DNA from: Pectinatus frisingensis
GTDB taxonomy: Bacteria; Bacillota; Negativicutes; Selenomonadales; Selenomonadaceae
Assembly (NCBI RefSeq): GCF_015732285.1
Contig: NZ_WIQU01000054.1
Location: forward strand, 1-64,000
Direction of reading: 5' to 3'
Length of the DNA stretch: 64,000 nt
The notes under the pieces are model-generated. The model saw only the letters and a program-made list of their open reading frames with translations, was not told the DNA's origin and did no database searches. Position numbers and translations under genes: made by a program. Position 1 is the first letter of the stretch. Each line of letters begins with the position of its first letter. This document shows, piece after piece, positions 1 through 64,000 of the stretch.

Positions 1-57
1 GTATTGCCGAATTTCATGCCCAATGGTGTCAGACACAGATGTTCCTTATCTTCTACA

Positions 58-897
58 TTAAGTATAATTTGCTGTAAAAGTTTTTAGTTTTTCAGCAGCT
101 GTGCTTACGTGGGAAAGTGTAGCACTGATTTCTTCTGTTGAAGCAGCTTGTTCTTCGCTTATGGCGCCGACGGCCTCAATCGACTTAAATATTTGTTCTA
201 CGGCATTATTCATTTTGTCGAGGATAAGATGTATCTGTTCGGTTGCACTTCTTGATTGATCAGCAAGTTTGCGTACTTCTTCGGCGACTACCGCAAATCC
301 ACGGCCATGTTCTCCTGCACGTGCGGCCTCAATAGCGGCATTTAATCCTAATAGATTGGTTTGCTGAGCTATACTGTTGATAAATTCGATTACTTTGATG
401 GTTTCGTTCTTTTTTTCTTTTAGATCAATAGCTTGTGTTATAGAATCCTGGCCTGTCTTTGCCAATTCACTGGCACTGTTAGCAACTTGGTTGATTGCAT
501 GATGAGCTGTCTGGATTGATTCAGATATTTTTTCAACAGATTTTATCAAAAGATCATTAGATTCCATGTCGATTCCTGAGCTTAATGTACCAATGACTTC
601 GTTATCCCTTCCGTAAATAGGTGTGAATATAGCCTTTATAGGAATACCATAGACATCGGCAGGGGCATCTTCCGAAATATTTTTCTTTTCATTAATACAT
701 TTTTTTATTGTGTCTGTTATTATTTTACCAGTTTCGAGATCAATTTCGAAATTTTTCCCTTTTTCATACCCGATATACTTATGCAGATCAGTTAAACCTA
801 TGACAAGGTCCTCTCTGACTATATGCTTGATATAAGGCATGACAATTTTAAATGCTTCTAAAATCTCTTCATTGGTTTTAGAGTTTAAATTATCCAT
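58..897 (-). CDS. Soluble methyl-accepting chemotaxis-type receptor
   Basis: A 279-residue signalling protein with no predicted membrane segment, so it probably senses a cytoplasmic cue and signals to CheA/CheW. Residues about 1-125 form a sensor region that I do not recognise as a named domain (PAS-like in feel). Residues about 130-279 are an MCP signalling hairpin, with the highly conserved tip around [19 protein letters not shown] followed by [15 protein letters not shown]. The start ATG has an AGGAG-type site about 6 bases upstream. The hairpin is shorter than in transmembrane MCPs. The next gene region is divergent and contains a separate MCP tail fragment at about 1.8-2.05 kb. MCP domain assignment is firm; the ligand is unknown. 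Confidence 0.88.
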
Positions 898-1103
898 GTG
901 CAGCTCCTCTTTCTAATTTTTATAATAAAACGCACAATTACTCAAATTTCATACTAGTGTATGGGGGTGGGTTTGTCAATATAAAATGATAATTGTTCAT
1001 AAAATCAGATAATATGATGTATTTATTTCTATATTTTTGTTAGAAAGAATTAATTAATGTTTTTAAATTGTGTTATTATGACAGATAGAAGGAGGAAAAT
1101 ATA

Positions 1104-1562
1104 TTGCAAGCACAGATACTATTTGTAGCGCCGCTTTCAGATCTGGCGGAATTGGCAGTAACTGTAGTTGAGGAAAAATTTTCACAAAAAAAGAAATTAT
1201 TTCATGTTGTTAAGGCAAATTTGCAAGAGGCGGAGACATTAGTCAAAAATGCTGAAGACAACGGGATTGAAGTTATTGTGAGCAGAGGAGGCACAGCGTC
1301 AATAATAGAAAAAAAGGTGGATTTGCCTATTGTCTACATTCAAGTAACAGTTACGGATATTTTACAGGCACTTTTAAAAGTCGGTAAGTATCCTGAAAAT
1401 ATTGCAGTTGCAGGATTTGGTAATATGATATACGGTTGTGATGAATTAGGTAAGATACTACATGTAAATTTTACAGAAATTCTTTTAAATAGCATGCATG
1501 ATAAAAATCCGTGTATTATTGGGATAATTGAAGAGGCAGTAAAATATCTTGTACAATTGTGA
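1104..1562 (+). pseudogene. Truncated PrpR N-terminal sensor domain
   Basis: The 152-codon frame starts at TTG behind a strong AGAAGGAGGA site. Its first ~115 residues match the PrpR_N domain of sigma-54-type activators: a VSRGGTA motif followed by PIVYIQVTVTDILQAL. A full regulator continues with AAA+ and helix-turn-helix domains (500 or more residues in total). Here the frame ends in unrelated residues and a TGA, and directly joins a piece of a hydroxyacid dehydrogenase. I read it as the 5' remnant of a deleted activator. A short stand-alone sensor protein could still be expressed, because the start signals are intact. Confidence 0.7.
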
Positions 1563-1808
1563 ATGAACATGCATTGTATAAGGCTTTGCAAGAAAATTGG
1601 ATTCATAGTGCAGCGATGTGCTTGCACACGAACCCATCAGCGCAGCTGATCCGTTGTTTAAATGTGAAAATATCATTGTTATGCCACATATGGTGGGTCA
1701 GACAAGGGAAGCGGCATCACAGGTGTTGCAACGATGCAGGCCGAAGGCGTAGCAGCAGTAATAAAAGGTAAAGAATGGGAAAAAGTATGCAACCCTAATG
1801 GTTACTGA
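1550..1808 (+). pseudogene. Remnant of a D-2-hydroxyacid dehydrogenase (C-terminal part)
   Basis: Three reading frames must be joined to recover the C-terminus of a D-isomer-specific 2-hydroxyacid dehydrogenase. Frame a, from 1559, gives VNEHALYKALQENWIHSAAM. Frame b, from 1618, gives VLAHEPIS, ADPLFKCENIIVMPH and QTREA. Frame c, from about 1722, gives GVATMQAEGVAAVIKG and ends at TGA 1806-1808. The HAALxxAL-like helix, the EPxxxxDPLF loop and the catalytic MPH histidine are recognisable. The N-terminal catalytic half and the NAD-binding core are missing. At least two frameshifts plus the deletion make it non-functional. An intact paralogue lies at about 11.8 kb. Confidence 0.82.
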
Positions 1809-2052
1809 TCTTTCAGGTGAAGTTGCAAATGTTTCTTCCGTTATAAAAGGCTTGGCTGATGATGGACAGAATGTTGCGGCATCAATGTCCCAAATAGATA
1901 GTTTGATGAAAAAATCTACTGATGAAACGCAGACTGTTTCTGCAGCCACCGAGGAACAGGCGGCTTCAATGGAAGAGATTAATTCTTCCAGCGAAAAATT
2001 AAATAAAATGGCACAGGAATTACAGGAAGCAGTGCGCCAGTTTAAATTGTGA
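1798..2052 (+). pseudogene. Orphan C-terminal tail of a methyl-accepting chemotaxis protein
   Basis: The 84 codons encode only the last helix of an MCP signalling hairpin: IDSLMKKSTDETQTVSAATEEQAASMEEI, split here only by being a fragment, ending in the usual VRQFKL-like tail. The sensor, HAMP and hairpin tip are absent. There is no ribosome binding site at the first ATG, which overlaps the end of the dehydrogenase remnant. The fragment is clearly the 3' end of a larger gene whose 5' part was deleted. A rho-independent terminator follows. Confidence 0.8.
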
Positions 2053-2074
2053 TCTGGGCCAAATAATTTTATAT

Positions 2075-2146
2075 AAAAACTGCTGCTTAAAATATACACT
2101 CAAAAATCTGACGTTTGGATGTAATTAAAATAAGCAGCGGTTTTTT
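2075..2146 (+). terminator. Terminator after the MCP fragment
   Basis: Inverted repeat AAACTGCTGCTTA (about 2077-2089) with TAAGCAGCGGTTT (2131-2143), a loop of about 40 bases and a T-run. It probably terminated the original, larger MCP gene and now closes the scar region. Confidence 0.6.
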
Positions 2147-2155
2147 GTCGTGTTA

Positions 2156-2815
2156 TCAACCTTTGGAAATAGGCAAAACAATATGAATTATACCCGTTGA
2201 CCAGGGAGCAAGATCATATGGCGGATATACAAAACCTATAAATAATTTACCTGATTTTTTTTCAAGGTAATAATTCTGGGAAACATATGTTGGGGAAGTT
2301 ATTTGTTCAGGTGTGAGTTCAGCCTGTCCATCACCGCCCCAAATTGATGCAGATCCATTATTGATTGCTTTTTGAAGGTCGGTAACAGTTAAATTAATAT
2401 AATCTGATGAAGAAATTTTTTTGCCGGTTTTTTTGTCATAGACAATGTTATGAATAAAGTAATTACCATGTGCAGCGTGATAATAATAGCGGTATTCTCT
2501 AAATCCGACGGACAGTACAGAAGAATCATTGTAATAAATCTTGTAATGAAAACTGGCTGTTGTTTTTGGCATACTATCTATGGCTGCACGCATGTCAGCA
2601 ATATAACTTTGGATGTCACGGTTAATGATAAAGTTTACACCATCATTATTTACATTGATTATGGGATATTCGGATTTTTCACCATTAAGGTAAAAAATCT
2701 TGTTGGTAATTTCATTAGTTGATGAGGGCGCACTTTCAGTCGGTGACAGATGAGTGCAAAAAAGCATTGTCATGGTAAGTAGAGTAAATATCAGTTTGAT
2801 TTTTCGGTGCGTCAT
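2156..2815 (-). CDS. Exported DUF3298-type (RsiV-like) protein
   Basis: A 219-residue protein with a signal peptide: basic MTHRKIK, then a hydrophobic stretch up to about residue 29. The mature part resembles the DUF4163/DUF3298 fold found in the extracellular part of the anti-sigma factor RsiV and in stand-alone exported proteins. Visible traits are the aromatic FREYRYYYHAAHG segment, the YDKKTGKKI(S) turn typical of DUF3298, and a C-terminal beta region ending VLPISKG. It has no membrane anchor after the signal peptide and no partner sigma factor nearby. A role in the envelope or in binding a ligand is only inferred. Confidence 0.65.
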   Translation of the reverse strand: MTHRKIKLIFTLLTMTMLFCTHLSPTESAPSSTNEITNKIFYLNGEKSEYPIINVNNDGVNFIINRDIQSYIADMRAAIDSMPKTTASFHYKIYYNDSSVLSVGFREYRYYYHAAHGNYFIHNIVYDKKTGKKISSSDYINLTVTDLQKAINNGSASIWGGDGQAELTPEQITSPTYVSQNYYLEKKSGKLFIGFVYPPYDLAPWSTGIIHIVLPISKG

Positions 2816-3012
2816 TGTTCCAAACCTCCTTTAATTTGTTATAATAAAGATAACATCAGTGCATTATATTAGTCAATGATGTAATTTTTTGAATTATTAG
2901 TTATGATAGAAAATCATAGATTGTATTACACTTGAGTATTATTGAATTTTTGCCGGATGTTTTATGCTATAATAAATGCACGATCAGTGGTTATCAAATG
3001 GAGGAGTTTGTT

Positions 3013-4113
3013 ATGGATTTTGTTTGTTCTGAGTGCGGGAATAGGGAAAGCGCAGATACTTATAAACCCAGATGTGATAAGTGCGGCGGCCTATGGAAAC
3101 TGGATTTTGAACCACCCAAATTTGATTTAGACGAAGTTGATAAGGGCACGTGGAGCATCTTTCGGTATCGGAGATTTATGCCGGTAGATGATGATTCGTG
3201 GCGTAATATTTCTTTGGGAGAAGGGATGACGCCGATCATTGATTTTGATGATGGGATTTTATTTAAAATGGAATATTACATGCCAACGTTGTCATTCAAA
3301 GATCGTGGAGCGGCAATGCTGATGTCACATTGCCATAGTATTGGAGTAAAGAACGTGGTACAGGATTCCAGCGGTAATGCCGGTGATAGTGTGGCTGCCT
3401 ATGCCGGGCGGGCTGGAATAAAATGTGAAATATTTGTGCCGCAAAGCACTTCACCAAAGAAAATTGGTATGATCAGAGCCCATGGGGCAGTTTGTAACGT
3501 AGTGCAGGGATCACGTGATAATTGTGCTGATGTTTGTAGGGCAAAAGTGAAAAAAGAAGGCGTATATTATGCAAATCATGTATATAATCCGCTTTTTTAC
3601 GAAGGTACAAAAACTTATGTTTATGAAGTCTATGAACAGATTGGAAGAATTCCGGAAAATATCATTATTCCGGTTGGAAACGGCACATTATTCCTTGGTG
3701 TTATAAAAGGGTTAGAAGAATTATTAGCAGCTGGGATAATTGATAAAATGCCACAGATCATTATAGCACAGAGTGCACAATGTGCACCTTTTGTAAAAGC
3801 TGTTGAAAAACATGCTAAGATTCCCAGCAAAGTTGAAGTAAAACCTACTTTAGCTGAAGGAATAGCCGTAGGTGTGCCGATGCGAGGCAAAGAAATATTG
3901 GAGTATATTTATAAATATGATGTTAGAACCATAGCTGTTCCTGAAGAAATGATTTTACCCACACGCGGCAGGCTGGCAGCCAGGGGAATTTTCTGCGAGC
4001 ATACTACGGCGGCAAGCTATGCGGCATATAAGCTGTATTGTAAACAATACGGCAGGATGAAGGAATGTCTGATTCCGATGTGCGGGGCTGGATTAAAGTC
4101 CGAACCATGGTAA
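3013..4113 (+). CDS. thrC: Threonine synthase-like PLP enzyme
   Basis: Converts O-phosphohomoserine to threonine with pyridoxal phosphate. The 366-residue protein begins with a zinc-ribbon-like segment (CSECG near residue 5, CDKCG near residue 24), then a fold-type II PLP core: SFKDRG holds the Schiff-base lysine, SSGNAG binds the substrate phosphate side, and PVGNGT lies in the cofactor phosphate loop. I chose ATG 3013 because GGAGG lies about 8 bases upstream; the frame is open 27 codons further 5' but without a start signal. The gene stands alone, with no hom or thrB next to it. A related PLP lyase (for example a diaminopropionate-type enzyme) is less likely. Confidence 0.82.
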   Translation: MDFVCSECGNRESADTYKPRCDKCGGLWKLDFEPPKFDLDEVDKGTWSIFRYRRFMPVDDDSWRNISLGEGMTPIIDFDDGILFKMEYYMPTLSFKDRGAAMLMSHCHSIGVKNVVQDSSGNAGDSVAAYAGRAGIKCEIFVPQSTSPKKIGMIRAHGAVCNVVQGSRDNCADVCRAKVKKEGVYYANHVYNPLFYEGTKTYVYEVYEQIGRIPENIIIPVGNGTLFLGVIKGLEELLAAGIIDKMPQIIIAQSAQCAPFVKAVEKHAKIPSKVEVKPTLAEGIAVGVPMRGKEILEYIYKYDVRTIAVPEEMILPTRGRLAARGIFCEHTTAASYAAYKLYCKQYGRMKECLIPMCGAGLKSEPW

Positions 4114-4135
4114 ATATAATAATGTCAAGTTTTTT

Positions 4136-4179
4136 AAAAAAGGCCATTCAAAGCTTTGCCGGCAATGAATGGCTTTTTT
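4136..4179 (+). terminator. Bidirectional terminator between convergent genes
   Basis: AAAAAGGCCATTCA (left arm) pairs with TGAATGGCTTTTTT (right arm) around a 15-base loop. A-run before and T-run after allow it to serve the threonine synthase gene (+) and the convergent oxidoreductase gene (-). Confidence 0.85.
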
Positions 4180-4182
4180 GCA

Positions 4183-5256
4183 TTATTTATGTTGTTGGCG
4201 CATTTTTTTCCAATGCAATATGCAGCGTATTCCCGGATGGATATGTGGAATGGCAAAACAGCGATTGCAAGAAAGACAGCTTGATTTTTGTGTCTGACCG
4301 GATGCAAATTTGGTTAGTATATCTGGCTCGCAAATCAGTGTGCGGGCTAAAGAAATTAATTTTATTTTACTTGCCAAAATGGTATTTATATCATTGACAC
4401 TTTTTACTCCCCCAACAATACTCATTGGAATAGAGTGATTTTGTGCAAAAGTATTAATTCGTTTGAAATAATAAAGTGAATCACTGCGAGGCTGATTGAT
4501 AAAATCAACTCCGCTCCATTCGATGAATTCAATGCCTAACTGCTGGCATTTGTCAATTACATAATCCATGTCTGCAGCATATGTTTCATCATCGGTTTGG
4601 GAATCGCTGTTTATTTTTATGGCGATAGGAAAACCATCGCCGCATTTTTCTTTTATGCCTGAAATGATTTCAGAGCAGAGACGAAAGCGGTTTTTAATAT
4701 CACCGCCGTATTTATCTTGGCGATTGTTAAATGTTTTGTCAATAAAACGTGATAATAAATAGCTGTGGGCAGCGTGTAGCTGAATACCATCGACACCGGC
4801 TTGCTTAAGACGATAAGCAGCAGTTATAAAAGCTTTTTTTATCACTGTAATTTGTTCGCAGGACAATTGAGCAGCATGATGGTTTTTCTTTAATTCACGG
4901 GCAGAGACATCGAAAAGATTGTCGGTATCAATGGCTCGTGGACCGGCGTGGCTTATTTGCGGCATAAACAGACTGTTATGTTGATGGATGAGTTTAGCTG
5001 CGCGGTGGAATTGAGCAATATATTTATCATCGTCAATACGGATTTGTTCTTCATTTGCTAATCCACCGGCAAGAACGCAGCAATGCCCACTTATTATGAG
5101 AGCAATATTATTTTGACTCAATGTATTGTACATTTGGTATTCGGCATCAGTCATGAATCCGTCGGTTGATCCAAGAAAACTGTGGACGGCAGAACGGATG
5201 AAGCAATTCTTTAATCTTAAATGAGATAACTGGACAGGAGTGTCAAGAGAAATCAT
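4183..5256 (-). CDS. NADH:flavin oxidoreductase, Old Yellow Enzyme barrel only
   Basis: An FMN-dependent ene-reductase-type TIM barrel of 357 residues. Family features are the N-terminal LKNCFIRSA strand, HAGPRA, the IQLHAAHSYLLSRF catalytic/FMN region with HAAHSY, NNRQDKYGG(D) and the phosphate-binding SIVGGVKS. Near the end there are four cysteines in the pattern C-x2-C-x2-C-x11-C. This closely resembles the [4Fe-4S] ligand set of 2,4-dienoyl-CoA reductase/BaiH enzymes (C-x2-C-x3-C-x11-C). The FAD/NAD(P)H domain that normally follows in those ~670-residue enzymes is absent. Substrate unknown; it may need a partner reductase. Confidence 0.85.
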   Translation of the reverse strand: MISLDTPVQLSHLRLKNCFIRSAVHSFLGSTDGFMTDAEYQMYNTLSQNNIALIISGHCCVLAGGLANEEQIRIDDDKYIAQFHRAAKLIHQHNSLFMPQISHAGPRAIDTDNLFDVSARELKKNHHAAQLSCEQITVIKKAFITAAYRLKQAGVDGIQLHAAHSYLLSRFIDKTFNNRQDKYGGDIKNRFRLCSEIISGIKEKCGDGFPIAIKINSDSQTDDETYAADMDYVIDKCQQLGIEFIEWSGVDFINQPRSDSLYYFKRINTFAQNHSIPMSIVGGVKSVNDINTILASKIKLISLARTLICEPDILTKFASGQTQKSSCLSCNRCFAIPHIHPGIRCILHWKKMRQQHK

Positions 5257-5319
5257 TACAACGGCTCCTTTATAAAATATTTTTGTTGTTTGTAGAATAG
5301 AATTAAGTACCTAATTAAG

Positions 5320-5356
5320 ATTATCCGCTGCCATAAAAATTTTGGCAGCGGATAAT
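5320..5356. terminator. Strong hairpin between murA and the oxidoreductase gene
   Basis: Perfect 14-base arms ATTATCCGCTGCCA / TGGCAGCGGATAAT with a 9-base AT loop. A T-run follows only on the + strand, but position fits termination of the leftward murA transcript. Confidence 0.65.
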
Positions 5357-5376
5357 TTTTGGATGTTATTATTAGT

Positions 5377-6642
5377 TCAGCTGTTTATACGGCGGATATT
5401 AGCACCAAGTTGGCAAAGCTTGCCGACAAGATTATCATACCCCCGGTCAATATGGTGAATGTACCCGATTTGTGTTTCACCTTCGGCGATAAGTCCGGCT
5501 AAAACCATAGCGGCACCAGCTCTTAAATCGGTAGCCTTAACCTGGCAGCCTAGAAGATGATCTACGCCTTCAATTACGGATGTGCGTCCTTCAATTTTTA
5601 TGTTGGCACCCATGCGTTTTAACTCATCAACGTGCATAAATCTGTTCTCAAAGACTGTTTCGGTGACGAGTCCCGTTCCCTCAGCAACAGTGAGCATGGC
5701 CATGAATTGAGCCTGCATATCGGTAGGAAAGCCAGGATATGGCATCGTTTTTATATCCACAGCCTTGAGCCTTTTGTTATTTTTGACACGAATGCCCTTT
5801 ACATCTTCAATTATTTCGGCACCGGCTTCAGTCAATTTGGCAATAACTGGTTTTAGATGTTCGCTAATGGCATTTTCAATATAGATGTCTCCTCTGGTCA
5901 TCGCAGCAGCGACCATATAAGTACCGGCTTCAATACGATCAGGGATAATAGTATAGTTGCGGCCGGTTAATTTTTTTACACCCTCTATTTTTATGACATT
6001 AGTTCCGGCACCACGGATATTGGCCCCCATCATGTTGAGAAAATTAGCCAAGTCAATTATTTCCGGTTCTTGGGCAGGATTTTCCAAGAGAGTTTTTCCT
6101 TCAGCCATGCAAGCTGCCATCATAATATTTTCTGTGGCACCTACACTGGGAAAATCCAAATAAATTTTAGCACCTCTCAGTTTATCAGGAACAGTTGCGT
6201 TGATAAAACCGTGACCTATTTCTATTTGTGCGCCAAGTGCCTCAAAACCTTTAAGATGCAGATCTATAGGCCGTGTACCGATGGCACAGCCGCCGGGCAA
6301 GGAAATCTTTGAGTGGCCGCAACGAGACAGCAAGGGCCCCATGATAAGAAAAGAGGCCCGCATTTTACGAATCAATTCATATGGTGCTTCACATGATGCT
6401 ATATTTGTACTGTCAACGGACAGTATATTTTTTTCTTTTTCAAAATTTACCTTGACGCCAAGTTCACTTAAAACTTCGGAAATTGTTTCGACGTCATCTA
6501 AACAAGGAACTTCTTCCAATACGCAAGCTTGATCTTGACCTAATAATGTAGCGGCTATTATAGGTAAAACGGCATTTTTTGCACCGCTTATTTTAACGTG
6601 ACCGTTAAGTTTTACACCGCCGTTTATGACGAGTTTTTCCAA
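5377..6642 (-). CDS. murA: UDP-N-acetylglucosamine 1-carboxyvinyltransferase
   Basis: First committed step of peptidoglycan synthesis: transfers enolpyruvate from PEP to UDP-GlcNAc in the cytoplasm. The 421-residue length is standard. Visible landmarks are SGAKNAVLP at the N-terminus (substrate-binding Lys/Asn), the GGCAIGTRP loop with the catalytic and fosfomycin-reactive Cys, [18 protein letters not shown] and [12 protein letters not shown] near the C-terminus. It is a single-gene unit with its own promoter upstream. The Cys is retained, so it should be fosfomycin-sensitive by family rule. Confidence 0.97.
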
Positions 6643-6676
6643 TTTACATCCCCCGAAAAATGCTTATATCCCATAT

Positions 6677-6705
6677 AGTGTAACATTTAAAGATACATCT
6701 GGCAA
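6677..6705 (-). promoter_or_regulatory. Probable sigma-A promoter of murA
   Basis: On the minus strand, TTGCCA, a 17-base spacer and TACACT lie about 40-60 bases upstream of the murA start. Confidence 0.55.
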
Positions 6706-6874
6706 GCGTAATATTATTAGTAAATATATTGCAGAAAAAGTAATAAAAAAGGTTTTATGCATTTAAAATCGACCATAAAAAATGATATATATTGTTATTT
6801 TGCATAGAAGACATATTGAAAAAAGCAATATAAAGGATTACACTTTCAGTAGTGAAATATTTGGAGGTAAATAA

Positions 6875-7987
6875 ATGGATAAACGTATAGAAATATTAGC
6901 ACATAATTTAATCAATTATTCCACACATCTGCAAAAAAACGAAAAAATACTTATTGAAATCACGGATGATGGCATAGAATTGGGAAAAGCTTTAGTAAAA
7001 GAAGTTTATAAAATAGGGGCAATTCCTTTTTTGACATATAAAATACAGCAGCTGCAGCGTCAATTATTATTAGGCGCTACAGAAGAACAAATACAGTTTA
7101 TTGCGGAATATGAATCTATGCGTATGAAAGGTATGGATGCTTATATTGCAATACGTGGCAGTGATAATGTGAGTGAATTGGGAGATGTACCTCAGGATAA
7201 GATGAAATTGTACCAGATGTATTGGATGAAGCCGGTACACAGCGATATACGGGTGCCGGATACAAAGTGGTGTGTGCTGCGTTATCCTAACGGGGCAATG
7301 GCTCAGCTTGCCAATATGAGTACAGATGAATTTACCGACTATTACTTTGCTGTCTGCAATCTTGATTATGCCAAGATGGACAATGCGATGACACCTTTGA
7401 AGGAGCGCATGGAGCATGCTGATAAAATTCACATTAAAGGACCGGGTACTGATATAATTTTTTCAATAAAAGATATACCGGCAGTGAAATGCTCAGGTGC
7501 TTGTAATATTCCGGATGGGGAATTGTACACCGCTCCGGTGAAAACTTCAGTGAATGGGACAATAACTTACAATACACCGGCAGTATATCAGGGTGTCACT
7601 TTCGAAAATATATCTTTTACTTTTAAGGATGGAAAAATAATAACGGCTTCAGCTAATAAGACAGAAGAGTTAAATAAAATTTTGGATACGGATGATGGGT
7701 CACGTTATATCGGTGAGTTTTCTTTTGGGTTGAACCCGTATATAACATTTCCCATGAAAGACACATTATTTGATGAAAAGATAAGCGGTAGTATTCATTT
7801 TACACCAGGATGTGCTTATGATGATGCCGACAATACTAATCGCTCGTCGGTGCATTGGGATCTTGTATTAAATCAAACCAAGGCATACGGTGGTGGGAAA
7901 ATATATATGGATGGTGAATTGATAAGAGAAGATGGATTATTTGTCACTAAGGACTTGCAGTGTCTCAACCCGGGAAATTTAAAATAA
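6875..7987 (+). CDS. M29-family metalloaminopeptidase
   Basis: A cytoplasmic exopeptidase of the thermophilic M29 family (AmpS/aminopeptidase T), which removes N-terminal residues with two metal ions. The 370-residue length fits the family. The C-terminal half carries the usual metal ligands: Glu in PDGELYTAP, Glu in IGEFSFGLNP, His in SIHFTPG, and His/Asp in SSVHWDL. A GGAGG site precedes ATG 6875. It stands alone between murA (divergent) and the biotin genes, with a strong terminator after it. Some paralogues act on small amides, so the peptide substrate is inferred. Confidence 0.88.
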   Translation: MDKRIEILAHNLINYSTHLQKNEKILIEITDDGIELGKALVKEVYKIGAIPFLTYKIQQLQRQLLLGATEEQIQFIAEYESMRMKGMDAYIAIRGSDNVSELGDVPQDKMKLYQMYWMKPVHSDIRVPDTKWCVLRYPNGAMAQLANMSTDEFTDYYFAVCNLDYAKMDNAMTPLKERMEHADKIHIKGPGTDIIFSIKDIPAVKCSGACNIPDGELYTAPVKTSVNGTITYNTPAVYQGVTFENISFTFKDGKIITASANKTEELNKILDTDDGSRYIGEFSFGLNPYITFPMKDTLFDEKISGSIHFTPGCAYDDADNTNRSSVHWDLVLNQTKAYGGGKIYMDGELIREDGLFVTKDLQCLNPGNLK

Positions 7988-8009
7988 TAAGCAAAGTATA
8001 AAAATGTAT

Positions 8010-8062
8010 AAAAGCGGTTATCGTCAACTTAATTAATTATTAAGTTGACGATAACCGCTTTT
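8010..8062 (+). terminator. Strong terminator after the aminopeptidase gene
   Basis: Arms of 22 bases, beginning AAAGCGGTTATCG and closing CGATAACCGCTTT, with a 9-base loop and a T-run. It separates the aminopeptidase from bioY. Confidence 0.9.
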
Positions 8063-8109
8063 TATGTTTTAATAGTCAAAGATGAAACAATAAAGGAAGG
8101 ATGATATAT

Positions 8110-8667
8110 TTGCAAAGTCTGGTAAAGAAAATGACTGTCCGGGAACTTGTATTATGTGGTTTATTTACGGCACTTACTGCTATTGGTGCCTTTATAAGAA
8201 TACCTGTCCCCGTTGTACCATTTACCCTGCAGTTTTTATTCACGATGCTGGCTGGTATTTTACTTGGTGGTAGACTGGGGTCCTTAAGTGTTGCCGTTTA
8301 TGTATTGTTGGGACTGATTGGGCTGCCGGTTTTTACTGAAGGCGGTGGCCCCGCTTATATTTTTCAACCTACATTTGGCTATCTTATAGGATTTATTATT
8401 GCCAGCTGGGTAACTGGACAAATTGCCAATGCAGCGGGTACAATGCCATCATTCAAACGATTGTTGGCTGCTGATTTTGCAGGAATGGCTATAGTTTATG
8501 CTTTGGGGTTGCTATATTGTTATTTTATCAGTAATTTTTATCTGGGTAAGGTCGTTTCGGTATGGATGGTATTTTTATATGGTTTTATATTGGCGGCTCC
8601 GGGAGATGCTGCATTATGTATATTGGCGGCGGCAATTGGTAAAAAAATACTGCCAATGATTAGATGA
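8110..8667 (+). CDS. bioY: Biotin ECF transporter substrate-binding subunit BioY
   Basis: Membrane S-component that binds biotin and delivers it through an ECF energy-coupling module or alone. About six hydrophobic helices are visible. BioY signatures include TAIGAFIRIPVP near the N-terminus, the QFLFTMLAGILLGGRLG helix, and FTEGGGPAYIFQPTFGYL. An ATG at 8101 abuts the AGGAAGG site with no spacing. TTG 8110 is 9 bases from it, so I take the TTG (185 residues). bioD and bioA follow in the same direction. No ecfA/ecfT genes are near. Confidence 0.92.
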   Translation: MQSLVKKMTVRELVLCGLFTALTAIGAFIRIPVPVVPFTLQFLFTMLAGILLGGRLGSLSVAVYVLLGLIGLPVFTEGGGPAYIFQPTFGYLIGFIIASWVTGQIANAAGTMPSFKRLLAADFAGMAIVYALGLLYCYFISNFYLGKVVSVWMVFLYGFILAAPGDAALCILAAAIGKKILPMIR

Positions 8668-8690
8668 ATATATATTAAGAGGGTATTGTT

Positions 8691-9368
8691 ATGAATGGAA
8701 GGGCAAAAGGGCTGTTTATTACAGCTACAGGGACTGATGTGGGTAAAACGTATGTAACAGGACTTATCGTAAAAAAGATGCGCATGGCCGGATTGAACTG
8801 CGGTTATTACAAAGCAGCAATCAGTGGGGCAGACAGTATCAAGGAAAGTGATGCCGGTTATGTGAATAAATTTGCCGATATTGGTCAAAGCGATGAAAGT
8901 CTTGTGCCGTATCTTTATAAAGAAGCGGTGTCCCCGCATTTAGCAGCCCGGATAGAAAATAATCCGGTGGAAATGTCCGTAGTAGAAAATGGTTTTAATA
9001 AAAATGCACAAGAATTTGATTATTTGACGATGGAGGGAAGCGGTGGAATAATCTGCCCGATTCGCTACGATAGCTCGACAAAAATATTTTTACAAGATAT
9101 TATAAAGCGGTTCAATTTACCGTCGATAATTGTTGCTGATGCCGGACTTGGAACAATAAATACAGTGGTATTGACGGCTGCATATATGAAAAATCATTTA
9201 TTGCCAATTAAAGGGATTATTTTGAATAATTATGCCGGGGGTATTATGCAAAACGACAATATAAAAATGATTGAAGCTATAACTGGGCTGGAGGTACTGG
9301 CATTAATAAAACACGGTGATAAAGAATTATCAATTACCCCAGAAAAATTAGCGTCATTTTATAATTGA
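8691..9368 (+). CDS. bioD: Dethiobiotin synthetase
   Basis: ATP-dependent ring closure of 7,8-diaminopelargonate with CO2 to give dethiobiotin. The 225-residue protein shows the P-loop TATGTDVGKT, the CO2/diamine-binding YKAA segment (YKP in many homologues, here Lys kept), MEGSGGIICPI and the NNY (nucleotide base) region. It lies 23 bases after bioY and 33 before bioA, as one transcription unit. Together with BioA it converts KAPA to dethiobiotin. bioB and bioF are not in the window. Confidence 0.93.
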   Translation: MNGRAKGLFITATGTDVGKTYVTGLIVKKMRMAGLNCGYYKAAISGADSIKESDAGYVNKFADIGQSDESLVPYLYKEAVSPHLAARIENNPVEMSVVENGFNKNAQEFDYLTMEGSGGIICPIRYDSSTKIFLQDIIKRFNLPSIIVADAGLGTINTVVLTAAYMKNHLLPIKGIILNNYAGGIMQNDNIKMIEAITGLEVLALIKHGDKELSITPEKLASFYN

Positions 9369-9401
9369 GATAAGATATCAGGAGAGGTCAGGTTCATTAA
9401 T

Positions 9402-10745
9402 ATGAATAAACTTGTGGAAGAAGACTTAAAATATATTTGGCATCCATGTTCCCAGATGAAAGACTATGAAACTTTACCGCCAATAGTTATTGATCATGGT
9501 AAAGGCAGTTATCTTTATGATATTGACGGAAACGAATATATAGATATTATAAGTTCGTGGTGGTGTAATTTGCTGGGACACTGTAATCCGGTCATAAATG
9601 CTGCCGTAAAAGAGCAGCTCGACAAATTGGAACATGTTATTTTTGCTAATTTATCGCATGAACCAGCGATCAAACTTTGTCAAGAGTTGGTAAAGGTTTT
9701 GCCGCCAGGTTTAAGTAAATTCAATTTTATGGATAACGGTTCATCTGCCGTAGAGTGCGCACTAAAAATGGCATTTCAATATCAGGCACAGATCGGACAG
9801 ACTAAACGGACCAGATTCATGTGTTTATCCGGAGGGTATCACGGTGAAACAATAGGGGCTTTATCAGTTGGCAGCATGGATCTTTATGCTAAAATTTACA
9901 AGCCGATGCTGATGGATACCATTCATATACAGGCACCGGATTGTTATCGTTGTTCATATGGATTGCAGCGGGATGATTGTCAGTGTGAATGTTTTGAATA
10001 TGCTGAGAAGAATTTTACTCATTATAGTAAGGTAACAGCAGCAATAATTGTCGAGCCGTTATTACAGGGCAGTGCAGGAATGCGTATTTATCCGCCGCTG
10101 TATTTAAAAAAATTGCGCAAACTTTGTGACAGTGCAGGTGTATTGCTCATAGTTGATGAGATAGCTACAGGATTTGGCCGTACCGGTAAGATGTTTGCCT
10201 GTGACTATGCACAGATATCACCAGACTTAATGTGTGTTTCCAAGGGGCTGACTGGCGGTTACATGCCTATGTCGATAAGTATCACCACCAAGAAAATATA
10301 TGATGCTTTTTATGCCGATTATAGTGAAGGAAGGGCCTTTATGCATAGTCACACATATAGCGGCAATCCACTTGGCTGCAGTGCGGCACTTGCGGTGCAG
10401 AAAATATTGCGCGAAGACAAGATATTGGAAAAAGCGCAGCCAATGGCTAAATATCTTAACAATAAAATTCGTGAAAGAATAGCAGAACATAAAAATGTTG
10501 GGGAAATACGCCATATCGGATTGATTAACGCAATAGAAATTGTTGCTGATAAGGTCGATAAGAAACCTTTTGCACCGCAGCTGCGCATAGGTTATCAGAT
10601 ATATAAAACAGCCTTAAAAAATGGACTTTTGCTAAGGCCGCTGGGGGATATACTGTATTTTAATCCACCGCTTAATATTGATAAGGGTACACTTGATAAA
10701 GCAGTAGAAAAATGTGCAGCAGCAATGGAGGCAGTGCTGTCATAA
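9402..10745 (+). CDS. bioA: Adenosylmethionine-8-amino-7-oxononanoate aminotransferase
   Basis: Class III PLP aminotransferase that makes 7,8-diaminopelargonate from KAPA, normally with S-adenosylmethionine as amino donor. The 447-residue length is typical. Visible features: IWHPCSQM at the N-terminus, SSWWCNLLGH (BioA-type WW motif), the cofactor loop DNGSSAVE, IVDEIATGFGRTG with the PLP aspartate, and SKGLTGGYMP with the Schiff-base lysine. It carries a Cys-rich insert CYRCSYGLQRDDCQCEC at about residues 185-201, which may bind a metal and is common in Firmicute BioA. It is the last gene of bioY-bioD-bioA. Confidence 0.94.
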   Translation: MNKLVEEDLKYIWHPCSQMKDYETLPPIVIDHGKGSYLYDIDGNEYIDIISSWWCNLLGHCNPVINAAVKEQLDKLEHVIFANLSHEPAIKLCQELVKVLPPGLSKFNFMDNGSSAVECALKMAFQYQAQIGQTKRTRFMCLSGGYHGETIGALSVGSMDLYAKIYKPMLMDTIHIQAPDCYRCSYGLQRDDCQCECFEYAEKNFTHYSKVTAAIIVEPLLQGSAGMRIYPPLYLKKLRKLCDSAGVLLIVDEIATGFGRTGKMFACDYAQISPDLMCVSKGLTGGYMPMSISITTKKIYDAFYADYSEGRAFMHSHTYSGNPLGCSAALAVQKILREDKILEKAQPMAKYLNNKIRERIAEHKNVGEIRHIGLINAIEIVADKVDKKPFAPQLRIGYQIYKTALKNGLLLRPLGDILYFNPPLNIDKGTLDKAVEKCAAAMEAVLS

Positions 10746-11162
10746 AATACCACAAAATAGTACTATTCAATTAGATAGTAGTAAAGTGCATAATAGAAAT
10801 TATAGAAAATGAGCATAGTGAATATTGTATAATGAGAAAACCTTGTATATAATAACAGCATAAGTTGATTCTATTTATTGCAAAGGCGCAAACGTGTTAT
10901 AGTTTGCGCTTTTTTAGTCTGACCAGTGAATGTGTAAAATTGGATATAAAGGGAAATTGTGTACTGATATCCGGGGGTAAAATTTGTTTAATGGTATCTT
11001 TTAATAGTTATATGGTTTTTTCTTTGGAGGGTTACAGCTGGAGTAAATATGTTGTGCAGATTTATGATTTTTTACAATTAAAACATATAAAACACATAAA
11101 ACATAAAAATTGCAAATGCTTTTTTCTGCAATATCGCTATAATCAGAATGCAGTGATATTAG
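10746..11162. other. Gene-free stretch with one terminator
   Basis: This 417-base AT-rich stretch contains no supportable gene. It holds the terminator at about 10.88 kb and an AT-rich region with short CATAAAA direct repeats near 11.08-11.10 kb. Decayed allC sequence starts at its right edge. Confidence 0.6.
10882..10915 (+). terminator. Terminator downstream of bioA
   Basis: AAGGCGCAAAC pairs with GTTTGCGCTTT around an 8-base loop, followed by a T-run. It lies 137 bases after bioA. Confidence 0.8.
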
Positions 11163-11390
11163 ATAATTGTTGGAGGTCGTGCTGATCATACCGGGACAAC
11201 GCTGATGGATATGTGGTATGATGCTTTTTTGCTGGGAGCAAGTAATGATTGCTGCTGTACCTGATCTTTGTATAGGCAGGATAGATGCGGTGCCGGCCGC
11301 GGGATATTGTAAAATAGCTCCCAATAAAGTAAATACGATATCTGGTCGTATTGTGTTTGAATTGGGTATTCGCAGTATGGTAGAAGGAAA
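11163..11390 (+). pseudogene. Internal fragment of an AllC/M20-type amidohydrolase
   Basis: Translating two frames restores the dimerisation-domain region of an allantoate amidohydrolase / N-carbamoyl amino acid hydrolase (M20 family): GGRADHTGTTLMDMW (family: GRADHAGTTPM), then a frameshift near 11.23-11.25 kb, then VMIAAVPDLCIGRIDAVPAA and NKVNTISGRIVFELGIRS. The N-terminal metal-binding domain and the C-terminus are missing. The reading frame runs without a break into allE-like sequence, which shows a deletion that fused two genes. Confidence 0.82.
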
Positions 11391-11792
11391 AGCCAAATTT
11401 ATTTTTTATAAGCAACGGTATGTGCCATTGGCGGGTTACCAGAGTTATGTGGTAATTGGCAACGCCAATGACATGAAGTATAATATTTATAATGATATGG
11501 CGAATGTGTTCATTAGAGATTTACTGCCAACAGAGATTGGGAATTTGATGTGAATATGCATATTTTATCGTTTAATCTAGGTGGCAGTCACGCATTTGCT
11601 GAAACACATGTACAAGAGCGCGTATATTTTGTCGGGCGAAGGGTTATATCTCATGGAACAGCAATGGCTGCCAATAAAAAAGATGATTTTATGTGCTTTG
11701 GCCCATATGTACCGCAGTGTTCATATGGGGTAGGACGGGAGCCGTTTGCATATATTTATTTCAGTGATTGTAACAAAGATGCACAGATTTAG
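11390..11792 (+). pseudogene. Remnant of (S)-ureidoglycine aminohydrolase (AllE)
   Basis: The second half of the two-cupin enzyme AllE is recognisable: YVPLAGYQSYVVIGNAND, RDLLPTEIG, then a frameshift near 11.55 kb, NMHILSFNLGGSH, ETHVQE, FMCFGPYVPQCSYGVGREP and the closing YIYFSDCNKD. These match known AllE sequence motifs (NMHILSF, ETHVQEH, YIYSKDCNRD). The N-terminal cupin is missing and the frame is broken. The active-site H/E segment (HVQER here, HVQEH usually) is also altered. The fragment ends 11 bases before the intact dehydrogenase gene. Confidence 0.87.
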
Positions 11793-11803
11793 GAGGTAGT
11801 TTT

Positions 11804-12742
11804 ATGAAACTGGCGATTGTGGAACCTATAGGCATTAACGAGGCTAAATGTAATGAATTAACAGAAAAAATATTGAAAAATCGGGTGGAAGTGAGTTATT
11901 ATAATACACCGGCTGATGATGAAGAAAAAATAAAACGTTCCCAGGGAGCACAGGCAGTGATGATTGCCAATAAACCATATAAAGATAATATCCTTATGCA
12001 GTGCCCGGATATTAAAATGCTTTCAGTGGCATTCACTGGTGTCGATCATGTGGGGATGGGTTATTGCCGCAAAAAGGGTATTGTGGTATCTAATTGTTCA
12101 GGATATGCAAATGAGGCCGTGAGTGAATTGGTCATGGGAATGTGTATTGGACTATATAGAAAACTGTCCGAATGCAGCAGCGCTGTCCATACGGGAAAGA
12201 CGAGTGCCGGTCTGCTGGGAATGGAGCTTTGCGGGAAAAAGTTCGGGGTGATTGGTGCTGGTGCCATAGGATTGAAAACAGCCGCTTTGGCCAAGGCGTT
12301 TGGTTGTGAAGTCTACTGCTATAAGCGTAATAAACCTGAAAATAGTGGGTATACTTTTACAGACATGGATACAATTTTGAAGACCTGTGATATTATTTCT
12401 CTACATGTTCCTTTGAATGATAGTACTAAGGGATTGATTAATAGTGATAAGATAAAATTAATGAAAAAAAATGCTATTTTAATAAATACAGCAAGAGGAC
12501 CGGTAGTAGAAACGCAGGCCTTGGCTGCGGCACTGCAAAGCGGCAGTATTGCCGGTGCCGGCGTAGATGTATTCGATGTTGAACCGCCTGTTTCAAAGGA
12601 AAATCCGTTGCTTACGGCGCCTAATATTATTTTGACGCCGCATATTGGCTTTGATACCAAGGAAGCATTGGAAAAAAGAGCTATAATTGCTTTCATGAAT
12701 GTTGCCAAATGGCTCGATGGCATGCCGCAGAATGTGATGTAA
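11804..12742 (+). CDS. D-2-hydroxyacid dehydrogenase family protein, surviving gene of a decayed operon
   Basis: An intact 312-residue NAD(P)-dependent oxidoreductase of the D-isomer-specific family. It has the Rossmann motif GVIGAGAIG, catalytic Arg in NTARGPVVE, Glu in DVFDVEPP and His in TPHIGF. After the second strand (CEVYCYKRNK) the acidic residue typical of NAD-specific enzymes is absent and Lys/Arg follow, which suggests NADPH (inference). An AGGAGG site precedes the ATG. It lies between allE and allC remnants, so its ancestral substrate was probably linked to ureidoglycolate/glyoxylate-type intermediates. Exact substrate unknown. Confidence 0.85.
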   Translation: MKLAIVEPIGINEAKCNELTEKILKNRVEVSYYNTPADDEEKIKRSQGAQAVMIANKPYKDNILMQCPDIKMLSVAFTGVDHVGMGYCRKKGIVVSNCSGYANEAVSELVMGMCIGLYRKLSECSSAVHTGKTSAGLLGMELCGKKFGVIGAGAIGLKTAALAKAFGCEVYCYKRNKPENSGYTFTDMDTILKTCDIISLHVPLNDSTKGLINSDKIKLMKKNAILINTARGPVVETQALAAALQSGSIAGAGVDVFDVEPPVSKENPLLTAPNIILTPHIGFDTKEALEKRAIIAFMNVAKWLDGMPQNVM

Positions 12743-12768
12743 GATTTAAATGGACCATGAGGGAAAAG

Positions 12769-13017
12769 AAATGTTTATGCAAAGGCTGAAAATATAGAAA
12801 AATGGTTTAGAAAAATAAATCGATTTAATTCCACACCGGAATTTGGGACGATGGATACTTTTCACAAAAATTCGCATCATCAGGTATGATTTTTGTGCCG
12901 GGCAGAGCGGGCATAAGTCATAGTCCAGAAGAATGGACAGATTTTGCAGCTATTGATAAAGGTACGAATGTATTGAAAAATACTTTATGTGCATTGGCGA
13001 ATCTAAAAGGATTATGA
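12769..13017 (+). pseudogene. AllC-type amidohydrolase reduced to its two ends
   Basis: An AGGG site and ATG are present, but the AllC-like frame (IEKWFRKINRFNSTPEFGTMD, within 20 residues: NRFNSTPEFGT) is one base out of phase with it. After about 35 codons the sequence jumps, in another frame, to the family C-terminus: SGMIFVPGRAGISHSPEEW, then DKGTNVLKNTLCALA and a TGA at 13015-13017. Roughly 300 central residues are deleted. It is a clear deletion remnant of an allantoate amidohydrolase-type gene. Confidence 0.85.
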
Positions 13018-13089
13018 TTTTATCCATTATAAATTAGCTAAAGATAACAGCTGTATTTTCCAGTTATTATTCCTGTATATTGATAATGC

Positions 13090-13135
13090 AAAAAGTGTGT
13101 AACTCGTCATTAGTAACGAATTTACACACTTTTTT
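13090..13135 (+). terminator. Terminator after the decayed all locus
   Basis: AAAAAGTGTGTAA pairs with TTACACACTTTTT around a 19-base loop that itself contains CGT/ACG; a T-run follows. Orientation fits the rightward all-type operon. Confidence 0.8.
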
Positions 13136-13190
13136 GCTATTATAAAAATAATACTAATGATATAACCTTTTAAAAGTAATTACAATAATC

Positions 13191-13229
13191 AGAAAAAAGT
13201 GACTGCCGCATCTTCGAAATGCGACAGTC
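13191..13229 (-). terminator. Terminator of the 5-oxoproline operon
   Basis: On the minus strand GACTGTCGCAT pairs with ATGCGGCAGTC around a 7-base loop, then ACTTTTTTCTG. It lies 18 bases after the DUF1445 stop codon and closes the leftward operon. Confidence 0.85.
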
Positions 13230-13246
13230 CAAAATGATGTGATTAT

Positions 13247-14035
13247 TTACATTATAGCTAACTGGGCATTGGGAATATCGGTAATAAACATATAACCGGG
13301 TGCGTGAGTTATCATAAAGGCTGGTTTTACAGTCATTGCTATAGACTGCGGTGTTACACCGCAAGCCCAAAATACAGGAATTTCCCCATCGTATATCTTG
13401 GAAGGTTCACCGAAATCAGGTTTATTAATATCTTTAATACCAATCATTTCAGGATTGCCGAGATGAATGGGAGCGCCATGCACAAAGGGCATTCGTGTTG
13501 TTATTTGAATAGCACGGATAGCGTCGGCTGGTTTCATTGGACGCATAGATACGACCATTGGCCCATGGAAAACTCCGGCAGGGATACATTCGATATTGGT
13601 TAAATACATTGGCACATTGTGATTATCGGTAATGTGGCGTATTTCCAGACCAGCTTCAAGCATCGGACTTTCAAAGGAAAAACTGCAGCCTAAGAGAAAG
13701 GCAACCAAGTCATTGGACCAATATGGAGCAATATTATCAACCTCATCGGTTAATTCCCCATGACGATAGATGCGATAACGCGGAATGTCATAGCGAAGAT
13801 CAGCTGTTGGTGCCGTAAGGCGCGGTATGGGACTGCCTGCTTCAGTGACATCAAGCAGTGGACAAGGTTTTTTATTGCGCTGGCAAAATAGCAAAAAATC
13901 AAAAGCAAGTTCTTTCGGCAATATTACCATATTTGCCTGGGCATAGCCATTGCACATGCCGCTGGTCGGCACAGATATTTTCCCATCACGAACCAACTGA
14001 CGTACTTGTTTAGGTGTAAAATCTGCATAATTCAT
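13247..14035 (-). CDS. DUF1445 family protein, putative hydro-lyase / D-glutamate cyclase-like
   Basis: A 262-residue cytoplasmic protein of the DUF1445 (YcsI) family, seen from GMCNGYAQANMVILP, CPLLDVTEAGSP, DLRYDIPRYRIYRHGE, FLLGCSFSFE, and the C-terminal VFWACGVTPQ and THAPGYMFITD. The family is annotated as putative hydro-lyase. A DUF1445 domain is also part of the mammalian D-glutamate cyclase DGLUCY, which makes 5-oxo-D-proline. It is the last gene of the pxp-acc operon, 20 bases after accC. That context supports a role in making or recycling 5-oxoproline; the exact reaction is inferred. Confidence 0.83.
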   Translation of the reverse strand: MNYADFTPKQVRQLVRDGKISVPTSGMCNGYAQANMVILPKELAFDFLLFCQRNKKPCPLLDVTEAGSPIPRLTAPTADLRYDIPRYRIYRHGELTDEVDNIAPYWSNDLVAFLLGCSFSFESPMLEAGLEIRHITDNHNVPMYLTNIECIPAGVFHGPMVVSMRPMKPADAIRAIQITTRMPFVHGAPIHLGNPEMIGIKDINKPDFGEPSKIYDGEIPVFWACGVTPQSIAMTVKPAFMITHAPGYMFITDIPNAQLAIM

Positions 14036-14055
14036 GTTTATTCTCCTATGGAAAA

Positions 14056-15417
14056 TTACAAGGGTTTATTCAAGATTTCTTCTAAATGATCTTCCAGATA
14101 ATTAGTATCGATTCTTCCTGCGAGAAATATTTTATTGGCTAGTAGCCGGCGATGCATATCTATGGTAGTTTTGACGCCGGTTATTGTAAAATTATTTAAC
14201 GCATAGGCCATTTTTTCTATGGCTTTGTCACGCGTGGGGGCCCAGACAATTACCTTGGCGATCATTGAATCATAAAATGGTGTTATGATATTGCCGGTAT
14301 ACATAGCACTGTCAATGCGGATACCGCTGCCGGCGGGAGGACTATAGGCGGTCAGTATGCCTGGACAGGGCATAAAATTGTTATAAGGATCTTCAGCATT
14401 AATGCGGCATTCTATGGCCCAGCCATTAATATGAATATCATCTTGTGTCCAGGGAAGAACTTCTCCGGCAGCAACGATAATCTGTGCCTTGATAAGATCA
14501 GTTCCGGTTATCATCTCAGTGACTGGATGTTCTACCTGGATACGGGTGTTCATTTCCATAAAATAAAAATTTTTTTGTTCATCAACTATAAATTCAATGG
14601 TTCCGGCACCACTGTAATTAACGGCTTTAGCAGCGCAAACAGCTGCAGTTCCCATTCTTTTCCGCAGAACATCGGTTATTATAGGAGACGGGGCCTCTTC
14701 AAGCAGTTTTTGGTGGCGGCGCTGTACGGAACAGTCACGTTCTCCCAGATAAACGACATTACCGTAATTATCGGCCATTATTTGTATTTCTACATGTCGA
14801 GAATGTGTGAGGTATTTCTCCAGATAGACACCGGCATTACCAAAAGATCGTTCGGCTTCTTGCGCAGCCTGATGCAGTGCTTTTTCGAGTTCTGAACTGC
14901 TGTCGACGACACGCATTCCCTTGCCGCCGCCACCGGCAGTTGCCTTTATAAGCACCGGATATCCAATTTTTTCGGCGGTTTTCTTAGCATCGGCACTGTT
15001 TACAATAAGGTTTTTTGTTCCTGGAATAATAGGAACGGCGGCTTTGGACATAGTTTGTCTGGCAATAGCCTTATCGCCCATACTGGCTATTGCACTGCTT
15101 GATGGGCCAATAAAGTTTATATTGGCGTTTATACAGGCTTTGGCAAAGTCGGCATTTTCAGCCAGAAAACCATAACCGGGATGGATTGCGTCTGCCTTGG
15201 TGTGTAAAGCGATAGTGATTATTCTTGAAATATCCAGATAGCTTTTTTTAGCTTGTGAGGCACCGATGCAGTAAGCTTCGTCAGCTAATTTAACATGTAG
15301 TGAATCTTTATCGGTTTTTGAATATACAGCCACCGACAGAATGCCCATTTCGTGGCATGCTTTAATTATTCGGACAGCAATTTCACCACGATTGGCAATA
15401 AGAATTTTTCTAAACAT
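14056..15417 (-). CDS. accC: Biotin carboxylase subunit
   Basis: Carboxylates biotin on a carrier protein using ATP and bicarbonate. The 453-residue protein has the N-terminal FRKILIANRGEIAVRI, the ATP-grasp Gly-rich loop TAGGGGKGMRVV, EKYLTHSRHVEIQIMAD, ERDCSVQRRHQKLLEEAP, EMNTRIQVEHPVTE and ECRINAEDP. ATG 15417 is chosen over the ATG two codons upstream because the AGGACAGGG site is about 9 bases from it and family members begin MFxKILIANRGE. It is co-transcribed with accB and pxpC-pxpB-pxpA, while accA/accD are not present. It may therefore serve a dedicated carboxylase and not fatty acid synthesis. Confidence 0.95.
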   Translation of the reverse strand: MFRKILIANRGEIAVRIIKACHEMGILSVAVYSKTDKDSLHVKLADEAYCIGASQAKKSYLDISRIITIALHTKADAIHPGYGFLAENADFAKACINANINFIGPSSSAIASMGDKAIARQTMSKAAVPIIPGTKNLIVNSADAKKTAEKIGYPVLIKATAGGGGKGMRVVDSSSELEKALHQAAQEAERSFGNAGVYLEKYLTHSRHVEIQIMADNYGNVVYLGERDCSVQRRHQKLLEEAPSPIITDVLRKRMGTAAVCAAKAVNYSGAGTIEFIVDEQKNFYFMEMNTRIQVEHPVTEMITGTDLIKAQIIVAAGEVLPWTQDDIHINGWAIECRINAEDPYNNFMPCPGILTAYSPPAGSGIRIDSAMYTGNIITPFYDSMIAKVIVWAPTRDKAIEKMAYALNNFTITGVKTTIDMHRRLLANKIFLAGRIDTNYLEDHLEEILNKPL

Positions 15418-15431
15418 AAGCATCCCTGTCC

Positions 15432-15863
15432 TTAATAGGTTTTTATTCTAAATAACGGCTGCCCGTATTCGACAAAATCACCGTCTTTTACAAGAATGTC
15501 AACTATTTCGCCTTCAACCTGTGCTTCAATTTCGGAAAAAAGTTTCATTGCTTCTAAAATGCAAACAATAGTATTAGGGTGAACTTTTGTGCCAATTTTT
15601 ACGAAAGAAGGAATATCCGGTTCAGATGAACTGTAAAAAGTGCCTACCATTGGAGCCGTTATTTCTTCTGTTTTTTCTTGGGTATGTTCAATCAAAGCGG
15701 GAGAAATTGATTTGACTTTGTCAAAGGACTGTCCTGCTGCAATCGGGACACAGGAATTTTTTTCCAGGACGATTTCTCCGTCACTGTATTTTAATTTTAA
15801 TCTATTTAAAGTGGAATGCTCCAATGCCTGCATTAAATCTTTTATTTCCGATAATTCCAACAA
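15432..15863 (-). CDS. accB: Biotin carboxyl carrier protein
   Basis: A 143-residue biotin acceptor. The N-terminal helix region ([13 protein letters not shown]) is followed by a linker and a C-terminal biotinyl domain with the modification site EAMKL and the flanking [13 protein letters not shown] typical of AccB. The start is TTG 15863, 8 bases after AGGAGGA. It lies 15 bases after pxpC and directly before accC. A complete AccB-type N-terminus is present, so it could also serve acetyl-CoA carboxylase; gene context points to the oxoprolinase-type complex. Confidence 0.94.
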
Positions 15864-15878
15864 GATGGATTCCTCCTG

Positions 15879-16883
15879 TTAATTTTGTAATTTAGCATTT
15901 ATGGCAATCTTTATATTTTCCATGAACTTTTCCATCTCAATGAACAACTGCTCACCCTCTTCGTTGCTTATCAACTTGAAATGGATGTGATCATTGGGTT
16001 TCATCTGTGCTATGCGGGCAACGTCAACAGCAATTGCCTGAGCAATGATCGGATAGCCGGCTACCGATTGATGGTCGGCCATTAGAATAATGGGCAGCCC
16101 CTGAGGCGGAACCTGAATGGTACCAAGCCCCACTGCTTCGGATATTATTTCCAGAGGATTTTCTGTTCGCAGGAGGTCACCTTTTAAACGATATCCCATA
16201 CGATCGGCGTTGTTGGTGACAGTGTATTCAGATGAAAAAAAATTGTATTTTGATTGTTGATCAAAATATTTATAATGTATTCCGGCAGTCACACGTATAG
16301 GTTTGCGTAATATCTTGCCGGAGAGATGGGTCTTTCCTATATACCATTTGGCTTCAGCAAATGACTGTGCACCGCGGGAAAGCAGAGCTGATAGCATTTG
16401 CCTTCCGAAAGAGTGCGGCGTGCCAGTATTGAGTAAATCATTTTTTTGCAGGGAACGGCCTTTAAAACCACCAAAATTGGCTCTTAGGTAAGTGCTCTTG
16501 CTGCCCATGACCGGGTTGACATCAAAGCCACCAGCTGCGGCTAAATAAGCGCGGCAGCCTGTATGGCAGCTGTCGAATTTCATTATGGCCCCTGTCTTTA
16601 CGGCAACGGGACGCATATATGGGACAGGCATGCCATCGATTATCGGGTTAAAGTTACCGCCGGTGACAGCAATCAAAGTGTCGGCAGTAAATTCTATAGT
16701 CGGACCTAAAAGTGTAATCTCCAGTGTCCCTTCATTTTCGTCATTACCGACAAGCATATTGGCAAGACGCATTGAGTAGGTATCCATGGCACCGGATATT
16801 AAAACGCCTATTTTTTGATAGCCGTAACGGCCGGCATCCTGTATGCTGGTCAATAAACCGGGTCGGATTATTTTCAGACTCAT
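15879..16883 (-). CDS. pxpC: 5-oxoprolinase subunit C / carboxyltransferase A-B subdomain (KipA)
   Basis: A 334-residue KipA-family protein (CT_A_B domain, also found in the carboxyltransferase part of urea carboxylase). Motifs: GLLTSIQDAGRYGYQ, GAMDTYSMRLANMLVGN, LEITLLGPTIEF, AYLAAAGGFDV, GSKSTYLRANFGGFKGRSL, RMGYRLKG, EIISEAVGLGTIQVPPQG and LMADHQSVAGYPIIA. With PxpA and PxpB it forms the bacterial 5-oxoprolinase, which hydrolyses 5-oxoproline to glutamate with ATP. Its start overlaps the pxpB stop by 4 bases, so the two are translationally coupled. Confidence 0.94.
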   Translation of the reverse strand: MSLKIIRPGLLTSIQDAGRYGYQKIGVLISGAMDTYSMRLANMLVGNDENEGTLEITLLGPTIEFTADTLIAVTGGNFNPIIDGMPVPYMRPVAVKTGAIMKFDSCHTGCRAYLAAAGGFDVNPVMGSKSTYLRANFGGFKGRSLQKNDLLNTGTPHSFGRQMLSALLSRGAQSFAEAKWYIGKTHLSGKILRKPIRVTAGIHYKYFDQQSKYNFFSSEYTVTNNADRMGYRLKGDLLRTENPLEIISEAVGLGTIQVPPQGLPIILMADHQSVAGYPIIAQAIAVDVARIAQMKPNDHIHFKLISNEEGEQLFIEMEKFMENIKIAINAKLQN

Positions 16884-17608
16884 ACTTTATCCTCCTTCAG
16901 CCGTTGGTATTCTTCTGGTGAAATAGGTACGAATTTTACTAAATCGCCGGAATGCAGCAGACTGGGACTGGATGCTTTCAGATCAAATAAATTAAGCGGA
17001 GTGCGGCCAATAAGCTGCCAGCCACCAGGTGTGCTTATCGGATAGCCACCAGTTTGTTTACCGGCAATACCAATACTGCCGGCAGGAATGACCAGTCGAG
17101 GTTCCTTGCGCCGCGGTGTGGCAATCCGCTCATCCATTCCACCGAGATAAGGAAATCCAGGACAAAACCCGATCATATAAACCAGATAAGTACTCTGGGA
17201 ATGAATATTGATTACATCTGTACAACTTAAATTATTGTAGTTGGCAACAAATTCAATATCCGGGCCATATTCATCACCATAACATACAGGAATTTCCACT
17301 GTATGCGGCTTTGCCTGGGGCATCTTGACAGCTGCAGCTATATAATTTTTAATGAGCCCGGTTACAATAGTGAAAGCAGTTTTTTCTTTAGAGATTACAC
17401 AGTGGTTTTTTACTGTGAATGGATTATAAAAAACGGCAACACTGGTATAGGATATAGTATATTCACATAAACCGGGAAAAGGATGCTTATCTATGTAGTC
17501 AGATAAGTTTTTAACATTTTTGTGAATTTGCGGATTTATTTCATCGCCGAAAATAATAATAAGTCCGGTTTCACCAAGTGGTTTTATAGTATAGGCAAGT
17601 TTATCCAA
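16880..17608 (-). CDS. pxpB: 5-oxoprolinase subunit B / carboxyltransferase C-D subdomain (KipI)
   Basis: A 242-residue KipI-family protein (CT_C_D domain). Diagnostic segments are YTISYTSVAVFYNP, the EIPVCYGDEYGPD(I) stretch, YMIGFCPGFPYLGGMDERI, PRKEPRLVIPAGSIGIAGKQTGGYP within shorter blocks (PRL, PAGSIGIAG, QTGGYPI), and GGWQLIGRTP. PxpB and PxpC form the ATP-using half of 5-oxoprolinase; in B. subtilis KipI also inhibits the sporulation kinase KinA. No sporulation kinase is seen here, so the metabolic role is preferred. Confidence 0.94.
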   Translation of the reverse strand: MDKLAYTIKPLGETGLIIIFGDEINPQIHKNVKNLSDYIDKHPFPGLCEYTISYTSVAVFYNPFTVKNHCVISKEKTAFTIVTGLIKNYIAAAVKMPQAKPHTVEIPVCYGDEYGPDIEFVANYNNLSCTDVINIHSQSTYLVYMIGFCPGFPYLGGMDERIATPRRKEPRLVIPAGSIGIAGKQTGGYPISTPGGWQLIGRTPLNLFDLKASSPSLLHSGDLVKFVPISPEEYQRLKEDKV

Positions 17609-17633
17609 AATTTTTCTCCTTAGTGAATATGTC

Positions 17634-18392
17634 TTAAATAAACGCTTTTATTGCTATACCGGCGGTTTTTAATGCTTTGTTTATTTTTTCAGCAAAAAGC
17701 AATGCTTTGGCGCTGTCACCGTGAATGCAGATCGTGTCAGCTTTTACATTCAGTTCCTGGCCGTCGGCCGCAGTGACTTTTCCGTCCTTAACCATGTGCA
17801 GAACCTGCCGGATTGCTTTTTGTTCATCTGATAAAACCGCACCGGGTTGATTCCTCGGCATTAAGCTGCCATCTGCAAGATAGGTCCTATCAGCGAATAC
17901 TTCACTGGCTGTTTTTAATCCGATTTTGTCACCGGCAGTAATGAGCTCACTGCCGGCAAGACCAAATAAAATAAGTGAATTGTCTACCGCAAAAACGGCT
18001 TGAGCGATGGCCTCTGCTAAAGATTTATCTTTAGCAGCCATGTTATAAAGTGCCCCATGTGGTTTTACGTGCTGCATGTGACCTCCGGTGGATTTTATAA
18101 ATCCTTGTAGAGCGCCTATTTGATATACTGTGATGTCATATGCTTCTTGCGCGGATATTGCAATTTTGCGGCGGCCAAAACCGTTTAAATCCATTAACCC
18201 GGGATGCGCACCGATGGCGGTACTGTTTTTTATAGCAAGGGCAATTGTTTTGTGCATTACCCGTGGATCGCCGGCATGGAAGCCGCAGGCAATATTAGCT
18301 GAAGAAACGTATTTCAACACTTGGGAGTCATTACCAAGTGTATAAGCTCCGTAACTTTCACCAAGGTCACTGTTTAAGTCTATGGTTTGCAT
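17634..18392 (-). CDS. pxpA: 5-oxoprolinase subunit A (LamB/YcsF family)
   Basis: A 252-residue PxpA with all family landmarks: [16 protein letters not shown] at the N-terminus, [44 protein letters not shown] and CIHGDSA. These conserved Asp/His residues probably form the active site. It has a strong AAAGGAGG site. The 203-base gap to the upstream transporter gene is AT-rich and includes ACATGTAAACATGT (about 18.46 kb), a possible operator; no clear terminator is seen, so one operon with the transporter is likely. Confidence 0.95.
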
Positions 18393-18595
18393 GAGAAATC
18401 AGACCTCCTTTTGCATAACTATAAAAATAAAATATTGTAATTATTAATGTAATAAAAACATGTAAACATGTATATTATATATTATTTTATCCGATTAACT
18501 CAAATCAGGATAAGCATGGCACTGTTTAATAAATATATTGGGGAACGTGGAAATACTGTAAAAACAGCAGTTAAGGAATAATTTAACGAAATTAG

Positions 18596-19813
18596 TCAGC
18601 TGAGAAATTGATTTATAAAAGTATGGATGCTCATGTAACCCATCAGAAGAACCACCAGTAATCCTGTTAAAGTCATCCATACGGGGTGCCTGTAATTTCC
18701 TACGATTTTTTTATTATAAGCACCTACTAAAATAGATGCCAATGCCAATGGAAGAATAAAGCCATTTATTGTTCCGACGATAATCAGCACTTTAACCGGC
18801 TGGCCGATAAGGATAAATACAAGTGTAGAAAAAATGATAAAGCCGATAATTATTTTGCTGTAATAAGCATCAATTTTTGCACTGAAAGATTTGAGAAAGG
18901 ATACAGAGGTGTAGGCGCAGCCTATTACTGAAGTGGTGCCGGCAGACCAGATTACAATACCAAACAGCTTATAGCCAATATCTCCGGCGGCAGCCTGAAA
19001 TACGGAAGCGGCAGGATTAGACGGATCAATGGCGTAGCCGTGTGTAATGACACCCAGTGCACCCAGAAATAAAACTATGCGCATGACACCTGTTATTAAT
19101 ATGCCGCTGACGGCACTGCGGGTCGCCTGCGGTACAAAATTTATCCCTTTTATTCCGGAATCAAGCAATCTGTGACCTCCGGCAAAGGTTATATAACCAC
19201 CGACGCTGCCGCCGATTAAAGTTACCAAAGCCATTATGTCAATTTTATCAGGCATAAATGTCTTGACTACAGCATCGCCAACCGGTGGAAGAGCGGCAAC
19301 GGCAACAAACAATGCCAGCAAGAGGCGAACAATACCAAAGGTACTGACAAATTTGTCCATAATATCTCCGATTTGTTTGAAGCAAAAAATCGATAATGCG
19401 ATAATACCGCAAATGAAGGCGGCCGGTTTTATTGAAAGTCCGAACAAAACGTTCAAACCCAACGCAGCACCGGCTATATTGCCGATATTAAAACATAGTC
19501 CGCCGATGATAATTAGGACAGAGATGAAATAACCAAGTCCGGGAAGAACAGCATTACCGATTTCCTGACCGCGTTTACCGGAAGCAACGATGATACGCCA
19601 GACGTTTATTTGGACAATTATATCAATGATAACTGAAGCCAGAATTACAAAACCAAAACTGGCACCGGTTTTTTGTGTGAATACTGTTGTCTGCATGAGA
19701 AAACCGGGCCCAATGGCCGTTATCGCCATCAGAAATATTGCACCGATGTAAGAACGAAGTGTTGTTTTTACTTTGAACCGGTCGGCCTCTTTTTGAATCT
19801 TATTTTCGTCCAT
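18596..19813 (-). CDS. Nramp-fold transporter lacking the metal-binding motif (YcsG-like)
   Basis: A 405-residue membrane protein with about eleven hydrophobic helices and the Nramp (LeuT-like) fold start AIGPGFLMQTTVF. Typical Nramp metal transporters have DPGN in helix 1 and a Met-Pro-His-type motif in helix 6. Here helix 1 reads TQKTGASFG and helix 6 region reads GGYITFAGGHRLLDSG, so the metal ligands are not visible. Together with its position ahead of pxpA (as ycsG in B. subtilis), this suggests an organic or anion substrate, for example 5-oxoproline or glutamate-like compounds (inference). AAAGGAG precedes the ATG. Confidence 0.85.
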   Translation of the reverse strand: MDENKIQKEADRFKVKTTLRSYIGAIFLMAITAIGPGFLMQTTVFTQKTGASFGFVILASVIIDIIVQINVWRIIVASGKRGQEIGNAVLPGLGYFISVLIIIGGLCFNIGNIAGAALGLNVLFGLSIKPAAFICGIIALSIFCFKQIGDIMDKFVSTFGIVRLLLALFVAVAALPPVGDAVVKTFMPDKIDIMALVTLIGGSVGGYITFAGGHRLLDSGIKGINFVPQATRSAVSGILITGVMRIVLFLGALGVITHGYAIDPSNPAASVFQAAAGDIGYKLFGIVIWSAGTTSVIGCAYTSVSFLKSFSAKIDAYYSKIIIGFIIFSTLVFILIGQPVKVLIIVGTINGFILPLALASILVGAYNKKIVGNYRHPVWMTLTGLLVVLLMGYMSIHTFINQFLS

Positions 19814-19844
19814 TGTATTTTCTCCTTTAAAAACTTTATTTTTA

Positions 19845-19886
19845 TAAATAAAAAGCGCTTAAAGTAAAATAATATTACCTTAAGCG
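19845..19886 (-). terminator. Possible attenuator hairpin in the leader of the transporter-pxp operon
   Basis: Reading leftward: CGCTTAAGGTAA, 7-base loop, TTACTTTAAGCG, then CTTTTTATTT. It sits between the predicted promoter and the transporter start, starting within about 10-20 bases of the likely transcription start. An intrinsic terminator here would act on the operon itself. Confidence 0.5.
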
Positions 19887-19902
19887 TCATTGCTATATAT
19901 AA

Positions 19903-19931
19903 AATATAGCATCAAAGTATTGTTTTGTAAA
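19903..19931 (-). promoter_or_regulatory. Probable promoter of the transporter-pxp-acc operon
   Basis: Minus strand TTTACA, 17-base spacer, TATATT. A short palindrome TGCTATAT/ATATAGCA (about 19.89-19.91 kb) overlaps the -10 region and could be an operator. Confidence 0.5.
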
Positions 19932-20044
19932 TAGTAGTAAGGTTTATGAACAGTTCTTATGTATGAAAATATTTATAGAATATCTTGATGTGGGATATAT
20001 CAGGATGACAGCTGATAATGGACTCTTGAAAGATAAATTTTTAT

Positions 20045-20073
20045 TTGCTAAATGACGGATTATTTGTTATACT
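20045..20073 (+). promoter_or_regulatory. Sigma-A promoter of ahpC
   Basis: TTGCTA, 17-base spacer, TATACT, placed so that transcription would begin inside the adjacent palindromic operator. Confidence 0.65.
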
Positions 20074-20075
20074 AC

Positions 20076-20112
20076 CTTATAGATAATGATAAAGATTATC
20101 ATTATCTATAAG
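20076..20112 (+). promoter_or_regulatory. Fur/PerR-type palindromic operator of ahpC
   Basis: Perfect 15-base arms CTTATAGATAATGAT and ATCATTATCTATAAG flank a 7-base spacer. The GATAATGAT/ATCATTATC core equals the classical Fur-box half sites. Because it overlaps the transcription start of a peroxide-scavenging gene, a PerR or Fur family repressor is the expected binder. Confidence 0.8.
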
Positions 20113-20138
20113 GCAACATTATTAAAAGGAGGATGGGT

Positions 20139-20702
20139 ATGTCATTAATTAATAAAGAAATCAGTGATTTTTCAACTGATGCTTATATCGGTGATGCTTT
20201 TAAAACTATAAGTAAAAAAGATATTTTGGGAAAATGGGCTGTGTTTTTCTTTTATCCGGCTGATTTTACTTTTGTCTGTCCCACTGAACTTGAGGATTTG
20301 GCAAATTCTTACGAAGCTTTTAAAAAGATTGGCTGTGAAATTTATTCAGTTTCTTGTGATACTCACTTTGTGCATAAAGCATGGCATGATGCGTCCGATA
20401 CTATAAAAAAGATAAGATTTCCGATGCTCGGTGATACGACCGGAGCGATTGCTCGCGATTTTGATGTTTTGATCGAGGCGGCCGGTACGGCGGAACGGGG
20501 TTCATTTATTATTAACCCGCAGGGAAAAATAGTTGCCTATGAAGTTATCGAGGGAAGCGTTGGACGCAACGCAGCTGAATTGCTGCGTCGTGTTGAAGCG
20601 GCCCAGTTTGTGGCAGAACATGGCAGCGAAGTATGTCCGGCTAATTGGCATCCAGGTGCAAGAACGTTGAAACCGGGAATTGATCTGGTAGGAAAAATTT
20701 AA
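20139..20702 (+). CDS. ahpC: Alkyl hydroperoxide reductase C (2-Cys peroxiredoxin)
   Basis: Reduces H2O2 and organic peroxides using a peroxidatic Cys. The 187-residue length from ATG 20139 equals classical AhpC; that ATG is 6 bases after AAAAGGAGG, while the ATG at 20133 touches it. Peroxidatic Cys is in FVCPTELEDL, the resolving Cys in EVCPANWHPG. There is no ahpF next to it, so an external reductase (thioredoxin- or NADH-linked) must recycle it. Regulated by the palindrome just upstream. Confidence 0.96.
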   Translation: MSLINKEISDFSTDAYIGDAFKTISKKDILGKWAVFFFYPADFTFVCPTELEDLANSYEAFKKIGCEIYSVSCDTHFVHKAWHDASDTIKKIRFPMLGDTTGAIARDFDVLIEAAGTAERGSFIINPQGKIVAYEVIEGSVGRNAAELLRRVEAAQFVAEHGSEVCPANWHPGARTLKPGIDLVGKI

Positions 20703-20732
20703 TTCAAATACACCGATAATTATCGTAAAAGA

Positions 20733-20770
20733 TGTACGGCAGAGTACCATTCGCTGCCGTACATTTTTTT
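20733..20770 (+). terminator. Terminator of ahpC
   Basis: TGTACGGCAG pairs with CTGCCGTACA around an 11-base loop and is followed by a run of seven T. Confidence 0.9.
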
Positions 20771-20772
20771 GC

Positions 20773-20830
20773 AGTGCACCCGGATGGGTACAGTGTGGGA
20801 GTGAAAGTCCCGCGTACGGGTGGTATGGGT
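20773..20830 (+). mobile_element. Possible 5' fragment of a group II intron
   Basis: The GC-richer stretch GTGCACCCGGATGGGTAC (from 20774), then GGGAGTGAAAGTCCC and ACGGGTGG, resembles the 5' end and domain I start of bacterial group II introns (GTGCGCCC...GGGTGAAAGTCCC type). It stops after about 57 bases and AT-rich DNA follows. No reverse transcriptase gene or domain V/VI was seen nearby. If correct, it is an inactive remnant. Confidence 0.45.
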
Positions 20831-20867
20831 GGCAATAATTTTAACAGAAAATAAATATAATAAATTG

Positions 20868-20882
20868 TTTCACTTAGTGAAA
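20868..20882 (+). promoter_or_regulatory. Palindrome upstream of the hydrogenase genes, candidate operator
   Basis: TTTCACT-t-AGTGAAA is a perfect 7-base inverted repeat just downstream of a TATAAT at 20856-20861 and about 110 bases before hydC. It does not match the Rex consensus. No clear -35 was seen. Confidence 0.4.
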
Positions 20883-20992
20883 GTTTTAATTTGTTGAAAA
20901 ACTTTTATTTTTATTAATCCTAATGTATACTTAATTCTATTAATAAATATGATAAATTGCCATAACAGATAAATTGAAAGCTGGTCCGGAGC

Positions 20993-21490
20993 ATGATTGA
21001 AGATAGCGGCAAGTTTGATTTGAATGACGAATTGAAAACTCAGATAGAGACGATTTTAGATAATCATTGCCATGATTTTACCCAGATCGTCGGCATACTT
21101 TTGGATGTGCAGGAGCAAATTTCCCAGCATTATATTCCTAAGATAGCGGCTTTTTATATAGCTGATAAATTGCCGATTAAATTATCTGCCATTTATGATT
21201 GCATAACTTTTTATGATGCATTAAGTGATAAGCCGCGCGGACGTTATCCAATAGAGGTATGTGACAGTGTGGCTTGTAAAGTAAATGATAATGGATTTTT
21301 GCTGGAAACACTTAAGGAGCTTTTGGGGATTGATTTTGGTACGGTGACTTATGATGGAAGATTTACTATAGAAAAGGTATCTTGTTTTGGTGCCTGTGAT
21401 CGGGCACCGGCTGTGAAGATAAATAAGATTGTGTATGGGCCCTTGAAAACCAGGGAGCAGGTACGGGATTTATTGAAACAGTTTGTTTAA
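20993..21490 (+). CDS. hydC: NADH-linked [FeFe] hydrogenase, NuoE-like subunit
   Basis: A 165-residue thioredoxin-fold protein that carries one [2Fe-2S] cluster and passes electrons between the flavin subunit and the hydrogenase. The four ligands are visible as C-x4-C in CDSVAC and C-x3-C in CFGAC, the NuoE pattern. The GGAG near the ATG is only 1-2 bases away, so initiation may be weak or the start slightly different; an in-frame CTG lies at 20981. The next gene starts 13 bases after the stop. First gene of the hydC-hydB-hydA set. Confidence 0.88.
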   Translation: MIEDSGKFDLNDELKTQIETILDNHCHDFTQIVGILLDVQEQISQHYIPKIAAFYIADKLPIKLSAIYDCITFYDALSDKPRGRYPIEVCDSVACKVNDNGFLLETLKELLGIDFGTVTYDGRFTIEKVSCFGACDRAPAVKINKIVYGPLKTREQVRDLLKQFV

Positions 21491-21503
21491 GCGAGGGATA
21501 TCA

Positions 21504-22757
21504 ATGGAAAATATTAAGTACATAACGGAAAATTTTGGTAAATACGATATTTCATCAATAGATTCTTATATGAGTATTGGTGGGTTTGAGGCACTGAGAA
21601 AAGCTGTTGCGATGGATGGTGATGCCGTTGCTGCTGTGTTGTCTGAAGCTAAGATAAAGGGGCGCGGCGGGGCTGAATATCCCATGGGAAGAAAGTGGTC
21701 CCAAGCGCGGGTTGTAAAACGGCCGCATCATTGCGTTGTCTGCAATGCCGATGAAGGTGAAACCTGCACATTTAAGGATCGGGAACTTATAAAAAATGAT
21801 CCGTTCAATTTGATAGAAGCGATAATAATTGCTGGATGGACAGTGAATGCGGAAGATGCATACATTTACTTGCGGGCCGAATATGCTTGTCTGCGGCCAC
21901 GAATTATCAATGCAATACAACAGGCCGAAGAACATGACTTCTTGGGAAAAAACATTTTGGGTACAGGCTGGAGTTATAATATTCACTTATATAGCGGGGC
22001 CGGAGCTTATGTTTGCGGTGAGGGAACAGCATTGATACGATCAATTGAAGGCAAAGCGGGCAGGCCGAGAATGAAACCGCCCTTCATGAAGCAAAGCGGA
22101 CTTTTTGCACGGCCAACTTGCATCAATAATGTGGAAAGTTTATCAATCGTACCACATCTTTTACGTAACGCACTGCCATATATGCAGGCGGGAACGAAAG
22201 AATCCGTTGGGACTAAACTCATTAGTGTGGGCGGTAATGTCAATAAGCCGGGAGTATATGAAATACCTTTTGGGATAAGTATTCGTGATATAATTTATGA
22301 TTTGGCAGGCGGGGTTCAGGAAGGACGCAATATACGGCTGATCCAGTTTGGCGGAGCGTCAGGGAAGATTTCTGATGACAGGATTCTCGATATTCCGTAT
22401 AGTTATGAATCATTTGCGGCAAATAATTTGATAATTGGTTCAGGGTCTGTTTTAGTGATAGATGAGCGTACGAGTGTAATTGATTTTTTACGTTATACGC
22501 AGGATTTTTTTCTGCATGAAAGCTGCGGACAGTGTACACCCTGCCGCGAAGGCAACAGGCATATAAGAATATTTTTGGAAAAGATAAAGAATGGGATACA
22601 TACTGATGAAGATATAAGAACGATGAAAACATTTGCCACAGTAATGCCGATGTCATCTCTGTGCGGATTGGGAGAAACGGCGCAAAATGCCTTGAAATCA
22701 GCATTTACTATTTTCCCTGAAGTTTTTACAGTGAAAAAATCAGCAGGGGGCATATGA
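21504..22757 (+). CDS. hydB: NADH-linked [FeFe] hydrogenase, NuoF-like flavin subunit
   Basis: A 417-residue NuoF homologue that binds FMN and NADH. FMN/NADH motifs: KGRGGAEYPMGRKW, NADEGETCTFKDR, and GAGAYVCGEGTALI. One [4Fe-4S] cluster is bound by CGQCTPCREGN plus a later Cys in SSLCGLGE. It lacks the N-terminal [2Fe-2S] domain and the C-terminal ferredoxin domain found in many bifurcating HydB proteins (about 600 residues). ATG 21504 follows GAGGG by about 7 bases; an ATG seven codons earlier lies inside hydC with no site. Its stop overlaps the region before hydA. Confidence 0.92.
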   Translation: MENIKYITENFGKYDISSIDSYMSIGGFEALRKAVAMDGDAVAAVLSEAKIKGRGGAEYPMGRKWSQARVVKRPHHCVVCNADEGETCTFKDRELIKNDPFNLIEAIIIAGWTVNAEDAYIYLRAEYACLRPRIINAIQQAEEHDFLGKNILGTGWSYNIHLYSGAGAYVCGEGTALIRSIEGKAGRPRMKPPFMKQSGLFARPTCINNVESLSIVPHLLRNALPYMQAGTKESVGTKLISVGGNVNKPGVYEIPFGISIRDIIYDLAGGVQEGRNIRLIQFGGASGKISDDRILDIPYSYESFAANNLIIGSGSVLVIDERTSVIDFLRYTQDFFLHESCGQCTPCREGNRHIRIFLEKIKNGIHTDEDIRTMKTFATVMPMSSLCGLGETAQNALKSAFTIFPEVFTVKKSAGGI

Positions 22758-22759
22758 TA

Positions 22760-24496
22760 ATGGAAGATATGATTAATTTAAAAATAAACGGTATGCCGGT
22801 AAGAGTACACAAGGGCACGAAGATACTTGAAGCAGCCCGGCTGCTGCATATTGATATTCCTCATTTATGTTATCATCCCGACCAACGGATTAAAGCACGC
22901 TGCCGCATTTGCTCAGTGGAAGTGGTTGGTAAAAAGCGCCTTCTGGCAGCTTGCGCAACAGAATGTTGGGAGGGCATGGAAGTATTTACGGACACGAAAG
23001 TAGTGCGTGATACACAAAGAGGAATTTTGCAGTTAATTATGGCTGATCATGAAGAAAACTGTCTGACCTGTCCACGCAATGGTAATTGTGTTTTACAGCA
23101 GCTGTGCAGTCGGTTTAATATACTGCGTCCTAATCTGACACATGTTGCTGAACATCTGACGGTGCGAACAGGCAATCCCAGCCTTGTGCATGATCCGGAA
23201 AAATGTGTAAAATGCGGACGCTGTATACGTGTCTGTAAGGATGTCCAAGGGATAGAAGCAATCGGTTTTGCCGGGAGAAGTACGGGATTAAAAGTTACCA
23301 CGCCGTATGAAGATGATTTTGCCAAAACGGATTGTGTTTTGTGTGGACAATGTACAGTTGTCTGCCCTGTCGGTGCGTTAGTGGAAAGAGATGACACTGA
23401 TAAGGTGCTGGATGCGATATTTGATCCTGCAAAAAAAGTTATTGTGCAGACGGCGCCGTCAGTTCGTGTAGCACTCGGAGATGCATTTGGCCTGCCCGAT
23501 GGAAGCATAGTCACTAAAAAGATGGTGGCTGCATTGCGGATGATTGGTTTTGATAAAGTGTTCGATACAAACTATGGGGCTGATTTGACTATAACTGAGG
23601 AAGCATGTGAACTTATTGACAGATTGAAAAATAATAGAAAAATGCCAATGACAACATCGTGCTGTCCGGCATGGGTAAATTTTGTTGAAAAGCATTACCC
23701 GGGTGAAATTGAACATTTATCGAGTACCAAATCACCTATGTCGATTTTTTCTGCAGTATTGAAAACACAATATGCCAGGCAGGAGAAAATTGCGCCGGAA
23801 AATATTTTTTCAGTAGCAGTTATGCCGTGTATTGCTAAAAAATACGAGGCAAGGCGGCCGGAGCTGGGGAAAAATGGAAATTTTGATACAGATGCGGTTA
23901 TAACGACTCGTGGTTTGATAAAATTAATAAAATATATAGGCATAGATTTTGTTAATTTACAAGAAGATGAATTTGATGATCCGATGGGGGAATCAACAGG
24001 AGCCGGTGCTATTTTCGGTACTACCGGTGGTGTTATGGAAGCTGCATTGCGCACAGCTTATGAATGGCTGACAGGACGGGAAATGCCGACGCTGGAGTAT
24101 ACTCCGGTACGTGGATTTGAAGGAATAAAAGAAGCCCAGGTGAAAATAGATAAATACAATTTGAAAATAGCGGTCGTACACACATTGAAAAACGCAGCAT
24201 TGGTTATGAATAAACTGCAGGTCGGACAGTGTGATTATGATTTTATAGAAATAATGGCCTGTCCCGGTGGGTGTGTGGGAGGCGGCGGTCAGCCAGTCAC
24301 CACGACTTTCGCTGCTACTAAGAAACGAATGAGCGCTCTATATGAAATTGACCGTAGCAGTAAACTACGCCGGTCACATGAAAATCCATATTTGAAAAAA
24401 CTGTATGCTGAATTTTTGGTAAGCCCCGGCAGTGACAAGGCACATCAGCTTTTGCATACGTGCTATCAGGCAAGGACAAAAGAGTTTGATTTTTGA
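22760..24496 (+). CDS. hydA: [FeFe] hydrogenase catalytic subunit
   Basis: Catalyses H2 formation or uptake. The 578-residue protein has an N-terminal [2Fe-2S] ferredoxin domain (CYHPDQ, CRICSVEV), a His/Cys [4Fe-4S] motif (HEENCLTCPRNGNC), two [4Fe-4S] clusters (CVKCGRCIRVC, CVLCGQCTVVCP) and the H-cluster domain. H-cluster signatures are all intact: TSCCPAW, MPCIAKKYEARRPE and EIMACPGGCVGGGGQP. The C-terminus is the small-subunit-like tail. ATG 22760 is 9 bases after the AGGGGG site; an ATG two codons upstream is too close. Domain content matches HndD/HydA partners of NuoEF-like subunits. Confidence 0.95.
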   Translation: MEDMINLKINGMPVRVHKGTKILEAARLLHIDIPHLCYHPDQRIKARCRICSVEVVGKKRLLAACATECWEGMEVFTDTKVVRDTQRGILQLIMADHEENCLTCPRNGNCVLQQLCSRFNILRPNLTHVAEHLTVRTGNPSLVHDPEKCVKCGRCIRVCKDVQGIEAIGFAGRSTGLKVTTPYEDDFAKTDCVLCGQCTVVCPVGALVERDDTDKVLDAIFDPAKKVIVQTAPSVRVALGDAFGLPDGSIVTKKMVAALRMIGFDKVFDTNYGADLTITEEACELIDRLKNNRKMPMTTSCCPAWVNFVEKHYPGEIEHLSSTKSPMSIFSAVLKTQYARQEKIAPENIFSVAVMPCIAKKYEARRPELGKNGNFDTDAVITTRGLIKLIKYIGIDFVNLQEDEFDDPMGESTGAGAIFGTTGGVMEAALRTAYEWLTGREMPTLEYTPVRGFEGIKEAQVKIDKYNLKIAVVHTLKNAALVMNKLQVGQCDYDFIEIMACPGGCVGGGGQPVTTTFAATKKRMSALYEIDRSSKLRRSHENPYLKKLYAEFLVSPGSDKAHQLLHTCYQARTKEFDF

Positions 24497-24618
24497 GGGC
24501 ATTGTGCAGTAATATTTTGAAATAGCGATAAATGGGAGTAAACATTGTAGTAATCTGTATATATCTTTTCTGCCGCAGTGAGAGATAATATAGTAATTTT
24601 AAGAAAGAAGACGATTTT

Positions 24619-26037
24619 TTGTACAATCCCAAATCAGAACATGCTGATGATTTTATCAATGATGAAGAAATTATGGAAACTTTGGATTATGCAGAGAAAA
24701 ATAAACATAATCGGGTGCTGATAGAAATAATTTTGGAAAAAGCACATAAAAATAAAGGCCTTTCCCATCGGGAAGCTTCAGTACTGCTGGCTTGTGATAT
24801 ACCTGAACTCAATCAGCAGATATTCAAATTGGCTAAGAGAATAAAAGAAGATTTTTATGGAGATCGTATTGTTTTATTTGCGCCGCTTTATTTGTCAAAC
24901 TACTGTGTGAACGGTTGTGTATATTGTCCATATCATGCCAAAAACAAACATATCTGTCGACGCAAACTGACGCAAAAAGAAATAGAAGAAGAAGTAATCG
25001 CATTGCAGGATATGGGGCATAAAAGACTGGCAATCGAATGTGGTGAAGATCCGGTGAATAATCCAATCGAGTATATATTGGACAGTATTAATACCATATA
25101 TAATATAAAACATAAGAATGGTGCTATTCGCCGAGTTAATGTAAATATCGCAGCGACTACTGTGGAAGAGTACCGTATGCTCAAAGAAGCGGAAATAGGG
25201 ACATATATACTTTTCCAGGAAACATATCACAAGAAAAATTATGAAAAGCTGCATCCGACCGGCCCAAAGCATAATTATGATTATCATACTGAAGCAATGG
25301 ATCGGGCGATGCAGGGCGACATAGACGATGTCGGCTGTGGTGTGCTGTTTGGACTATCAACTTACAGATATGAATTTGCCGGTCTGCTGATGCATGCCGA
25401 ACATTTGGAAGCACGCTTTGGTGTAGGACCACATACAATAAGCGTGCCACGTATTAGAAAAGCTGATGACATTGATCCGGCTGCATTTGATAATGGGATA
25501 TCGGATGATACTTTTGCCAAAATAGTAGCTTGTATCAGGATAGCTGTGCCTTATACCGGTATGATAGTTTCAACCAGAGAAAACCAACAATGTCGTGAAA
25601 AGGTGCTTGATCTTGGTATCTCACAGATAAGCGGTGGTTCGAGAACAAGTGTAGGTGGCTACGCAGAAGAAGAAAAGGCAGAGGATAACTCTAAGCAGTT
25701 TGATGTCAGTGACAATCGTTCTTTGGACGAAGTTGTTGACTGGCTCATGCAGCTTGATTATGTACCTAGCTTTTGTACGGCATGTTATCGTGCCGGCCGG
25801 GTTGGTGACAGATTTATGAGCATCTGCAAAAGTGAACAGATTTTGAATTGCTGTCTGCCTAATGCTTTATTGACGCTTAAGGAGTATCTGTGCGATTATG
25901 CGTCACCGGCGACTAAAGACTTGGGATTAAGCGTTATCACCAGGCAAATAAACAATATCGGCAACGATAGTGTTCGCAATAAGGTCGTAGATGAATTGCA
26001 GCTCATTGAAAATGGGGCAAGAGATTTTCGTTTTTAA
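24619..26037 (+). CDS. hydG: [FeFe] hydrogenase maturase HydG
   Basis: Radical SAM enzyme that cleaves tyrosine to supply CO and CN ligands of the H-cluster. The 472-residue length is typical. The SAM cluster motif is C-x3-C-x2-C in CVNGCVYC, and the C-terminal auxiliary-cluster region has CTACYRAGRVGDRFMSIC. SGGSRTSVGGY and the FQETYH segment are also family features. It starts with TTG 24619 behind a weak AAGAAAG site. A 122-base gap without clear terminator separates it from hydA. hydF follows 12 bases later; hydE is not in the window. Confidence 0.94.
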   Translation: MYNPKSEHADDFINDEEIMETLDYAEKNKHNRVLIEIILEKAHKNKGLSHREASVLLACDIPELNQQIFKLAKRIKEDFYGDRIVLFAPLYLSNYCVNGCVYCPYHAKNKHICRRKLTQKEIEEEVIALQDMGHKRLAIECGEDPVNNPIEYILDSINTIYNIKHKNGAIRRVNVNIAATTVEEYRMLKEAEIGTYILFQETYHKKNYEKLHPTGPKHNYDYHTEAMDRAMQGDIDDVGCGVLFGLSTYRYEFAGLLMHAEHLEARFGVGPHTISVPRIRKADDIDPAAFDNGISDDTFAKIVACIRIAVPYTGMIVSTRENQQCREKVLDLGISQISGGSRTSVGGYAEEEKAEDNSKQFDVSDNRSLDEVVDWLMQLDYVPSFCTACYRAGRVGDRFMSICKSEQILNCCLPNALLTLKEYLCDYASPATKDLGLSVITRQINNIGNDSVRNKVVDELQLIENGARDFRF

Positions 26038-26049
26038 AAGGAGTTTTTT

Positions 26050-27261
26050 ATGGATTTGAATGCTGTACCTTCAGCAAATCGTACACATATTGCCTTCTTT
26101 GGCGTGAGAAATGCCGGTAAGTCCAGTGTTATGAATGCTGTCACCAATCAAAATATAGCTATAGTTTCCGAGGTAAAAGGAACAACGACTGATCCGGTGT
26201 ATAAAGCAATGGAACTTTTACCACTCGGTCCGGTGACGATTATTGATACACCGGGAATTGATGACAAGGGAACACTTGGCAGACTGCGTGTGGAAAAAAC
26301 GAAACAAGTGCTGCACAAAACCGATATAGCGGTGCTGGTCGTAAACGCTGTGGATCCCTTAACGACGGCTGACAAAGATATGCTGGAATTGTTTAAGGCA
26401 CAGCAGATACCTTACGTTATAGCATATAATAAAAGTGATTTAGGTACACCGGCTAGAACCATTGATTCACAGCATGGCGTACTTATCAGTGCTAAAAACA
26501 ATGACGGCATATTTGAATTAAAGGAACGGCTGGCACATTTAATACGATGTGATGATGGGAAAACACTGCTTAAAGATATAGTGGCTGCCGGTGACACAGT
26601 TATTTTAGTGATACCGATTGATAAGGCAGCACCTAAAGGACGGCTGATACTGCCGCAGCAGCAGACCATAAGGGAATTGCTGGATATTGGAGCCACAGCA
26701 GTAATGACACAGGACAGCCAATTGGGCAGGGTAATTGCCGGACTCAGGGAAAAGCCCAAAATGGTAATTACCGATAGTCAGGCTTTTGCAAATGTTGCGA
26801 GGCAGACACCGGATAATGTATCGTTGACATCATTTTCTATTTTATTTTCCCGTTATAAAGGAAATCTGCTGACACAGATGCAGGCCGTAAAATTACTTGA
26901 TGGGCTGCAGGATGATGATAAAATATTGATTTCGGAAGGTTGTACACACCATCGTCAGTGTGATGATATTGGAACGGTGAAACTGCCACATTGGATAAAA
27001 AAATATAGTGGAAAAACACCACAGTTTATTTTTTCCAGCGGTACGCAGTTTCCTCAAGATCTAACATCATATAAACTAATAATACATTGCGGTGGCTGCA
27101 TGCTTAATGAAAAAGAAATGCAGTATCGTTTGAAATGTGCCGGGCAGCAGAATATATCCATGACTAATTACGGTACAGCCATAGCGTATATGAATGGAAT
27201 ATTGAAGCGTTCAGTACAGATTTTTGCTGATGTCGATAAAAAATATAATATTTTTTGCTGA
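26050..27261 (+). CDS. hydF: [FeFe] hydrogenase maturation GTPase HydF
   Basis: Scaffold on which the 2Fe subcluster of the hydrogenase is assembled and from which it is transferred to HydA. The 403-residue protein has an N-terminal GTPase domain: FGVRNAGKSS (P-loop), GTTTDP, DTPGIDD, and NKSD. The C-terminal cluster domain has GCTHHRQCDD and HCGGCML, which give the Cx(H)...HCxxC iron-sulfur ligand pattern. It ends the hydrogenase cluster and is followed by a strong hairpin. Confidence 0.94.
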   Translation: MDLNAVPSANRTHIAFFGVRNAGKSSVMNAVTNQNIAIVSEVKGTTTDPVYKAMELLPLGPVTIIDTPGIDDKGTLGRLRVEKTKQVLHKTDIAVLVVNAVDPLTTADKDMLELFKAQQIPYVIAYNKSDLGTPARTIDSQHGVLISAKNNDGIFELKERLAHLIRCDDGKTLLKDIVAAGDTVILVIPIDKAAPKGRLILPQQQTIRELLDIGATAVMTQDSQLGRVIAGLREKPKMVITDSQAFANVARQTPDNVSLTSFSILFSRYKGNLLTQMQAVKLLDGLQDDDKILISEGCTHHRQCDDIGTVKLPHWIKKYSGKTPQFIFSSGTQFPQDLTSYKLIIHCGGCMLNEKEMQYRLKCAGQQNISMTNYGTAIAYMNGILKRSVQIFADVDKKYNIFC

Positions 27262-27281
27262 TTTTTATAAGATAATAGTAA

Positions 27282-27331
27282 AAACAATACGCCGACGGGA
27301 AGTTTAATAATTTCCCGCCGGCGTATTGTTT
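27282..27331 (+). terminator. Terminator between hydF and the convergent nitroreductase gene
   Basis: AAACAATACGCCGACGGGAA pairs (one mismatch) with TTCCCGCCGGCGTATTGTTT around a 10-base AT loop. A/T runs on both sides suggest two-way action. Confidence 0.85.
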
Positions 27332-27363
27332 TATTTAAGACGAATATGAATATATTTTAAGAA

Positions 27364-27891
27364 TTATTGCCAATCAATGATTGCCTGATCCAGCGGTTTG
27401 CGTTGTCCTTTGGAAACAATTTTAGGATAACCGACAGAGACGACAGCCATCAATTCATACCCGGCTGGTACATTTAAAAGAATTTTTATTTCTTCTTCGT
27501 TTTTTAATATTTCACCGATCCAGCAAGTCCCCAGACCCAGATCATTGGCTGTCAGCAGCATATTCTGCAAAGCGGCACCGATAGCCTGCACGTGTTTTAT
27601 ATATAACTTGGGAATTGTGATGTTAGTCATGATACTGGCGTGATCAAGAAAAACAGCAATCAGGCAGGGAGCCGTTTTTATCCAGTTTTGATATATTGAT
27701 AGGGAAGCAATTTTATCCAGCAATTTTTTATTTTCCATAATCACAGAAAATTTCCAAGGTTGGAGGTTGTTACCGGAAGGAGCCCAGATTGCCGCATTTA
27801 ACATTGTTTTGATGGCTTCGGAACTGACTGCCTTAGGTTCATAAGATCTAATGCTCCTGCGGGTCAATATATTATCGGATAAAGTTGTCAT
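27364..27891 (-). CDS. Nitroreductase family protein
   Basis: A 175-residue FMN-dependent oxidoreductase using NAD(P)H. It has the family N-terminus ILTRRSIRSYEPKAVS with the FMN-binding RRSIR, WAPSGNNLQPWKF, the GAALQNMLLTANDLGLGTCWIGE helix region and the C-terminal VSVGYPKI. ATG 27891 is chosen because AAAGGAG lies about 8 bases upstream; the frame is open 14 codons further but those overlap the MerR gene. It overlaps the 3' end of the MerR gene by 20 bases, so the two are co-expressed. Natural substrate unknown (nitroaromatics, quinones or enals). Confidence 0.9.
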   Translation of the reverse strand: MTTLSDNILTRRSIRSYEPKAVSSEAIKTMLNAAIWAPSGNNLQPWKFSVIMENKKLLDKIASLSIYQNWIKTAPCLIAVFLDHASIMTNITIPKLYIKHVQAIGAALQNMLLTANDLGLGTCWIGEILKNEEEIKILLNVPAGYELMAVVSVGYPKIVSKGQRKPLDQAIIDWQ

Positions 27892-28294
27892 GAAGACACT
27901 CCTTTGTATTAATGATATCTGATGTATTGCCATTAGTTTTATTTATGAGTTCGGTATAGTGCTTCACCTTATGCTGCATGAATTTGACTCGTTTTTTAGC
28001 ATCTTCAAGCTGCTTTTGAGCCAGATGGGTGTATTCTAAAATAATTTTATATCGCGGCAGCAGGGAGTCAGTTCCCTCCAGATACAAATCAACATAGTGT
28101 TTGATGACTTTTATTGGCATACCGCAGTCTTTAAGATACTTTACCCTGATTAACCATCCAATAGATTCTTCATTAAACAGGCGGGTGTTGTTTTTATTAC
28201 GTTGTATATTCGGTACGAGACCTTTATCGGTATAGAATCTAATGGTATAAGGAGTCAAATGGGTTTTTTGTGATACTTCTTTAATAGTATACAT
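27872..28294 (-). CDS. MerR family transcriptional regulator
   Basis: A 140-residue regulator. The N-terminal winged helix reads YTIKEVSQKTHLTPYTIRFYTDKGLVP, here given by its blocks TIKEVSQKTHLTPYTIRFY and RNKNNTRLF, followed by a long coiled-coil dimerisation helix (residues about 80-125). Length and sequence resemble the redox/aldehyde-responsive MerR proteins (AdhR/YfmP type); there is no conserved C-terminal effector domain. The single Cys residues are CGMP near residue 58 and KECLHD near the end. It forms an overlapping unit with the nitroreductase gene and faces a MerR-type promoter on the other strand. Confidence 0.9.
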   Translation of the reverse strand: MYTIKEVSQKTHLTPYTIRFYTDKGLVPNIQRNKNNTRLFNEESIGWLIRVKYLKDCGMPIKVIKHYVDLYLEGTDSLLPRYKIILEYTHLAQKQLEDAKKRVKFMQHKVKHYTELINKTNGNTSDIINTKECLHDNFIR

Positions 28295-28312
28295 AATTCT
28301 CCTTAAAAATGC

Positions 28313-28343
28313 TTGACTTCGTGTTGCTCGAATGTTCTAAAAT
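28313..28343 (+). promoter_or_regulatory. MerR-type promoter with 19-base spacer
   Basis: TTGACT, a 19-base spacer and TAAAAT. The spacer holds a degenerate dyad ACTTCG...CGAATGT like the operators of AdhR/YfmP-type MerR proteins (ACTTCGAGTTAACTCGAAGT). The promoter fires rightward, away from the merR gene; the first intact gene is the SDR 230 bases on. Between them two AAAGGAG-like sites at about 28.36 and 28.41 kb lead only to immediate stops, so no small gene is supported. Confidence 0.6.
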
Positions 28344-28571
28344 GAGCGTATCATAAAAAGGAGGTATTGTAAAGACATAGCGGTTATTGAAAAATCAATC
28401 ATAAAGGAGTGACTTTGTGGCATTATAGCATTTAAAGAGTATTTTATATATCAAGATATTGTAAACAAAATGGGATATTATTAGTTTTATAACGAGAAAA
28501 TACAGTTATACGAACTTAGACAACGGAAAATGATGGAATGAATGTTGTAAAAAGGAAAGCAGGAATGTGAC

Positions 28572-29264
28572 ATGGAGAAACAAAAATCAGCGTTGATTGT
28601 CGGGGCATCGCGCGGGCTGGGACTGGCAATAGCAAAAGAACTTTTAGAACGCGGCTGGCAGGTGACTGGGACGGTGCGCAGCAAAAGCGGTGCGGGATTG
28701 CAGGCGTTAATCGGGCAATATAAAAAACGGCTTGAAATTAAATATCTTGATATTACTTTACCAGAACAGATAGCGGCTATCAAAGATAATACCATTGATG
28801 AACAGTTTGATGTTCTTTTTGTAAGTGCAGGTATTACAAATGAGCGTTATGAAACCATGGGTGAAGTGTCTGCAGAGAAATTTATCAAGATTATGATAAC
28901 CAATGTTTTATGTGTGATGCGGACAGTAGAGCAACTCAGAGGAAAAGTCCGACCGGGCGGAACTATAGGGGTTATGTCATCAGGACAGGGCAGTATTGGT
29001 AACAATGAGACAGGTGAATTTGAAGTATATCGGGCCAGTAAAGCGGCATTAAATATGGCAATGCGCAGTTTTGCCACCCGCCGGGGCGAAGATTATGCAC
29101 TGCTACTGCTGGCTCCTGGCTGGGTAAAAACTGATATGGGAGGAACCTGTGCAACATTTACCATTGATGAGGTAATCACCGATATTGTTGATACGATAGT
29201 TGTGCAGGAAGGCAGACGCGGTTTACGTTATCTTGACCGATTTGACAAGACAGTAAGGTGGTAA
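28572..29264 (+). CDS. Short-chain dehydrogenase/reductase
   Basis: A 230-residue NAD(P)-dependent Rossmann oxidoreductase. Cofactor motif GASRGLGLAIA (TGxxxGxG type), DIT acidic turn after strand 3, SAGIT in place of NNAG, the catalytic Ser in VMSSGQGSIG, and YRASKAALN with the Tyr/Lys pair. LAPGWVKTDMGG is the usual C-terminal signature. The basic VRSKS after strand 2 suggests NADPH. A MerR-type promoter points toward it from 230 bases upstream. Substrate unknown; the closest style is the CsgA/sniffer-like subgroup. Confidence 0.9.
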   Translation: MEKQKSALIVGASRGLGLAIAKELLERGWQVTGTVRSKSGAGLQALIGQYKKRLEIKYLDITLPEQIAAIKDNTIDEQFDVLFVSAGITNERYETMGEVSAEKFIKIMITNVLCVMRTVEQLRGKVRPGGTIGVMSSGQGSIGNNETGEFEVYRASKAALNMAMRSFATRRGEDYALLLLAPGWVKTDMGGTCATFTIDEVITDIVDTIVVQEGRRGLRYLDRFDKTVRW

Positions 29265-29453
29265 AGCTTGGAAATCACATACGTATGATTAGAGTATTTT
29301 GTAAATTATTGTTATAATTTACAGATGCTTTACTATTGTATTAAAAATATGAAAATTCCTTGTAGATAAACTAAAAATATTATATAATAAATATTATAAA
29401 TTTAAATATGCAATTTTTAACAATATAATGTTTTTAGTAAGGGAAGGTTGAAC

Positions 29454-30635
29454 ATGAGGAGATTTACATTACCAAGAGATATTTACTGGGGAGAAAATTC
29501 CCTGTCGAAACTGAAAAACCTTGAAGGGAAAAAAGCTGTGTTGGTTTTGGGCGGCGGCTCGATGCGACGTTTTGGCTTTGTTGATAAAGTGTTGGACTAT
29601 TTAGAAGAAGCAAATATAGAAACGACCCTTATTGAAAAAGTGGAACCGGATCCTTCTGTAGAAACTGTTATGAACGGAGCCCAAAAAATGCTGGATTTTG
29701 GTCCGGATTGGATTATTGCTATGGGGGGTGGTTCGCCTATTGATGCGGCCAAGGCAATGTGGGTATTTTATGAATATCCGGATGTTAAATTTGAAGATAT
29801 AATTAAGCCATTTTCTTTTCCTGTGCTGCGTAAAAAGGCTAAATTCCTTGCCATTCCGTCTACTTCGGGAACAGGAACTGAGGTCACGGCTTTTTCTGTG
29901 ATTACCGATAATGAAAAAGGGATAAAATATCCATTGGCGGATTTTAATATTACACCGGATATTGCTATAGTTGATCCGGCATTGGCCGAAACAATGCCGC
30001 CTAAGTTAGTCGCATATACGGGCATGGATGCACTTACACATGCCATTGAAGCATATGTGTCGTTGATGAATGGGCCATTTACAGATACGTTGGCAATGCA
30101 GGCTGTCGTAACTGTGGATAAATACCTCGAGGCTTCTTATGCCGGAGATAAAAAAGCGCGCGAACAAATGCATTATGCACAGTGTATGGCTGGTATGGCT
30201 TTTAGTAATGCCCTACTGGGAATCACTCATTCAATGGCGCACAAGACCGGTCCGGCATACAGTACCGGGCATATTCCACACGGTTGTGCCAATGCGGTTT
30301 ATTTGCCGTATGTTATTGCTTATAACGCCAAAGAAAAAGCTGCTGCTGTACGTTATGCCGAAATTGCCGGACGGCTCGGCATCGGCAAAAGCAATGATCA
30401 GGCGAGCATAACAGCACTTTGTACTAAATTGCGTGAATATAATAAGAAACTAAATATACCACATACTTTAAAAGAATTCGGGGTTAATGAATCAGAATTT
30501 TTGCAAAAGCTTGATTATGTGGCTAAAGCAGCTGTGAAAGATGCCTGTACACCCAGTAACCCACGGCATATTGACGAAGAACAGATGAAAAAACTGCTGA
30601 AGGCAGTCTATTATGGAACAATAATTGACTTTTGA
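29454..30635 (+). CDS. Iron-containing alcohol dehydrogenase (butanol dehydrogenase type)
   Basis: A 393-residue group III alcohol dehydrogenase. The NAD(P) motif GGGS appears in VLGGGSMRRFG and MGGGSPIDAAKA; metal ligands Asp and His are in DALTHAIEAY and two His in HSMAHKTGPAYSTGHIPHG (blocks SMAHK and TGHIPHG). The N-terminus RRFTLPRDIYWGE is like BDH/YqhD-type enzymes that reduce C2-C4 aldehydes with NADPH. ATG 29454 is 6 bases after GGGAAGG. The role is likely disposal of reducing equivalents through alcohols during fermentation (inference). Confidence 0.93.
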   Translation: MRRFTLPRDIYWGENSLSKLKNLEGKKAVLVLGGGSMRRFGFVDKVLDYLEEANIETTLIEKVEPDPSVETVMNGAQKMLDFGPDWIIAMGGGSPIDAAKAMWVFYEYPDVKFEDIIKPFSFPVLRKKAKFLAIPSTSGTGTEVTAFSVITDNEKGIKYPLADFNITPDIAIVDPALAETMPPKLVAYTGMDALTHAIEAYVSLMNGPFTDTLAMQAVVTVDKYLEASYAGDKKAREQMHYAQCMAGMAFSNALLGITHSMAHKTGPAYSTGHIPHGCANAVYLPYVIAYNAKEKAAAVRYAEIAGRLGIGKSNDQASITALCTKLREYNKKLNIPHTLKEFGVNESEFLQKLDYVAKAAVKDACTPSNPRHIDEEQMKKLLKAVYYGTIIDF

Positions 30636-30789
30636 TAAAATCAATTAGGCAATATGTAATATTCATTAAAAATAAACACTTTATATTGAACTTGATTTTA
30701 TGTAATGTAATACTGATATATATAGTATTACCATGATTAAAATAGTGGTTGCCGGAGAATCGATCTTTCCGGCAGTCCATTGCAATTTA

Positions 30790-30960
30790 ATATCAGATGA
30801 AGCCGGTGTCCGCAAGGACTAATAGGGAATCTGGTATAAAGCCGGAGCTGTCCCGCAGCCGTGAGGCGTAGCTTGTCTGCCAATCCTTAAGGGGAACCTC
30901 TTGCAAAGGGGCAGTGAGTTTTGGTACTGAGACGGAGCACCGACTGTTTTCAGCATCCAT
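30790..30960 (+). ncRNA. Cobalamin riboswitch, upstream of a broken gene
   Basis: Core elements of the B12 aptamer are present in order: AAGCCGGTGT, TAATAGGGAATCTGGT, AGCCGGAGCTGTCCCGCAGC, CGTGAGG, and a late GGTACTGAGACGGAGCACC loop resembling the kissing-loop end. It is orientated rightward. No intact cobalamin gene follows within 600 bases, only an interrupted frame. Confidence 0.8.
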
Positions 30961-31059
30961 GTAAATTTGCGAGAGACAGATGGATAGATACAGCAAGGCC
31001 GACATATTATAAAATGTGTATAAAGAGGTCTATTTAAGTTGCGTTCATTAAATTGGCTG

Positions 31060-31400
31060 AACGGCTCAAAAATATGATACCTATTACAATGATAAACTGG
31101 GAAATAATGACCAGATACATTATAGTGAGATACATATGGTTTTTAAATTAAATGAACATGAATATGCAATAGAAGAACATACGCTTTATAGCAAAAAAAG
31201 CGGTGCTGGATGATGAAAAGCGAACCGTAAAAATTTGCCTGTGCCGGCAGATATAGTAGCAGATACGGTTTATGCAATATGTCGGAGAGTTGTGAAAAAC
31301 GGTCCTGTATGATAATAGGTCACATGCAGAAAGATATTATGTAAAATATCATAAAAATGTTACAATGTTGTCACATTTTCCAATAGCAGCAGTGCTATAA
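31060..31400 (+). pseudogene. Interrupted gene behind the cobalamin riboswitch, product not recognised
   Basis: A protein-like frame can be read from about 31066 (KYDTYYNDKLGNNDQIHY, then KLNEHEYAIEEHTLYSKK) to a TGA-TGA pair near 31.21 kb. It continues out of the stop as LPVPADIVADTVYAICRRVV and KNGPV and breaks again at TGA-TAA near 31.31 kb; a further open piece reads ERYYVKYHKN. I do not recognise the family. The position behind a B12 riboswitch suggests that the lost gene was cobalamin-regulated. Coding nature rests on composition only. Confidence 0.4.
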
Positions 31401-31446
31401 TCTTTTTATAGATAGTAAGCAAATATTTACAGAAAGAGTGAGGAAA

Positions 31447-31683
31447 ATGTTCAAGACAAAGATAAAAAAATTAGCAGCGTTCGTGCTTATTTCGTTCATG
31501 TCAGTAGGCTTACTGGGAACTACCTTGGCGGAGGCCCATCCTCATGAATGGCCGCCGCATCGTCATGAAGAACCGCGGCGCGATCCGCCGCCCCAAAATA
31601 ATGAAGGTCATTCTACTGGTGAAGTGACAACGGCTGCCATAGTCGGTGCGGTGGTCGGTGCTATAATAGCTAAAAATACTTGA
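31447..31683 (+). CDS. Small exported His/Pro-rich protein
   Basis: A protein of 78 residues from ATG 31447. A GTG three codons earlier is also possible; the AGTGAGGA site is nearer than usual to the ATG. It has a clear signal peptide: FKTKIKKLAAFVLISFMS and a cleavage-like LAEA. The mature part starts HPHEWPPHRHEEPRR, rich in His, Pro and Arg, and ends with a hydrophobic Gly/Ala helix (AAIVGAVVGAIIA) like a glycine-zipper. It stands alone with its own terminator. Possible metal binding or envelope association is inferred from composition; no known family was recognised. Confidence 0.65.
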   Translation: MFKTKIKKLAAFVLISFMSVGLLGTTLAEAHPHEWPPHRHEEPRRDPPPQNNEGHSTGEVTTAAIVGAVVGAIIAKNT

Positions 31684-31707
31684 TTTTGATGGTTATGGAT
31701 AATATTA

Positions 31708-31763
31708 ATATGCCGGATGATATGTTTGCAGAATTTGCAAATATATCATCCGGCATATTTTGT
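31708..31763 (+). terminator. Terminator after the small exported protein
   Basis: AATATGCCGGATGATAT pairs with ATATCATCCGGCATATT, with a further inner TTTGCA/TGCAAA pairing; T-run follows. It can also serve the convergent NlpC/P60 gene. Confidence 0.85.
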
Positions 31764-31818
31764 TTAAAATCATTGACTATATTGCGCTTTTCATAAGACG
31801 GTAGTTAATATATAATAT

Positions 31819-32670
31819 TTATTTTACGATATGTTTACCGCCGATAAAGTATTTTTGCCAATAAGTGTTATCAAGGCGGTCAATGCGTACCCCTTTACTG
31901 GTTGAGGCATGGATGAACTGTCCGTCACCAAGATATATGCCGCAGTGGCTGACTTCCTTGGCATCAGTAGAGAAAAATACCAGGTCGCCGGCCTGCAGCT
32001 GGCTGACGGGCAACTTTCTGCCTATTTCGTATTGGGCATCGGCAGTCCGGGGAATTATAAAATTATTTTGTTTAAAGACATACTGCAGGTAGCCGGAACA
32101 GTCGAACCCCTTGGGCGTGGCACCACCATATATATATGGAACGCCTATGTATTTTTTAGCGGTTGAGACTATGGCGGCTGCCTTATTACCGGGTAAAAAT
32201 GGAGCTGTTTCAGTAACGCGTTGGTTTCGTATAGTCGCTATGGCACTTTCTTCCGATTGTGGAACTTGAGAATTTTCAGCCGGCCGGCTGGCGGGTAGAA
32301 TGGCTGGTTTTCTCACTGGAATACCTGCAACAAGCGGCGATGCCGGTCTGGGTGTAGGAGTAACAGCCGGGATGTTGGTGGATGGTCTGGTTCCATTTAA
32401 AGACCACCAGGTCTGGTGGTCGACAATGCCGGTAGCAGGCAAATGATTATCGGTTTGAAAGGCCTTGATTGCAGATTGAGTGGTTTCATCAAAAATACCG
32501 GTTACGTTGACAGTATAATCACGCTTTTGCAGTAATTGCTGTAAAAGCCGTACATCATGTCCTTCGGCATGAAGTTTTAAGATAGGAGCTGCCGATACGA
32601 CATTGGCAGTGGAAGAGAAAAAAGAAACTGCAATAAAAATGCCGGCGATAAGATTGATTGATTTACTCAT
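31819..32670 (-). CDS. Secreted NlpC/P60 endopeptidase with peptidoglycan-binding domain
   Basis: A 283-residue cell-wall hydrolase. Residues 1-27 are a signal peptide. Residues about 30-92 are a PG_binding_1 domain (GHDVRLLQQLLQKRDY, GIFDETTQSAIKAFQ). A Pro-rich linker is followed by an NlpC/P60 domain (from about residue 165) with catalytic Cys in GFDCSGYLQYVF, His in VSHCGIYLG and a second His in QFIHAS. It should cleave gamma-D-Glu-diamino acid bonds in stem peptides. It lies 19 bases after the arsR-like gene on the same strand, so they probably share a transcript. Confidence 0.93.
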   Translation of the reverse strand: MSKSINLIAGIFIAVSFFSSTANVVSAAPILKLHAEGHDVRLLQQLLQKRDYTVNVTGIFDETTQSAIKAFQTDNHLPATGIVDHQTWWSLNGTRPSTNIPAVTPTPRPASPLVAGIPVRKPAILPASRPAENSQVPQSEESAIATIRNQRVTETAPFLPGNKAAAIVSTAKKYIGVPYIYGGATPKGFDCSGYLQYVFKQNNFIIPRTADAQYEIGRKLPVSQLQAGDLVFFSTDAKEVSHCGIYLGDGQFIHASTSKGVRIDRLDNTYWQKYFIGGKHIVK

Positions 32671-32689
32671 GGCAGAAAACCTCGCTTAA

Positions 32690-33064
32690 TCAGTTATGCA
32701 ATATATGCTGTAAACCTTGATTTAAGAGGACGACAACATGGTTATCATCAAGTGAGTACCAGGCTTCTTTGCCTTCCCGACGAAATTTTACCAGCCGGGC
32801 ACCGCGCAGAAGACGCAGCTGATGGGAAATGGCCGATTGGCCCATTTGTAGTGTTGCAGCTATATCACAGACACACATTTCATCATTGGATAAGATGGTC
32901 AGTATTTTTATGCGGGTAGGATCTCCCAGCAACTTAAAAGTTTCGGATAAGCGTACGGTGGTGGCATTATCCAAAAGATGTAATTTTGATTTATTTACCA
33001 TGTCTTGATGTACGTGGTAAATATCGCACATATCACAGTCTTTGTTATTCTGTTCGTTTGACAT
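32690..33064 (-). CDS. ArsR/SmtB family metal-responsive repressor
   Basis: A 124-residue winged-helix repressor. Recognition helix region GQSAISHQLRLLRGARLV and wing REGKEAWYSL are typical. Metal-site clues are an N-terminal CDMCDIYHVHQD (alpha-3N-type Cys/His), MCVCDIA in the ELCVCDL position, and DNHVVVLLNQGLQHI at the C-terminus matching the alpha-5 zinc site (DxHV...H). This suggests Zn/Cd/Co sensing as in CadC/SmtB-type proteins. Unusually, the gene next to it encodes a wall hydrolase, not a metal pump or metallothionein. Confidence 0.9.
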   Translation of the reverse strand: MSNEQNNKDCDMCDIYHVHQDMVNKSKLHLLDNATTVRLSETFKLLGDPTRIKILTILSNDEMCVCDIAATLQMGQSAISHQLRLLRGARLVKFRREGKEAWYSLDDNHVVVLLNQGLQHILHN

Positions 33065-33154
33065 GGTGACGCTCCGTTATTGAAAAGTTAATGTATTTGA
33101 ATATAGTATAACAGAATTTTCCAGTGGCGACAAAATAAAATTTGCAAAATATAC

Positions 33155-33183
33155 TTGACAATATTACAACAAGATAGTAGAAT
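33155..33183 (+). promoter_or_regulatory. Sigma-A promoter of the trp operon
   Basis: TTGACA, 17-base spacer, TAGAAT: a near-consensus promoter just before the T-box leader. Confidence 0.75.
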
Positions 33184-33199
33184 GAATTTCAAAATTAAT

Positions 33200-33488
33200 A
33201 TTCGCCTTAAATAAACCACTGATGCGGAGATAAAAATACATCGTGCACTTACAGAGAGCCATTGTTGCTGAGAAATGGCAGGACGCAGAGTATTAAATGG
33301 ACCGCAGAGGGCATAGTCAAAGATAAAGAAATTTATCGAGTATTCTATGACGCAGCACATGCGTTATTTGTGAGGAATATGTTGGTATTCTGCATGAGAG
33401 GGAAAATTCTTTCCAAGCAAGGTGGCACCGCGAGTAAATACATACTCGTCCTTGACAAAATAATTTGTCTTTGGGCGGGTATTTTTTT
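33200..33488 (+). ncRNA. Tryptophan T-box leader of the trp operon
   Basis: Stem I elements (AGAG, GTTGCTGAGAA) are followed by a likely specifier TGG (33298-33300) in the context AAATGGACCGC, and by the conserved T-box AAGGTGGCACCGCG at 33419-33432, which pairs with the acceptor end of uncharged tRNA. The competing terminator ATACTCGTCC...GGGCGGGTAT with T7 lies at about 33442-33488. Low charged tRNA-Trp should allow read-through into trpE. Confidence 0.9.
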
Positions 33489-33518
33489 ATTGTTTTTACT
33501 TTGAGGAGATGTTTGCTG

Positions 33519-34997
33519 ATGATTGATTATCGACCTGGTTTAGCAGAATTGCAGGCGGCTGCCCAGACTGGCTCATATGATATTATGCCGGTCAGCCGGG
33601 AATTGTTTGCCGATATTAAAACTCCGATAGCGGTGCTTCAGGCAATGAAAAATGTCAGTGACTGCTGTTTTTTGCTGGAGAGTGTGGAGAGTGGTGAAAA
33701 ATGGGGGCGTTATTCATTTTTGGGTTTTGATCCCTCCATGGAGATAAAATGCAAAAATCATCAAATGACTATTAAAAAAGGTATCAATGAACAGCGGTTT
33801 CACACTGATGACCCTGCGGGGGTAATACGCAAGATATTGCATAATTACAAAAGTCCGCATTTTTCTTTTTTACCACCGTTGACCGGTGGCCTTATCGGTT
33901 ATTTTGCCTATGAATATATACGCTACAGCGAAAAAAAGCTTGATTTTACTGATAAGCGGCAGGATTTAAATGATGTTGATCTGATGCTATTTGATAAAAT
34001 TATAGCTTTTGACAATCTGCGGCAGAAGATATTTCTGATTGTTAATATTCGTACTGATGATATCGTGGCAAATTATGAAAAAGCTGGGCAGCAGCTTGAT
34101 AAATTGGCTGATTTGGTAGAAAATGGCCAGCCGTATAAAGGTAAAGCTGGTAGATTGACTACAGGATTTACCAGTGAAATGCCAGCTGCGGAATATGAAA
34201 AATTGGTGGGAAAAATTAAAACGTATATAAAAGAAGGTGATATTTTTCAGGCGGTTCCCTCCAATTGCCGTATGGCCGGATTCAGCGGCAGTTTATTGAA
34301 TGCTTACAGAGTATTGCGCACGACTAATCCGTCACCATATATGTTTTATTTGAGCGGCCGGCAGATAGAATTGACCGGAGCTTCACCGGAAACGTTGGTC
34401 AAGTTGAAAGACGGACGGCTGGCTACTTTCCCGATAGCCGGAACAATGCCGCGAGGAAAAGACAAGGCAGAGGATGCAGCGTTGGAAAAAAAGCTGTGCG
34501 TAGATGAAAAGGAACTGGCCGAGCACAATATGCTGGTCGACCTTGGCAGAAATGATTTGGGGAAAATAAGTGAATTTGGTTCGGTAAAAGTAAGCAATTT
34601 CCATAAAATTGAAAGATTTTCCCATGTGATGCATATAACTTCCACTGTCACGGGGAAAATACGTTCGGATAAGGATGCACTTGATGCCATCGCGGCTACA
34701 TTGCCGGCAGGAACATTATCAGGGGCGCCTAAAGTAAGGGCTGTGCAGATATTGCATGAAACAGAAAAAAGTGTGCGTGGCATTTATGGCGGTGCTGTCG
34801 GCTATATAGATTTTACCGGTAATATGGATATATGTATCGGTATACGAATGGCGGCAGCCTATGACGGAAATGTTTATGTCCGCTCTGGCGGCGGGGTGGT
34901 ATTTGACAGTGTCCCTGAGACAGAATACACAGAAACGCTTAATAAAGCCAGAGCGATGATTGAAGCAATTGAGAAAGCACAGGAGGTGTGTGAATAA
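33519..34997 (+). CDS. trpE: Anthranilate synthase component I
   Basis: Converts chorismate and ammonia to anthranilate, first step of tryptophan synthesis. The 492-residue protein has the tryptophan-binding LLES motif near residue 50, the chorismate-binding core with TGASPETLVKL, PIAGTMPRGK, EKELAEHNMLVDLGRND, SGAPKVRA and YGGAVGY, and a C-terminal RSGGGVV. LLES implies feedback inhibition by tryptophan. ATG 33519 lies about 10 bases after GAGGAG; the longer open frame starts within the T-box terminator. Its stop overlaps the trpG start (TAATG). Confidence 0.96.
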   Translation: MIDYRPGLAELQAAAQTGSYDIMPVSRELFADIKTPIAVLQAMKNVSDCCFLLESVESGEKWGRYSFLGFDPSMEIKCKNHQMTIKKGINEQRFHTDDPAGVIRKILHNYKSPHFSFLPPLTGGLIGYFAYEYIRYSEKKLDFTDKRQDLNDVDLMLFDKIIAFDNLRQKIFLIVNIRTDDIVANYEKAGQQLDKLADLVENGQPYKGKAGRLTTGFTSEMPAAEYEKLVGKIKTYIKEGDIFQAVPSNCRMAGFSGSLLNAYRVLRTTNPSPYMFYLSGRQIELTGASPETLVKLKDGRLATFPIAGTMPRGKDKAEDAALEKKLCVDEKELAEHNMLVDLGRNDLGKISEFGSVKVSNFHKIERFSHVMHITSTVTGKIRSDKDALDAIAATLPAGTLSGAPKVRAVQILHETEKSVRGIYGGAVGYIDFTGNMDICIGIRMAAAYDGNVYVRSGGGVVFDSVPETEYTETLNKARAMIEAIEKAQEVCE

Positions 34998-35575
34998 TGT
35001 TATTGCTAATTGATAATTACGACAGCTTTTCTTATAACCTTTATCAGCTGCTTGGTGAGATTGGTGCTGATATTAAGGTTATACGCAATGATGAATTAAG
35101 CTTGGATGAGATAAAAAAAATGGCGCCGCAGCAGATAGTTTTGTCTCCAGGGCCGGGTCGCCCGGCCAATGCTGGTATATGCGAAGCCGTGGTACGCACA
35201 TTGGGAAAGTATATACCAATACTGGGGGTATGTCTGGGTCATCAGGCAATTGGAGAAACATTTAAGGCGAAGATAGGTTATGCAAAAAAGATTATGCATG
35301 GTAAAAAAAGCATGGTTACAATTACCAATGATATGCCGATATTTAACGGACTGCCACGGCAATTTGAGGCGGCACGTTATCATTCGCTGGCTGTTGAGAA
35401 AGACACTATGCCTGAAGAATTGATAGTAACGGCACAGACGGATGACGGTGAAGTGATGGCAATGCGGCACCGGCAGTATCCAATATTTGGCCTGCAGTTC
35501 CATCCTGAGTCAATTCTTACTTTTAATGGGAAACGTATTTTGGAAAATTTTTTACAGATAGGCGGTGCAATGTAA
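34997..35575 (+). CDS. trpG: Anthranilate synthase component II (glutamine amidotransferase)
   Basis: Supplies ammonia from glutamine to TrpE. The 192-residue class I amidotransferase has LLIDNYDSFSYNLYQ at the N-terminus, SPGPGRP, the catalytic Cys in GVCLGHQ and the His-Glu pair in FHPES. Stop and start codons overlap on both sides (TAATG), so translation is coupled to trpE and trpD. In some Firmicutes the same protein also serves folate synthesis (PabA); no pabB is nearby. Confidence 0.96.
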   Translation: MLLLIDNYDSFSYNLYQLLGEIGADIKVIRNDELSLDEIKKMAPQQIVLSPGPGRPANAGICEAVVRTLGKYIPILGVCLGHQAIGETFKAKIGYAKKIMHGKKSMVTITNDMPIFNGLPRQFEAARYHSLAVEKDTMPEELIVTAQTDDGEVMAMRHRQYPIFGLQFHPESILTFNGKRILENFLQIGGAM

Positions 35576-36585
35576 TGATAAAAGAAGCTATATATGAAGT
35601 GGTAAACGGCAATAATCTTGATTATAAAATGGCTAATGATGCCATGCTGGAAATAATGGAAGGCAAGGCAACAAATGCGCAGATTGGCGGTTTTTTGACG
35701 TCACTGCGGTTAAAGGGAGAAACTGTTGATGAAATTGCTGCCTGTGCAGCAGCAATGCGGGCAAAATGCCATCCTGTTAAGCATAGCGCATCCGACGTAT
35801 TGGAAATAGTCGGTACAGGCGGTGATGAAGCCAATACATTTAATATTTCTACTACAGCGTCTTTTGTCATTGCGGCCGACGGAGTCACTGTGGCCAAGCA
35901 CGGTAACCGTAGTGTGTCGAGCAAATGCGGTGCGGCTGATTGTCTGGAATCATTGGGAGCACGGATTGAACTCGATGCCGTGCAAAATGAAAAGATGCTG
36001 GACACAATAGGGATGTGCTTTATGTATGCACCGGTTTATCATGCTTCAATGAAATATGCGGCACCGGTACGGAAGGAATTGGGAGTACGGACGATATTTA
36101 ATATTTTAGGACCGTTGAGTAATCCGGCGGCCGCTAATATCCAGCTTATGGGAGTATACGATGCGGCTCTCGTGCATCCAATGGCTAAAGTATTAAACAA
36201 ATTGGGGGTAAAAAGAGGGGCAGTTGTGTATGGTGACGGACTTGATGAAATAACTGCCTGCGGCAAGACCATGGTGTGTGAGGTCAATAATGGCAAGTTT
36301 TCCGATTATCAGATAGATCCGGTTGAATATGGGATGGTGTATGCTGCCCGCGATGCGTTGATCGGTGGTGTCGGAGTCGAAAATGCCAGGATAAGCCGGA
36401 CTGTGCTGCAAGGGGAAAAGGGTGCTAAGCGTGACACTGTATTGCTCAATGCAGGAATGTCATTATATCTTGCCGGGCAGGTTAATGATATAACCGCTGG
36501 TGTGAAGAAAGCTGCTGACATAATAGACAGTGGTGCTGCTTATCAAAAAATGCAGCAGTTCATAAAAAATACTAATGAGGTGTGA
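35575..36585 (+). CDS. trpD: Anthranilate phosphoribosyltransferase
   Basis: Joins anthranilate to PRPP. The 336-residue protein shows the family VGTGGDEANTFNIST phosphate/PRPP loop, KHGNRSVSSKCGAADCLE, NILGPLSNPA and VYGDGLDE. Length and motifs are standard. It is the third gene of the trp operon, and its TGA overlaps the next start (TGATG). Confidence 0.96.
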   Translation: MIKEAIYEVVNGNNLDYKMANDAMLEIMEGKATNAQIGGFLTSLRLKGETVDEIAACAAAMRAKCHPVKHSASDVLEIVGTGGDEANTFNISTTASFVIAADGVTVAKHGNRSVSSKCGAADCLESLGARIELDAVQNEKMLDTIGMCFMYAPVYHASMKYAAPVRKELGVRTIFNILGPLSNPAAANIQLMGVYDAALVHPMAKVLNKLGVKRGAVVYGDGLDEITACGKTMVCEVNNGKFSDYQIDPVEYGMVYAARDALIGGVGVENARISRTVLQGEKGAKRDTVLLNAGMSLYLAGQVNDITAGVKKAADIIDSGAAYQKMQQFIKNTNEV

Positions 36586-37988
36586 TGTTGATGATTTTGC
36601 AAGAGATAGCTGCTAAAACGCGATTGAGAGTGGAAAAATGCAAAATGCAAAAACCATTAGAAGAAATTAAAACAGCAGCGCTTAGCAAAAAAAATGCACG
36701 GCCGTTTCTTTTTGAACAGGTATTAAGCAGTGATGATTTATCATTCATTTGTGAGGTAAAGAAAGCGTCGCCTTCCAAAGGTATAATAGCCCGTGATTTT
36801 CCCTATTTGCAAATTGCCGTCGATTATGAAAAAGCGGGTGCGGCAGCTGTATCGGTATTGACGGAACCAGAATTTTTTATGGGTAGTGACAGTTATTTAC
36901 AGGAAATTGCGGCAGCAGTTGATATTCCGGTATTGCGCAAGGATTTTACTATTGATGAATATCAAATATATGAAGCGGCACTGCTGGGCGCCGGTGCAGT
37001 GCTGCTGATTTGTGCTTTGCTTTCTTTAGAACAGTTGCAGCATTTTCGCAAAATAGCAGATATACTGGGTCTTTCTTGTTTGATAGAAGCGCATGATGTT
37101 GCTGAAGTGGATAAAGCACTGGCAGCGGGAGCACGGGTGATTGGTGTTAATAATCGTGATTTGCGTGATTTTAGTGTAGATATAAATAATAGTATAAAAC
37201 TGCGTCATAAAGTGCCGGACGACATTATTTTTATATCGGAAAGCGGTATAAAAACAGCTGAAGATATTGAGCACCTGCGTAAAAATAACGTGCAGGCAGC
37301 TTTGATCGGTGAGGCTTTAATGCGTAGTCAAGATAAGGTAAAAGAACTGACCCGGTTATATGGCTCTGTAAAAATGCCTCGTGTTAAATTTTGCGGGATA
37401 ACACGTATGGAAGATGCAGATATTTTAAATATGGTGCAACCGGATTATGCCGGTTTTATATTTGCCCCCAGTAAAAGGCGGATAACACCGCCCTTGGCTC
37501 AGTCAATAAAAAAAGTGCTTGCATCGTCAATTGATACGGTGGGAGTTTTTGTCAATGAAGTACCCAAAACTATAGTTGATATAGCGCATGTGCTGGCACT
37601 TGATGTCATACAGCTGCATGGGGATGAGACGGAGGAGGATATCAATCAGATAAAGCAGGCTTCTGGTTGCGATGTTTGGAAAGTTGTTCGGGTGAAAAAC
37701 AGTGGAGATATTGAAAAATGGCGGAATTCATCAGCTGATATGCTGTTGTTTGATACCTTTTGCGATAAACTGGCCGGAGGAACCGGCAGAAGTTTTGATT
37801 GGTCGGTACTCAAGGGATTAAACAGGCCGTTTGTTTTATCAGGCGGATTGAAGAGCATCAATATCGTGCGGGCAATAAGAGGTGTTGATCCATGGGGAGT
37901 GGATATAAACAGCGGCGTAGAGATAGATGGCATTAAGGACACTGCAAAGATCAAAGAAATAATGGCGATTATAAGGAGATTGAAATAA
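36585..37988 (+). CDS. trpCF: Bifunctional indole-3-glycerol phosphate synthase / PRA isomerase
   Basis: A 467-residue fusion of two TIM barrels. Residues 1 to about 260 are TrpC (CEVKKASPSKG, VLTEPEFFMGS, VLRKDFTIDEYQIYEA, GVNNRDL, SESGI, GEALM). Residues about 265-467 are TrpF (VKFCGITRMEDA, YAGFIFAPSKR, VGVFVN, QLHGDE, LSGGLK). They catalyse two successive steps in the opposite order to the domains. ATG 36585 overlaps the trpD stop as at the other junctions; ATG 36591 is also possible. Order C-F in one chain is familiar from enteric bacteria and less usual in Firmicutes. Confidence 0.94.
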   Translation: MLMILQEIAAKTRLRVEKCKMQKPLEEIKTAALSKKNARPFLFEQVLSSDDLSFICEVKKASPSKGIIARDFPYLQIAVDYEKAGAAAVSVLTEPEFFMGSDSYLQEIAAAVDIPVLRKDFTIDEYQIYEAALLGAGAVLLICALLSLEQLQHFRKIADILGLSCLIEAHDVAEVDKALAAGARVIGVNNRDLRDFSVDINNSIKLRHKVPDDIIFISESGIKTAEDIEHLRKNNVQAALIGEALMRSQDKVKELTRLYGSVKMPRVKFCGITRMEDADILNMVQPDYAGFIFAPSKRRITPPLAQSIKKVLASSIDTVGVFVNEVPKTIVDIAHVLALDVIQLHGDETEEDINQIKQASGCDVWKVVRVKNSGDIEKWRNSSADMLLFDTFCDKLAGGTGRSFDWSVLKGLNRPFVLSGGLKSINIVRAIRGVDPWGVDINSGVEIDGIKDTAKIKEIMAIIRRLK

Positions 37989-39176
37989 ATGGGAACAAAA
38001 GGAAGATTTGGCATCCACGGCGGCCAGTATATACCGGAAACCCTGATGAATGCTGTAATAGAATTGGAAGAAACCTATAAAAAATATAAGAACGATCCAG
38101 CGTTTATAGAGGAATTGGATGACCTGCTGAAAACTTATGCCGGCCGACCATCACTGTTATACTATGCTGAACGCATGACAAAAGATCTTGGCGGTGCACA
38201 AATTTATCTTAAACGTGAAGATCTCAATCATACAGGTTCGCATAAAATAAATAACGCACTGGGACAAATATTGTTGGCAAAAAAAATGGGCAAAAAAAGG
38301 GTTATTGCCGAAACCGGAGCCGGACAACATGGTGTAGCCACAGCCACGGCAGCAGCTTTCATGGGGATGGAATGCGAGATATTCATGGGTAAAGAAGATA
38401 CTGACCGACAGCGGCTTAACGTCTACCGCATGAAGCTTTTGGGGGCTAAAGTCCATGCGGTGACAAGCGGCACTCAAACACTTAAGGATGCTGTCAATGA
38501 AACGATGCGGGAATGGACCAGGCGCATTGATGATACTCATTATGTGCTGGGGTCGGTGATGGGACCGCATCCTTTTCCGACTATTGTAAGAGATTTTCAA
38601 AGTGTGATAAGTAAAGAAGCCAGACAGCAGATATTAGAAGCGGCAGGACGTCTGCCGGATGTGGTCATGGCTTGTGTAGGCGGCGGCAGCAATGCCATGG
38701 GAATGTTTTATAATTTTATCAACGATAAAAGTGTACGGCTTATCGGCTGTGAGGCTGCCGGTCGGGGCATAGAAACCGGAAAACATGCCGCAACACTGAC
38801 AACAGGAACTGAAGGTATTTTCCATGGAATGAAATCATATTTCTGTCAGGATGAATATGGACAGATAGCACCGGTTTATTCCATTTCGGCAGGACTTGAT
38901 TATCCGGGCATAGGGCCGGAACATGCATACCTGCATGATACCGGACGTGCTGAATATGTTGCGGTGACTGATGATGAAGCCGTAGAGGCTTTTGAGTATC
39001 TGTCACAGGTTGAAGGAATAATTCCGGCAATTGAGAGCGCTCACGCCGTAGCTCATGCAATCAAGTTGGCGCCGCAGCTTGACAAAGATAAAATAGTCAT
39101 TGTTTGTCTGTCGGGACGCGGGGATAAAGATGTGGCAGCAATAGCACGTTATAGGGGGATCGATATACATGACTAA
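37989..39176 (+). CDS. trpB: Tryptophan synthase beta chain
   Basis: PLP enzyme that condenses indole with serine. The 395-residue TrpB1-type protein has [36 protein letters not shown] with the Schiff-base lysine (HTGSHKIN), [20 protein letters not shown] for cofactor phosphate, [11 protein letters not shown] and CLSGRGDKD. An AAGGAG site precedes the ATG. The end overlaps trpA by 8 bases, consistent with the alpha2beta2 complex. Confidence 0.97.
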
Positions 39177-39951
39177 AATACAAGATGCATTCAAAAATGA
39201 AAAAGCATTTATTGCTTTTATAACAGCGGGAGATCCTGATTTAGCAACAACAGAAAAATTGATTGCAGCAATGGCACAAAATGGTGCTGACCTTATAGAA
39301 GTGGGAATTCCTTTTTCCGATCCGGTGGCTGAAGGTCCGGTTATACAACAGGCCAGCAAGCGTTCTTTGGATAATGGAACGACAACAGATGGCATTTTTG
39401 CCATGTTGAAAACCGTACGCCAGCGGGTCAATACACCGATCGCATTTATGACATATGCTAATTTATTATTTGCTTATGGCAAAGAAAAATTTTTTGCCAG
39501 ATGTAATGAAGTAAATGTGAGTGCAGTAATAATTCCTGATATTCCATATGAAGAAAAGGATGAATTCTTCGAGTATGCCAATAAGGAAGGGGTAGAGGTG
39601 ATTTCACTGATAGCACCTACTTCTGCACAAAGGGTCGGGATGATTGCAAGGAAAGCGCAAGGATTTATTTATCTGGTTTCATCGTTGGGTGTTACTGGAG
39701 TAAGGAGTGAAATTACGACCAATCTTGATGATATTGTAAAAATCATCAGGGAAAATACAAATCTGCCAATCGGTATTGGTTTTGGTATTTCTACACCTGA
39801 CCAGGCGCAAAAAGCAGCGGCAACGGCCGATGCTGCCATTGTTGGCAGTGCAATTGTCAAGCTTGTTGCTAAGTATGGTAAGAACGCACCAGGACCGGTC
39901 GGGGAATATGTAAGGAAGATGAAGAAAGCAGTGGTGAAAGCGGCTCAATAG
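39169..39951 (+). CDS. trpA: Tryptophan synthase alpha chain
   Basis: Splits indole-3-glycerol phosphate to indole and glyceraldehyde 3-phosphate. The 260-residue barrel has [12 protein letters not shown], the catalytic Glu in [32 protein letters not shown], the catalytic Asp in [18 protein letters not shown] and GFGISTPDQ with the phosphate site. It is the last gene of the operon and is followed by a long GC-rich hairpin. Confidence 0.96.
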
Positions 39952-39980
39952 TTGTTATGAATGGAATAGGAGAATGGCAT

Positions 39981-40019
39981 AACGGCGGTGTACCTTACTT
40001 TATAAGGTACACCGCCGTT
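39981..40019 (+). terminator. Terminator of the trp operon
   Basis: AACGGCGGTGTACCTTA pairs perfectly with TAAGGTACACCGCCGTT; only a short T stretch follows. Confidence 0.8.
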
Positions 40020-40083
40020 TGGCAATGGCTTTTTATCCGCATTTCCAGCTGTATAGAAATTTGTGACTAAAAATAGTAAAATT

Positions 40084-40106
40084 AACCGAATTGAATAAAT
40101 TCGGTT
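40084..40106 (-). terminator. Hairpin downstream of the TauE-like gene
   Basis: AACCGAATT / AATTCGGTT with a 5-base loop; on the minus strand it is followed by AATTTTAC. It lies 25 bases after the stop of the permease gene. Confidence 0.5.
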
Positions 40107-40130
40107 CTAATGGTAAAATATTTTTAAAAA

Positions 40131-40886
40131 TTAATTGCAAAGCATTAGAATAAGTCCACCGAGAACCGGCATCAGGACCATGAATATTTTTAACAGGGAA
40201 GGTGGAACCAAGCGCGTGAACTTGGCACCGATGAAAGAACCAATCATTAATCCCAGCAGTGTCTGAATAAATAAATTGAAATCGAGATGGCCGGCAATTA
40301 AGTAACCAAGGCCGCCGAAAGCTGATATCGGAATGATTACCAACATTGTTGTACCGACCGACTGATATAAAGACAGCCCAAATATCAATAACAAGCTAAG
40401 CTGGATAAAAGCTGCGGCACCAATGCCGAAGGCTCCGGATAAAACTCCATTGGATATGCCGGTTATGATGGCCAGCAGCCAGAAGTGCCAGCCGGTTAAA
40501 AAAGTTGTGCGCAGATGAAAAATATTGATGTATTGGGCGTGGAACAACCGCAAGTATAATAATAATGCCGATAGCAGCATCATTACTGCTGTCGCTGTTT
40601 TTAGATCGGCTGAAGGCATATAATTGGAAATATTGGCTCCGATAAAAGCACCGATTGCACCGCCGATACCGACGGTGCATCCTGTTTTCAGGTTGATATT
40701 GCCCTCGCGAAGATGACTTACGGCTCCGGAAAATGTAGTAAACATCATTGTTGATAGAGCTATCCCCAAAGCTGCGTGAATTTGTACGCCGAATCCGACA
40801 GTGAGCAGAGTAATAGTGACACCGGCTCCACCTGCACCGACGAACCCAATCGTCATTCCTAAAAGCAGCATCGCAATAAATAACAT
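40131..40886 (-). CDS. TauE/SafE family membrane permease
   Basis: A 251-residue integral membrane protein with seven to eight helices and two internal repeats. Each repeat carries the family loop: GFVGAGGAGVTI near residue 15 and GAFGIGAA near residue 153. GALIGSFIGA-like GAFIGANIS and GSFIGAKF segments are also typical. The family exports or imports sulfur-containing and small organic anions (sulfite, sulfoacetate, taurine derivatives). No sulfur metabolism genes are adjacent, so the substrate is open. GAAGGG precedes the ATG. Confidence 0.85.
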   Translation of the reverse strand: MLFIAMLLLGMTIGFVGAGGAGVTITLLTVGFGVQIHAALGIALSTMMFTTFSGAVSHLREGNINLKTGCTVGIGGAIGAFIGANISNYMPSADLKTATAVMMLLSALLLYLRLFHAQYINIFHLRTTFLTGWHFWLLAIITGISNGVLSGAFGIGAAAFIQLSLLLIFGLSLYQSVGTTMLVIIPISAFGGLGYLIAGHLDFNLFIQTLLGLMIGSFIGAKFTRLVPPSLLKIFMVLMPVLGGLILMLCN

Positions 40887-41005
40887 AAATAAATCCCTTC
40901 ATATAATATATGTAATGTTTTGTACTGAATTAATAGCATTTTGTAAATTTAGTTACTTTTTAAGCAAATTTTAACTATTTGGTGGTTAAGTGATGTATTT
41001 ATGGG

Positions 41006-41473
41006 CTATAATATCTTTGCTACATCGACCCAGCGGACGGCATTAGAATACTTGGACAATTCATCAATGGTGAGTTCAATTGCGCTGTTGGCACTGCCGC
41101 AGGCAGGAAAAACAGTAGAAAACCGTTTAAGTGATTCGTCAAGGTAGGTTTTTACATCGGGATTGACGGCAAATGGACATACACCACCGACTGGATGGCC
41201 TGTCATTGTTTCTACTTCATCAAATTTCAACATGATGGCTTTTTTGCCGAAAGCTTGTTTGTATTTGTGATTGTCAATTTTAGCATCACCAGCCATGACG
41301 ATTAATATAGCAGCGTCATTTAATTTTAACGAGAGGGTTTTGGCGATGCGGGCTTCTTCACAGGCTAATGCTTGAGCCGCTTCAGGTACGGTTGCACTTG
41401 ACACGGGAAATTCTTTGATATCATTTTCTTTATCATATTGGGAAAAATAGTTTTTTACCTTATCAATAGACAT
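41006..41473 (-). CDS. YbaK/EbsC-type aminoacyl-tRNA deacylase
   Basis: A 155-residue trans-editing enzyme of the YbaK/ProX superfamily that removes mischarged amino acids from tRNA. Features: EEARIAKTLSLKLND with the conserved catalytic Lys (IAKT), IVMAGDAKIDNHKYK, and GGVCPFAVNP followed by FPACGSANSAIELT. The VGGVCPFA and GSANSAIEL blocks are diagnostic. AGGAGG lies before the ATG. Stand-alone gene; substrate tRNA (Pro or Ala/Cys) cannot be decided. Confidence 0.88.
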   Translation of the reverse strand: MSIDKVKNYFSQYDKENDIKEFPVSSATVPEAAQALACEEARIAKTLSLKLNDAAILIVMAGDAKIDNHKYKQAFGKKAIMLKFDEVETMTGHPVGGVCPFAVNPDVKTYLDESLKRFSTVFPACGSANSAIELTIDELSKYSNAVRWVDVAKIL

Positions 41474-41536
41474 TATACTGCCTCCTAAAATTAAATATGT
41501 TAACTATTATAGTGCGAAAATGTTTAAGTGTAAAGG

Positions 41537-41566
41537 TTGGGCAGAGTAGTGCAGCTGTGCTATAAT
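41537..41566 (+). promoter_or_regulatory. Possible promoter of pyrF
   Basis: TTGGGC, 18-base spacer, TATAAT, about 40 bases before the pyrF start. Confidence 0.45.
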
Positions 41567-41606
41567 AAATGACGGTATTAATGGATTTGTTTTAAAGGAG
41601 AATAGT

Positions 41607-42320
41607 ATGGCTGACGAAAGAATCATTGCAGCGCTTGATGTGCGTACATTGGATGAAGTTAAGGCGCTGGTCGGGCAATTAGGGGACAGTATAATTTTTT
41701 ATAAAGTCGGTATGGAACTTTTTTATGCTGTTGGTCCGCAGGTAATAACTTACTTGAAGAGTAAAAATAAGCGGATTTTTCTTGATTTGAAATTGCATGA
41801 TATTCCCAACACTGTTGCTGAAGGATTGATTTCTTTAATGAAATTTGGAGTCGATATTTTTAATGTTCATGCCTCTGGAGGATTTACAATGCTGAGTCAG
41901 GCGGCGCAGCGGATAAAAGAAGCTGCCCATGCTGCGGGAGTCAGGCCGCCAAAACTGATAGCTATAACTGTTCTGACGAGTATGAACGAGACCGACTGGC
42001 GTAGCCTCGGCATGACGATGCCAATTGCCGAACAGGTTGTCAATCTGGCAAAATTATCGCAGCGGGCAGGACTGGATGGCGTTGTAGCTTCACCGCGGGA
42101 AGCGGCGATGATACGAAAAGCTTGTGGCAGGGATTTTATGATTGTCACACCAGGAGTCAGGCCGCGGGGAACGGCAAATAATGATCAAAGCCGTGTCGCT
42201 GCTCCGGCTGAAGCTTTAAGAAATGGAGCCAGCCAGCTGGTAATCGGCAGACCTATTTATGCTGCACCAAATCCCAAGGCAGCGGTTGATAGTATTTTGG
42301 CAGAAATAGCTGCTGTTTAA
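41607..42320 (+). CDS. pyrF: Orotidine 5'-phosphate decarboxylase
   Basis: Last step of UMP synthesis. The 237-residue barrel has IIAALDVRTLDEV, the catalytic K-D-K triad segment FLDLKLHDIPNTV, the ASGGFTML region, VVASPREA, VTPGVRP and the phosphate-binding VIGRPIY. An AAAGGAG site precedes the ATG. maf follows at 39 bases; pyrE is separated by maf and a riboswitch-controlled membrane protein. Confidence 0.96.
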   Translation: MADERIIAALDVRTLDEVKALVGQLGDSIIFYKVGMELFYAVGPQVITYLKSKNKRIFLDLKLHDIPNTVAEGLISLMKFGVDIFNVHASGGFTMLSQAAQRIKEAAHAAGVRPPKLIAITVLTSMNETDWRSLGMTMPIAEQVVNLAKLSQRAGLDGVVASPREAAMIRKACGRDFMIVTPGVRPRGTANNDQSRVAAPAEALRNGASQLVIGRPIYAAPNPKAAVDSILAEIAAV

Positions 42321-42359
42321 CAGGTTATTGGTATAATAATTTAGGATTGAGAGGGAAAA

Positions 42360-42923
42360 ATGATTATATTAGCATCAAAATCGCCGCGGCGGCGGGAATT
42401 ATTAAAACAGATAGGCTGTAGATTTATTTGTGAATCTTCTGATACAGATGAAGTGAAAACCGGTGCACCAGAAGAATTGGTAATGGTAAATGCAAGAATG
42501 AAAGCTGCAAATATTGCGGCAAAACATAAAGACACATGGATAATCGGGGCAGATACGATCGTTGCATTGGATAATAGAATTTACGGCAAACCGGCAGATA
42601 CTGAAGAAGCTGCTGCCATGCTTGGGAAAATAGCGGGCAGAACGCATGAGGTTTATACTGGGATTGCTTTAGTATATAATGATGAATGCTGGCAGGATAT
42701 GGCGGTTACTCAAGTGGAAATGGCGGCCATGACAAACAATGAAATACATAAATATGTGTTGACCGGCGAACCGTTGGATAAGGCAGGAGCTTATGCTATT
42801 CAAGGTAAATGTGCTGTTTTCATTAAAGGCATAAATGGTTCGTATTCTAATGTAGTTGGGTTGCCTTTGCAGAAATTGTATGAATTGAGTGCTAAGGCTG
42901 GGTTATTATTAAGTGAAGGTTAA
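42360..42923 (+). CDS. maf: Maf-family nucleoside triphosphate pyrophosphatase
   Basis: House-cleaning pyrophosphatase that hydrolyses dTTP/UTP or modified nucleotides. The 187-residue protein has ILASKSPRRRELLKQIG, the substrate/metal region ESSDTDE, GADTIVALDNRIYGKP, GRTHEVYTGIAL, and EPLDKAGAYAIQGKCAVF. These match the YhdE (dTTP/UTP) subgroup. It shares direction and close spacing with pyrF, which suits a role in pyrimidine nucleotide hygiene (inference). Confidence 0.94.
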   Translation: MIILASKSPRRRELLKQIGCRFICESSDTDEVKTGAPEELVMVNARMKAANIAAKHKDTWIIGADTIVALDNRIYGKPADTEEAAAMLGKIAGRTHEVYTGIALVYNDECWQDMAVTQVEMAAMTNNEIHKYVLTGEPLDKAGAYAIQGKCAVFIKGINGSYSNVVGLPLQKLYELSAKAGLLLSEG

Positions 42924-42956
42924 TTAATAGCAGATAACAAAAAATGCATATCTATG

Positions 42957-43098
42957 GACAGGTGTTGCAAGACTTAATAGAGAAGCCGGTAAAAGCCGGC
43001 ACGGTCCCGCCACTGTAAGGGGAGCTGGCACAAATACCACTGGTTTTACCGGGAAGGAGTGTCGTAGCTATGAACCTGAGTCAGGAGAACTGCCTGTT
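42957..43098 (+). ncRNA. Cobalamin riboswitch controlling the PepSY membrane protein gene
   Basis: Aptamer landmarks in order: GACAGGTGTTGCAAG, TTAATAGAGAAGCCGGT, AAAGCCGGCACGGTCCCGCC (with GCCACTGTAA), GGGAAGGAGTGTCG and the final GAGTCAGGAGAACTGCC, which corresponds to the conserved GTCAGGAgACCTGCC arm. The downstream terminator suggests transcriptional control by adenosyl- or methylcobalamin. Confidence 0.92.
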
Positions 43099-43163
43099 TA
43101 AAAATCACCATTATTACCCGCGAGCGATGGGGAGGGGATTGTCTTGCTTATTAAGGGATAATA

Positions 43164-43195
43164 GCCAATTCTTTCGGGAATTGGTTTGTTTTTTA
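43164..43195 (+). terminator. Expression-platform terminator of the cobalamin riboswitch
   Basis: CCAATTC / GAATTGG with a CTTTCGG-type loop and TTTGTTTTTT; it ends 22 bases before the start of the membrane protein gene. Confidence 0.75.
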
Positions 43196-43217
43196 TAAAA
43201 ATAAGGGAGATGAAATA

Positions 43218-44537
43218 TTGCGGTATTGGTATAAGCTGCACCGATGGATAAGTTTGATTTGCATGATATTTTTTCTGCTGCTTTGTGTGACGGGATTGCC
43301 GTTATTATTTAAGGCGGAAATATATAATTATAATCTTTTACATAAACCAATGGAACATCGCACTTTGGAATATCAGTCAATATGGAATGATGCAGCAGAT
43401 GGATTTCGACTGGTAAAGGATAAGTATCCTGATAAGACGATAAAAGCTGTTTCAGTTATGCCGGATAAAGGCCGGTTATTGTATCGTATTCAAGATAAAA
43501 ATAGTACTAAAGTTGTTGATGCACGGCTTAGTATGGGTGGAGAACAAATCAGTTATTATCCCGATACTAAATCACTGCAAAACTGGCATGGCGAGTCGGT
43601 ACGGTATTCGTTTATAAGTAAATTCATGCATATAATGCATAGACTTCATATGTATATGGGACTGGGCAAGGGCGGCATGATATTTTTGGGAATGATGTGT
43701 CTGATGAGCCTGTTCTCGGTTATATCGGGAGTAATTATTTATGCACCATTTACGAAAAAAATAAAATTTGGCCGGATAGATGACGACAATGCTACGGTAA
43801 AGTGGTTCGGCTGGCATAAATTTTTGGGAATAGTAACTGGTGTGTGGGCAGGAGTGCTTTGTTTCAGTGGTGTCATGATAGTAGTTTTTTCGCTGGGATA
43901 TGGGACATATATAAGTGATACACGAGCTGAAGCATTACAGAATTTACCAAAAACGGTGCAGGGACAAAATGTAGAATTTACCGCAACTGTGAATTATGTG
44001 CAGCAACAGTTTCCCCAAAAATATATTTTATCGGTGGATACTCCGGATTGGCTGACAAATCATTCACGCTACGTTTTTTATTTAACACAGGCTAAGAAGA
44101 TGCCTGCTGATTTTATGGGACAGATGGTTTTTGTTGGGACTGATGAACAAGGAAGACTGCAATATTTTACGAGACCGCTGCCAATATATTTATCTGTTGC
44201 TGCCGCAGCATTGGATCTTCATATTCACAATCATGATAATTTTTATTTGAAAATAATTTGGGCAATTTTAGATATCGCAACTATTATAGTGATTATATCG
44301 GGAATTATCGGTTGGTGGAAACGCAGACGAAAAATGTCAAAGAAAAACAATAAAAGCAGAAGAACAGATATGACAAAATATATTGTTTGGAAAATGCCGA
44401 TAGCATTGTTTGTTTTGAGTGCAATGGGAATGGTGCTGCCATTATATGGGTCTGAATACGATATGCCTGGTATAATTGCATGGTTGGCTGCAGGATTACT
44501 TTGCTTGTATCAATGGTATAAACAAAATAATCTTTAA
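43218..44537 (+). CDS. PepSY-associated transmembrane protein under B12 control
   Basis: A 439-residue membrane protein of the PepSY_TM (PiuB-like) family. Helices: about residues 8-30 (HRWISLICMIFFLLLCVTG), 155-180, 195-225, 345-365 and two at the end (about 390-435). Conserved YKLHRWIS at the N-terminus, FMHIMHRLHMY, WFGWHKFLGI and LHIHNHD place histidines as in family members proposed to bind heme or act as reductases in iron-chelate uptake. TTG 43218 is 9 bases after AAGGGAG. The upstream B12 riboswitch suggests a job in corrinoid uptake, reduction or B12 sparing (inference). Confidence 0.82.
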   Translation: MRYWYKLHRWISLICMIFFLLLCVTGLPLLFKAEIYNYNLLHKPMEHRTLEYQSIWNDAADGFRLVKDKYPDKTIKAVSVMPDKGRLLYRIQDKNSTKVVDARLSMGGEQISYYPDTKSLQNWHGESVRYSFISKFMHIMHRLHMYMGLGKGGMIFLGMMCLMSLFSVISGVIIYAPFTKKIKFGRIDDDNATVKWFGWHKFLGIVTGVWAGVLCFSGVMIVVFSLGYGTYISDTRAEALQNLPKTVQGQNVEFTATVNYVQQQFPQKYILSVDTPDWLTNHSRYVFYLTQAKKMPADFMGQMVFVGTDEQGRLQYFTRPLPIYLSVAAAALDLHIHNHDNFYLKIIWAILDIATIIVIISGIIGWWKRRRKMSKKNNKSRRTDMTKYIVWKMPIALFVLSAMGMVLPLYGSEYDMPGIIAWLAAGLLCLYQWYKQNNL

Positions 44538-44633
44538 AACTTTTGGTGGTCAGCGATAACATCTGCTTATAGCATGACAAAAATAGGGCAGAATGATATA
44601 ATGGCATAAATGAAGTATGGGAGAGATATGCTA

Positions 44634-45209
44634 ATGACTGAACAGGAAGTAAAAAATTTACTTTTGAAAACCAATGCCATAATGGAAGGGCATTTTTTGC
44701 TGACATCGGGGCTGCATAGTCCTATATATGTAGAAAAGTTCAATGTATTGCAGCATCCTGAATATACGGAAGCCTTATGCCGGGAGATTGCGGCGCAATT
44801 TGCTGATAAAAATATACAAACGGTAGTGGGACCGATGACAGGCGGAATTTTATTAGCGCATGAAGTTGGCAAAGCTTTGGGAACACGAGCTATTTTTACA
44901 GAACGCGTCGATGGCAGGATGGCTTTTCGCCGAGGATTTTCATTACAAAAGGGTGAACGTGTACTTGTTGTTGAAGATATAGTTACTACCGGTGGTTCAG
45001 TTAAAGAAGTTATAGATGTTGTTAAAAGTGAAGGCGCAGTACCGGTCGGTGTGGGTCTGCTGGTGGACAGAAGCGGCGGTAAAGCTGATTTTGGTGATGT
45101 TCCTCATAAAGCGTTGCTCAACCTTGAAGTGAAAACATATAAACCGGAAGATTGTCCGCTTTGTAAGAATAATGTGCCGATGACTAGGCGCGGCCGCACC
45201 GGTAAATAA
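44634..45209 (+). CDS. pyrE: Orotate phosphoribosyltransferase
   Basis: Joins orotate to PRPP to give OMP, the substrate of PyrF. The 191-residue protein has GHFLLTSGLHSP, VVGPMTGGILLAHEV, FTERVDGRMAFRRGF and the PRPP-binding motif VLVVEDIVTTGGSV. ATG 44634 gives the usual MTEQEV-type start and is 10 bases after GGGAG; ATG 44628 is closer. The C-terminus carries CPLCKNN as in the long-form Firmicute/cyanobacterial type. Confidence 0.95.
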   Translation: MTEQEVKNLLLKTNAIMEGHFLLTSGLHSPIYVEKFNVLQHPEYTEALCREIAAQFADKNIQTVVGPMTGGILLAHEVGKALGTRAIFTERVDGRMAFRRGFSLQKGERVLVVEDIVTTGGSVKEVIDVVKSEGAVPVGVGLLVDRSGGKADFGDVPHKALLNLEVKTYKPEDCPLCKNNVPMTRRGRTGK

Positions 45210-45227
45210 TGTTAGAACGGTGATAAT

Positions 45228-45911
45228 GTGAAAGAAGCAATAAAAGAAAAAATCACGGCGCAGGTGGAGACATGGGAGTATTTGAAAAAGCTGCCTAAGA
45301 CAGCACATGGGTTTGTTTTTGAATTATTAATGCGGGAAAATGGTGACATGCTTGATATATACAGCTATGAAAATAAAGCGGCACATCGCAGCATAACAGC
45401 ATATTATCATGAAGAAACAAGGGAATATAAACTGCGTATGCGGATTGGGCTGACTGAATTTTGTGTAATTGAGTATATTTATGCGGAATTGGCTGATTTT
45501 CAAAAAATGCTGGAAGAGCGCTGTGATAATTTGCTGGCTGATATGGCGGTATTTAATCCGGACCATATAACTTCAATTATACATGATAAGAAAATCATGC
45601 AGTGGAACTACAGGGAAAAACTACCGGAAAGTTTTGCTGGGTTTCACCTTTTTATTACACCTGATAAACCGGTACGGGTGATTAACGGTTCATATATCAT
45701 TTTTGATTATAGTGATTTTGTCGATCAAAGTAATTTTATAATTTATTATAATGTTTTTCGTGATGAATTTTTTGGGGAAAGTCGAGTGTTTAATATTCCG
45801 GAAGTTAGTTATGATTTTGATTCACATGAACTGTCGGAGTTGATGAATAAGTTGGAAATCCGGCTGTTGCCGCATTTACAAAAAATGCGGACTCGTATAG
45901 ATGCGAAATAA
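45228..45911 (+). CDS. Conserved-looking hypothetical protein after pyrE
   Basis: A 227-residue soluble protein starting at GTG 45228, 18 bases after pyrE. I do not recognise it. Visible features: an acidic, aromatic-rich sequence (pI low), no signal peptide or membrane helix, alternating beta-type segments (YKLRMRIGLTEFCVIEYIY; SYIIFDYSDFVD; NFIIYYNVFRDEFFGE) and helical ends. It looks like two halves of similar size (1-115, 116-227), possibly a duplicated fold. Close spacing to pyrE and a shared terminator suggest co-transcription. Confidence 0.7.
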   Translation: MKEAIKEKITAQVETWEYLKKLPKTAHGFVFELLMRENGDMLDIYSYENKAAHRSITAYYHEETREYKLRMRIGLTEFCVIEYIYAELADFQKMLEERCDNLLADMAVFNPDHITSIIHDKKIMQWNYREKLPESFAGFHLFITPDKPVRVINGSYIIFDYSDFVDQSNFIIYYNVFRDEFFGESRVFNIPEVSYDFDSHELSELMNKLEIRLLPHLQKMRTRIDAK

Positions 45912-45912
45912 T

Positions 45913-45951
45913 AAAACAGGGCCGATGCATATTATGCATCGGCCCTGTTTT
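45913..45951 (+). terminator. Two-way terminator
   Basis: AAAACAGGGCCGATGCAT / ATGCATCGGCCCTGTTTT with a 3-base loop, placed between convergent genes. One of the strongest hairpins in the window. Confidence 0.92.
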
Positions 45952-45963
45952 ACATTAGACAGA

Positions 45964-47205
45964 CTATTCAACAGCTTTTAATGCTTTTAGAAGTTTTTGG
46001 GCTATTCCCGTAATTTTTTTTAGTGGTACGGAGCATACAGCAATACGTACACCGGCTTTAAGTGGTACGGCAAATATAAGATCTTCATGCAGCTTATTGC
46101 ACACCGCGGCAGAATCTCTGGCAGGGATAGATAAAAAGAAACCAGCCTTATAAGGAAGAGCATTGAGCTGGCAGTCGCGCGCTTCCTGCATAAATTTGCT
46201 GCCACGGCGGCGAATCATTTGGTAAAGTGCATCCCGTTCAAATTCAAACTGCTGCTGTAAGTTTTTATCCTTATTAATGGCAACAAGCAGAGCCATGGCA
46301 CCGTGATTGACATTTGACCAAGTGGCACGGCTGGTGTATTTATTTATAGCAGCAAATTCTGTTATTACCTCTTGGGAAGAAGAAAGACCAATCATCGCAC
46401 CGCAGCGTTGGCCGTATACGGTGTAACCTTTTGACATGCTGAAAGTGAAAATTGTCAGGATGTTATCAGGCAGATTAGTGAATTGCTCCATAAATTTGCG
46501 AGTTTCATCTTTTTCTCCGGCATAATCAATATAGGCAATATCAACCATAATGGTAAGTTTTTTCCCCGGTGTTTTGGCATGTTTCCTGCATACATCAAGT
46601 ACGTTAGACCAATCGGAGTCGCTGAGACTGTAGCCGGTAGGATTATGTGCAGGAGTATTTATGATAATTAAAAGTGAATCCTGCTTAGCCATGAGTTCAT
46701 CGACTTTAACGGCGAATGCAGCAGTATTGAAATTCTGTTTGTCGTCAAATAGAGGATAGGTTACAAGTTTTCGGCCTGATTCACGGCATAGCATGTTATA
46801 TGTACCCCAAAACCAATCGGAAGTCAGAACACTGTCACCCATTTCGGTATAATTCCAGATGGTATGATGAATACCGCCTGTACCACCGGCAGTTGCTACG
46901 GCAGAAGTATATCCGTCGGGACGGTGATTACCAAACGTGAGTTCAGTTGCCATGTCGAGATATTCCGGTATACCAGAAATCGGTGCATAAGAAATCAAGT
47001 CATTTGTTGGCAAAGTCCTCAGCACTTTTTCTACAATAGGAATGCAGGCTAATTCCCCGGTATCATCCATAATGGCACCAATTGTCGCATTGGTAACTTT
47101 TTCACTGCCATGTTTGTTTACAGCTTCTTTGCAGGCAGCGCTTGCACCAAAAATAACGTCTTTTGCTATCTTTCCCACTGAATGGGAAGCAGCCATACTT
47201 ACCAA
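45964..47205 (-). CDS. Aspartate/aromatic aminotransferase (class I PLP enzyme)
   Basis: A 413-residue aminotransferase. It shows the cofactor region TAGGTGGIHHTIWNY, NTPAHNPTGYSLS (PLP Asn), VDIAYIDYAG (Asp/Tyr), the Schiff-base lysine in FSMSKGYTVYGQRCG and the carboxylate-binding Arg in GVRIAVCSVP. These resemble the TyrB-like group of Firmicutes that act on aspartate or aromatic amino acids. The start is TTG 47205, 7 bases from AGGGGG; an ATG three codons on is 16 bases away. Single gene. Substrate range not decidable. Confidence 0.88.
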   Translation of the reverse strand: MVSMAASHSVGKIAKDVIFGASAACKEAVNKHGSEKVTNATIGAIMDDTGELACIPIVEKVLRTLPTNDLISYAPISGIPEYLDMATELTFGNHRPDGYTSAVATAGGTGGIHHTIWNYTEMGDSVLTSDWFWGTYNMLCRESGRKLVTYPLFDDKQNFNTAAFAVKVDELMAKQDSLLIIINTPAHNPTGYSLSDSDWSNVLDVCRKHAKTPGKKLTIMVDIAYIDYAGEKDETRKFMEQFTNLPDNILTIFTFSMSKGYTVYGQRCGAMIGLSSSQEVITEFAAINKYTSRATWSNVNHGAMALLVAINKDKNLQQQFEFERDALYQMIRRRGSKFMQEARDCQLNALPYKAGFFLSIPARDSAAVCNKLHEDLIFAVPLKAGVRIAVCSVPLKKITGIAQKLLKALKAVE

Positions 47206-47542
47206 AATAAATACCCCCTAATGGTCAATGTAAATTAATATGACTTTATAAACTTCTCTATATAGTAATAATTTCCTGCTGCTGTATGGACTGTATTCAT
47301 GTATACTTGGAATAATACTGCCATATAAAATTATTTTAGTGGTTGATTTATATGCAGATAAAAAAGGGAATATCGATGTGGAATTTATACTTAATAATGA
47401 TGTAATATCCTATAATAAAAGGATAAAAGTATAACGTGACACAAGCGGATGATTTTCACTTTATAACTAGAATATGATATAATTAGTAAATTAAACCGGA
47501 TTGAATTGTTAAGTAAAATTTATAAATAACAGGTGTCTTATT
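47206..47542. other. Divergent intergenic region with one promoter
   Basis: This 337-base AT-rich space between the aminotransferase (-) and tsaE (+) holds a likely tsaE promoter at about 47.46-47.48 kb. I see no gene or RNA in it. Confidence 0.6.
47455..47483 (+). promoter_or_regulatory. Probable promoter of the tsaE-tsaB-rimI unit
   Basis: TTCACT, 17-base spacer, TATAAT, about 60 bases before tsaE. Confidence 0.55.
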
Positions 47543-48028
47543 ATGGATGAAAAAGAGTTTACTATATATACGGATACTCCCGCTCAAACGAAGCAGCTGG
47601 GAGCTTTTTTAGGTAAAACCGGTCGAACAGGGGTTGTGATTTGCCTACAAGGCGGCCTCGGTGCCGGAAAGACTACACTGACACAAGGGCTGGTTGAGTT
47701 TTTGCATGCCGGCGGGGCACTAAGTCCGACATTTAATCTGATGAATGTTTATAAAGGCGATGTGACAATATATCATTTTGACTTGTATCGATTGGAATCA
47801 GAAGAAGAACTTTATGAAATGGGTTTTTATGAATATGCACAGGAAGATGGCGATATGATTGTTATTGAATGGCCGGATAAATTTTGGCGGGCAGTTCCAG
47901 AAGATAATTTACAGCTGTATTTGCAGCCTGCTGAAAATGGCAGACGGATGATACAGATAAAATTAAATGGTGAGAAGTACAGCAGAATTTATGAGGAGTT
48001 GAAAAAAATATGCCAATCCTGGCAATAG
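47543..48028 (+). CDS. tsaE: tRNA threonylcarbamoyladenosine biosynthesis ATPase TsaE
   Basis: ATPase needed for the t6A37 modification of ANN-decoding tRNAs, working with TsaB and TsaD. The 161-residue protein has the P-loop LQGGLGAGKTTLTQGL, SPTFNLMNVY, HFDLYRLES and IEWPDKF. It overlaps tsaB by 19 bases. The order tsaE-tsaB-rimI is common in Firmicutes; tsaD is not next to it. Confidence 0.95.
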   Translation: MDEKEFTIYTDTPAQTKQLGAFLGKTGRTGVVICLQGGLGAGKTTLTQGLVEFLHAGGALSPTFNLMNVYKGDVTIYHFDLYRLESEEELYEMGFYEYAQEDGDMIVIEWPDKFWRAVPEDNLQLYLQPAENGRRMIQIKLNGEKYSRIYEELKKICQSWQ

Positions 48029-48717
48029 ATACAGCTACTATGGTTTCAAGCGCAGCGGTAGCAACACATGACAGACTGTTGTCGGAGGTTACTATGCAGT
48101 TAAAAAAGCCTCAATCAGAAGTACTTATGGATCATATAATAGATGCTTTGACTATAGCTCAGACGGGGAAAAATGATTTAACAGCAATCGCTGTTAATAT
48201 CGGACCTGGTTCATTTACAGGTCTTAGGATCGGGATGGCAGCAGCAAAGATGATGGCGTATGCGTTGAAGATTCCTATAGTTGGAATTGATGCAGGGACG
48301 ATACTAGCTTATCATTTTCCTGTGGAAAACATCTATTCGGCAGTATTTATTGATGCTCAGAAAGAAAATGTGTATTTTGCTGTCTATAATTGGCAGAATA
48401 GGCAGCTTGTTACAGTGAAGTCGATGACGGTGATGAAATTGGAAGCGGCGCTGGAGATATGCAGAAAAATGGATTATCCTGTTATTGCCTTGGGAGATAT
48501 AGCACAGAAAAAACAATCGTTATTTGCTGAACGCGCCAATATTCATCTGGCACCGCCTTATCTTATAATGCCGCGGGCAGCTAACGTTGCTTTTGCTGGT
48601 TTGGCGAAACTGGACAGAAATTTACCCGATAATATAATGACTATGGAACCACTCTATATCAGACGTTCGGAGGCGGAAGTACTCTGGGAAAAGCGACAGA
48701 AGGATTGTAATAAATGA
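48010..48717 (+). CDS. tsaB: tRNA threonylcarbamoyladenosine biosynthesis protein TsaB
   Basis: Inactive ASKHA-fold partner that dimerises with TsaD. The 235-residue protein has ILAIDTATMVSSAAV at the start and IAVNIGPGSFTGLRIGMA, both typical of TsaB (YeaZ). It overlaps tsaE and rimI (ATGA). Standard length. Confidence 0.94.
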   Translation: MPILAIDTATMVSSAAVATHDRLLSEVTMQLKKPQSEVLMDHIIDALTIAQTGKNDLTAIAVNIGPGSFTGLRIGMAAAKMMAYALKIPIVGIDAGTILAYHFPVENIYSAVFIDAQKENVYFAVYNWQNRQLVTVKSMTVMKLEAALEICRKMDYPVIALGDIAQKKQSLFAERANIHLAPPYLIMPRAANVAFAGLAKLDRNLPDNIMTMEPLYIRRSEAEVLWEKRQKDCNK

Positions 48718-49169
48718 AAGTGGAATATAGAAAGATGCTTCCGTCAGATGCAGCCGCTGTGGAAGTGGTGGAGAAAAGTTGTTTTTCTATGCCATGGTCC
48801 AGACAATCATTTTGGGAAGAGGCAGTTAAAAAAGATGCATATTATCTTTTGGCAGTTGACTGCTCGACTGATATAGAAGTGGTCATCGGTTACATTGGAG
48901 TATGGCTTATCTTTGGTGAGGGGCATATAACCAATGTTGCCTTGATGCCACATTATCAAGGTCGGGGAATAGCATCGGCGATGATAAAAAAAATAATTAT
49001 GATTATACGTTCTATGGGAATAAATTCCATGACATTGGAAGTTCGTCCTTCTAATAGCAAAGCTTTGAGACTGTATCAGAAATTTGGATTTAAAAGTGTG
49101 GGACGGCGGCCGCATTACTATCTCGACAATAATGAGGATGCAGAGATAATGTGGTTGATATTTAAATAA
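48714..49169 (+). CDS. rimI: Ribosomal protein S18 alanine N-acetyltransferase
   Basis: GNAT-fold acetyltransferase of 151 residues. FSMPWSRQSFWEE near the N-terminus is the RimI signature; the acetyl-CoA loop reads NVALMPHYQGRGIASAM and is followed by LEVRPSNSKALRLYQKFGF. It overlaps tsaB by 4 bases. The S18 target is by family. Confidence 0.93.
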   Translation: MKVEYRKMLPSDAAAVEVVEKSCFSMPWSRQSFWEEAVKKDAYYLLAVDCSTDIEVVIGYIGVWLIFGEGHITNVALMPHYQGRGIASAMIKKIIMIIRSMGINSMTLEVRPSNSKALRLYQKFGFKSVGRRPHYYLDNNEDAEIMWLIFK

Positions 49170-49210
49170 GCAGCTAATATATTTGATAATGGGTGGAGAT
49201 GAGACAATAA

Positions 49211-50032
49211 ATGCATCAGTATTTGTTTTATATAGGAAGTTTTCCGGTACGTTCCTATGGATTGGTTTTATCATTGAGTATTATTCTGGCAGTTGGGGTT
49301 GGTTATTTTCTGGCGAAGCAGGATGGCAGATGGCATAAATATGTTGTTGACATGGGCATTTATTGTGGTATGGCAGGAATCATTGGGGCACGGTTATGGG
49401 ATGTTTTTTTCTTTGATTGGGATTATTATGGCAATCATATCACAGAAATATTTAATGTTTGGCAAGGTGGAATGGCAATACAAGGTGGTATTTTTTTAGG
49501 GACTATTGTCGGTATAATATACGCCAAAAAGCATAATATAGATGTATTAGCAATGGCTGATATTCTTGCTCCGGCAATGATTTTGGGGCAGGCACTGGGA
49601 AGGTGTGCCAATTTACTTAATGGTGATGCTTTCGGAGCTCCTACTGGTACCAGCTACGGAATTATTTATCCGGTTACCACTCTGGCTCATCGCGTATATG
49701 GCAGTCAGCCTTTGTGGCCGGCAGAAGTTTGGGAAGGACAATTGGATATTGTCATTTTTGCGTTATTATTAATTTTTCGTTCTTTTAAACATGGGCGTGG
49801 ACAGGCCTTTACACTGTATATAATGCTTTATTCAGCAGCGCGATTTTTCTTGGAATATTTGCGTGGTGACTATAGTCAATTGGTTTTTGGCTTGTGTACA
49901 TCGGCTCAAATGACCAGCGTGATAGCATTTTTACTGGCCTTTACCGGTTTTATTTATTTCGGCTGGCGTGATAAGACCGTGAACATGAAAAATAGAATAT
50001 CGTCCAGTAAACATGGTAAAAAGGCAAAATAA
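49211..50032 (+). CDS. lgt: Prolipoprotein diacylglyceryl transferase
   Basis: Membrane enzyme that adds diacylglycerol to the lipobox Cys of prolipoproteins. The 273-residue protein has about seven helices, the VRSYGLVLSLSI start (RxYGL), GARLWDVFF, GGMAIQGGIF and the family signature GRCANLLNGDAFG (GRxGNFxNxExxG type). LEYLRGDY near the C-terminus is also conserved. It follows rimI by 41 bases. Confidence 0.95.
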   Translation: MHQYLFYIGSFPVRSYGLVLSLSIILAVGVGYFLAKQDGRWHKYVVDMGIYCGMAGIIGARLWDVFFFDWDYYGNHITEIFNVWQGGMAIQGGIFLGTIVGIIYAKKHNIDVLAMADILAPAMILGQALGRCANLLNGDAFGAPTGTSYGIIYPVTTLAHRVYGSQPLWPAEVWEGQLDIVIFALLLIFRSFKHGRGQAFTLYIMLYSAARFFLEYLRGDYSQLVFGLCTSAQMTSVIAFLLAFTGFIYFGWRDKTVNMKNRISSSKHGKKAK

Positions 50033-50083
50033 AGATTATTTTGCATAATAATGCAGGTATGATAAAGCAAGGGAGGCGAAAGT

Positions 50084-51373
50084 ATGGGTTGGAAAAAGCA
50101 TTTGATTATGGGGCTGATACTGGTTTTGCTGATGGGAATACAGTCAAGGACATTTGCAGCTCAACCGAATATCCGCGTTGGTTTATGGACTCAGCAAACC
50201 AATGTGACAGTCTCAGCAAACGAAGTCTTTGAAATAAGAGACCCGGGAACAAATGATCGATTTGGTAAATTCACAACAGGAACGAGGGTATTAATAACAC
50301 AGAAAAATAACCGTTTGTATGTGAATGATCTTCCGGTAAAAAGTATTGTATTATCTGTGCAGGCAATTGACGAAAATGGACGTGTCGAAGTGAATAATAA
50401 AGCTTATCGCGGTAAGATACTGATAAAAAAAATGGACAATGGGATGACTGTGATAAATGATCTGCCATTAGAGCAATATTTATATAGTGTAGTGCCTGAA
50501 GAAATGCCTTCTTCGTGGCCGATAGAGGCATTGAAAGCACAAGCGGTTGCAGCGAGAAGTTATGCCATTTATAGTATGAACCGTCATGAAGCGGAGGGGT
50601 ACGATGTTTGTGCGTTGACACATTGCCAGGTTTATGGCGGGAGTAATGTGGAAAATGAGATAGCTGCAAAAGCAGTCGATGCGACGAGAGGACAGGTACT
50701 GCTTTATGATCATAAACCAATATTTGCAGCATTTCATGCCAGCTCAGGCGGCAGTACGGAAAATAGTGAGGACGTATGGGGAACATTTATACCATATCTG
50801 CGGTCAGTTACTGATTATGATCAAAATTCGCCTGATTATCACTGGATGGTACAGTTCACACCAGCTGATTTAAGCCAATTGCTCAGTCAGTATGGTTATA
50901 ATATCGGAACACTGCAGTCGATTACATTATCGGATTTTAACAGTGGACAGTCAGATCGCAGTGTTGGTGGTGCAGTAAAAGAAGTGGTTTTCAGCGGTTC
51001 CCAAAACACAGTGGAATTGACCGGCAGTAAGGTGCGCAGTATTTTGGGATTAAAGAGTACGAAATTTGCTATTGGCGTGTTTGTACCGTTGCCTAAAAAG
51101 ATCGATGTTGCCATTGCCCGCAATTCAGGATACAATAAGTCTATTGATGTGAATTTGCCGGATTATCAAGTACCAAAAATGATGACTGGTTCAAAAAATA
51201 TTCATCTTATTACCGATAGTAATGAAGAGATAATTAAAGTAGAGGGATATGGTTCAGGACATCGTGTCGGCATGTCTCAGTGGGGGGCTAAGGCTCTTGC
51301 TGAACAAGGCTATGATTATCAAAGCATCTTATATACGTACTATACAGAAGTATCAATAGAAAATTGGTACTGA
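50084..51373 (+). CDS. SpoIID/LytB-domain secreted protein
   Basis: A 429-residue exported protein. A signal peptide (residues 1-27, ending RTFAA) is followed by an N-terminal beta domain and the SpoIID/LytB domain with the [20 protein letters not shown] motif (blocks [27 protein letters not shown]). Later motifs are [26 protein letters not shown] and [21 protein letters not shown]. SpoIID is a lytic transglycosylase acting on denuded glycan in sporulation; stand-alone relatives in non-sporulating bacteria handle wall turnover. GGGAGG precedes the ATG. The neighbour queA is a frequent partner in Firmicutes. Confidence 0.92.
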
Positions 51374-51395
51374 TAAAGGAGACAGATACTGGCTT

Positions 51396-52418
51396 ATGTT
51401 ATTGACAGATTTTGATTATGATTTACCGGAAGAACTTATAGCGCAGACACCATGTGAAAAGCGCGATCATTCCCGTTTAATGGTACTTGATAGACATGAT
51501 GGAGCTGTTCAGCATGAGTATTTTTTTGATGTAAAGAAATATCTCAGACCAGGGGATACTCTGGTGTTTAATAATACTCGGGTAATACCGGCACGACTTA
51601 TTGGGCATCGCGATGAAACTGGTGGTAAGGTAGAAGTTTTCCTATTACGACGCACTGAAGGCAATAAATGGGAAGTGTTGGTGAAACCCGGTAAAAAGGC
51701 TAAAATAGGTGATGTTATTAAATTTGGTGCAGAACTTACCTGCAGAATATTGGAACATACGGATTTTGGCGGACGTGTAGTAGAATTTTTTTATGATGGC
51801 ATATGGGAGGAAATACTTGACAGATTGGGACAAACACCATTGCCTCCGTATATACATGAAAAACTTGCTGATAAAGAACGTTATCAAACAGTTTATGCTA
51901 AGGAAAACGGCTCGGCGGCGGCTCCCACTGCAGGGTTGCATTTTACGAAGAAACTGATGGGAGAAATTAAAGATATGGGTGTTAATCTTGAGTTTATAAC
52001 ACTGCATGTTGGATTAGGAACTTTTCGTCCGGTCAATGAGGAAAATATTGAAGATCATGTGATGCATACGGAATATTTTCATATTGACAAGGATACTGCT
52101 GAACGGATAAATGCAGCCAGAAAACTTGGCGGCAGAATAATTGCAGTAGGAACTACTTCTATTAGGACATTGGAGTCAGCGGCTTCGGCGGACGGTATAT
52201 TACCAGCTAAAAGTGGAGAAACGGGGATATTTATTTATCCAGGTTATAAGTTTAAAATAGTGGATGGAATTATAACGAATTTTCATTTGCCTAAATCCAC
52301 ACTTATAATGCTTATCAGTGCTTTTGCCGGCAGAGAATTTACTTTGAGGGCATATAATGTTGCTGTGCAGAAACGGTATCGTTTTTTTAGCTTTGGTGAT
52401 GCAATGTTGATTCTATGA
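51396..52418 (+). CDS. queA: S-adenosylmethionine:tRNA ribosyltransferase-isomerase
   Basis: Adds the cyclopentene precursor to 7-aminomethyl-deazaguanine in tRNA (queuosine pathway). The 340-residue protein has [13 protein letters not shown] at the start, [50 protein letters not shown] and [10 protein letters not shown]. The AAGGAG site is 15 bases from the ATG, longer than normal, with no better start in frame. tgt is not directly downstream. Confidence 0.95.
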
Positions 52419-52435
52419 AAATTTGAAAAATAAAA

Positions 52436-52477
52436 ATACTAATGGCCGGTAATTTATTGATTACCGGCCATTAGTAT
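52436..52477. terminator. Hairpin between convergent queA and aldo/keto reductase genes
   Basis: ATACTAATGGCCGGTAAT / ATTACCGGCCATTAGTAT, perfect 18-base arms and a 6-base loop. T-runs are short, but position and strength fit a shared terminator. Confidence 0.8.
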
Positions 52478-52493
52478 ATATCAGGTTATGTAT

Positions 52494-53336
52494 TTAAAAT
52501 TCTTCATAAACTGCCGGATTTTGGTTGAAATTGCGGCCATTGGGTTTGGTAAGGCTGGATATACGCGTCATTTCATCATCAGTCAGTTGAAAATCAAATA
52601 TGGTGAGATTTTCAATTTGGTGAATCTGACTTGTGGCTTTGGGAATAGGCAGGGCCTTTAGCTGAATATGCCAGCGCAAGATAATTTGTGAGGCTGACTT
52701 GTTATGGTTTTGTGCAATGTCTGCGATGATATCATTCTTCACTAATGCTATGCCCCGACCAAGCGGACTCCAGGATTGTGTCACAATATTGTGGGTTTCA
52801 TCCCAGGTACGTTGGGGAGCCTGATTAAAATAAGGGTGTAGTTCGATTTGATTGATGCTGGGGCATACATCTGTTTCGGCTATTAATTGATTAATATGTT
52901 CCGGTAAAAAATTGCAGACACCGATGGAGCGGATATAACCTCTTTTTTTTGCTTCAATTAGTGCACGCCAAGCATCAACATATTTATTGACACGGGGATT
53001 TGGCCAGTGGATTAAATATAAATCATAGTAATCAACACCGGTGCGGTATAGTGATTCTTCGATGGTTGACAAGGCTTCATGATATTCATGGTGGCGCCCG
53101 GGTAGTTTGGAACAAAGAAATAATTGGTCGCGGGGAACAGAACTTTCCCTGACAGCGCGGCCAAGAGTTCCTTCATTTTCATAATTAAAGGCAGAATCAA
53201 GCAGACGATAACCAACGTCAATGGCATCTTTTATGGCTGTGACACCTGAGGCTCCTTCTAATTTATAGGTACCAAAACCTATTGCCGGTATCTGCAGGCC
53301 ATCATTTAAAAGAATGGTGGGAACAGTGTTGGACAT
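52494..53336 (-). CDS. Aldo/keto reductase
   Basis: A 280-residue NADPH-dependent carbonyl reductase of the AKR5-like group. Catalytic tetrad residues are visible: Asp in DSAFNYENE, Tyr in the same block, Lys in FLCSKLPG and His in LYLIHWPNP. IGVCNFLPEHINQL, NQIELHPYFNQ and LPIPKATSQIHQIENL (the NADPH-binding Lys/Ser) follow. ATG 53336 is preceded by AGAGGTG; six codons further upstream are open without a site. Substrate unknown (glyoxals and keto-aldehydes are common). Confidence 0.93.
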   Translation of the reverse strand: MSNTVPTILLNDGLQIPAIGFGTYKLEGASGVTAIKDAIDVGYRLLDSAFNYENEGTLGRAVRESSVPRDQLFLCSKLPGRHHEYHEALSTIEESLYRTGVDYYDLYLIHWPNPRVNKYVDAWRALIEAKKRGYIRSIGVCNFLPEHINQLIAETDVCPSINQIELHPYFNQAPQRTWDETHNIVTQSWSPLGRGIALVKNDIIADIAQNHNKSASQIILRWHIQLKALPIPKATSQIHQIENLTIFDFQLTDDEMTRISSLTKPNGRNFNQNPAVYEEF

Positions 53337-53458
53337 AATGCACACCTCTTTCATTTTTTAGTGTTTTTCTGATGTCTAAATAAACCCGCTGTATTTCAAG
53401 TTAATAGCCTGAAAGCAGCGGGTATCAAGTGTTGAGTAAGGACGTATGAGATAAAATA

Positions 53459-53761
53459 TTACGCGGTTTTGGGTAATTGATTCCAAAGACGGCGGAAGGC
53501 ACCTTTTTGTGCTTCCGGCGTGCGTATGATTTTCTTTTCTAATTCTTCAGCAGTTTTTATTGGACGAACGGCAGCATATAAATCATCAAGTGTTTTAAAA
53601 TCTTCCATTCGCAATGAATTTAGATAAGCGTACTCAGGGATGGCATCCATTTTTTTGTGCAAACGATCACGATAGGCATCAGCGTTAGGATTGTGAACGC
53701 CGTTTACTATTGCTGCCGTTTCCTTTAAATCGAGCATTTCACGCATAGAATCACTCATCAT
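53459..53761 (-). CDS. Small helical hypothetical protein
   Basis: A 100-residue soluble protein with AGAGGAG upstream of its two adjacent ATG codons. I do not recognise it. It is charged and helical, with DAYRDRLHKKMDAIPEYAYL and KTAEELEKKIIRTPEAQK as main segments, no Cys, no signal peptide. It lies 122 bases upstream of the aldo/keto reductase on the same strand and may share its transcript. Confidence 0.65.
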   Translation of the reverse strand: MMSDSMREMLDLKETAAIVNGVHNPNADAYRDRLHKKMDAIPEYAYLNSLRMEDFKTLDDLYAAVRPIKTAEELEKKIIRTPEAQKGAFRRLWNQLPKTA

Positions 53762-53889
53762 AGCTATATCAAACTCCTCTTTATTACTTAATACATTAAT
53801 TATACTGCGCTATTTTTGCAGGTGCAATAGTTATTAGATTTTGCATCAGATGATAATTATTGCATGACAAAAGTTTAATACAATAAAAT

Positions 53890-53918
53890 AGCAGCTTTGC
53901 TGTTAGCAGCAAAACAGC
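53890..53918 (-). terminator. Terminator of the mannitol operon
   Basis: TTTGCTG / CAGCAAA core with imperfect outer pairs; on the minus strand TATTTTATTG follows. It lies 9 bases after mtlD. A T-run is also present on the + strand. Confidence 0.6.
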
Positions 53919-53926
53919 TTTTTTTA

Positions 53927-55081
53927 TTAGTTTTTGTTCATTTTATTATAAGCAATAACTATTTTATTGAACAGCGTATCATTAGGTGTAATTTCAGAGT
54001 ATTTTTGTATGGCTTGTTTAATATCATTGTTTTTAATAAAAGATTGTATTTCGACAGCTTGTTCATCTTCAGCATAATCGAATAAATAAGCGGCAGCAAC
54101 AGCCTTTACCAAATGGTCGTTTTTCAGGCCGTAGTTTTCAGTCAGCATTGCCGGACCTATTAGGCGGTCATTCCTACTGAGTTTTCTTATCGGTGAACGG
54201 CCAACACGCGTCACTTCATCGTGTAAGTCTTTAAGAGAAATACGTTTCAGGATTTTTTGGATAAATGATTCTAGTTCATCCATCTTGAAAGGAAACTTTT
54301 TAGTCATCATCAAAGCTGATTCACGCATTACTGCTAAGACATCGGTGTGAATTTCTTTATTATTTAACGCATCATATATAGTAGGCAGCTTATGATAATA
54401 GCCAAGATATGCTGCAGTGGCATGTCCGCAATTGAACACATAAAGTTTTCTTTCTAAATACATGCCTAGATTATCAGCGTATTCAGCACCCTTTATTGGC
54501 TGGCTGGACGGATCCTTGAGTTTATTTTTTTCGATGACCAGTTCAAAGGATGTTTCTATTTGGGGAATGCGAATGCCGTCCTGTTCAGTGCTGAGAGCGA
54601 TGCGGTCAACAGCTACATTGGGAAAACAACCAATGGAATCCAATGCTTGTTCCGATAAAGGCGTTTTACATTCCATTAGAGCTTTTTTGAGTATATCAGT
54701 AGCATAAAAAGCATTTTCACATGATAAAATGTTTACTTTTTCCTTGTGCTGGATAATGCGCTGCTTGAGACCTTTAGCTAAAGTACCGGCGATTTTTGGT
54801 AAATTATCTACACAGACAGAAGTAGTGATGATATCTGCATCAACGATGGAGGCGATAGCTTTATCTTCATCGGTTATAGGTGAGACGGCACATACTTTGT
54901 CAATAACTTCTTTACGATAATTATCATTTATTATATAAATGTCATAAGTATGGGCCTTATTTATATAATCAACTGTATGCTTGTCCACTTCGATAAAAGT
55001 GATGTCAAAGCCGGAATTGTGGAGTAGTTCTCCTATAAATCCGCGGCCAATATTACCAGCACCAAAATGTACTGCTTTCAT
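53927..55081 (-). CDS. mtlD: Mannitol-1-phosphate 5-dehydrogenase
   Basis: Oxidises mannitol 1-phosphate to fructose 6-phosphate with NAD. The 384-residue protein has the N-terminal AVHFGAGNIGRGFIGELL NAD motif, LSCENAFYATDILK, the catalytic Lys region VIEKNKLKDP, and FNCGHATAAYLGY. AGGAGGAG precedes the ATG. It follows mtlA in the operon, separated by 77 bases that contain a perfect hairpin. Confidence 0.96.
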   Translation of the reverse strand: MKAVHFGAGNIGRGFIGELLHNSGFDITFIEVDKHTVDYINKAHTYDIYIINDNYRKEVIDKVCAVSPITDEDKAIASIVDADIITTSVCVDNLPKIAGTLAKGLKQRIIQHKEKVNILSCENAFYATDILKKALMECKTPLSEQALDSIGCFPNVAVDRIALSTEQDGIRIPQIETSFELVIEKNKLKDPSSQPIKGAEYADNLGMYLERKLYVFNCGHATAAYLGYYHKLPTIYDALNNKEIHTDVLAVMRESALMMTKKFPFKMDELESFIQKILKRISLKDLHDEVTRVGRSPIRKLSRNDRLIGPAMLTENYGLKNDHLVKAVAAAYLFDYAEDEQAVEIQSFIKNNDIKQAIQKYSEITPNDTLFNKIVIAYNKMNKN

Positions 55082-55105
55082 TGTGAACTCCTCCTGATGG
55101 TTATG

Positions 55106-55143
55106 CTTAAATTCAGGCGGTGGACATACTGCCTGAATTTAAG
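55106..55143 (-). other. Intercistronic hairpin between mtlA and mtlD
   Basis: CTTAAATTCAGGC / GCCTGAATTTAAG, perfect 13-base arms with a 12-base loop and no T-run on the operon strand. It may stabilise or process the mtlA message, or lower mtlD expression. Confidence 0.6.
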
Positions 55144-55158
55144 TTTAAACCGGTTTAA

Positions 55159-57048
55159 TTATTTTGTAAATAAATCAAAGATTTCTTGAGCGGTTTTTGC
55201 ATTTTTTAGCATGTCGGCCGCGTGTTCATTTTCATCAAGCATTGTGGCGATATTGGCAAGGATTGTCAGATGTTCATTACCTATACCGGCAATACCAATG
55301 ACAATATAGGCTGTTTCGTCATCAAATTTGACACCCTGCGGAAACTGCAGGACAGAAAGGCCGGAAGCTTTTATATCACTTTTAGCGGAGTTTTCACCAT
55401 GTGGAATGGCAACACCCTTGCCAATGTATGTGCTCACTTGTTCTTCACGGTGCAGCATAGCTTTGACGTATGCTTTATCTACATATCCTCCATCGACAAG
55501 AATTTGACCGGCCATTTTTATAGCTTCATCGCGTGACACGCTAGTCAATCCAATTTTGATATTGCTGAGTTTAAGCAAATTTTTATTAAAATTAGAGGAT
55601 TTAGGAGTGTCGGCAGATATATTACTTTGGGTTATTCCGGCACTTTTTATTCTGTCGATTAAAATATCAAAAACATTATTCTGTAGAAAATCAGTTACAA
55701 AAATATGTTCAGCTTGCGGTGAGGCTTTTTTTGCGCGTTCAGCAAGTTTTTCGTGTGATACTACTATTTGGGCATCAGCCGGTATGTTTTCAATAGCACA
55801 ATTAGTAATTGAGATTTGAGGATAGCCGGCCTTTTTAAATTTATTTCTCAAAGCGCTGGCACCCATTGCGGAAGAACCCATTCCGGCGTCACAGGCATAA
55901 ATAATTTTTTTAATTTGGGCTCCATTGATAATAGTTTCATTTTCGAATACTTTGCCGCGATTTTTCATGGCCTGCATACTGGTTTGGGCAGTTTCCAGTG
56001 AACCCTCGCTGTCGGTATCTTTGGATGATTTTAAGATTATTGATGAAATTATAAAAGAAACGACTGTAGCAGCTGTAACAGCCGCTATATTAGCAAAGTA
56101 GGCACCTTTAGGTGTCATTGCCAATACGGCAAAGATGCTTCCAGGAGATGCAGGAGCAATAAGGCCGCCATTTAAAAGATGAAGAGTGAATACTCCTGTC
56201 ATACCAGCAGGAATCAAAGCGATAAGGAGAAGCGGCTTCATTAATACATATGGAAAATATATTTCGTGAATACCACCGAGAAAGTGAATAATTATGGCAC
56301 CGGGTGCGGAACCTTTAGCTGCACCCTTACCAAATAAACAAAAAGCAAGCAGCATGCCAAAACCTGGACCGGGATTGGCTTCAATCAGGAAGAATAATGA
56401 TTTGCCAAAAGTCTGTGATTCCTGAACTCCGATAGGAGTGAAAATACCGTGATTGATAGCATTATTTAGAAATAGTATTTTGCCCGGTTCCACAAGAATG
56501 GAAACCAGAGGAATGAGATTGACATTGACAAGAAATTCTACTGCAGTCCGCAGAACATTGTTAAGGGCAAGTACTACGGGTCCGATGACCATGTAAGCAA
56601 TTACTGCTAATATAGCTCCCAGGATACCGGCAGAGAAGTTATTGACAAGCATTTCAAAACCGGCAGGAATACTTTCTTCAAAGGCGTCATCAAATTTTTT
56701 GATGCACCAGCCGCCAAAGGGACCCATTATCATGGCTCCTAAAAACATTGGGATATCGGCACCGGCTATTACACCGGCTGTGGCTATTGCACCGACAACA
56801 CCGCCACGGTGACCATAAATGGCGCGACCACCGCTATAACCGATCAATAGTGGAATCAGCCATTGTACCATTGGACCACTGGCTTTGGCAAGGTAAGCAT
56901 TAGGTGTCCAACCAGTAGGAATGAATAATGCAGTTAATAACCCCCAGGCGATGAATGCGCCGATGTTTGGCATTACCATGCCACTTAAAAAACGGCCAAA
57001 TACCTGAACTTTTTCTTGCAGGGGATTGCTGTTTGTAGTTTCAGACAT
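55159..57048 (-). CDS. mtlA: Mannitol PTS enzyme IICBA
   Basis: Membrane transporter that imports and phosphorylates mannitol. The 629-residue chain has the full order IIC (residues 1 to about 340, many helices, GRAIYGHRGGVVGAIATAG and FGGIHEIYFPYVLM-type segments such as GGIHEIYFPY), IIB (from about 375, active Cys in IYACDAGMGSSAMGAS) and IIA (from about 485, active His in VAIPHGENSAKSDI). In many Firmicutes IIA is a separate protein; here all domains are fused as in E. coli. GGAGG precedes the ATG. It lies between mtlR and mtlD. Confidence 0.96.
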   Translation of the reverse strand: MSETTNSNPLQEKVQVFGRFLSGMVMPNIGAFIAWGLLTALFIPTGWTPNAYLAKASGPMVQWLIPLLIGYSGGRAIYGHRGGVVGAIATAGVIAGADIPMFLGAMIMGPFGGWCIKKFDDAFEESIPAGFEMLVNNFSAGILGAILAVIAYMVIGPVVLALNNVLRTAVEFLVNVNLIPLVSILVEPGKILFLNNAINHGIFTPIGVQESQTFGKSLFFLIEANPGPGFGMLLAFCLFGKGAAKGSAPGAIIIHFLGGIHEIYFPYVLMKPLLLIALIPAGMTGVFTLHLLNGGLIAPASPGSIFAVLAMTPKGAYFANIAAVTAATVVSFIISSIILKSSKDTDSEGSLETAQTSMQAMKNRGKVFENETIINGAQIKKIIYACDAGMGSSAMGASALRNKFKKAGYPQISITNCAIENIPADAQIVVSHEKLAERAKKASPQAEHIFVTDFLQNNVFDILIDRIKSAGITQSNISADTPKSSNFNKNLLKLSNIKIGLTSVSRDEAIKMAGQILVDGGYVDKAYVKAMLHREEQVSTYIGKGVAIPHGENSAKSDIKASGLSVLQFPQGVKFDDETAYIVIGIAGIGNEHLTILANIATMLDENEHAADMLKNAKTAQEIFDLFTK

Positions 57049-57131
57049 AGTTTAAACCTCCGTATTAATTATATAACTGATATTTTCGGGAAATGTATAA
57101 GTTATATATAGTTTTTATGAACATAAATTGA

Positions 57132-59237
57132 TTATTTCAGTAACGAATTGATTTTTTTCCGCAGGAAATTCTTAAGGATGTTTTCCAAAGTCAGTTTGAT
57201 TTCTGGTTTGCTATTATTGGTTATAACAGAAGCAAACAGCCAATTTTCAACTAATGCCTCAGTTATTGCTCCCATTGTTTCAGCATTTTCTTTTTTATCA
57301 TCATCGGGAATGATCATTATAATAGAAGCAACAAATTGGTCAGAATTCTTGACGAGTTCAGGTTTTATTTTCACGATAGCAAAATGTGGATAACTGACAT
57401 TAGTACGACAATGCAGCAATATGATTTTTTGTTCATGCAGATAAGTGCTGCCGTATTTTTCTCGCTCGAAAAGTGCCTGCATAATCGTCTGTGGAGTAGC
57501 TTTACTGTCTTTTATAGCAAAACTTATTCGGTTGATAATATGCGCAGTATTGATACTGGTGAAATCATCAAGGAAAACAAATGTATTTAATATATTTAGT
57601 ATGGCCTGCTGATAATGCATCATGTGATTTATAATTTCGGTGAGTGAAAACTGTCGACTGCAGGAGCCTATATTTCTTTTGGCAGTATATTTGAGCTTTG
57701 CCAGAAAAGTGTTTATCAACTGAATGTCTTCCTGCTTTAACAAAGCATTGATCACTAATACCGGTACCGGGGCATTGGTAATAGGAACGGTGGATAGAAT
57801 GAAATCAATTTGCCGTTTATTTAGTTCTTGTGTGTCAAACCGCAGTGCAGAAATGATATCCATTATTTGAATATTATTAAACTCATGTTTTATTCTCGAT
57901 GCCAATAATTTTGAAGATCCTAATCCTGTAGGACAGGCGATAGCTGCATGGTATTTTATATTTGAATCGGATTGAATATTTTCGAGAGCGGCACCTAAAT
58001 GCATGGCAATATAAGCAATTTCTGATTCGGGGATACGTGTATCGACCACTTTTTGCAATACAGTGCAGCAGATTTGACTGAGCTGCATAAGTGATGCGTA
58101 GTTTTCCTTAATGTCTTCCAAAAGAGGGTTACGAATATCCATTCCCATTTTTAAACGACTTATTGAGGGACCAAGGTGGTTTACCAGGCCAATGAGCAGT
58201 TTTTCATTGTTATCTAATTTTTTACCAGTTTCAGCTTGAGCAATTTTTATGATTTTTTTAGCCAGCTGAACCAGCTGAAAATTAGGAATAAATGGTGTGC
58301 TGCCAGTGTAGTACTGATTGCGTGTACCCAGGAGATGCATGGCTATATAGCCTATTTCCTCAACGGGAACTTTAATGGCAAAAATTTGTTCTATTGACTT
58401 TGCTATTCGACGGCTTATTACAAATTCGTGTTTATCGGTGATATTTTTTAAAAAAGAGTCATCAAATGTTATTTTTTCCTTTTGGTTCATGCGTTGTATG
58501 GCCAAAGCAAGATGAATGAGCAAGCCTGCATAGGCATTATCGGAAAGTTTGAATGCTTCTTGTGATTCCATTTGGTGGATGACTGTTTCCAGTTTGCGAA
58601 GAATCTGTGTATCAACAAGATTCAGCAAACGCTGTGATGAATTATTCACCAAGTCTTTTTCATTGGAATCTTTTGCTAAAGTGTTGTGTAGAATTTCGAT
58701 TAGATCAGTTTCGTCGATGTTTTCGTAAATGTAATGCAATATGGCTTTACGAATATCTTTTTCCGAGCCGCTGACATATACACCTAAGCCTGGTTTGCGA
58801 ATAAGTGTAAGTCGATGGGAAGTAAACCAATTTTCAAGTTTATCAAGATCACTGCTTATAGTGCTTTCGGCAACATTTAAATGCAGGGCCAGTTCAAATA
58901 ATTTCATCGGTTGTTGATTTTGCAGAAGGCGTGCTGTCAGAAAACCAGTGCGTTCCTTCGGTTGATAGACTACTTTTTCCGGAACAGTGGAAAAAGTATC
59001 TTTGATATTATCGATTGTTTCTGTGCTGCCGGTTACGCGAATACCGACACCTTGCTTTTTATCCAATTGAACGGCGTATTCGCTTAGCAGTGAATCAATT
59101 TTAGGCAGCTCGCGGATGATCGTTTTCGGACTTACCTGTAGTTCAGCAGCAATGTCGCTGATAGTCATAAAATTTTTTTGTTTACATAAGATAAGAATGA
59201 TATTTTTTGTTCGTGGATTGATTTCTCCTTTATTCAA
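57132..59237 (-). CDS. mtlR: Mannitol operon transcriptional activator, PTS-regulated
   Basis: A 701-residue regulator of the BglG/MtlR family. Two N-terminal helix-turn-helix segments (SDIAAELQVSPKTIIREL and LFELALHLNVAESTISSDL) are followed by PRD1 and PRD2 (LLIHLALAIQRM, IGYIAMHLLG, LIGLVNHLGPSI, IAYIAMHLGAAL with regulatory His), a IIB-Gat-like domain (AIACPTGLGSSKLLASRI with Cys) and a C-terminal IIA-like domain. PTS phosphorylation of these His/Cys residues sets activity. Start TTG 59237 follows AGGAGG by 7 bases. Placed first in the operon, so it is probably autoregulated. Confidence 0.94.
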   Translation of the reverse strand: MNKGEINPRTKNIILILCKQKNFMTISDIAAELQVSPKTIIRELPKIDSLLSEYAVQLDKKQGVGIRVTGSTETIDNIKDTFSTVPEKVVYQPKERTGFLTARLLQNQQPMKLFELALHLNVAESTISSDLDKLENWFTSHRLTLIRKPGLGVYVSGSEKDIRKAILHYIYENIDETDLIEILHNTLAKDSNEKDLVNNSSQRLLNLVDTQILRKLETVIHQMESQEAFKLSDNAYAGLLIHLALAIQRMNQKEKITFDDSFLKNITDKHEFVISRRIAKSIEQIFAIKVPVEEIGYIAMHLLGTRNQYYTGSTPFIPNFQLVQLAKKIIKIAQAETGKKLDNNEKLLIGLVNHLGPSISRLKMGMDIRNPLLEDIKENYASLMQLSQICCTVLQKVVDTRIPESEIAYIAMHLGAALENIQSDSNIKYHAAIACPTGLGSSKLLASRIKHEFNNIQIMDIISALRFDTQELNKRQIDFILSTVPITNAPVPVLVINALLKQEDIQLINTFLAKLKYTAKRNIGSCSRQFSLTEIINHMMHYQQAILNILNTFVFLDDFTSINTAHIINRISFAIKDSKATPQTIMQALFEREKYGSTYLHEQKIILLHCRTNVSYPHFAIVKIKPELVKNSDQFVASIIMIIPDDDKKENAETMGAITEALVENWLFASVITNNSKPEIKLTLENILKNFLRKKINSLLK

Positions 59238-59297
59238 TTTTGGACCTCCTAATGATCATTTAGAAGTGGAATCACGCTACTTAATTAAGTTAATTTT

Positions 59298-59326
59298 ATT
59301 ATAAAAGATAATAAAGTGATATACAA
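59298..59326 (-). promoter_or_regulatory. Probable promoter of the mtlR-mtlA-mtlD operon
   Basis: Minus strand TTGTAT, 17-base spacer, TATAAT, about 60 bases before mtlR. Confidence 0.5.
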
Positions 59327-59528
59327 TCAAAAGACCTGTTGATAAGTACCAATCAATTGAGGACAAAATCGAATATAACAAAAAGGAGTTGACACACATA
59401 AACATTTTTATTCATAAATATATAGCAATTCCGTTCCCTTCACTCGTTTCTAAAAGAGCGGAAATAGGATATGTATCTTTATGAGGTTCAATGTTGTTTG
59501 TATGGCAACTCCATAGTTTGCTGCTATA

Positions 59529-60167
59529 TTATAATTTGTCGATATCTATTTGCGTGATGGTATTGACAAGAACATCAGCAATACTTAAATCTTGTTTACC
59601 GCTATTGGGATTTTGAAAACCGATGCAGGTCATACCGGCACGCTTGGCGGCTGTAGCACCGTTATGAGAATCCTCCAGGACAAAACAGTCCGACGGTAGG
59701 ACATCAAGACGTTTTGCTGCTGTAAGATATATATCGGGGGCCGGTTTACCATGTTCTACTTCATCACCACTTAACAAAAATTGAAAATAATTATTGAGGT
59801 TTAGATTGTTTATTATCACTTTGATGAACTCCATTGGTGAAGATGAAGCTACTGCTGTTGGGATAGAAGCTTTTTGCAGCTTGAGCAGCAATTCCGGAAT
59901 ACCGGTAATAGCCTCAAGGTGCATGCAGGATGTTCGTTCGATAAGTTGTCGGTCATATTTATTGACAGTATCTTCAACAGATATATTTAAGTTATAGTCT
60001 TTTTTCAAGTTATTAAATATATGTGTTATTGTGAGGCCGCACAGTGAATCAAGATATCTTTCATCGGGTATGATATTGAGGTCGTTGATTAAGTCTATGA
60101 CAATTTTGTTATGCAGTGGTTCACTGTCGATTATCACACCATCCATATCAAAAATAAAGGCCTTCAT
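59529..60167 (-). CDS. HAD-superfamily phosphatase, beta-phosphoglucomutase-like
   Basis: A 212-residue HAD hydrolase of subfamily IA. The nucleophile motif is FIFDMDGVIIDSEP, motif II is AVASSSPMEF, motif III Lys is in GKPAPDIYL, and motif IV is VLEDSHNGATAAKRAGM. The cap domain is helical, as in beta-phosphoglucomutase and sugar-phosphate phosphatases. ATG 60167 and TTG 60170 are both within reach of AGGAGG; ATG is preferred. Between mtl and glmS a sugar-phosphate substrate would fit, but this is only inferred. Confidence 0.9.
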   Translation of the reverse strand: MKAFIFDMDGVIIDSEPLHNKIVIDLINDLNIIPDERYLDSLCGLTITHIFNNLKKDYNLNISVEDTVNKYDRQLIERTSCMHLEAITGIPELLLKLQKASIPTAVASSSPMEFIKVIINNLNLNNYFQFLLSGDEVEHGKPAPDIYLTAAKRLDVLPSDCFVLEDSHNGATAAKRAGMTCIGFQNPNSGKQDLSIADVLVNTITQIDIDKL

Positions 60168-60207
60168 CAATAATTTAGTCCTCCTAATGGAATATTAAAA
60201 AACTAAA

Positions 60208-60235
60208 GGCTGCCGCATCAGTTACTGCGGCAGCC
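60208..60235 (-). terminator. Terminator of glmS
   Basis: GGCTGCCGCA / TGCGGCAGCC with an 8-base loop, then TTTAGTTTTTTAAT on the minus strand. Confidence 0.85.
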
Positions 60236-60312
60236 AGTAAAAAACCTGTTTTTGCAGATAGATTGTGAAACAACATAAAAGTATCCGCCAAAATATAGTA
60301 GATTAAAAATAA

Positions 60313-62142
60313 TTATTCAACAGTTACAGATTTTGCCAGATTACGCGGTTTATCGACATCACAGCCGCGGGTTATGGCTGTATAATAAGCTAGTAATTGA
60401 AGTGGAACAACTGTCAAAAGCGGAATCAGCAGTTCATCAGTAGCCGGAACTTTGATTACATGATCAACATATTTTATCAGTTCGGAATCATTTTCTGACG
60501 TTATGCCAATGACGATTGCGTCACGAGCTTTGATTTCTTTTATATTACTGATGGTTTTTTCATAAACACTTTTTTGTGTGGCTAGGGCAATAACTGGAAC
60601 CCCTTTGACAATGAGCGCCAGGGTACCATGTTTTAATTCGCCGGCAGCATAGGCTTCAGCGTGAATATATGAGATTTCTTTTAATTTCAATGCGCCTTCG
60701 AGAGCAACATTATAATCCAGCGATCGGCCAATAAAAAATACGTCTTCATTAAAACCATATTGTTTGGCGAATGTCTTAATTGGATCAGTATCTTCCAGTG
60801 TTCTGCTAATTTGGTCTGGCAGGGCACGTAATTGTGTAAGCAGCTGCTTAGTGCGATCAGCAGAGATACATTTTTTGATACCGGCCATGTACATGGCCAA
60901 CAGGAACATAGTTACAAGCTGAGTTGTATATGCTTTGGTTGATGCAACGGCAATTTCCGGGCCGGCCCAGGTATAAATCACCTCATCGGCCTCACGGGCA
61001 ATAGAAGATCCCACTACATTGGTTATAGCAAGTGTCTTGCCACCAAGCCGTTTAGTTTCTTTTAAAGCAGCCAGGGTGTCGATTGTTTCACCGGATTGGC
61101 TTATTACTATGACCAGGGTATGTTCGTCAATAATTGGTGAGCGGTAACGAAATTCGGAAGCAATGTCAACTTCCACCGGTATACGGACAAGTTTTTCGAT
61201 ATAATACTTACCTACGAGACCAGCATGATATGCCGTACCACAAGCAACAATGAAGATTTTGTGGAAAGAGTCAAGATATTCCCTATTCCATTTTAATTCA
61301 TCAAGGATTACTGATGAATTATCTTTGGCAATACGAGATATTATAGTGTCTCGCACAGCTTTAGGCTGTTCATGGATTTCTTTGAGCATAAAATGTTCGT
61401 AACCGCCCTTTTCGGCAGCTTCTGCATTCCAATTTACTTCAAAAACTTTTTTTGTTATGGGCAGACCTTCACGGTTGGTTATCCAGATAGAATCTTTTTT
61501 TACGACAGCGATTTCACCATCGTTTATTATATAATTACGACGTGTGTAACCAATAATGGCAGGAATATCTGAGGCAATAAAGTTTTCACCCTCACCAAGT
61601 CCAATGACCAATGGATTATCTTTTTTTGTGCAGATGAGTTTATCAGGATCTCTTCTGGACATAAATAAGAGAGAGTATGAACCTTCGATGCGTTTCAGGA
61701 CTTCACGTACCGCGGTTTCGAAATCACCATCATATAATTCTTCCAGCAGATGTACAGCTACTTCTGTATCTGTTTCCGAAAGAAATTTGTGGCCTCTGGC
61801 AATCAAATCTTCTTTCAGCTGCATGTAATTTTCGATTATGCCATTATGGACAACGGCAAAATCACCTTTACAGTCCATATGAGGATGGGCATTCACATCA
61901 GATGGACCACCATGAGTAGCCCAGCGAGTGTGTCCAATACCAATGGTACCTTTAGGTTCATGTCCTCTGATTTTTGCCTTTAAAGCGTCAAGGCGGCCAA
62001 CGCATTTTTCCAGATTTATCTTTTCACCGTCAAATACTGCAATACCAGCGGAATCATAACCACGATATTCAAGCTTGGTAAGCCCGTCAATAAGAAAGGG
62101 CTCTGCTTGTTTATTTCCAACATAACCAACAATACCACACAT
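60313..62142 (-). CDS. glmS: Glutamine-fructose-6-phosphate aminotransferase
   Basis: Makes glucosamine 6-phosphate, the entry to amino sugar and peptidoglycan synthesis. The 609-residue length is standard. The N-terminal nucleophile Cys follows the start (MCGIVGYVGN); the amidotransferase part has HTRWATHGGPS and HNGIIENY. Two SIS domains follow (CGTAYHAGLVGKYYIE, SQSGETIDTLAAL, STKAYTTQ, ELKHGTLALI), ending KSVTVE. The true start is ATG 62142, 8 bases after GGAGG; an apparently longer frame runs back into the glmS ribozyme and is not used. Confidence 0.97.
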   Translation of the reverse strand: MCGIVGYVGNKQAEPFLIDGLTKLEYRGYDSAGIAVFDGEKINLEKCVGRLDALKAKIRGHEPKGTIGIGHTRWATHGGPSDVNAHPHMDCKGDFAVVHNGIIENYMQLKEDLIARGHKFLSETDTEVAVHLLEELYDGDFETAVREVLKRIEGSYSLLFMSRRDPDKLICTKKDNPLVIGLGEGENFIASDIPAIIGYTRRNYIINDGEIAVVKKDSIWITNREGLPITKKVFEVNWNAEAAEKGGYEHFMLKEIHEQPKAVRDTIISRIAKDNSSVILDELKWNREYLDSFHKIFIVACGTAYHAGLVGKYYIEKLVRIPVEVDIASEFRYRSPIIDEHTLVIVISQSGETIDTLAALKETKRLGGKTLAITNVVGSSIAREADEVIYTWAGPEIAVASTKAYTTQLVTMFLLAMYMAGIKKCISADRTKQLLTQLRALPDQISRTLEDTDPIKTFAKQYGFNEDVFFIGRSLDYNVALEGALKLKEISYIHAEAYAAGELKHGTLALIVKGVPVIALATQKSVYEKTISNIKEIKARDAIVIGITSENDSELIKYVDHVIKVPATDELLIPLLTVVPLQLLAYYTAITRGCDVDKPRNLAKSVTVE

Positions 62143-62204
62143 ATACGATACCTCCAAAATAAAATAATTATTAAAGATGTATCTGCCAATCCTTAATTTT
62201 TGTA

Positions 62205-62326
62205 TTGTCCCACAAGTCACCTCGTGGTTTTGACAAATTTTGCGACCGGATTATAGCCGGGAGGCATCCGCTGAATATTCGACAACCTCTTCCTCGTCTT
62301 CTCACTTGATTGTGAGAGCCAGCGCT
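62205..62326 (-). ncRNA. glmS ribozyme
   Basis: Self-cleaving leader activated by glucosamine 6-phosphate. Minus-strand core elements are in the right order: TTA|GCGCTGG at the cleavage site (between 62326 and 62325), GACGAGGAAGAGGTTGTCGA, ATTCAGCGGATGCCTCCCGG, and the pseudoknot stem CCACGAGGTGACTTGTGG. They match the known glmS ribozyme consensus (AGCGCC, CGAGG...GAGGTTATCGA, GGCGGATGCCTCCCGGC). The glmS start follows about 60 bases later. Confidence 0.93.
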
Positions 62327-62401
62327 AAGCTGTATGCTTTTGCAGAACAAAGTCCTCCTTTTTGCTGTCTGATTTACGGCAGATTGTAGCAGACAAACAT
62401 A

Positions 62402-62438
62402 GAAGATACAAAAATAATATATTCATTTCTGTATCTTC
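62402..62438 (-). other. Hairpin in the glmS 5' leader
   Basis: GAAGATACA / TGTATCTTC arms around an AT-rich loop, located between the glmS promoter and the ribozyme cleavage site. It would end up in the 5' fragment released by ribozyme cleavage. Confidence 0.45.
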
Positions 62439-62441
62439 CAT

Positions 62442-62470
62442 ATTCTAATATATACTTGTTGTTTGGTCAA
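62442..62470 (-). promoter_or_regulatory. Sigma-A promoter of glmS
   Basis: Minus strand TTGACC, 17-base spacer, TAGAAT, about 115 bases before the ribozyme cleavage site. Confidence 0.65.
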
Positions 62471-62514
62471 GTGATTTATTATGATTATAATTAGCAGGTG
62501 CGGTTAATATAAGC

Positions 62515-63837
62515 TTAATCACAATTACCGGTTTCTTCGCAAAATAATACTTTTTCACCATTGAGGATTTTATTTGTAGTCCTTACGGCGCACATTTTAC
62601 CGCACATAGAACATGTATGGCGTTCTGCCGGAGGTGTGCTTTCATAATATTGACGGGCTTTTTGGGGATCAATAGCTTCTTTGAACATACCTTCCCAGTC
62701 AAGCTTATGCCTGGCATCAGCCATGCGATTATCCTGATCGCGGGCACTCGGAAGTTTTTTTGCAATGTCAGCGGCATGAGCAGCAATTTTGGCAGCTATA
62801 ATACCATCACGGACATCGTTTAAGTCGGGCAGGCGCAAATGTTCAGCGGGGGTAACATAGCAAAGGAAATTAGCCCCATTGGCTGCGGCAATGGCACCGC
62901 CGATGGCTGAAGTAATGTGGTCATAACCAGGAGCAATATCTGTGACCAGTGGACCTAAGACATAAAATGGTGCGTTATGACAGAGCCTTTTCTGCAATTT
63001 CATATTAGCAGCTATTTCATCCATAGCCATGTGGCCTGGACCTTCCACCAGGACTTGGACATCGGCTTTCCAGGCACGTTCTGTAAGATAACCGATTTCA
63101 ATTAATTCACCAATTTGTCCTGCATCGGTAGCATCATCAAGGCAGCCAGGGCGCAATGAATCACCTATTGATATGGTAACATCGTGGTCACGTAAAATTT
63201 CTAATACATCATCATAATGTTCGAAGAAAGGATTTTCATTGCCGGTCATTTCCATCCAGGCAAACAGCAGTGAACCACCACGTGAAACAATATTCATGCG
63301 GCGCCCGCTGCGCTTGAATGCTTCCAATGCCCGACGATTGATTCCAGCGTGAATAGTCATGAAATCAACACCTTCTTTAGCATGGGCTTCTATGACGTGT
63401 AAAAAATCGTCAGATGTCATTTTGAGTAAGTCTTTTTCTAAATAACCAATGGCGTCATACATAGGAACTGTACCAATCATTGCTGGAGAATAGTCGATTA
63501 ATTTTTGGCGGAATTCATGTGTTTTGCCATAATTGGATAAATCCATTATGGATTCGGCACCCATGTCAACAGCCATTTTTACTTTGTCCATTTCCAAGTC
63601 GTAATTTTTAGCGTCACCGGATACTCCGAGATTAACATTGATCTTTGTTTTTAATCCATCTCCGATACCTTCGGCTGATAATGATTGATGGTGGATGTTA
63701 GCCGGAATGGCGATGACACCATGGGAAACACGTTCTCTTATCCATTCAGGTGAGCGGTTTTCTTTTTTTGCAACTAGCGAAATTTGTTCTGTTATAATGT
63801 TTCTCCTGGCGGCTTCTAACTGCGTTTTGTAATTCAT
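62515..63837 (-). CDS. thiC: Phosphomethylpyrimidine synthase
   Basis: Radical SAM enzyme that rearranges AIR to HMP phosphate in thiamine synthesis. The 440-residue protein has [11 protein letters not shown] near the start, [54 protein letters not shown] and the C-terminal cluster motif C-x2-C-x4-C as CSMCGKMC...(Cys pattern CSMCGKMCA). It lies directly downstream of a TPP riboswitch. No other thi gene is visible in the window. Confidence 0.96.
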
Positions 63838-63893
63838 ATATGTCCTCTTTTCAAATTGTTATTTAATCCGGATAGGGAAAATGCGCTGAAATA

Positions 63894-63930
63894 TAAAAAA
63901 AACTACCTTCCTGTGGAGAAAAGCAGTTTT
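63894..63930 (-). terminator. Expression-platform terminator of the TPP riboswitch
   Basis: Minus strand AACTGC...GTAGTT hairpin with a CTCCACAGG loop, followed by eight T. It lies between the aptamer and thiC. Confidence 0.75.
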
Positions 63931-63935
63931 AAAAT

Positions 63936-64000
63936 CGTGGCATTGAGCTTCCCTACAATGGTATTAACCAACAGGTTCAAAGGGTTGGGCAATTGCCCTC
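63936..64000 (-). ncRNA. TPP (thi-box) riboswitch, cut by the window end
   Basis: The 3' half of the aptamer is clear on the minus strand: ACCCTTTGAACCTGTTGGTT, AATACCATTGTAGGGAA. The 5' CTGAGA element should lie beyond the right edge. Controls thiC by thiamine pyrophosphate. Confidence 0.9.

Follow-up and report, generated by a model that had tools for sequence, protein, structure and literature searches.

The closest described counterparts of the locus analysed here are the PxpABC 5-oxoprolinases of B. subtilis, E. coli and C. glutamicum, in which the same three protein families are encoded in one operon. In B. subtilis, pxpABC was reported to be genetically required for the use of 5-oxoproline (pyroglutamate), and PxpT/YcsG is described as a 5-oxoproline transporter that is required for this use (PMC13274462). 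The literature assumes that PxpBC phosphorylates 5-oxoproline, and one paper reports that ATP is hydrolysed by co-purified PxpB and PxpC. A second relative is urea carboxylase, a single BC-CT-BCCP polypeptide with biotin carboxylase, carrier, CT_A_B and CT_C_D parts, which is followed in urea amidolyase by allophanate hydrolase. The general base of urea carboxylase is Lys1605 in KlUA, within the CT_C_D part (PMC5770610). Lombard and Moreira asked in 2011 whether free-standing proteins of the carboxyltransferase fold act together with other biotin carboxylases or take part in a different reaction (PMC3199775).

Two further precedents place PxpB and PxpC beside biotin proteins. PDB entry 9YX5, from which the title and chain names were taken, contains homologues of PxpC and PxpB in one structure with the biotin carboxylase/carrier subunit AccA3; its title describes a long chain acyl-CoA carboxylase complex of Mycobacterium smegmatis with MSMEG_0435-MSMEG_0436 bound. 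This entry demonstrates binding, not catalysis. AccA3 is a fused subunit common to several acyl-CoA carboxylases (PMC11001197), whereas Pectinatus has AccB and AccC as individual proteins whose genes belong to the pxp operon. In S. aureus, pxpB, pxpC, pxpA, accB and accC are among the genes of a six-gene operon targeted by CcpE; the paper files accB and accC under fatty-acid synthesis and the pxp genes under amino acids, and the text available proposes no joint function (PMC11315280). The arrangement as such is therefore already in print, although an earlier note on the present DNA had named it the best candidate there for an undescribed system. A further S. aureus paper mentions accC and pxpA in unrelated lists (PMC7642360). 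The caprolactamase CapAB opens a lactam in an ATP-dependent reaction that requires bicarbonate, for which a carboxy- or phospho-lactim was considered; according to its authors it does not resemble PxpABC in sequence (PMC8453981). Among the listings and excerpts of a literature search that covered mainly non-subscription journals, none put forward a joint action of AccBC and PxpBC.

The DNA analysed is a 64,000-nucleotide stretch from Pectinatus frisingensis (hereafter the window). On its minus strand pxpA, pxpB, pxpC, accB and accC follow one another leftward as open frames (Table 1), with neither accA nor accD in the run. This bears out the tight operon described in the earlier note, including the 4-base overlap of pxpB and pxpC. 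The gaps of 15-26 bases given there apply to pxpA/pxpB (25) and pxpC/accB (15), whereas accB and accC are separated by 8 bases with the listed starts. A ycsI-like gene, a frequent neighbour in relatives, begins 20 bases past accC and is the probable last gene of the operon. Upstream, 203 bases before pxpA, lies an NRAMP-like transporter gene whose product shares 59% identity (best piece) with the one encoded between B. tequilensis pxpA and ycsI. It occupies the place of B. subtilis YcsG and C. glutamicum PxpT, a position that points to orthology with YcsG. When the leader was searched for a riboswitch, the sole match at E<=1 was to a miRNA family (31 bits; gathering score 78). B. tequilensis is a near relative of B. 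subtilis, and its pxp locus likewise has NRAMP-like transporter and YcsI neighbours. Both it and the E. coli locus lack AccB-AccC, however, while the Pectinatus operon has a pair of its own.

Table 1 Features of the pxp-acc locus in the window
Feature	Position	Strand	Match
NRAMP-like transporter gene	18596..19813	-	PF01566, 1.7e-21
pxpA, LamB/YcsF family, putative ring-opening subunit	17634..18392	-	PF03746, 4.9e-102; NF003814 subfamily cut-off passed
pxpB (CT_C_D)	16880..17608	-	PF02682, 9.3e-70; TIGR00370, 227.8 bits (cut-off 145.55)
pxpC (CT_A_B)	15879..16883	-	PF02626, 1.3e-89; TIGR00724 cut-off passed
accB, biotin carboxyl carrier protein	15432..15863	-	TIGR00531, 129.8 bits (cut-off 115.2)
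accC, biotin carboxylase	14056..15423	-	TIGR00514, 708 bits (cut-off 626.5)
ycsI-like gene, D-glutamate cyclase family	13247..14035	-	PF07286, 1.2e-66; NF003969, 421 bits
Terminator-like hairpin (13 pairs) and T run, 3' of the ycsI-like gene	13201..13229	-	consensus match only

All three families of the PxpABC 5-oxoprolinase are thus present and adjacent. The window PxpC scores 251 bits against the 500 demanded by the equivalog model NF045499, which E. coli PxpC passes (591.8). We rejected this failure as the mark of a different enzyme because B. tequilensis PxpC fails as well (260.8); the model is narrow and does not define the whole group. The earlier note had assigned PxpC and PxpB to the carboxyltransferase fold of urea carboxylase, and this was supported for PxpC by predicted structure and for PxpB by sequence. 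The AlphaFold2 model of PxpC (pLDDT 90.2) matched E. coli YbgK with Z 38.5, K. lactis urea amidolyase with Z 35.1 (5i8i; rmsd 2.3 over 308 residues) and 3va7 with Z 24.5. None of PxpA, PxpB and PxpC matches an ATP-binding Pfam family at E<=0.001, whereas AccC does. The departure from urea carboxylase lies in the active site and in the layout. Arg166 of PxpB maps to the position of the general-base lysine, and arginine occupies this position in all 101 aligned PxpB proteins of the window's and related clades, whether linked to AccBC or not. The Pectinatus parts are also four separate proteins, with PxpA where urea amidolyase has allophanate hydrolase, and none reaches the TIGR02712 cut-off of 1303.85 (AccC 546, PxpC 196, PxpB 42 and AccB 30 bits).

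AccB bears the biotinylation motif EAMKL, whose Met-Lys is conserved in 23/23 aligned pxp-linked AccB proteins. In AccC we examined positions picked from what we take to be the active-site residues of E. coli AccC. The motif residues are kept in 22/22 linked AccC proteins in the alignment, with the exception of one arginine (21/22). By sequence, then, the pair has the biotin carboxylase active site and the lysine for biotinylation of a biotin-dependent carboxylase. Its counterparts in the four-subunit acetyl-CoA carboxylase were sought in the whole assembly (2.92 Mb, listed as 100% complete but in 71 contigs, so that a gene might conceivably lie in a gap). For accA nothing exceeded the cut-off of 319.3 bits (top score 38.4), and a PF01039 search for accD returned only two pieces of one methylmalonyl-CoA-decarboxylase-alpha-like (MmdA-like) gene. 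A second standalone biotin carboxylase (53% identity) is encoded on another contig, with no carrier gene among the open reading frames around it. The earlier note had held that its idea would fall if this pair were simply the fatty-acid set; the existence of another biotin carboxylase, together with an assembly in which accA and accD found no match, speaks against that.

The association between the pair and one type of PxpC extends across genomes, as the earlier note had asked to be counted. Among 189 Selenomonadales genomes, 14 have a PxpC of the window's clade; all 14 have a standalone biotin carboxylase and 13 an adjacent accB-accC pair, the adjacent pair having been lost in G178. Of the 29 genomes with only other PxpC proteins, 7 have a standalone biotin carboxylase and 22 do not. 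A second set comprised 61 genomes from the order to which Megasphaera belongs. Here a standalone biotin carboxylase occurs in exactly the 8 genomes with a full-length window-clade PxpC, accB and accC both being adjacent to pxp in each of them, and in 0/17 with other PxpC proteins and 0/35 without PxpC; the remaining genome is fragmented and lies outside the PxpC classes counted. Every one of the 61 also has a biotin carboxylase match within a reading frame 1081-1193 aa long, which by its length was taken as pyruvate carboxylase. The co-occurrence exceeds chance, and the association of accBC with pxp is not accidental. The genomes G124 and G179 have no biotin carboxylase match other than the linked AccC, and in G164 pxpC and accC are both shortened. 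The pairing is not general: accB and accC are absent from the flanks examined in 65 of 80 related named loci, B. tequilensis included. Genomes with other PxpC clades and no standalone biotin carboxylase keep PxpA, and the 17 of the Megasphaera order also keep the transporter, so AccBC cannot be a general requirement of PxpABC. The trees computed were all quick trees; in one of them the unlinked PxpC proteins of Negativicutes fell into several clades, and the idea that they form a single one was rejected. Clusters of the five families, with other gene orders, also occur on two Rhizobium plasmids and one haloarchaeal plasmid; these relatives carry other transporters.

Pairwise distances of AccC and PxpC correlate with r=0.83 (n=22), compared with 0.55 for AccC and the short AccB and 0.23 for AccC and the transporter (n=17). 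In seven genomes with both AccC copies, PxpC correlated with the linked AccC at 0.88 and with the other, accB-adjacent AccC at 0.65; the two AccC copies correlated with each other at 0.81. Again in a quick tree, no linked AccC was nested within a group of the accB-adjacent, pxp-free copies from the same genomes. The top PDB match to the window AccC is 2vpq, presumably an S. aureus protein. It groups with the accB-adjacent, pxp-free proteins and was therefore rejected as a pxp-linked copy.

AccB and AccC accordingly accompany one type of 5-oxoprolinase in Pectinatus and its relatives, which may be a biotin-driven enzyme. They are very probably a biotin carboxylase/carrier pair dedicated to PxpBC of the window type, and the pair probably feeds carboxybiotin to the opening of 5-oxoproline. 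In the mechanism we favour, AccC would use ATP and bicarbonate to load CO2 onto the biotin of AccB, and PxpB-PxpC would move the carboxyl group to the ring nitrogen of 5-oxoproline. PxpA would then hydrolyse the activated N-carboxy-lactam to a product that loses CO2 to give glutamate, in parallel with allophanate hydrolase acting after urea carboxylase. The N-carboxylation by PxpBC is the tentative step, for which we see somewhat less than an even chance. The statement as a whole, a pair dedicated to a 5-oxoproline utilisation operon rather than a fatty-acid set, acting by N-carboxylation, has in our judgement a probability of about 0.5. What was observed are the genes, the retained active-site residues, the failure to find AccA or AccD, the co-occurrence, the co-variation and the homologous PDB complex; a physical assembly in Pectinatus, its substrate and the carboxyl transfer are inferred. 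Counting against this are the arginine in place of the general-base lysine, the 65 loci without the pair, the loss in G178 and the shortening in G164, the assumed phosphorylation and reported ATP hydrolysis by PxpBC, and the finding that no PxpC column separates AccBC-linked from unlinked clade members at 70% thresholds. Of the multi-subunit biotin-dependent machine imagined in the earlier note, the tie between AccBC and PxpBC is upheld by gene order, co-occurrence in two orders, co-variation and 9YX5, whereas urea-carboxylase-like catalysis as worded there is not supported, given the invariant arginine and those 65 loci.

The same arginine is consistent with AccB-AccC binding PxpBC without carboxylating 5-oxoproline, in a regulatory or structural contact, for instance a gating of a self-sufficient ATP-dependent PxpABC by biotin status or CO2, or with PxpBC as an inhibitor or storage partner of the biotin carboxylase. 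Other PxpABC clades do without any standalone biotin carboxylase, and the reported ATP hydrolysis by PxpBC fits a self-sufficient enzyme. The acyl-CoA carboxylase complex of M. smegmatis has carboxyltransferases of its own, and it is to this complex that the title of 9YX5 describes the homologues as bound. We consider such a contact unlikely to be the whole role of the pair, as regulation would be the only apparent use of an entire biotin carboxylase and carrier in the Megasphaera order, and the AccBC active-site residues checked are conserved. Less likely still is a biotin-dependent carboxylase whose substrate is another lactam, a urea-like compound or an amide, so that the Pxp names mislead. 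We know of no activity data for the window clade with AccBC, the Rhizobium and haloarchaeal relatives differ in their transporters, and several genomes have two nearby PxpBC sets, all of which leaves room for it; the transporter and D-glutamate cyclase genes, however, also accompany pxp in the B. tequilensis operon, and YcsG/PxpT is reported to be needed for 5-oxoproline use. It is just as improbable that AccB-AccC join the MmdA-like carboxyltransferase in forming malonyl-CoA or another acyl product and are merely co-transcribed with pxp: this is the only acyl-CoA carboxyltransferase found in a genome where AccA and AccD were not found, and fabD in 182/189 Selenomonadales genomes implies that malonyl-CoA needs some source, but 95 of the 189 (43/99 of high quality) have no biotin carboxylase at E<=1e-60 in spite of PF01039 in 174, so that malonyl-CoA seems not to need an AccBC pair, while in the Megasphaera order the pair is confined to genomes with one PxpC clade, and of the 8 Bacilli and Clostridia genomes searched that have a linked pair, 7 contain an additional accB-adjacent, pxp-free accC.

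The biotin-driven reading could be widened, although we regard this as doubtful. Window-clade PxpABC would be a biotin enzyme everywhere, its ATP need arising through biotin carboxylase and the N-carboxylation of 5-oxoproline. An ordinary acetyl-CoA carboxylase seems to be missing from Negativicutes in the two orders searched; they would have a dedicated AccBC, and Bacilli and actinobacteria would borrow the housekeeping pair. Tests in E. coli extracts possibly borrowed it too, and the requirement would therefore have gone unnoticed; activation in the other PxpABC clades would be of another kind, free of biotin. The strict pairing points to a group of organisms and a set of five proteins with which the question of Lombard and Moreira could be settled for PxpB and PxpC. 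Were biotin required, 5-oxoprolinase would join urea amidolyase as a carboxylate-then-hydrolyse enzyme, and accB and accC genes of pxp operons filed under fatty-acid synthesis, as in S. aureus, would need a second look. In the several genomes with two PxpBC sets, these lie a few kb apart, which suggests a division of labour.

The run pxpA-pxpB-pxpC-accB-accC in the window was borne out as the earlier note had described it in its genes, its overlap and its gaps, except that accB and accC are separated by 8 bases. A matching region is also found in the same-genus genome G043, and one is present in Pectinatus brassicae (NZ_JACHFH010000029.1). A hairpin of 12 pairs with a T run (19886-19856, minus strand) lies 42 bases 5' of the transporter gene start and may be an attenuator or may end a transcript coming from upstream; an Rfam scan of this region returned no relevant match.

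Features of the pxp-acc gene run in the window
Feature	Coordinates	Strand	Place in the run
NRAMP-like transporter gene	19813-18596	minus	first in transcription order
pxpA	18392-17634	minus	second
pxpB	17608-16880	minus	third
pxpC	16883-15879	minus	fourth
accB	15863-15432	minus	fifth
accC	15423-14056	minus	sixth
D-glutamate-cyclase-family (ycsI-like) gene	14035-13247	minus	last
Terminator-like hairpin	13229-13201	minus	3' of ycsI-like gene

PxpC-like matches were found in 50 of the 189 Selenomonadales genomes, and biotin carboxylase (E up to 1e-60) in 94. The 50 genomes were sorted by tree, neighbours and frame length. Fourteen carry PxpC of the clade of the Pectinatus locus (the window clade), 29 carry other-clade PxpC only (18 placed by tree; 11, comprising eight of genus g18 with G117, G118 and G138, by genus or like pieces) and seven carry only long urea-carboxylase-like frames. 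A standalone biotin carboxylase is present in all 14 window-clade genomes, and in 13 accB and accC adjoin pxpC. One of these 13 (G164) has a shortened pxpC (169 aa) and accC (368 aa); the exception, G178, has kept the remainder of the cluster. Where only other-clade PxpC is present, a standalone biotin carboxylase occurs in 7/29 genomes and is missing from 22/29 (Fisher's exact test, 14/0 against 7/22, 1.5e-6, kinship ignored).

The comparison was repeated on 61 genomes from the Megasphaera order (completeness not given). Each genome has one biotin carboxylase match within a long frame (1081-1193 aa), taken as pyruvate carboxylase on account of this length. Standalone biotin carboxylase occurs in 8/61, exactly the eight with a full-length window-clade PxpC (45-65% identity; clade assigned by tree), and AccC adjoins in each, the matched stretch in G218 containing one TAA. 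Counting genomes with accB and accC beside pxpABC, as the earlier note had proposed, thus gives 13/14 for window-clade genomes in Selenomonadales and 8/8 here. Loci were examined from 24 of the 26 PxpC-matching genomes (one of two in G246), together with locus L073 from G191 and both pieces from G216. The last was left unclassified: its PxpC is broken into fragments at the ends of two contigs, and it lacks a standalone biotin carboxylase. The pair is adjacent in L073 and in 7/7 further window-clade loci. Both genes are absent from 17/17 other-clade loci (one, L209, ends 215 bases past pxpC), which retain pxpA, transporter, pxpB and pxpC. With four more Negativicutes loci (L068, L069, L078 and L079), the pair is found in 25/26 window-clade loci of the class.

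A partnership of AccB-AccC with PxpBC is well supported. Among 22 linked loci, those with accB and accC beside pxpB/pxpC, pairwise distances (near copies included, relatedness retained) correlated most highly for AccC-PxpC (r=0.83), with 0.77 for PxpC-PxpB, 0.75 for AccC-PxpB and 0.55 for AccC-AccB; pairs with the transporter were far lower (0.11-0.27, n 12-17). In seven genomes with two AccC copies, PxpC correlated at 0.88 with the linked copy against 0.65 with the other, and the copies at 0.81 with each other; linked and pxp-free AccC within one genome share 56-69% identity (7 genomes). A quick AccC tree with many weak forks placed no linked AccC inside a clade of the accB-adjacent, pxp-free AccC from those genomes. 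On this tree the linked label requires five changes, and the linked AccC sequences may have a single origin. The biotin-motif Lys is present in 23/23 linked AccB. Eleven AccC active-site or motif positions, which we take to follow E. coli numbering and which include the Lys of GGGGKG (not K159) and the IKA Lys, were checked in 22 proteins; ten are kept in 22/22 and the putative Arg338 in 21/22, the miss being the shortened G164 protein.

The earlier note had also raised a second accBC with accAD elsewhere in the genome. The Pectinatus assembly (2.92 Mb, 71 contigs, completeness listed as 100%) holds two standalone biotin carboxylases, the window accC and C49:19867-21189, which is 53% identical to the window AccC and has no adjoining carrier gene. 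The accA model gave nothing over cut-off in this assembly, and its single PF01039 carboxyltransferase is a methylmalonyl-CoA-decarboxylase-alpha-like gene on contig C61 with a carrier gene adjoining. Barring assembly gaps that hide accA and accD, AccB-AccC therefore does not belong to a normal acetyl-CoA carboxylase. The C61 gene (L009 8769-10297) is split over two frames or pieces, either through an assembly error or by a real break; it is one full-length match in four other genomes of the genus.

Beyond the class, we examined the best 80 of at least 583 confirmed loci in a named genome collection, which is not a random sample (flanks up to 6 kb, some shorter). Within these flanks accB and accC occur in 14, accB alone in one and neither in 65; in the accB-alone locus, from Clostridium brassicae (L094 9085-9570), the carrier gene ends the pxp cluster with no adjoining accC. 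On a quick PxpC tree (105 rows, 23 linked) the linked label requires nine changes, at least five of them forced by starred branches, and a 50-row group (support 89, not starred) mixes 22 window-type linked with 28 unlinked rows, including B. tequilensis. AccBC was therefore gained and lost within a single PxpC group. The E. coli PxpC forms a long branch of unsure placement, basal in this tree and beside the window clade in another. Plasmid loci of Bacillus badius, Variovorax and Azospirillum have no accBC near pxpC; a Sinorhizobium plasmid record ends beside pxpC and one from S. aureus is almost unannotated. The same five families, differently ordered, turn up in distant lineages: in Rhizobium CIAT894, with a carrier of 80 aa, in Rhizobium BT04 and in Haladaptatus, an archaeon whose accC is encoded on the other strand. 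Eight loci (L053, L054, L055, L069, L073, L078, L079 and L193) each have two PxpB-PxpC sets from different clades, no more than a few kb apart within one cluster, and AccBC stands by the window-type set wherever it is present (all except L055).

Structural comparison of the PxpC model (39-row alignment, pLDDT 90.2) gave Z 38.5 to E. coli YbgK, Z 35.1 to K. lactis urea amidolyase and Z 32.9 to M. smegmatis MSMEG_0435. PDB entry 9YX5 (released 2025-11-26), entitled 'Structure of the long chain acyl-CoA carboxylase complex from Mycobacterium smegmatis with MSMEG_0435-MSMEG_0436 bound', combines PxpC-like and PxpB-like chains with AccA3, and hence PxpBC homologues can dock on a complex holding a biotin carboxylase/carrier subunit. 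A literature search found no paper describing this entry.

The split urea-carboxylase-like machine proposed earlier fares less well in its chemistry. According to PMC5770610, the general base for carboxyl transfer in K. lactis is most likely Lys1605, which, located by counting along the chain, aligns with Arg166 of the window PxpB. Arg occupies this position in 101/101 PxpB rows (22 of them linked, 67 unlinked and 12 from other clades), which argues against such chemistry; three fused urea carboxylases have Lys there, as does L062, a set of separate genes. A small alignment has Lys in the Rhizobium CIAT894 and Haladaptatus sets and Arg in Rhizobium BT04. The PxpB-like chain W of 9YX5 also has Arg, which is therefore compatible with docking on a carboxylase complex. 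L062 (3406-7844; G047:C22) encodes CT_C_D, CT_A_B, a 72-aa carrier-like frame, biotin carboxylase and PxpA as separate genes, and its PxpC resembles urea carboxylase (297 bits) more than it does the Pxp models; it is a separate-gene urea-carboxylase-like set, and sets of similar kind occur in Rhizobium CIAT894 (L183) and Haladaptatus (L184).

Opening of 5-oxoproline is uphill (Keq about 0.035, PMC13274462) and needs activation; the assumption in print is that PxpBC phosphorylates 5-oxoproline. PxpA, PxpB and PxpC matched no ATP-binding family in Pfam (E up to 0.001), and AccC is an ATP-grasp enzyme. We infer that the biotin machinery could N-carboxylate the 5-oxoproline lactam, which PxpA would then hydrolyse, a use of the four parts that parallels urea amidolyase's use of its own. 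A bicarbonate-dependent lactamase of a different family exists (PMC8453981). The gene arrangement is already printed for S. aureus, with no joint function in the part of PMC11315280 available, and the PDB contains a homologous complex; our literature search, with most subscription journals outside it, brought up no published suggestion that AccBC works for PxpBC.

At E up to 1e-60, no biotin carboxylase is found in 95/189 Selenomonadales genomes (43/99 of high quality), and fabD is found in 182/189. Among the PF01039 matches listed for the 189 genomes, nearly all are full-length and decarboxylase-like, usually one per genome. In these bacteria malonyl-CoA seems to arise without the usual acetyl-CoA carboxylase, accA having been searched in the Pectinatus genome alone; one guess is that the decarboxylase works as a transcarboxylase.
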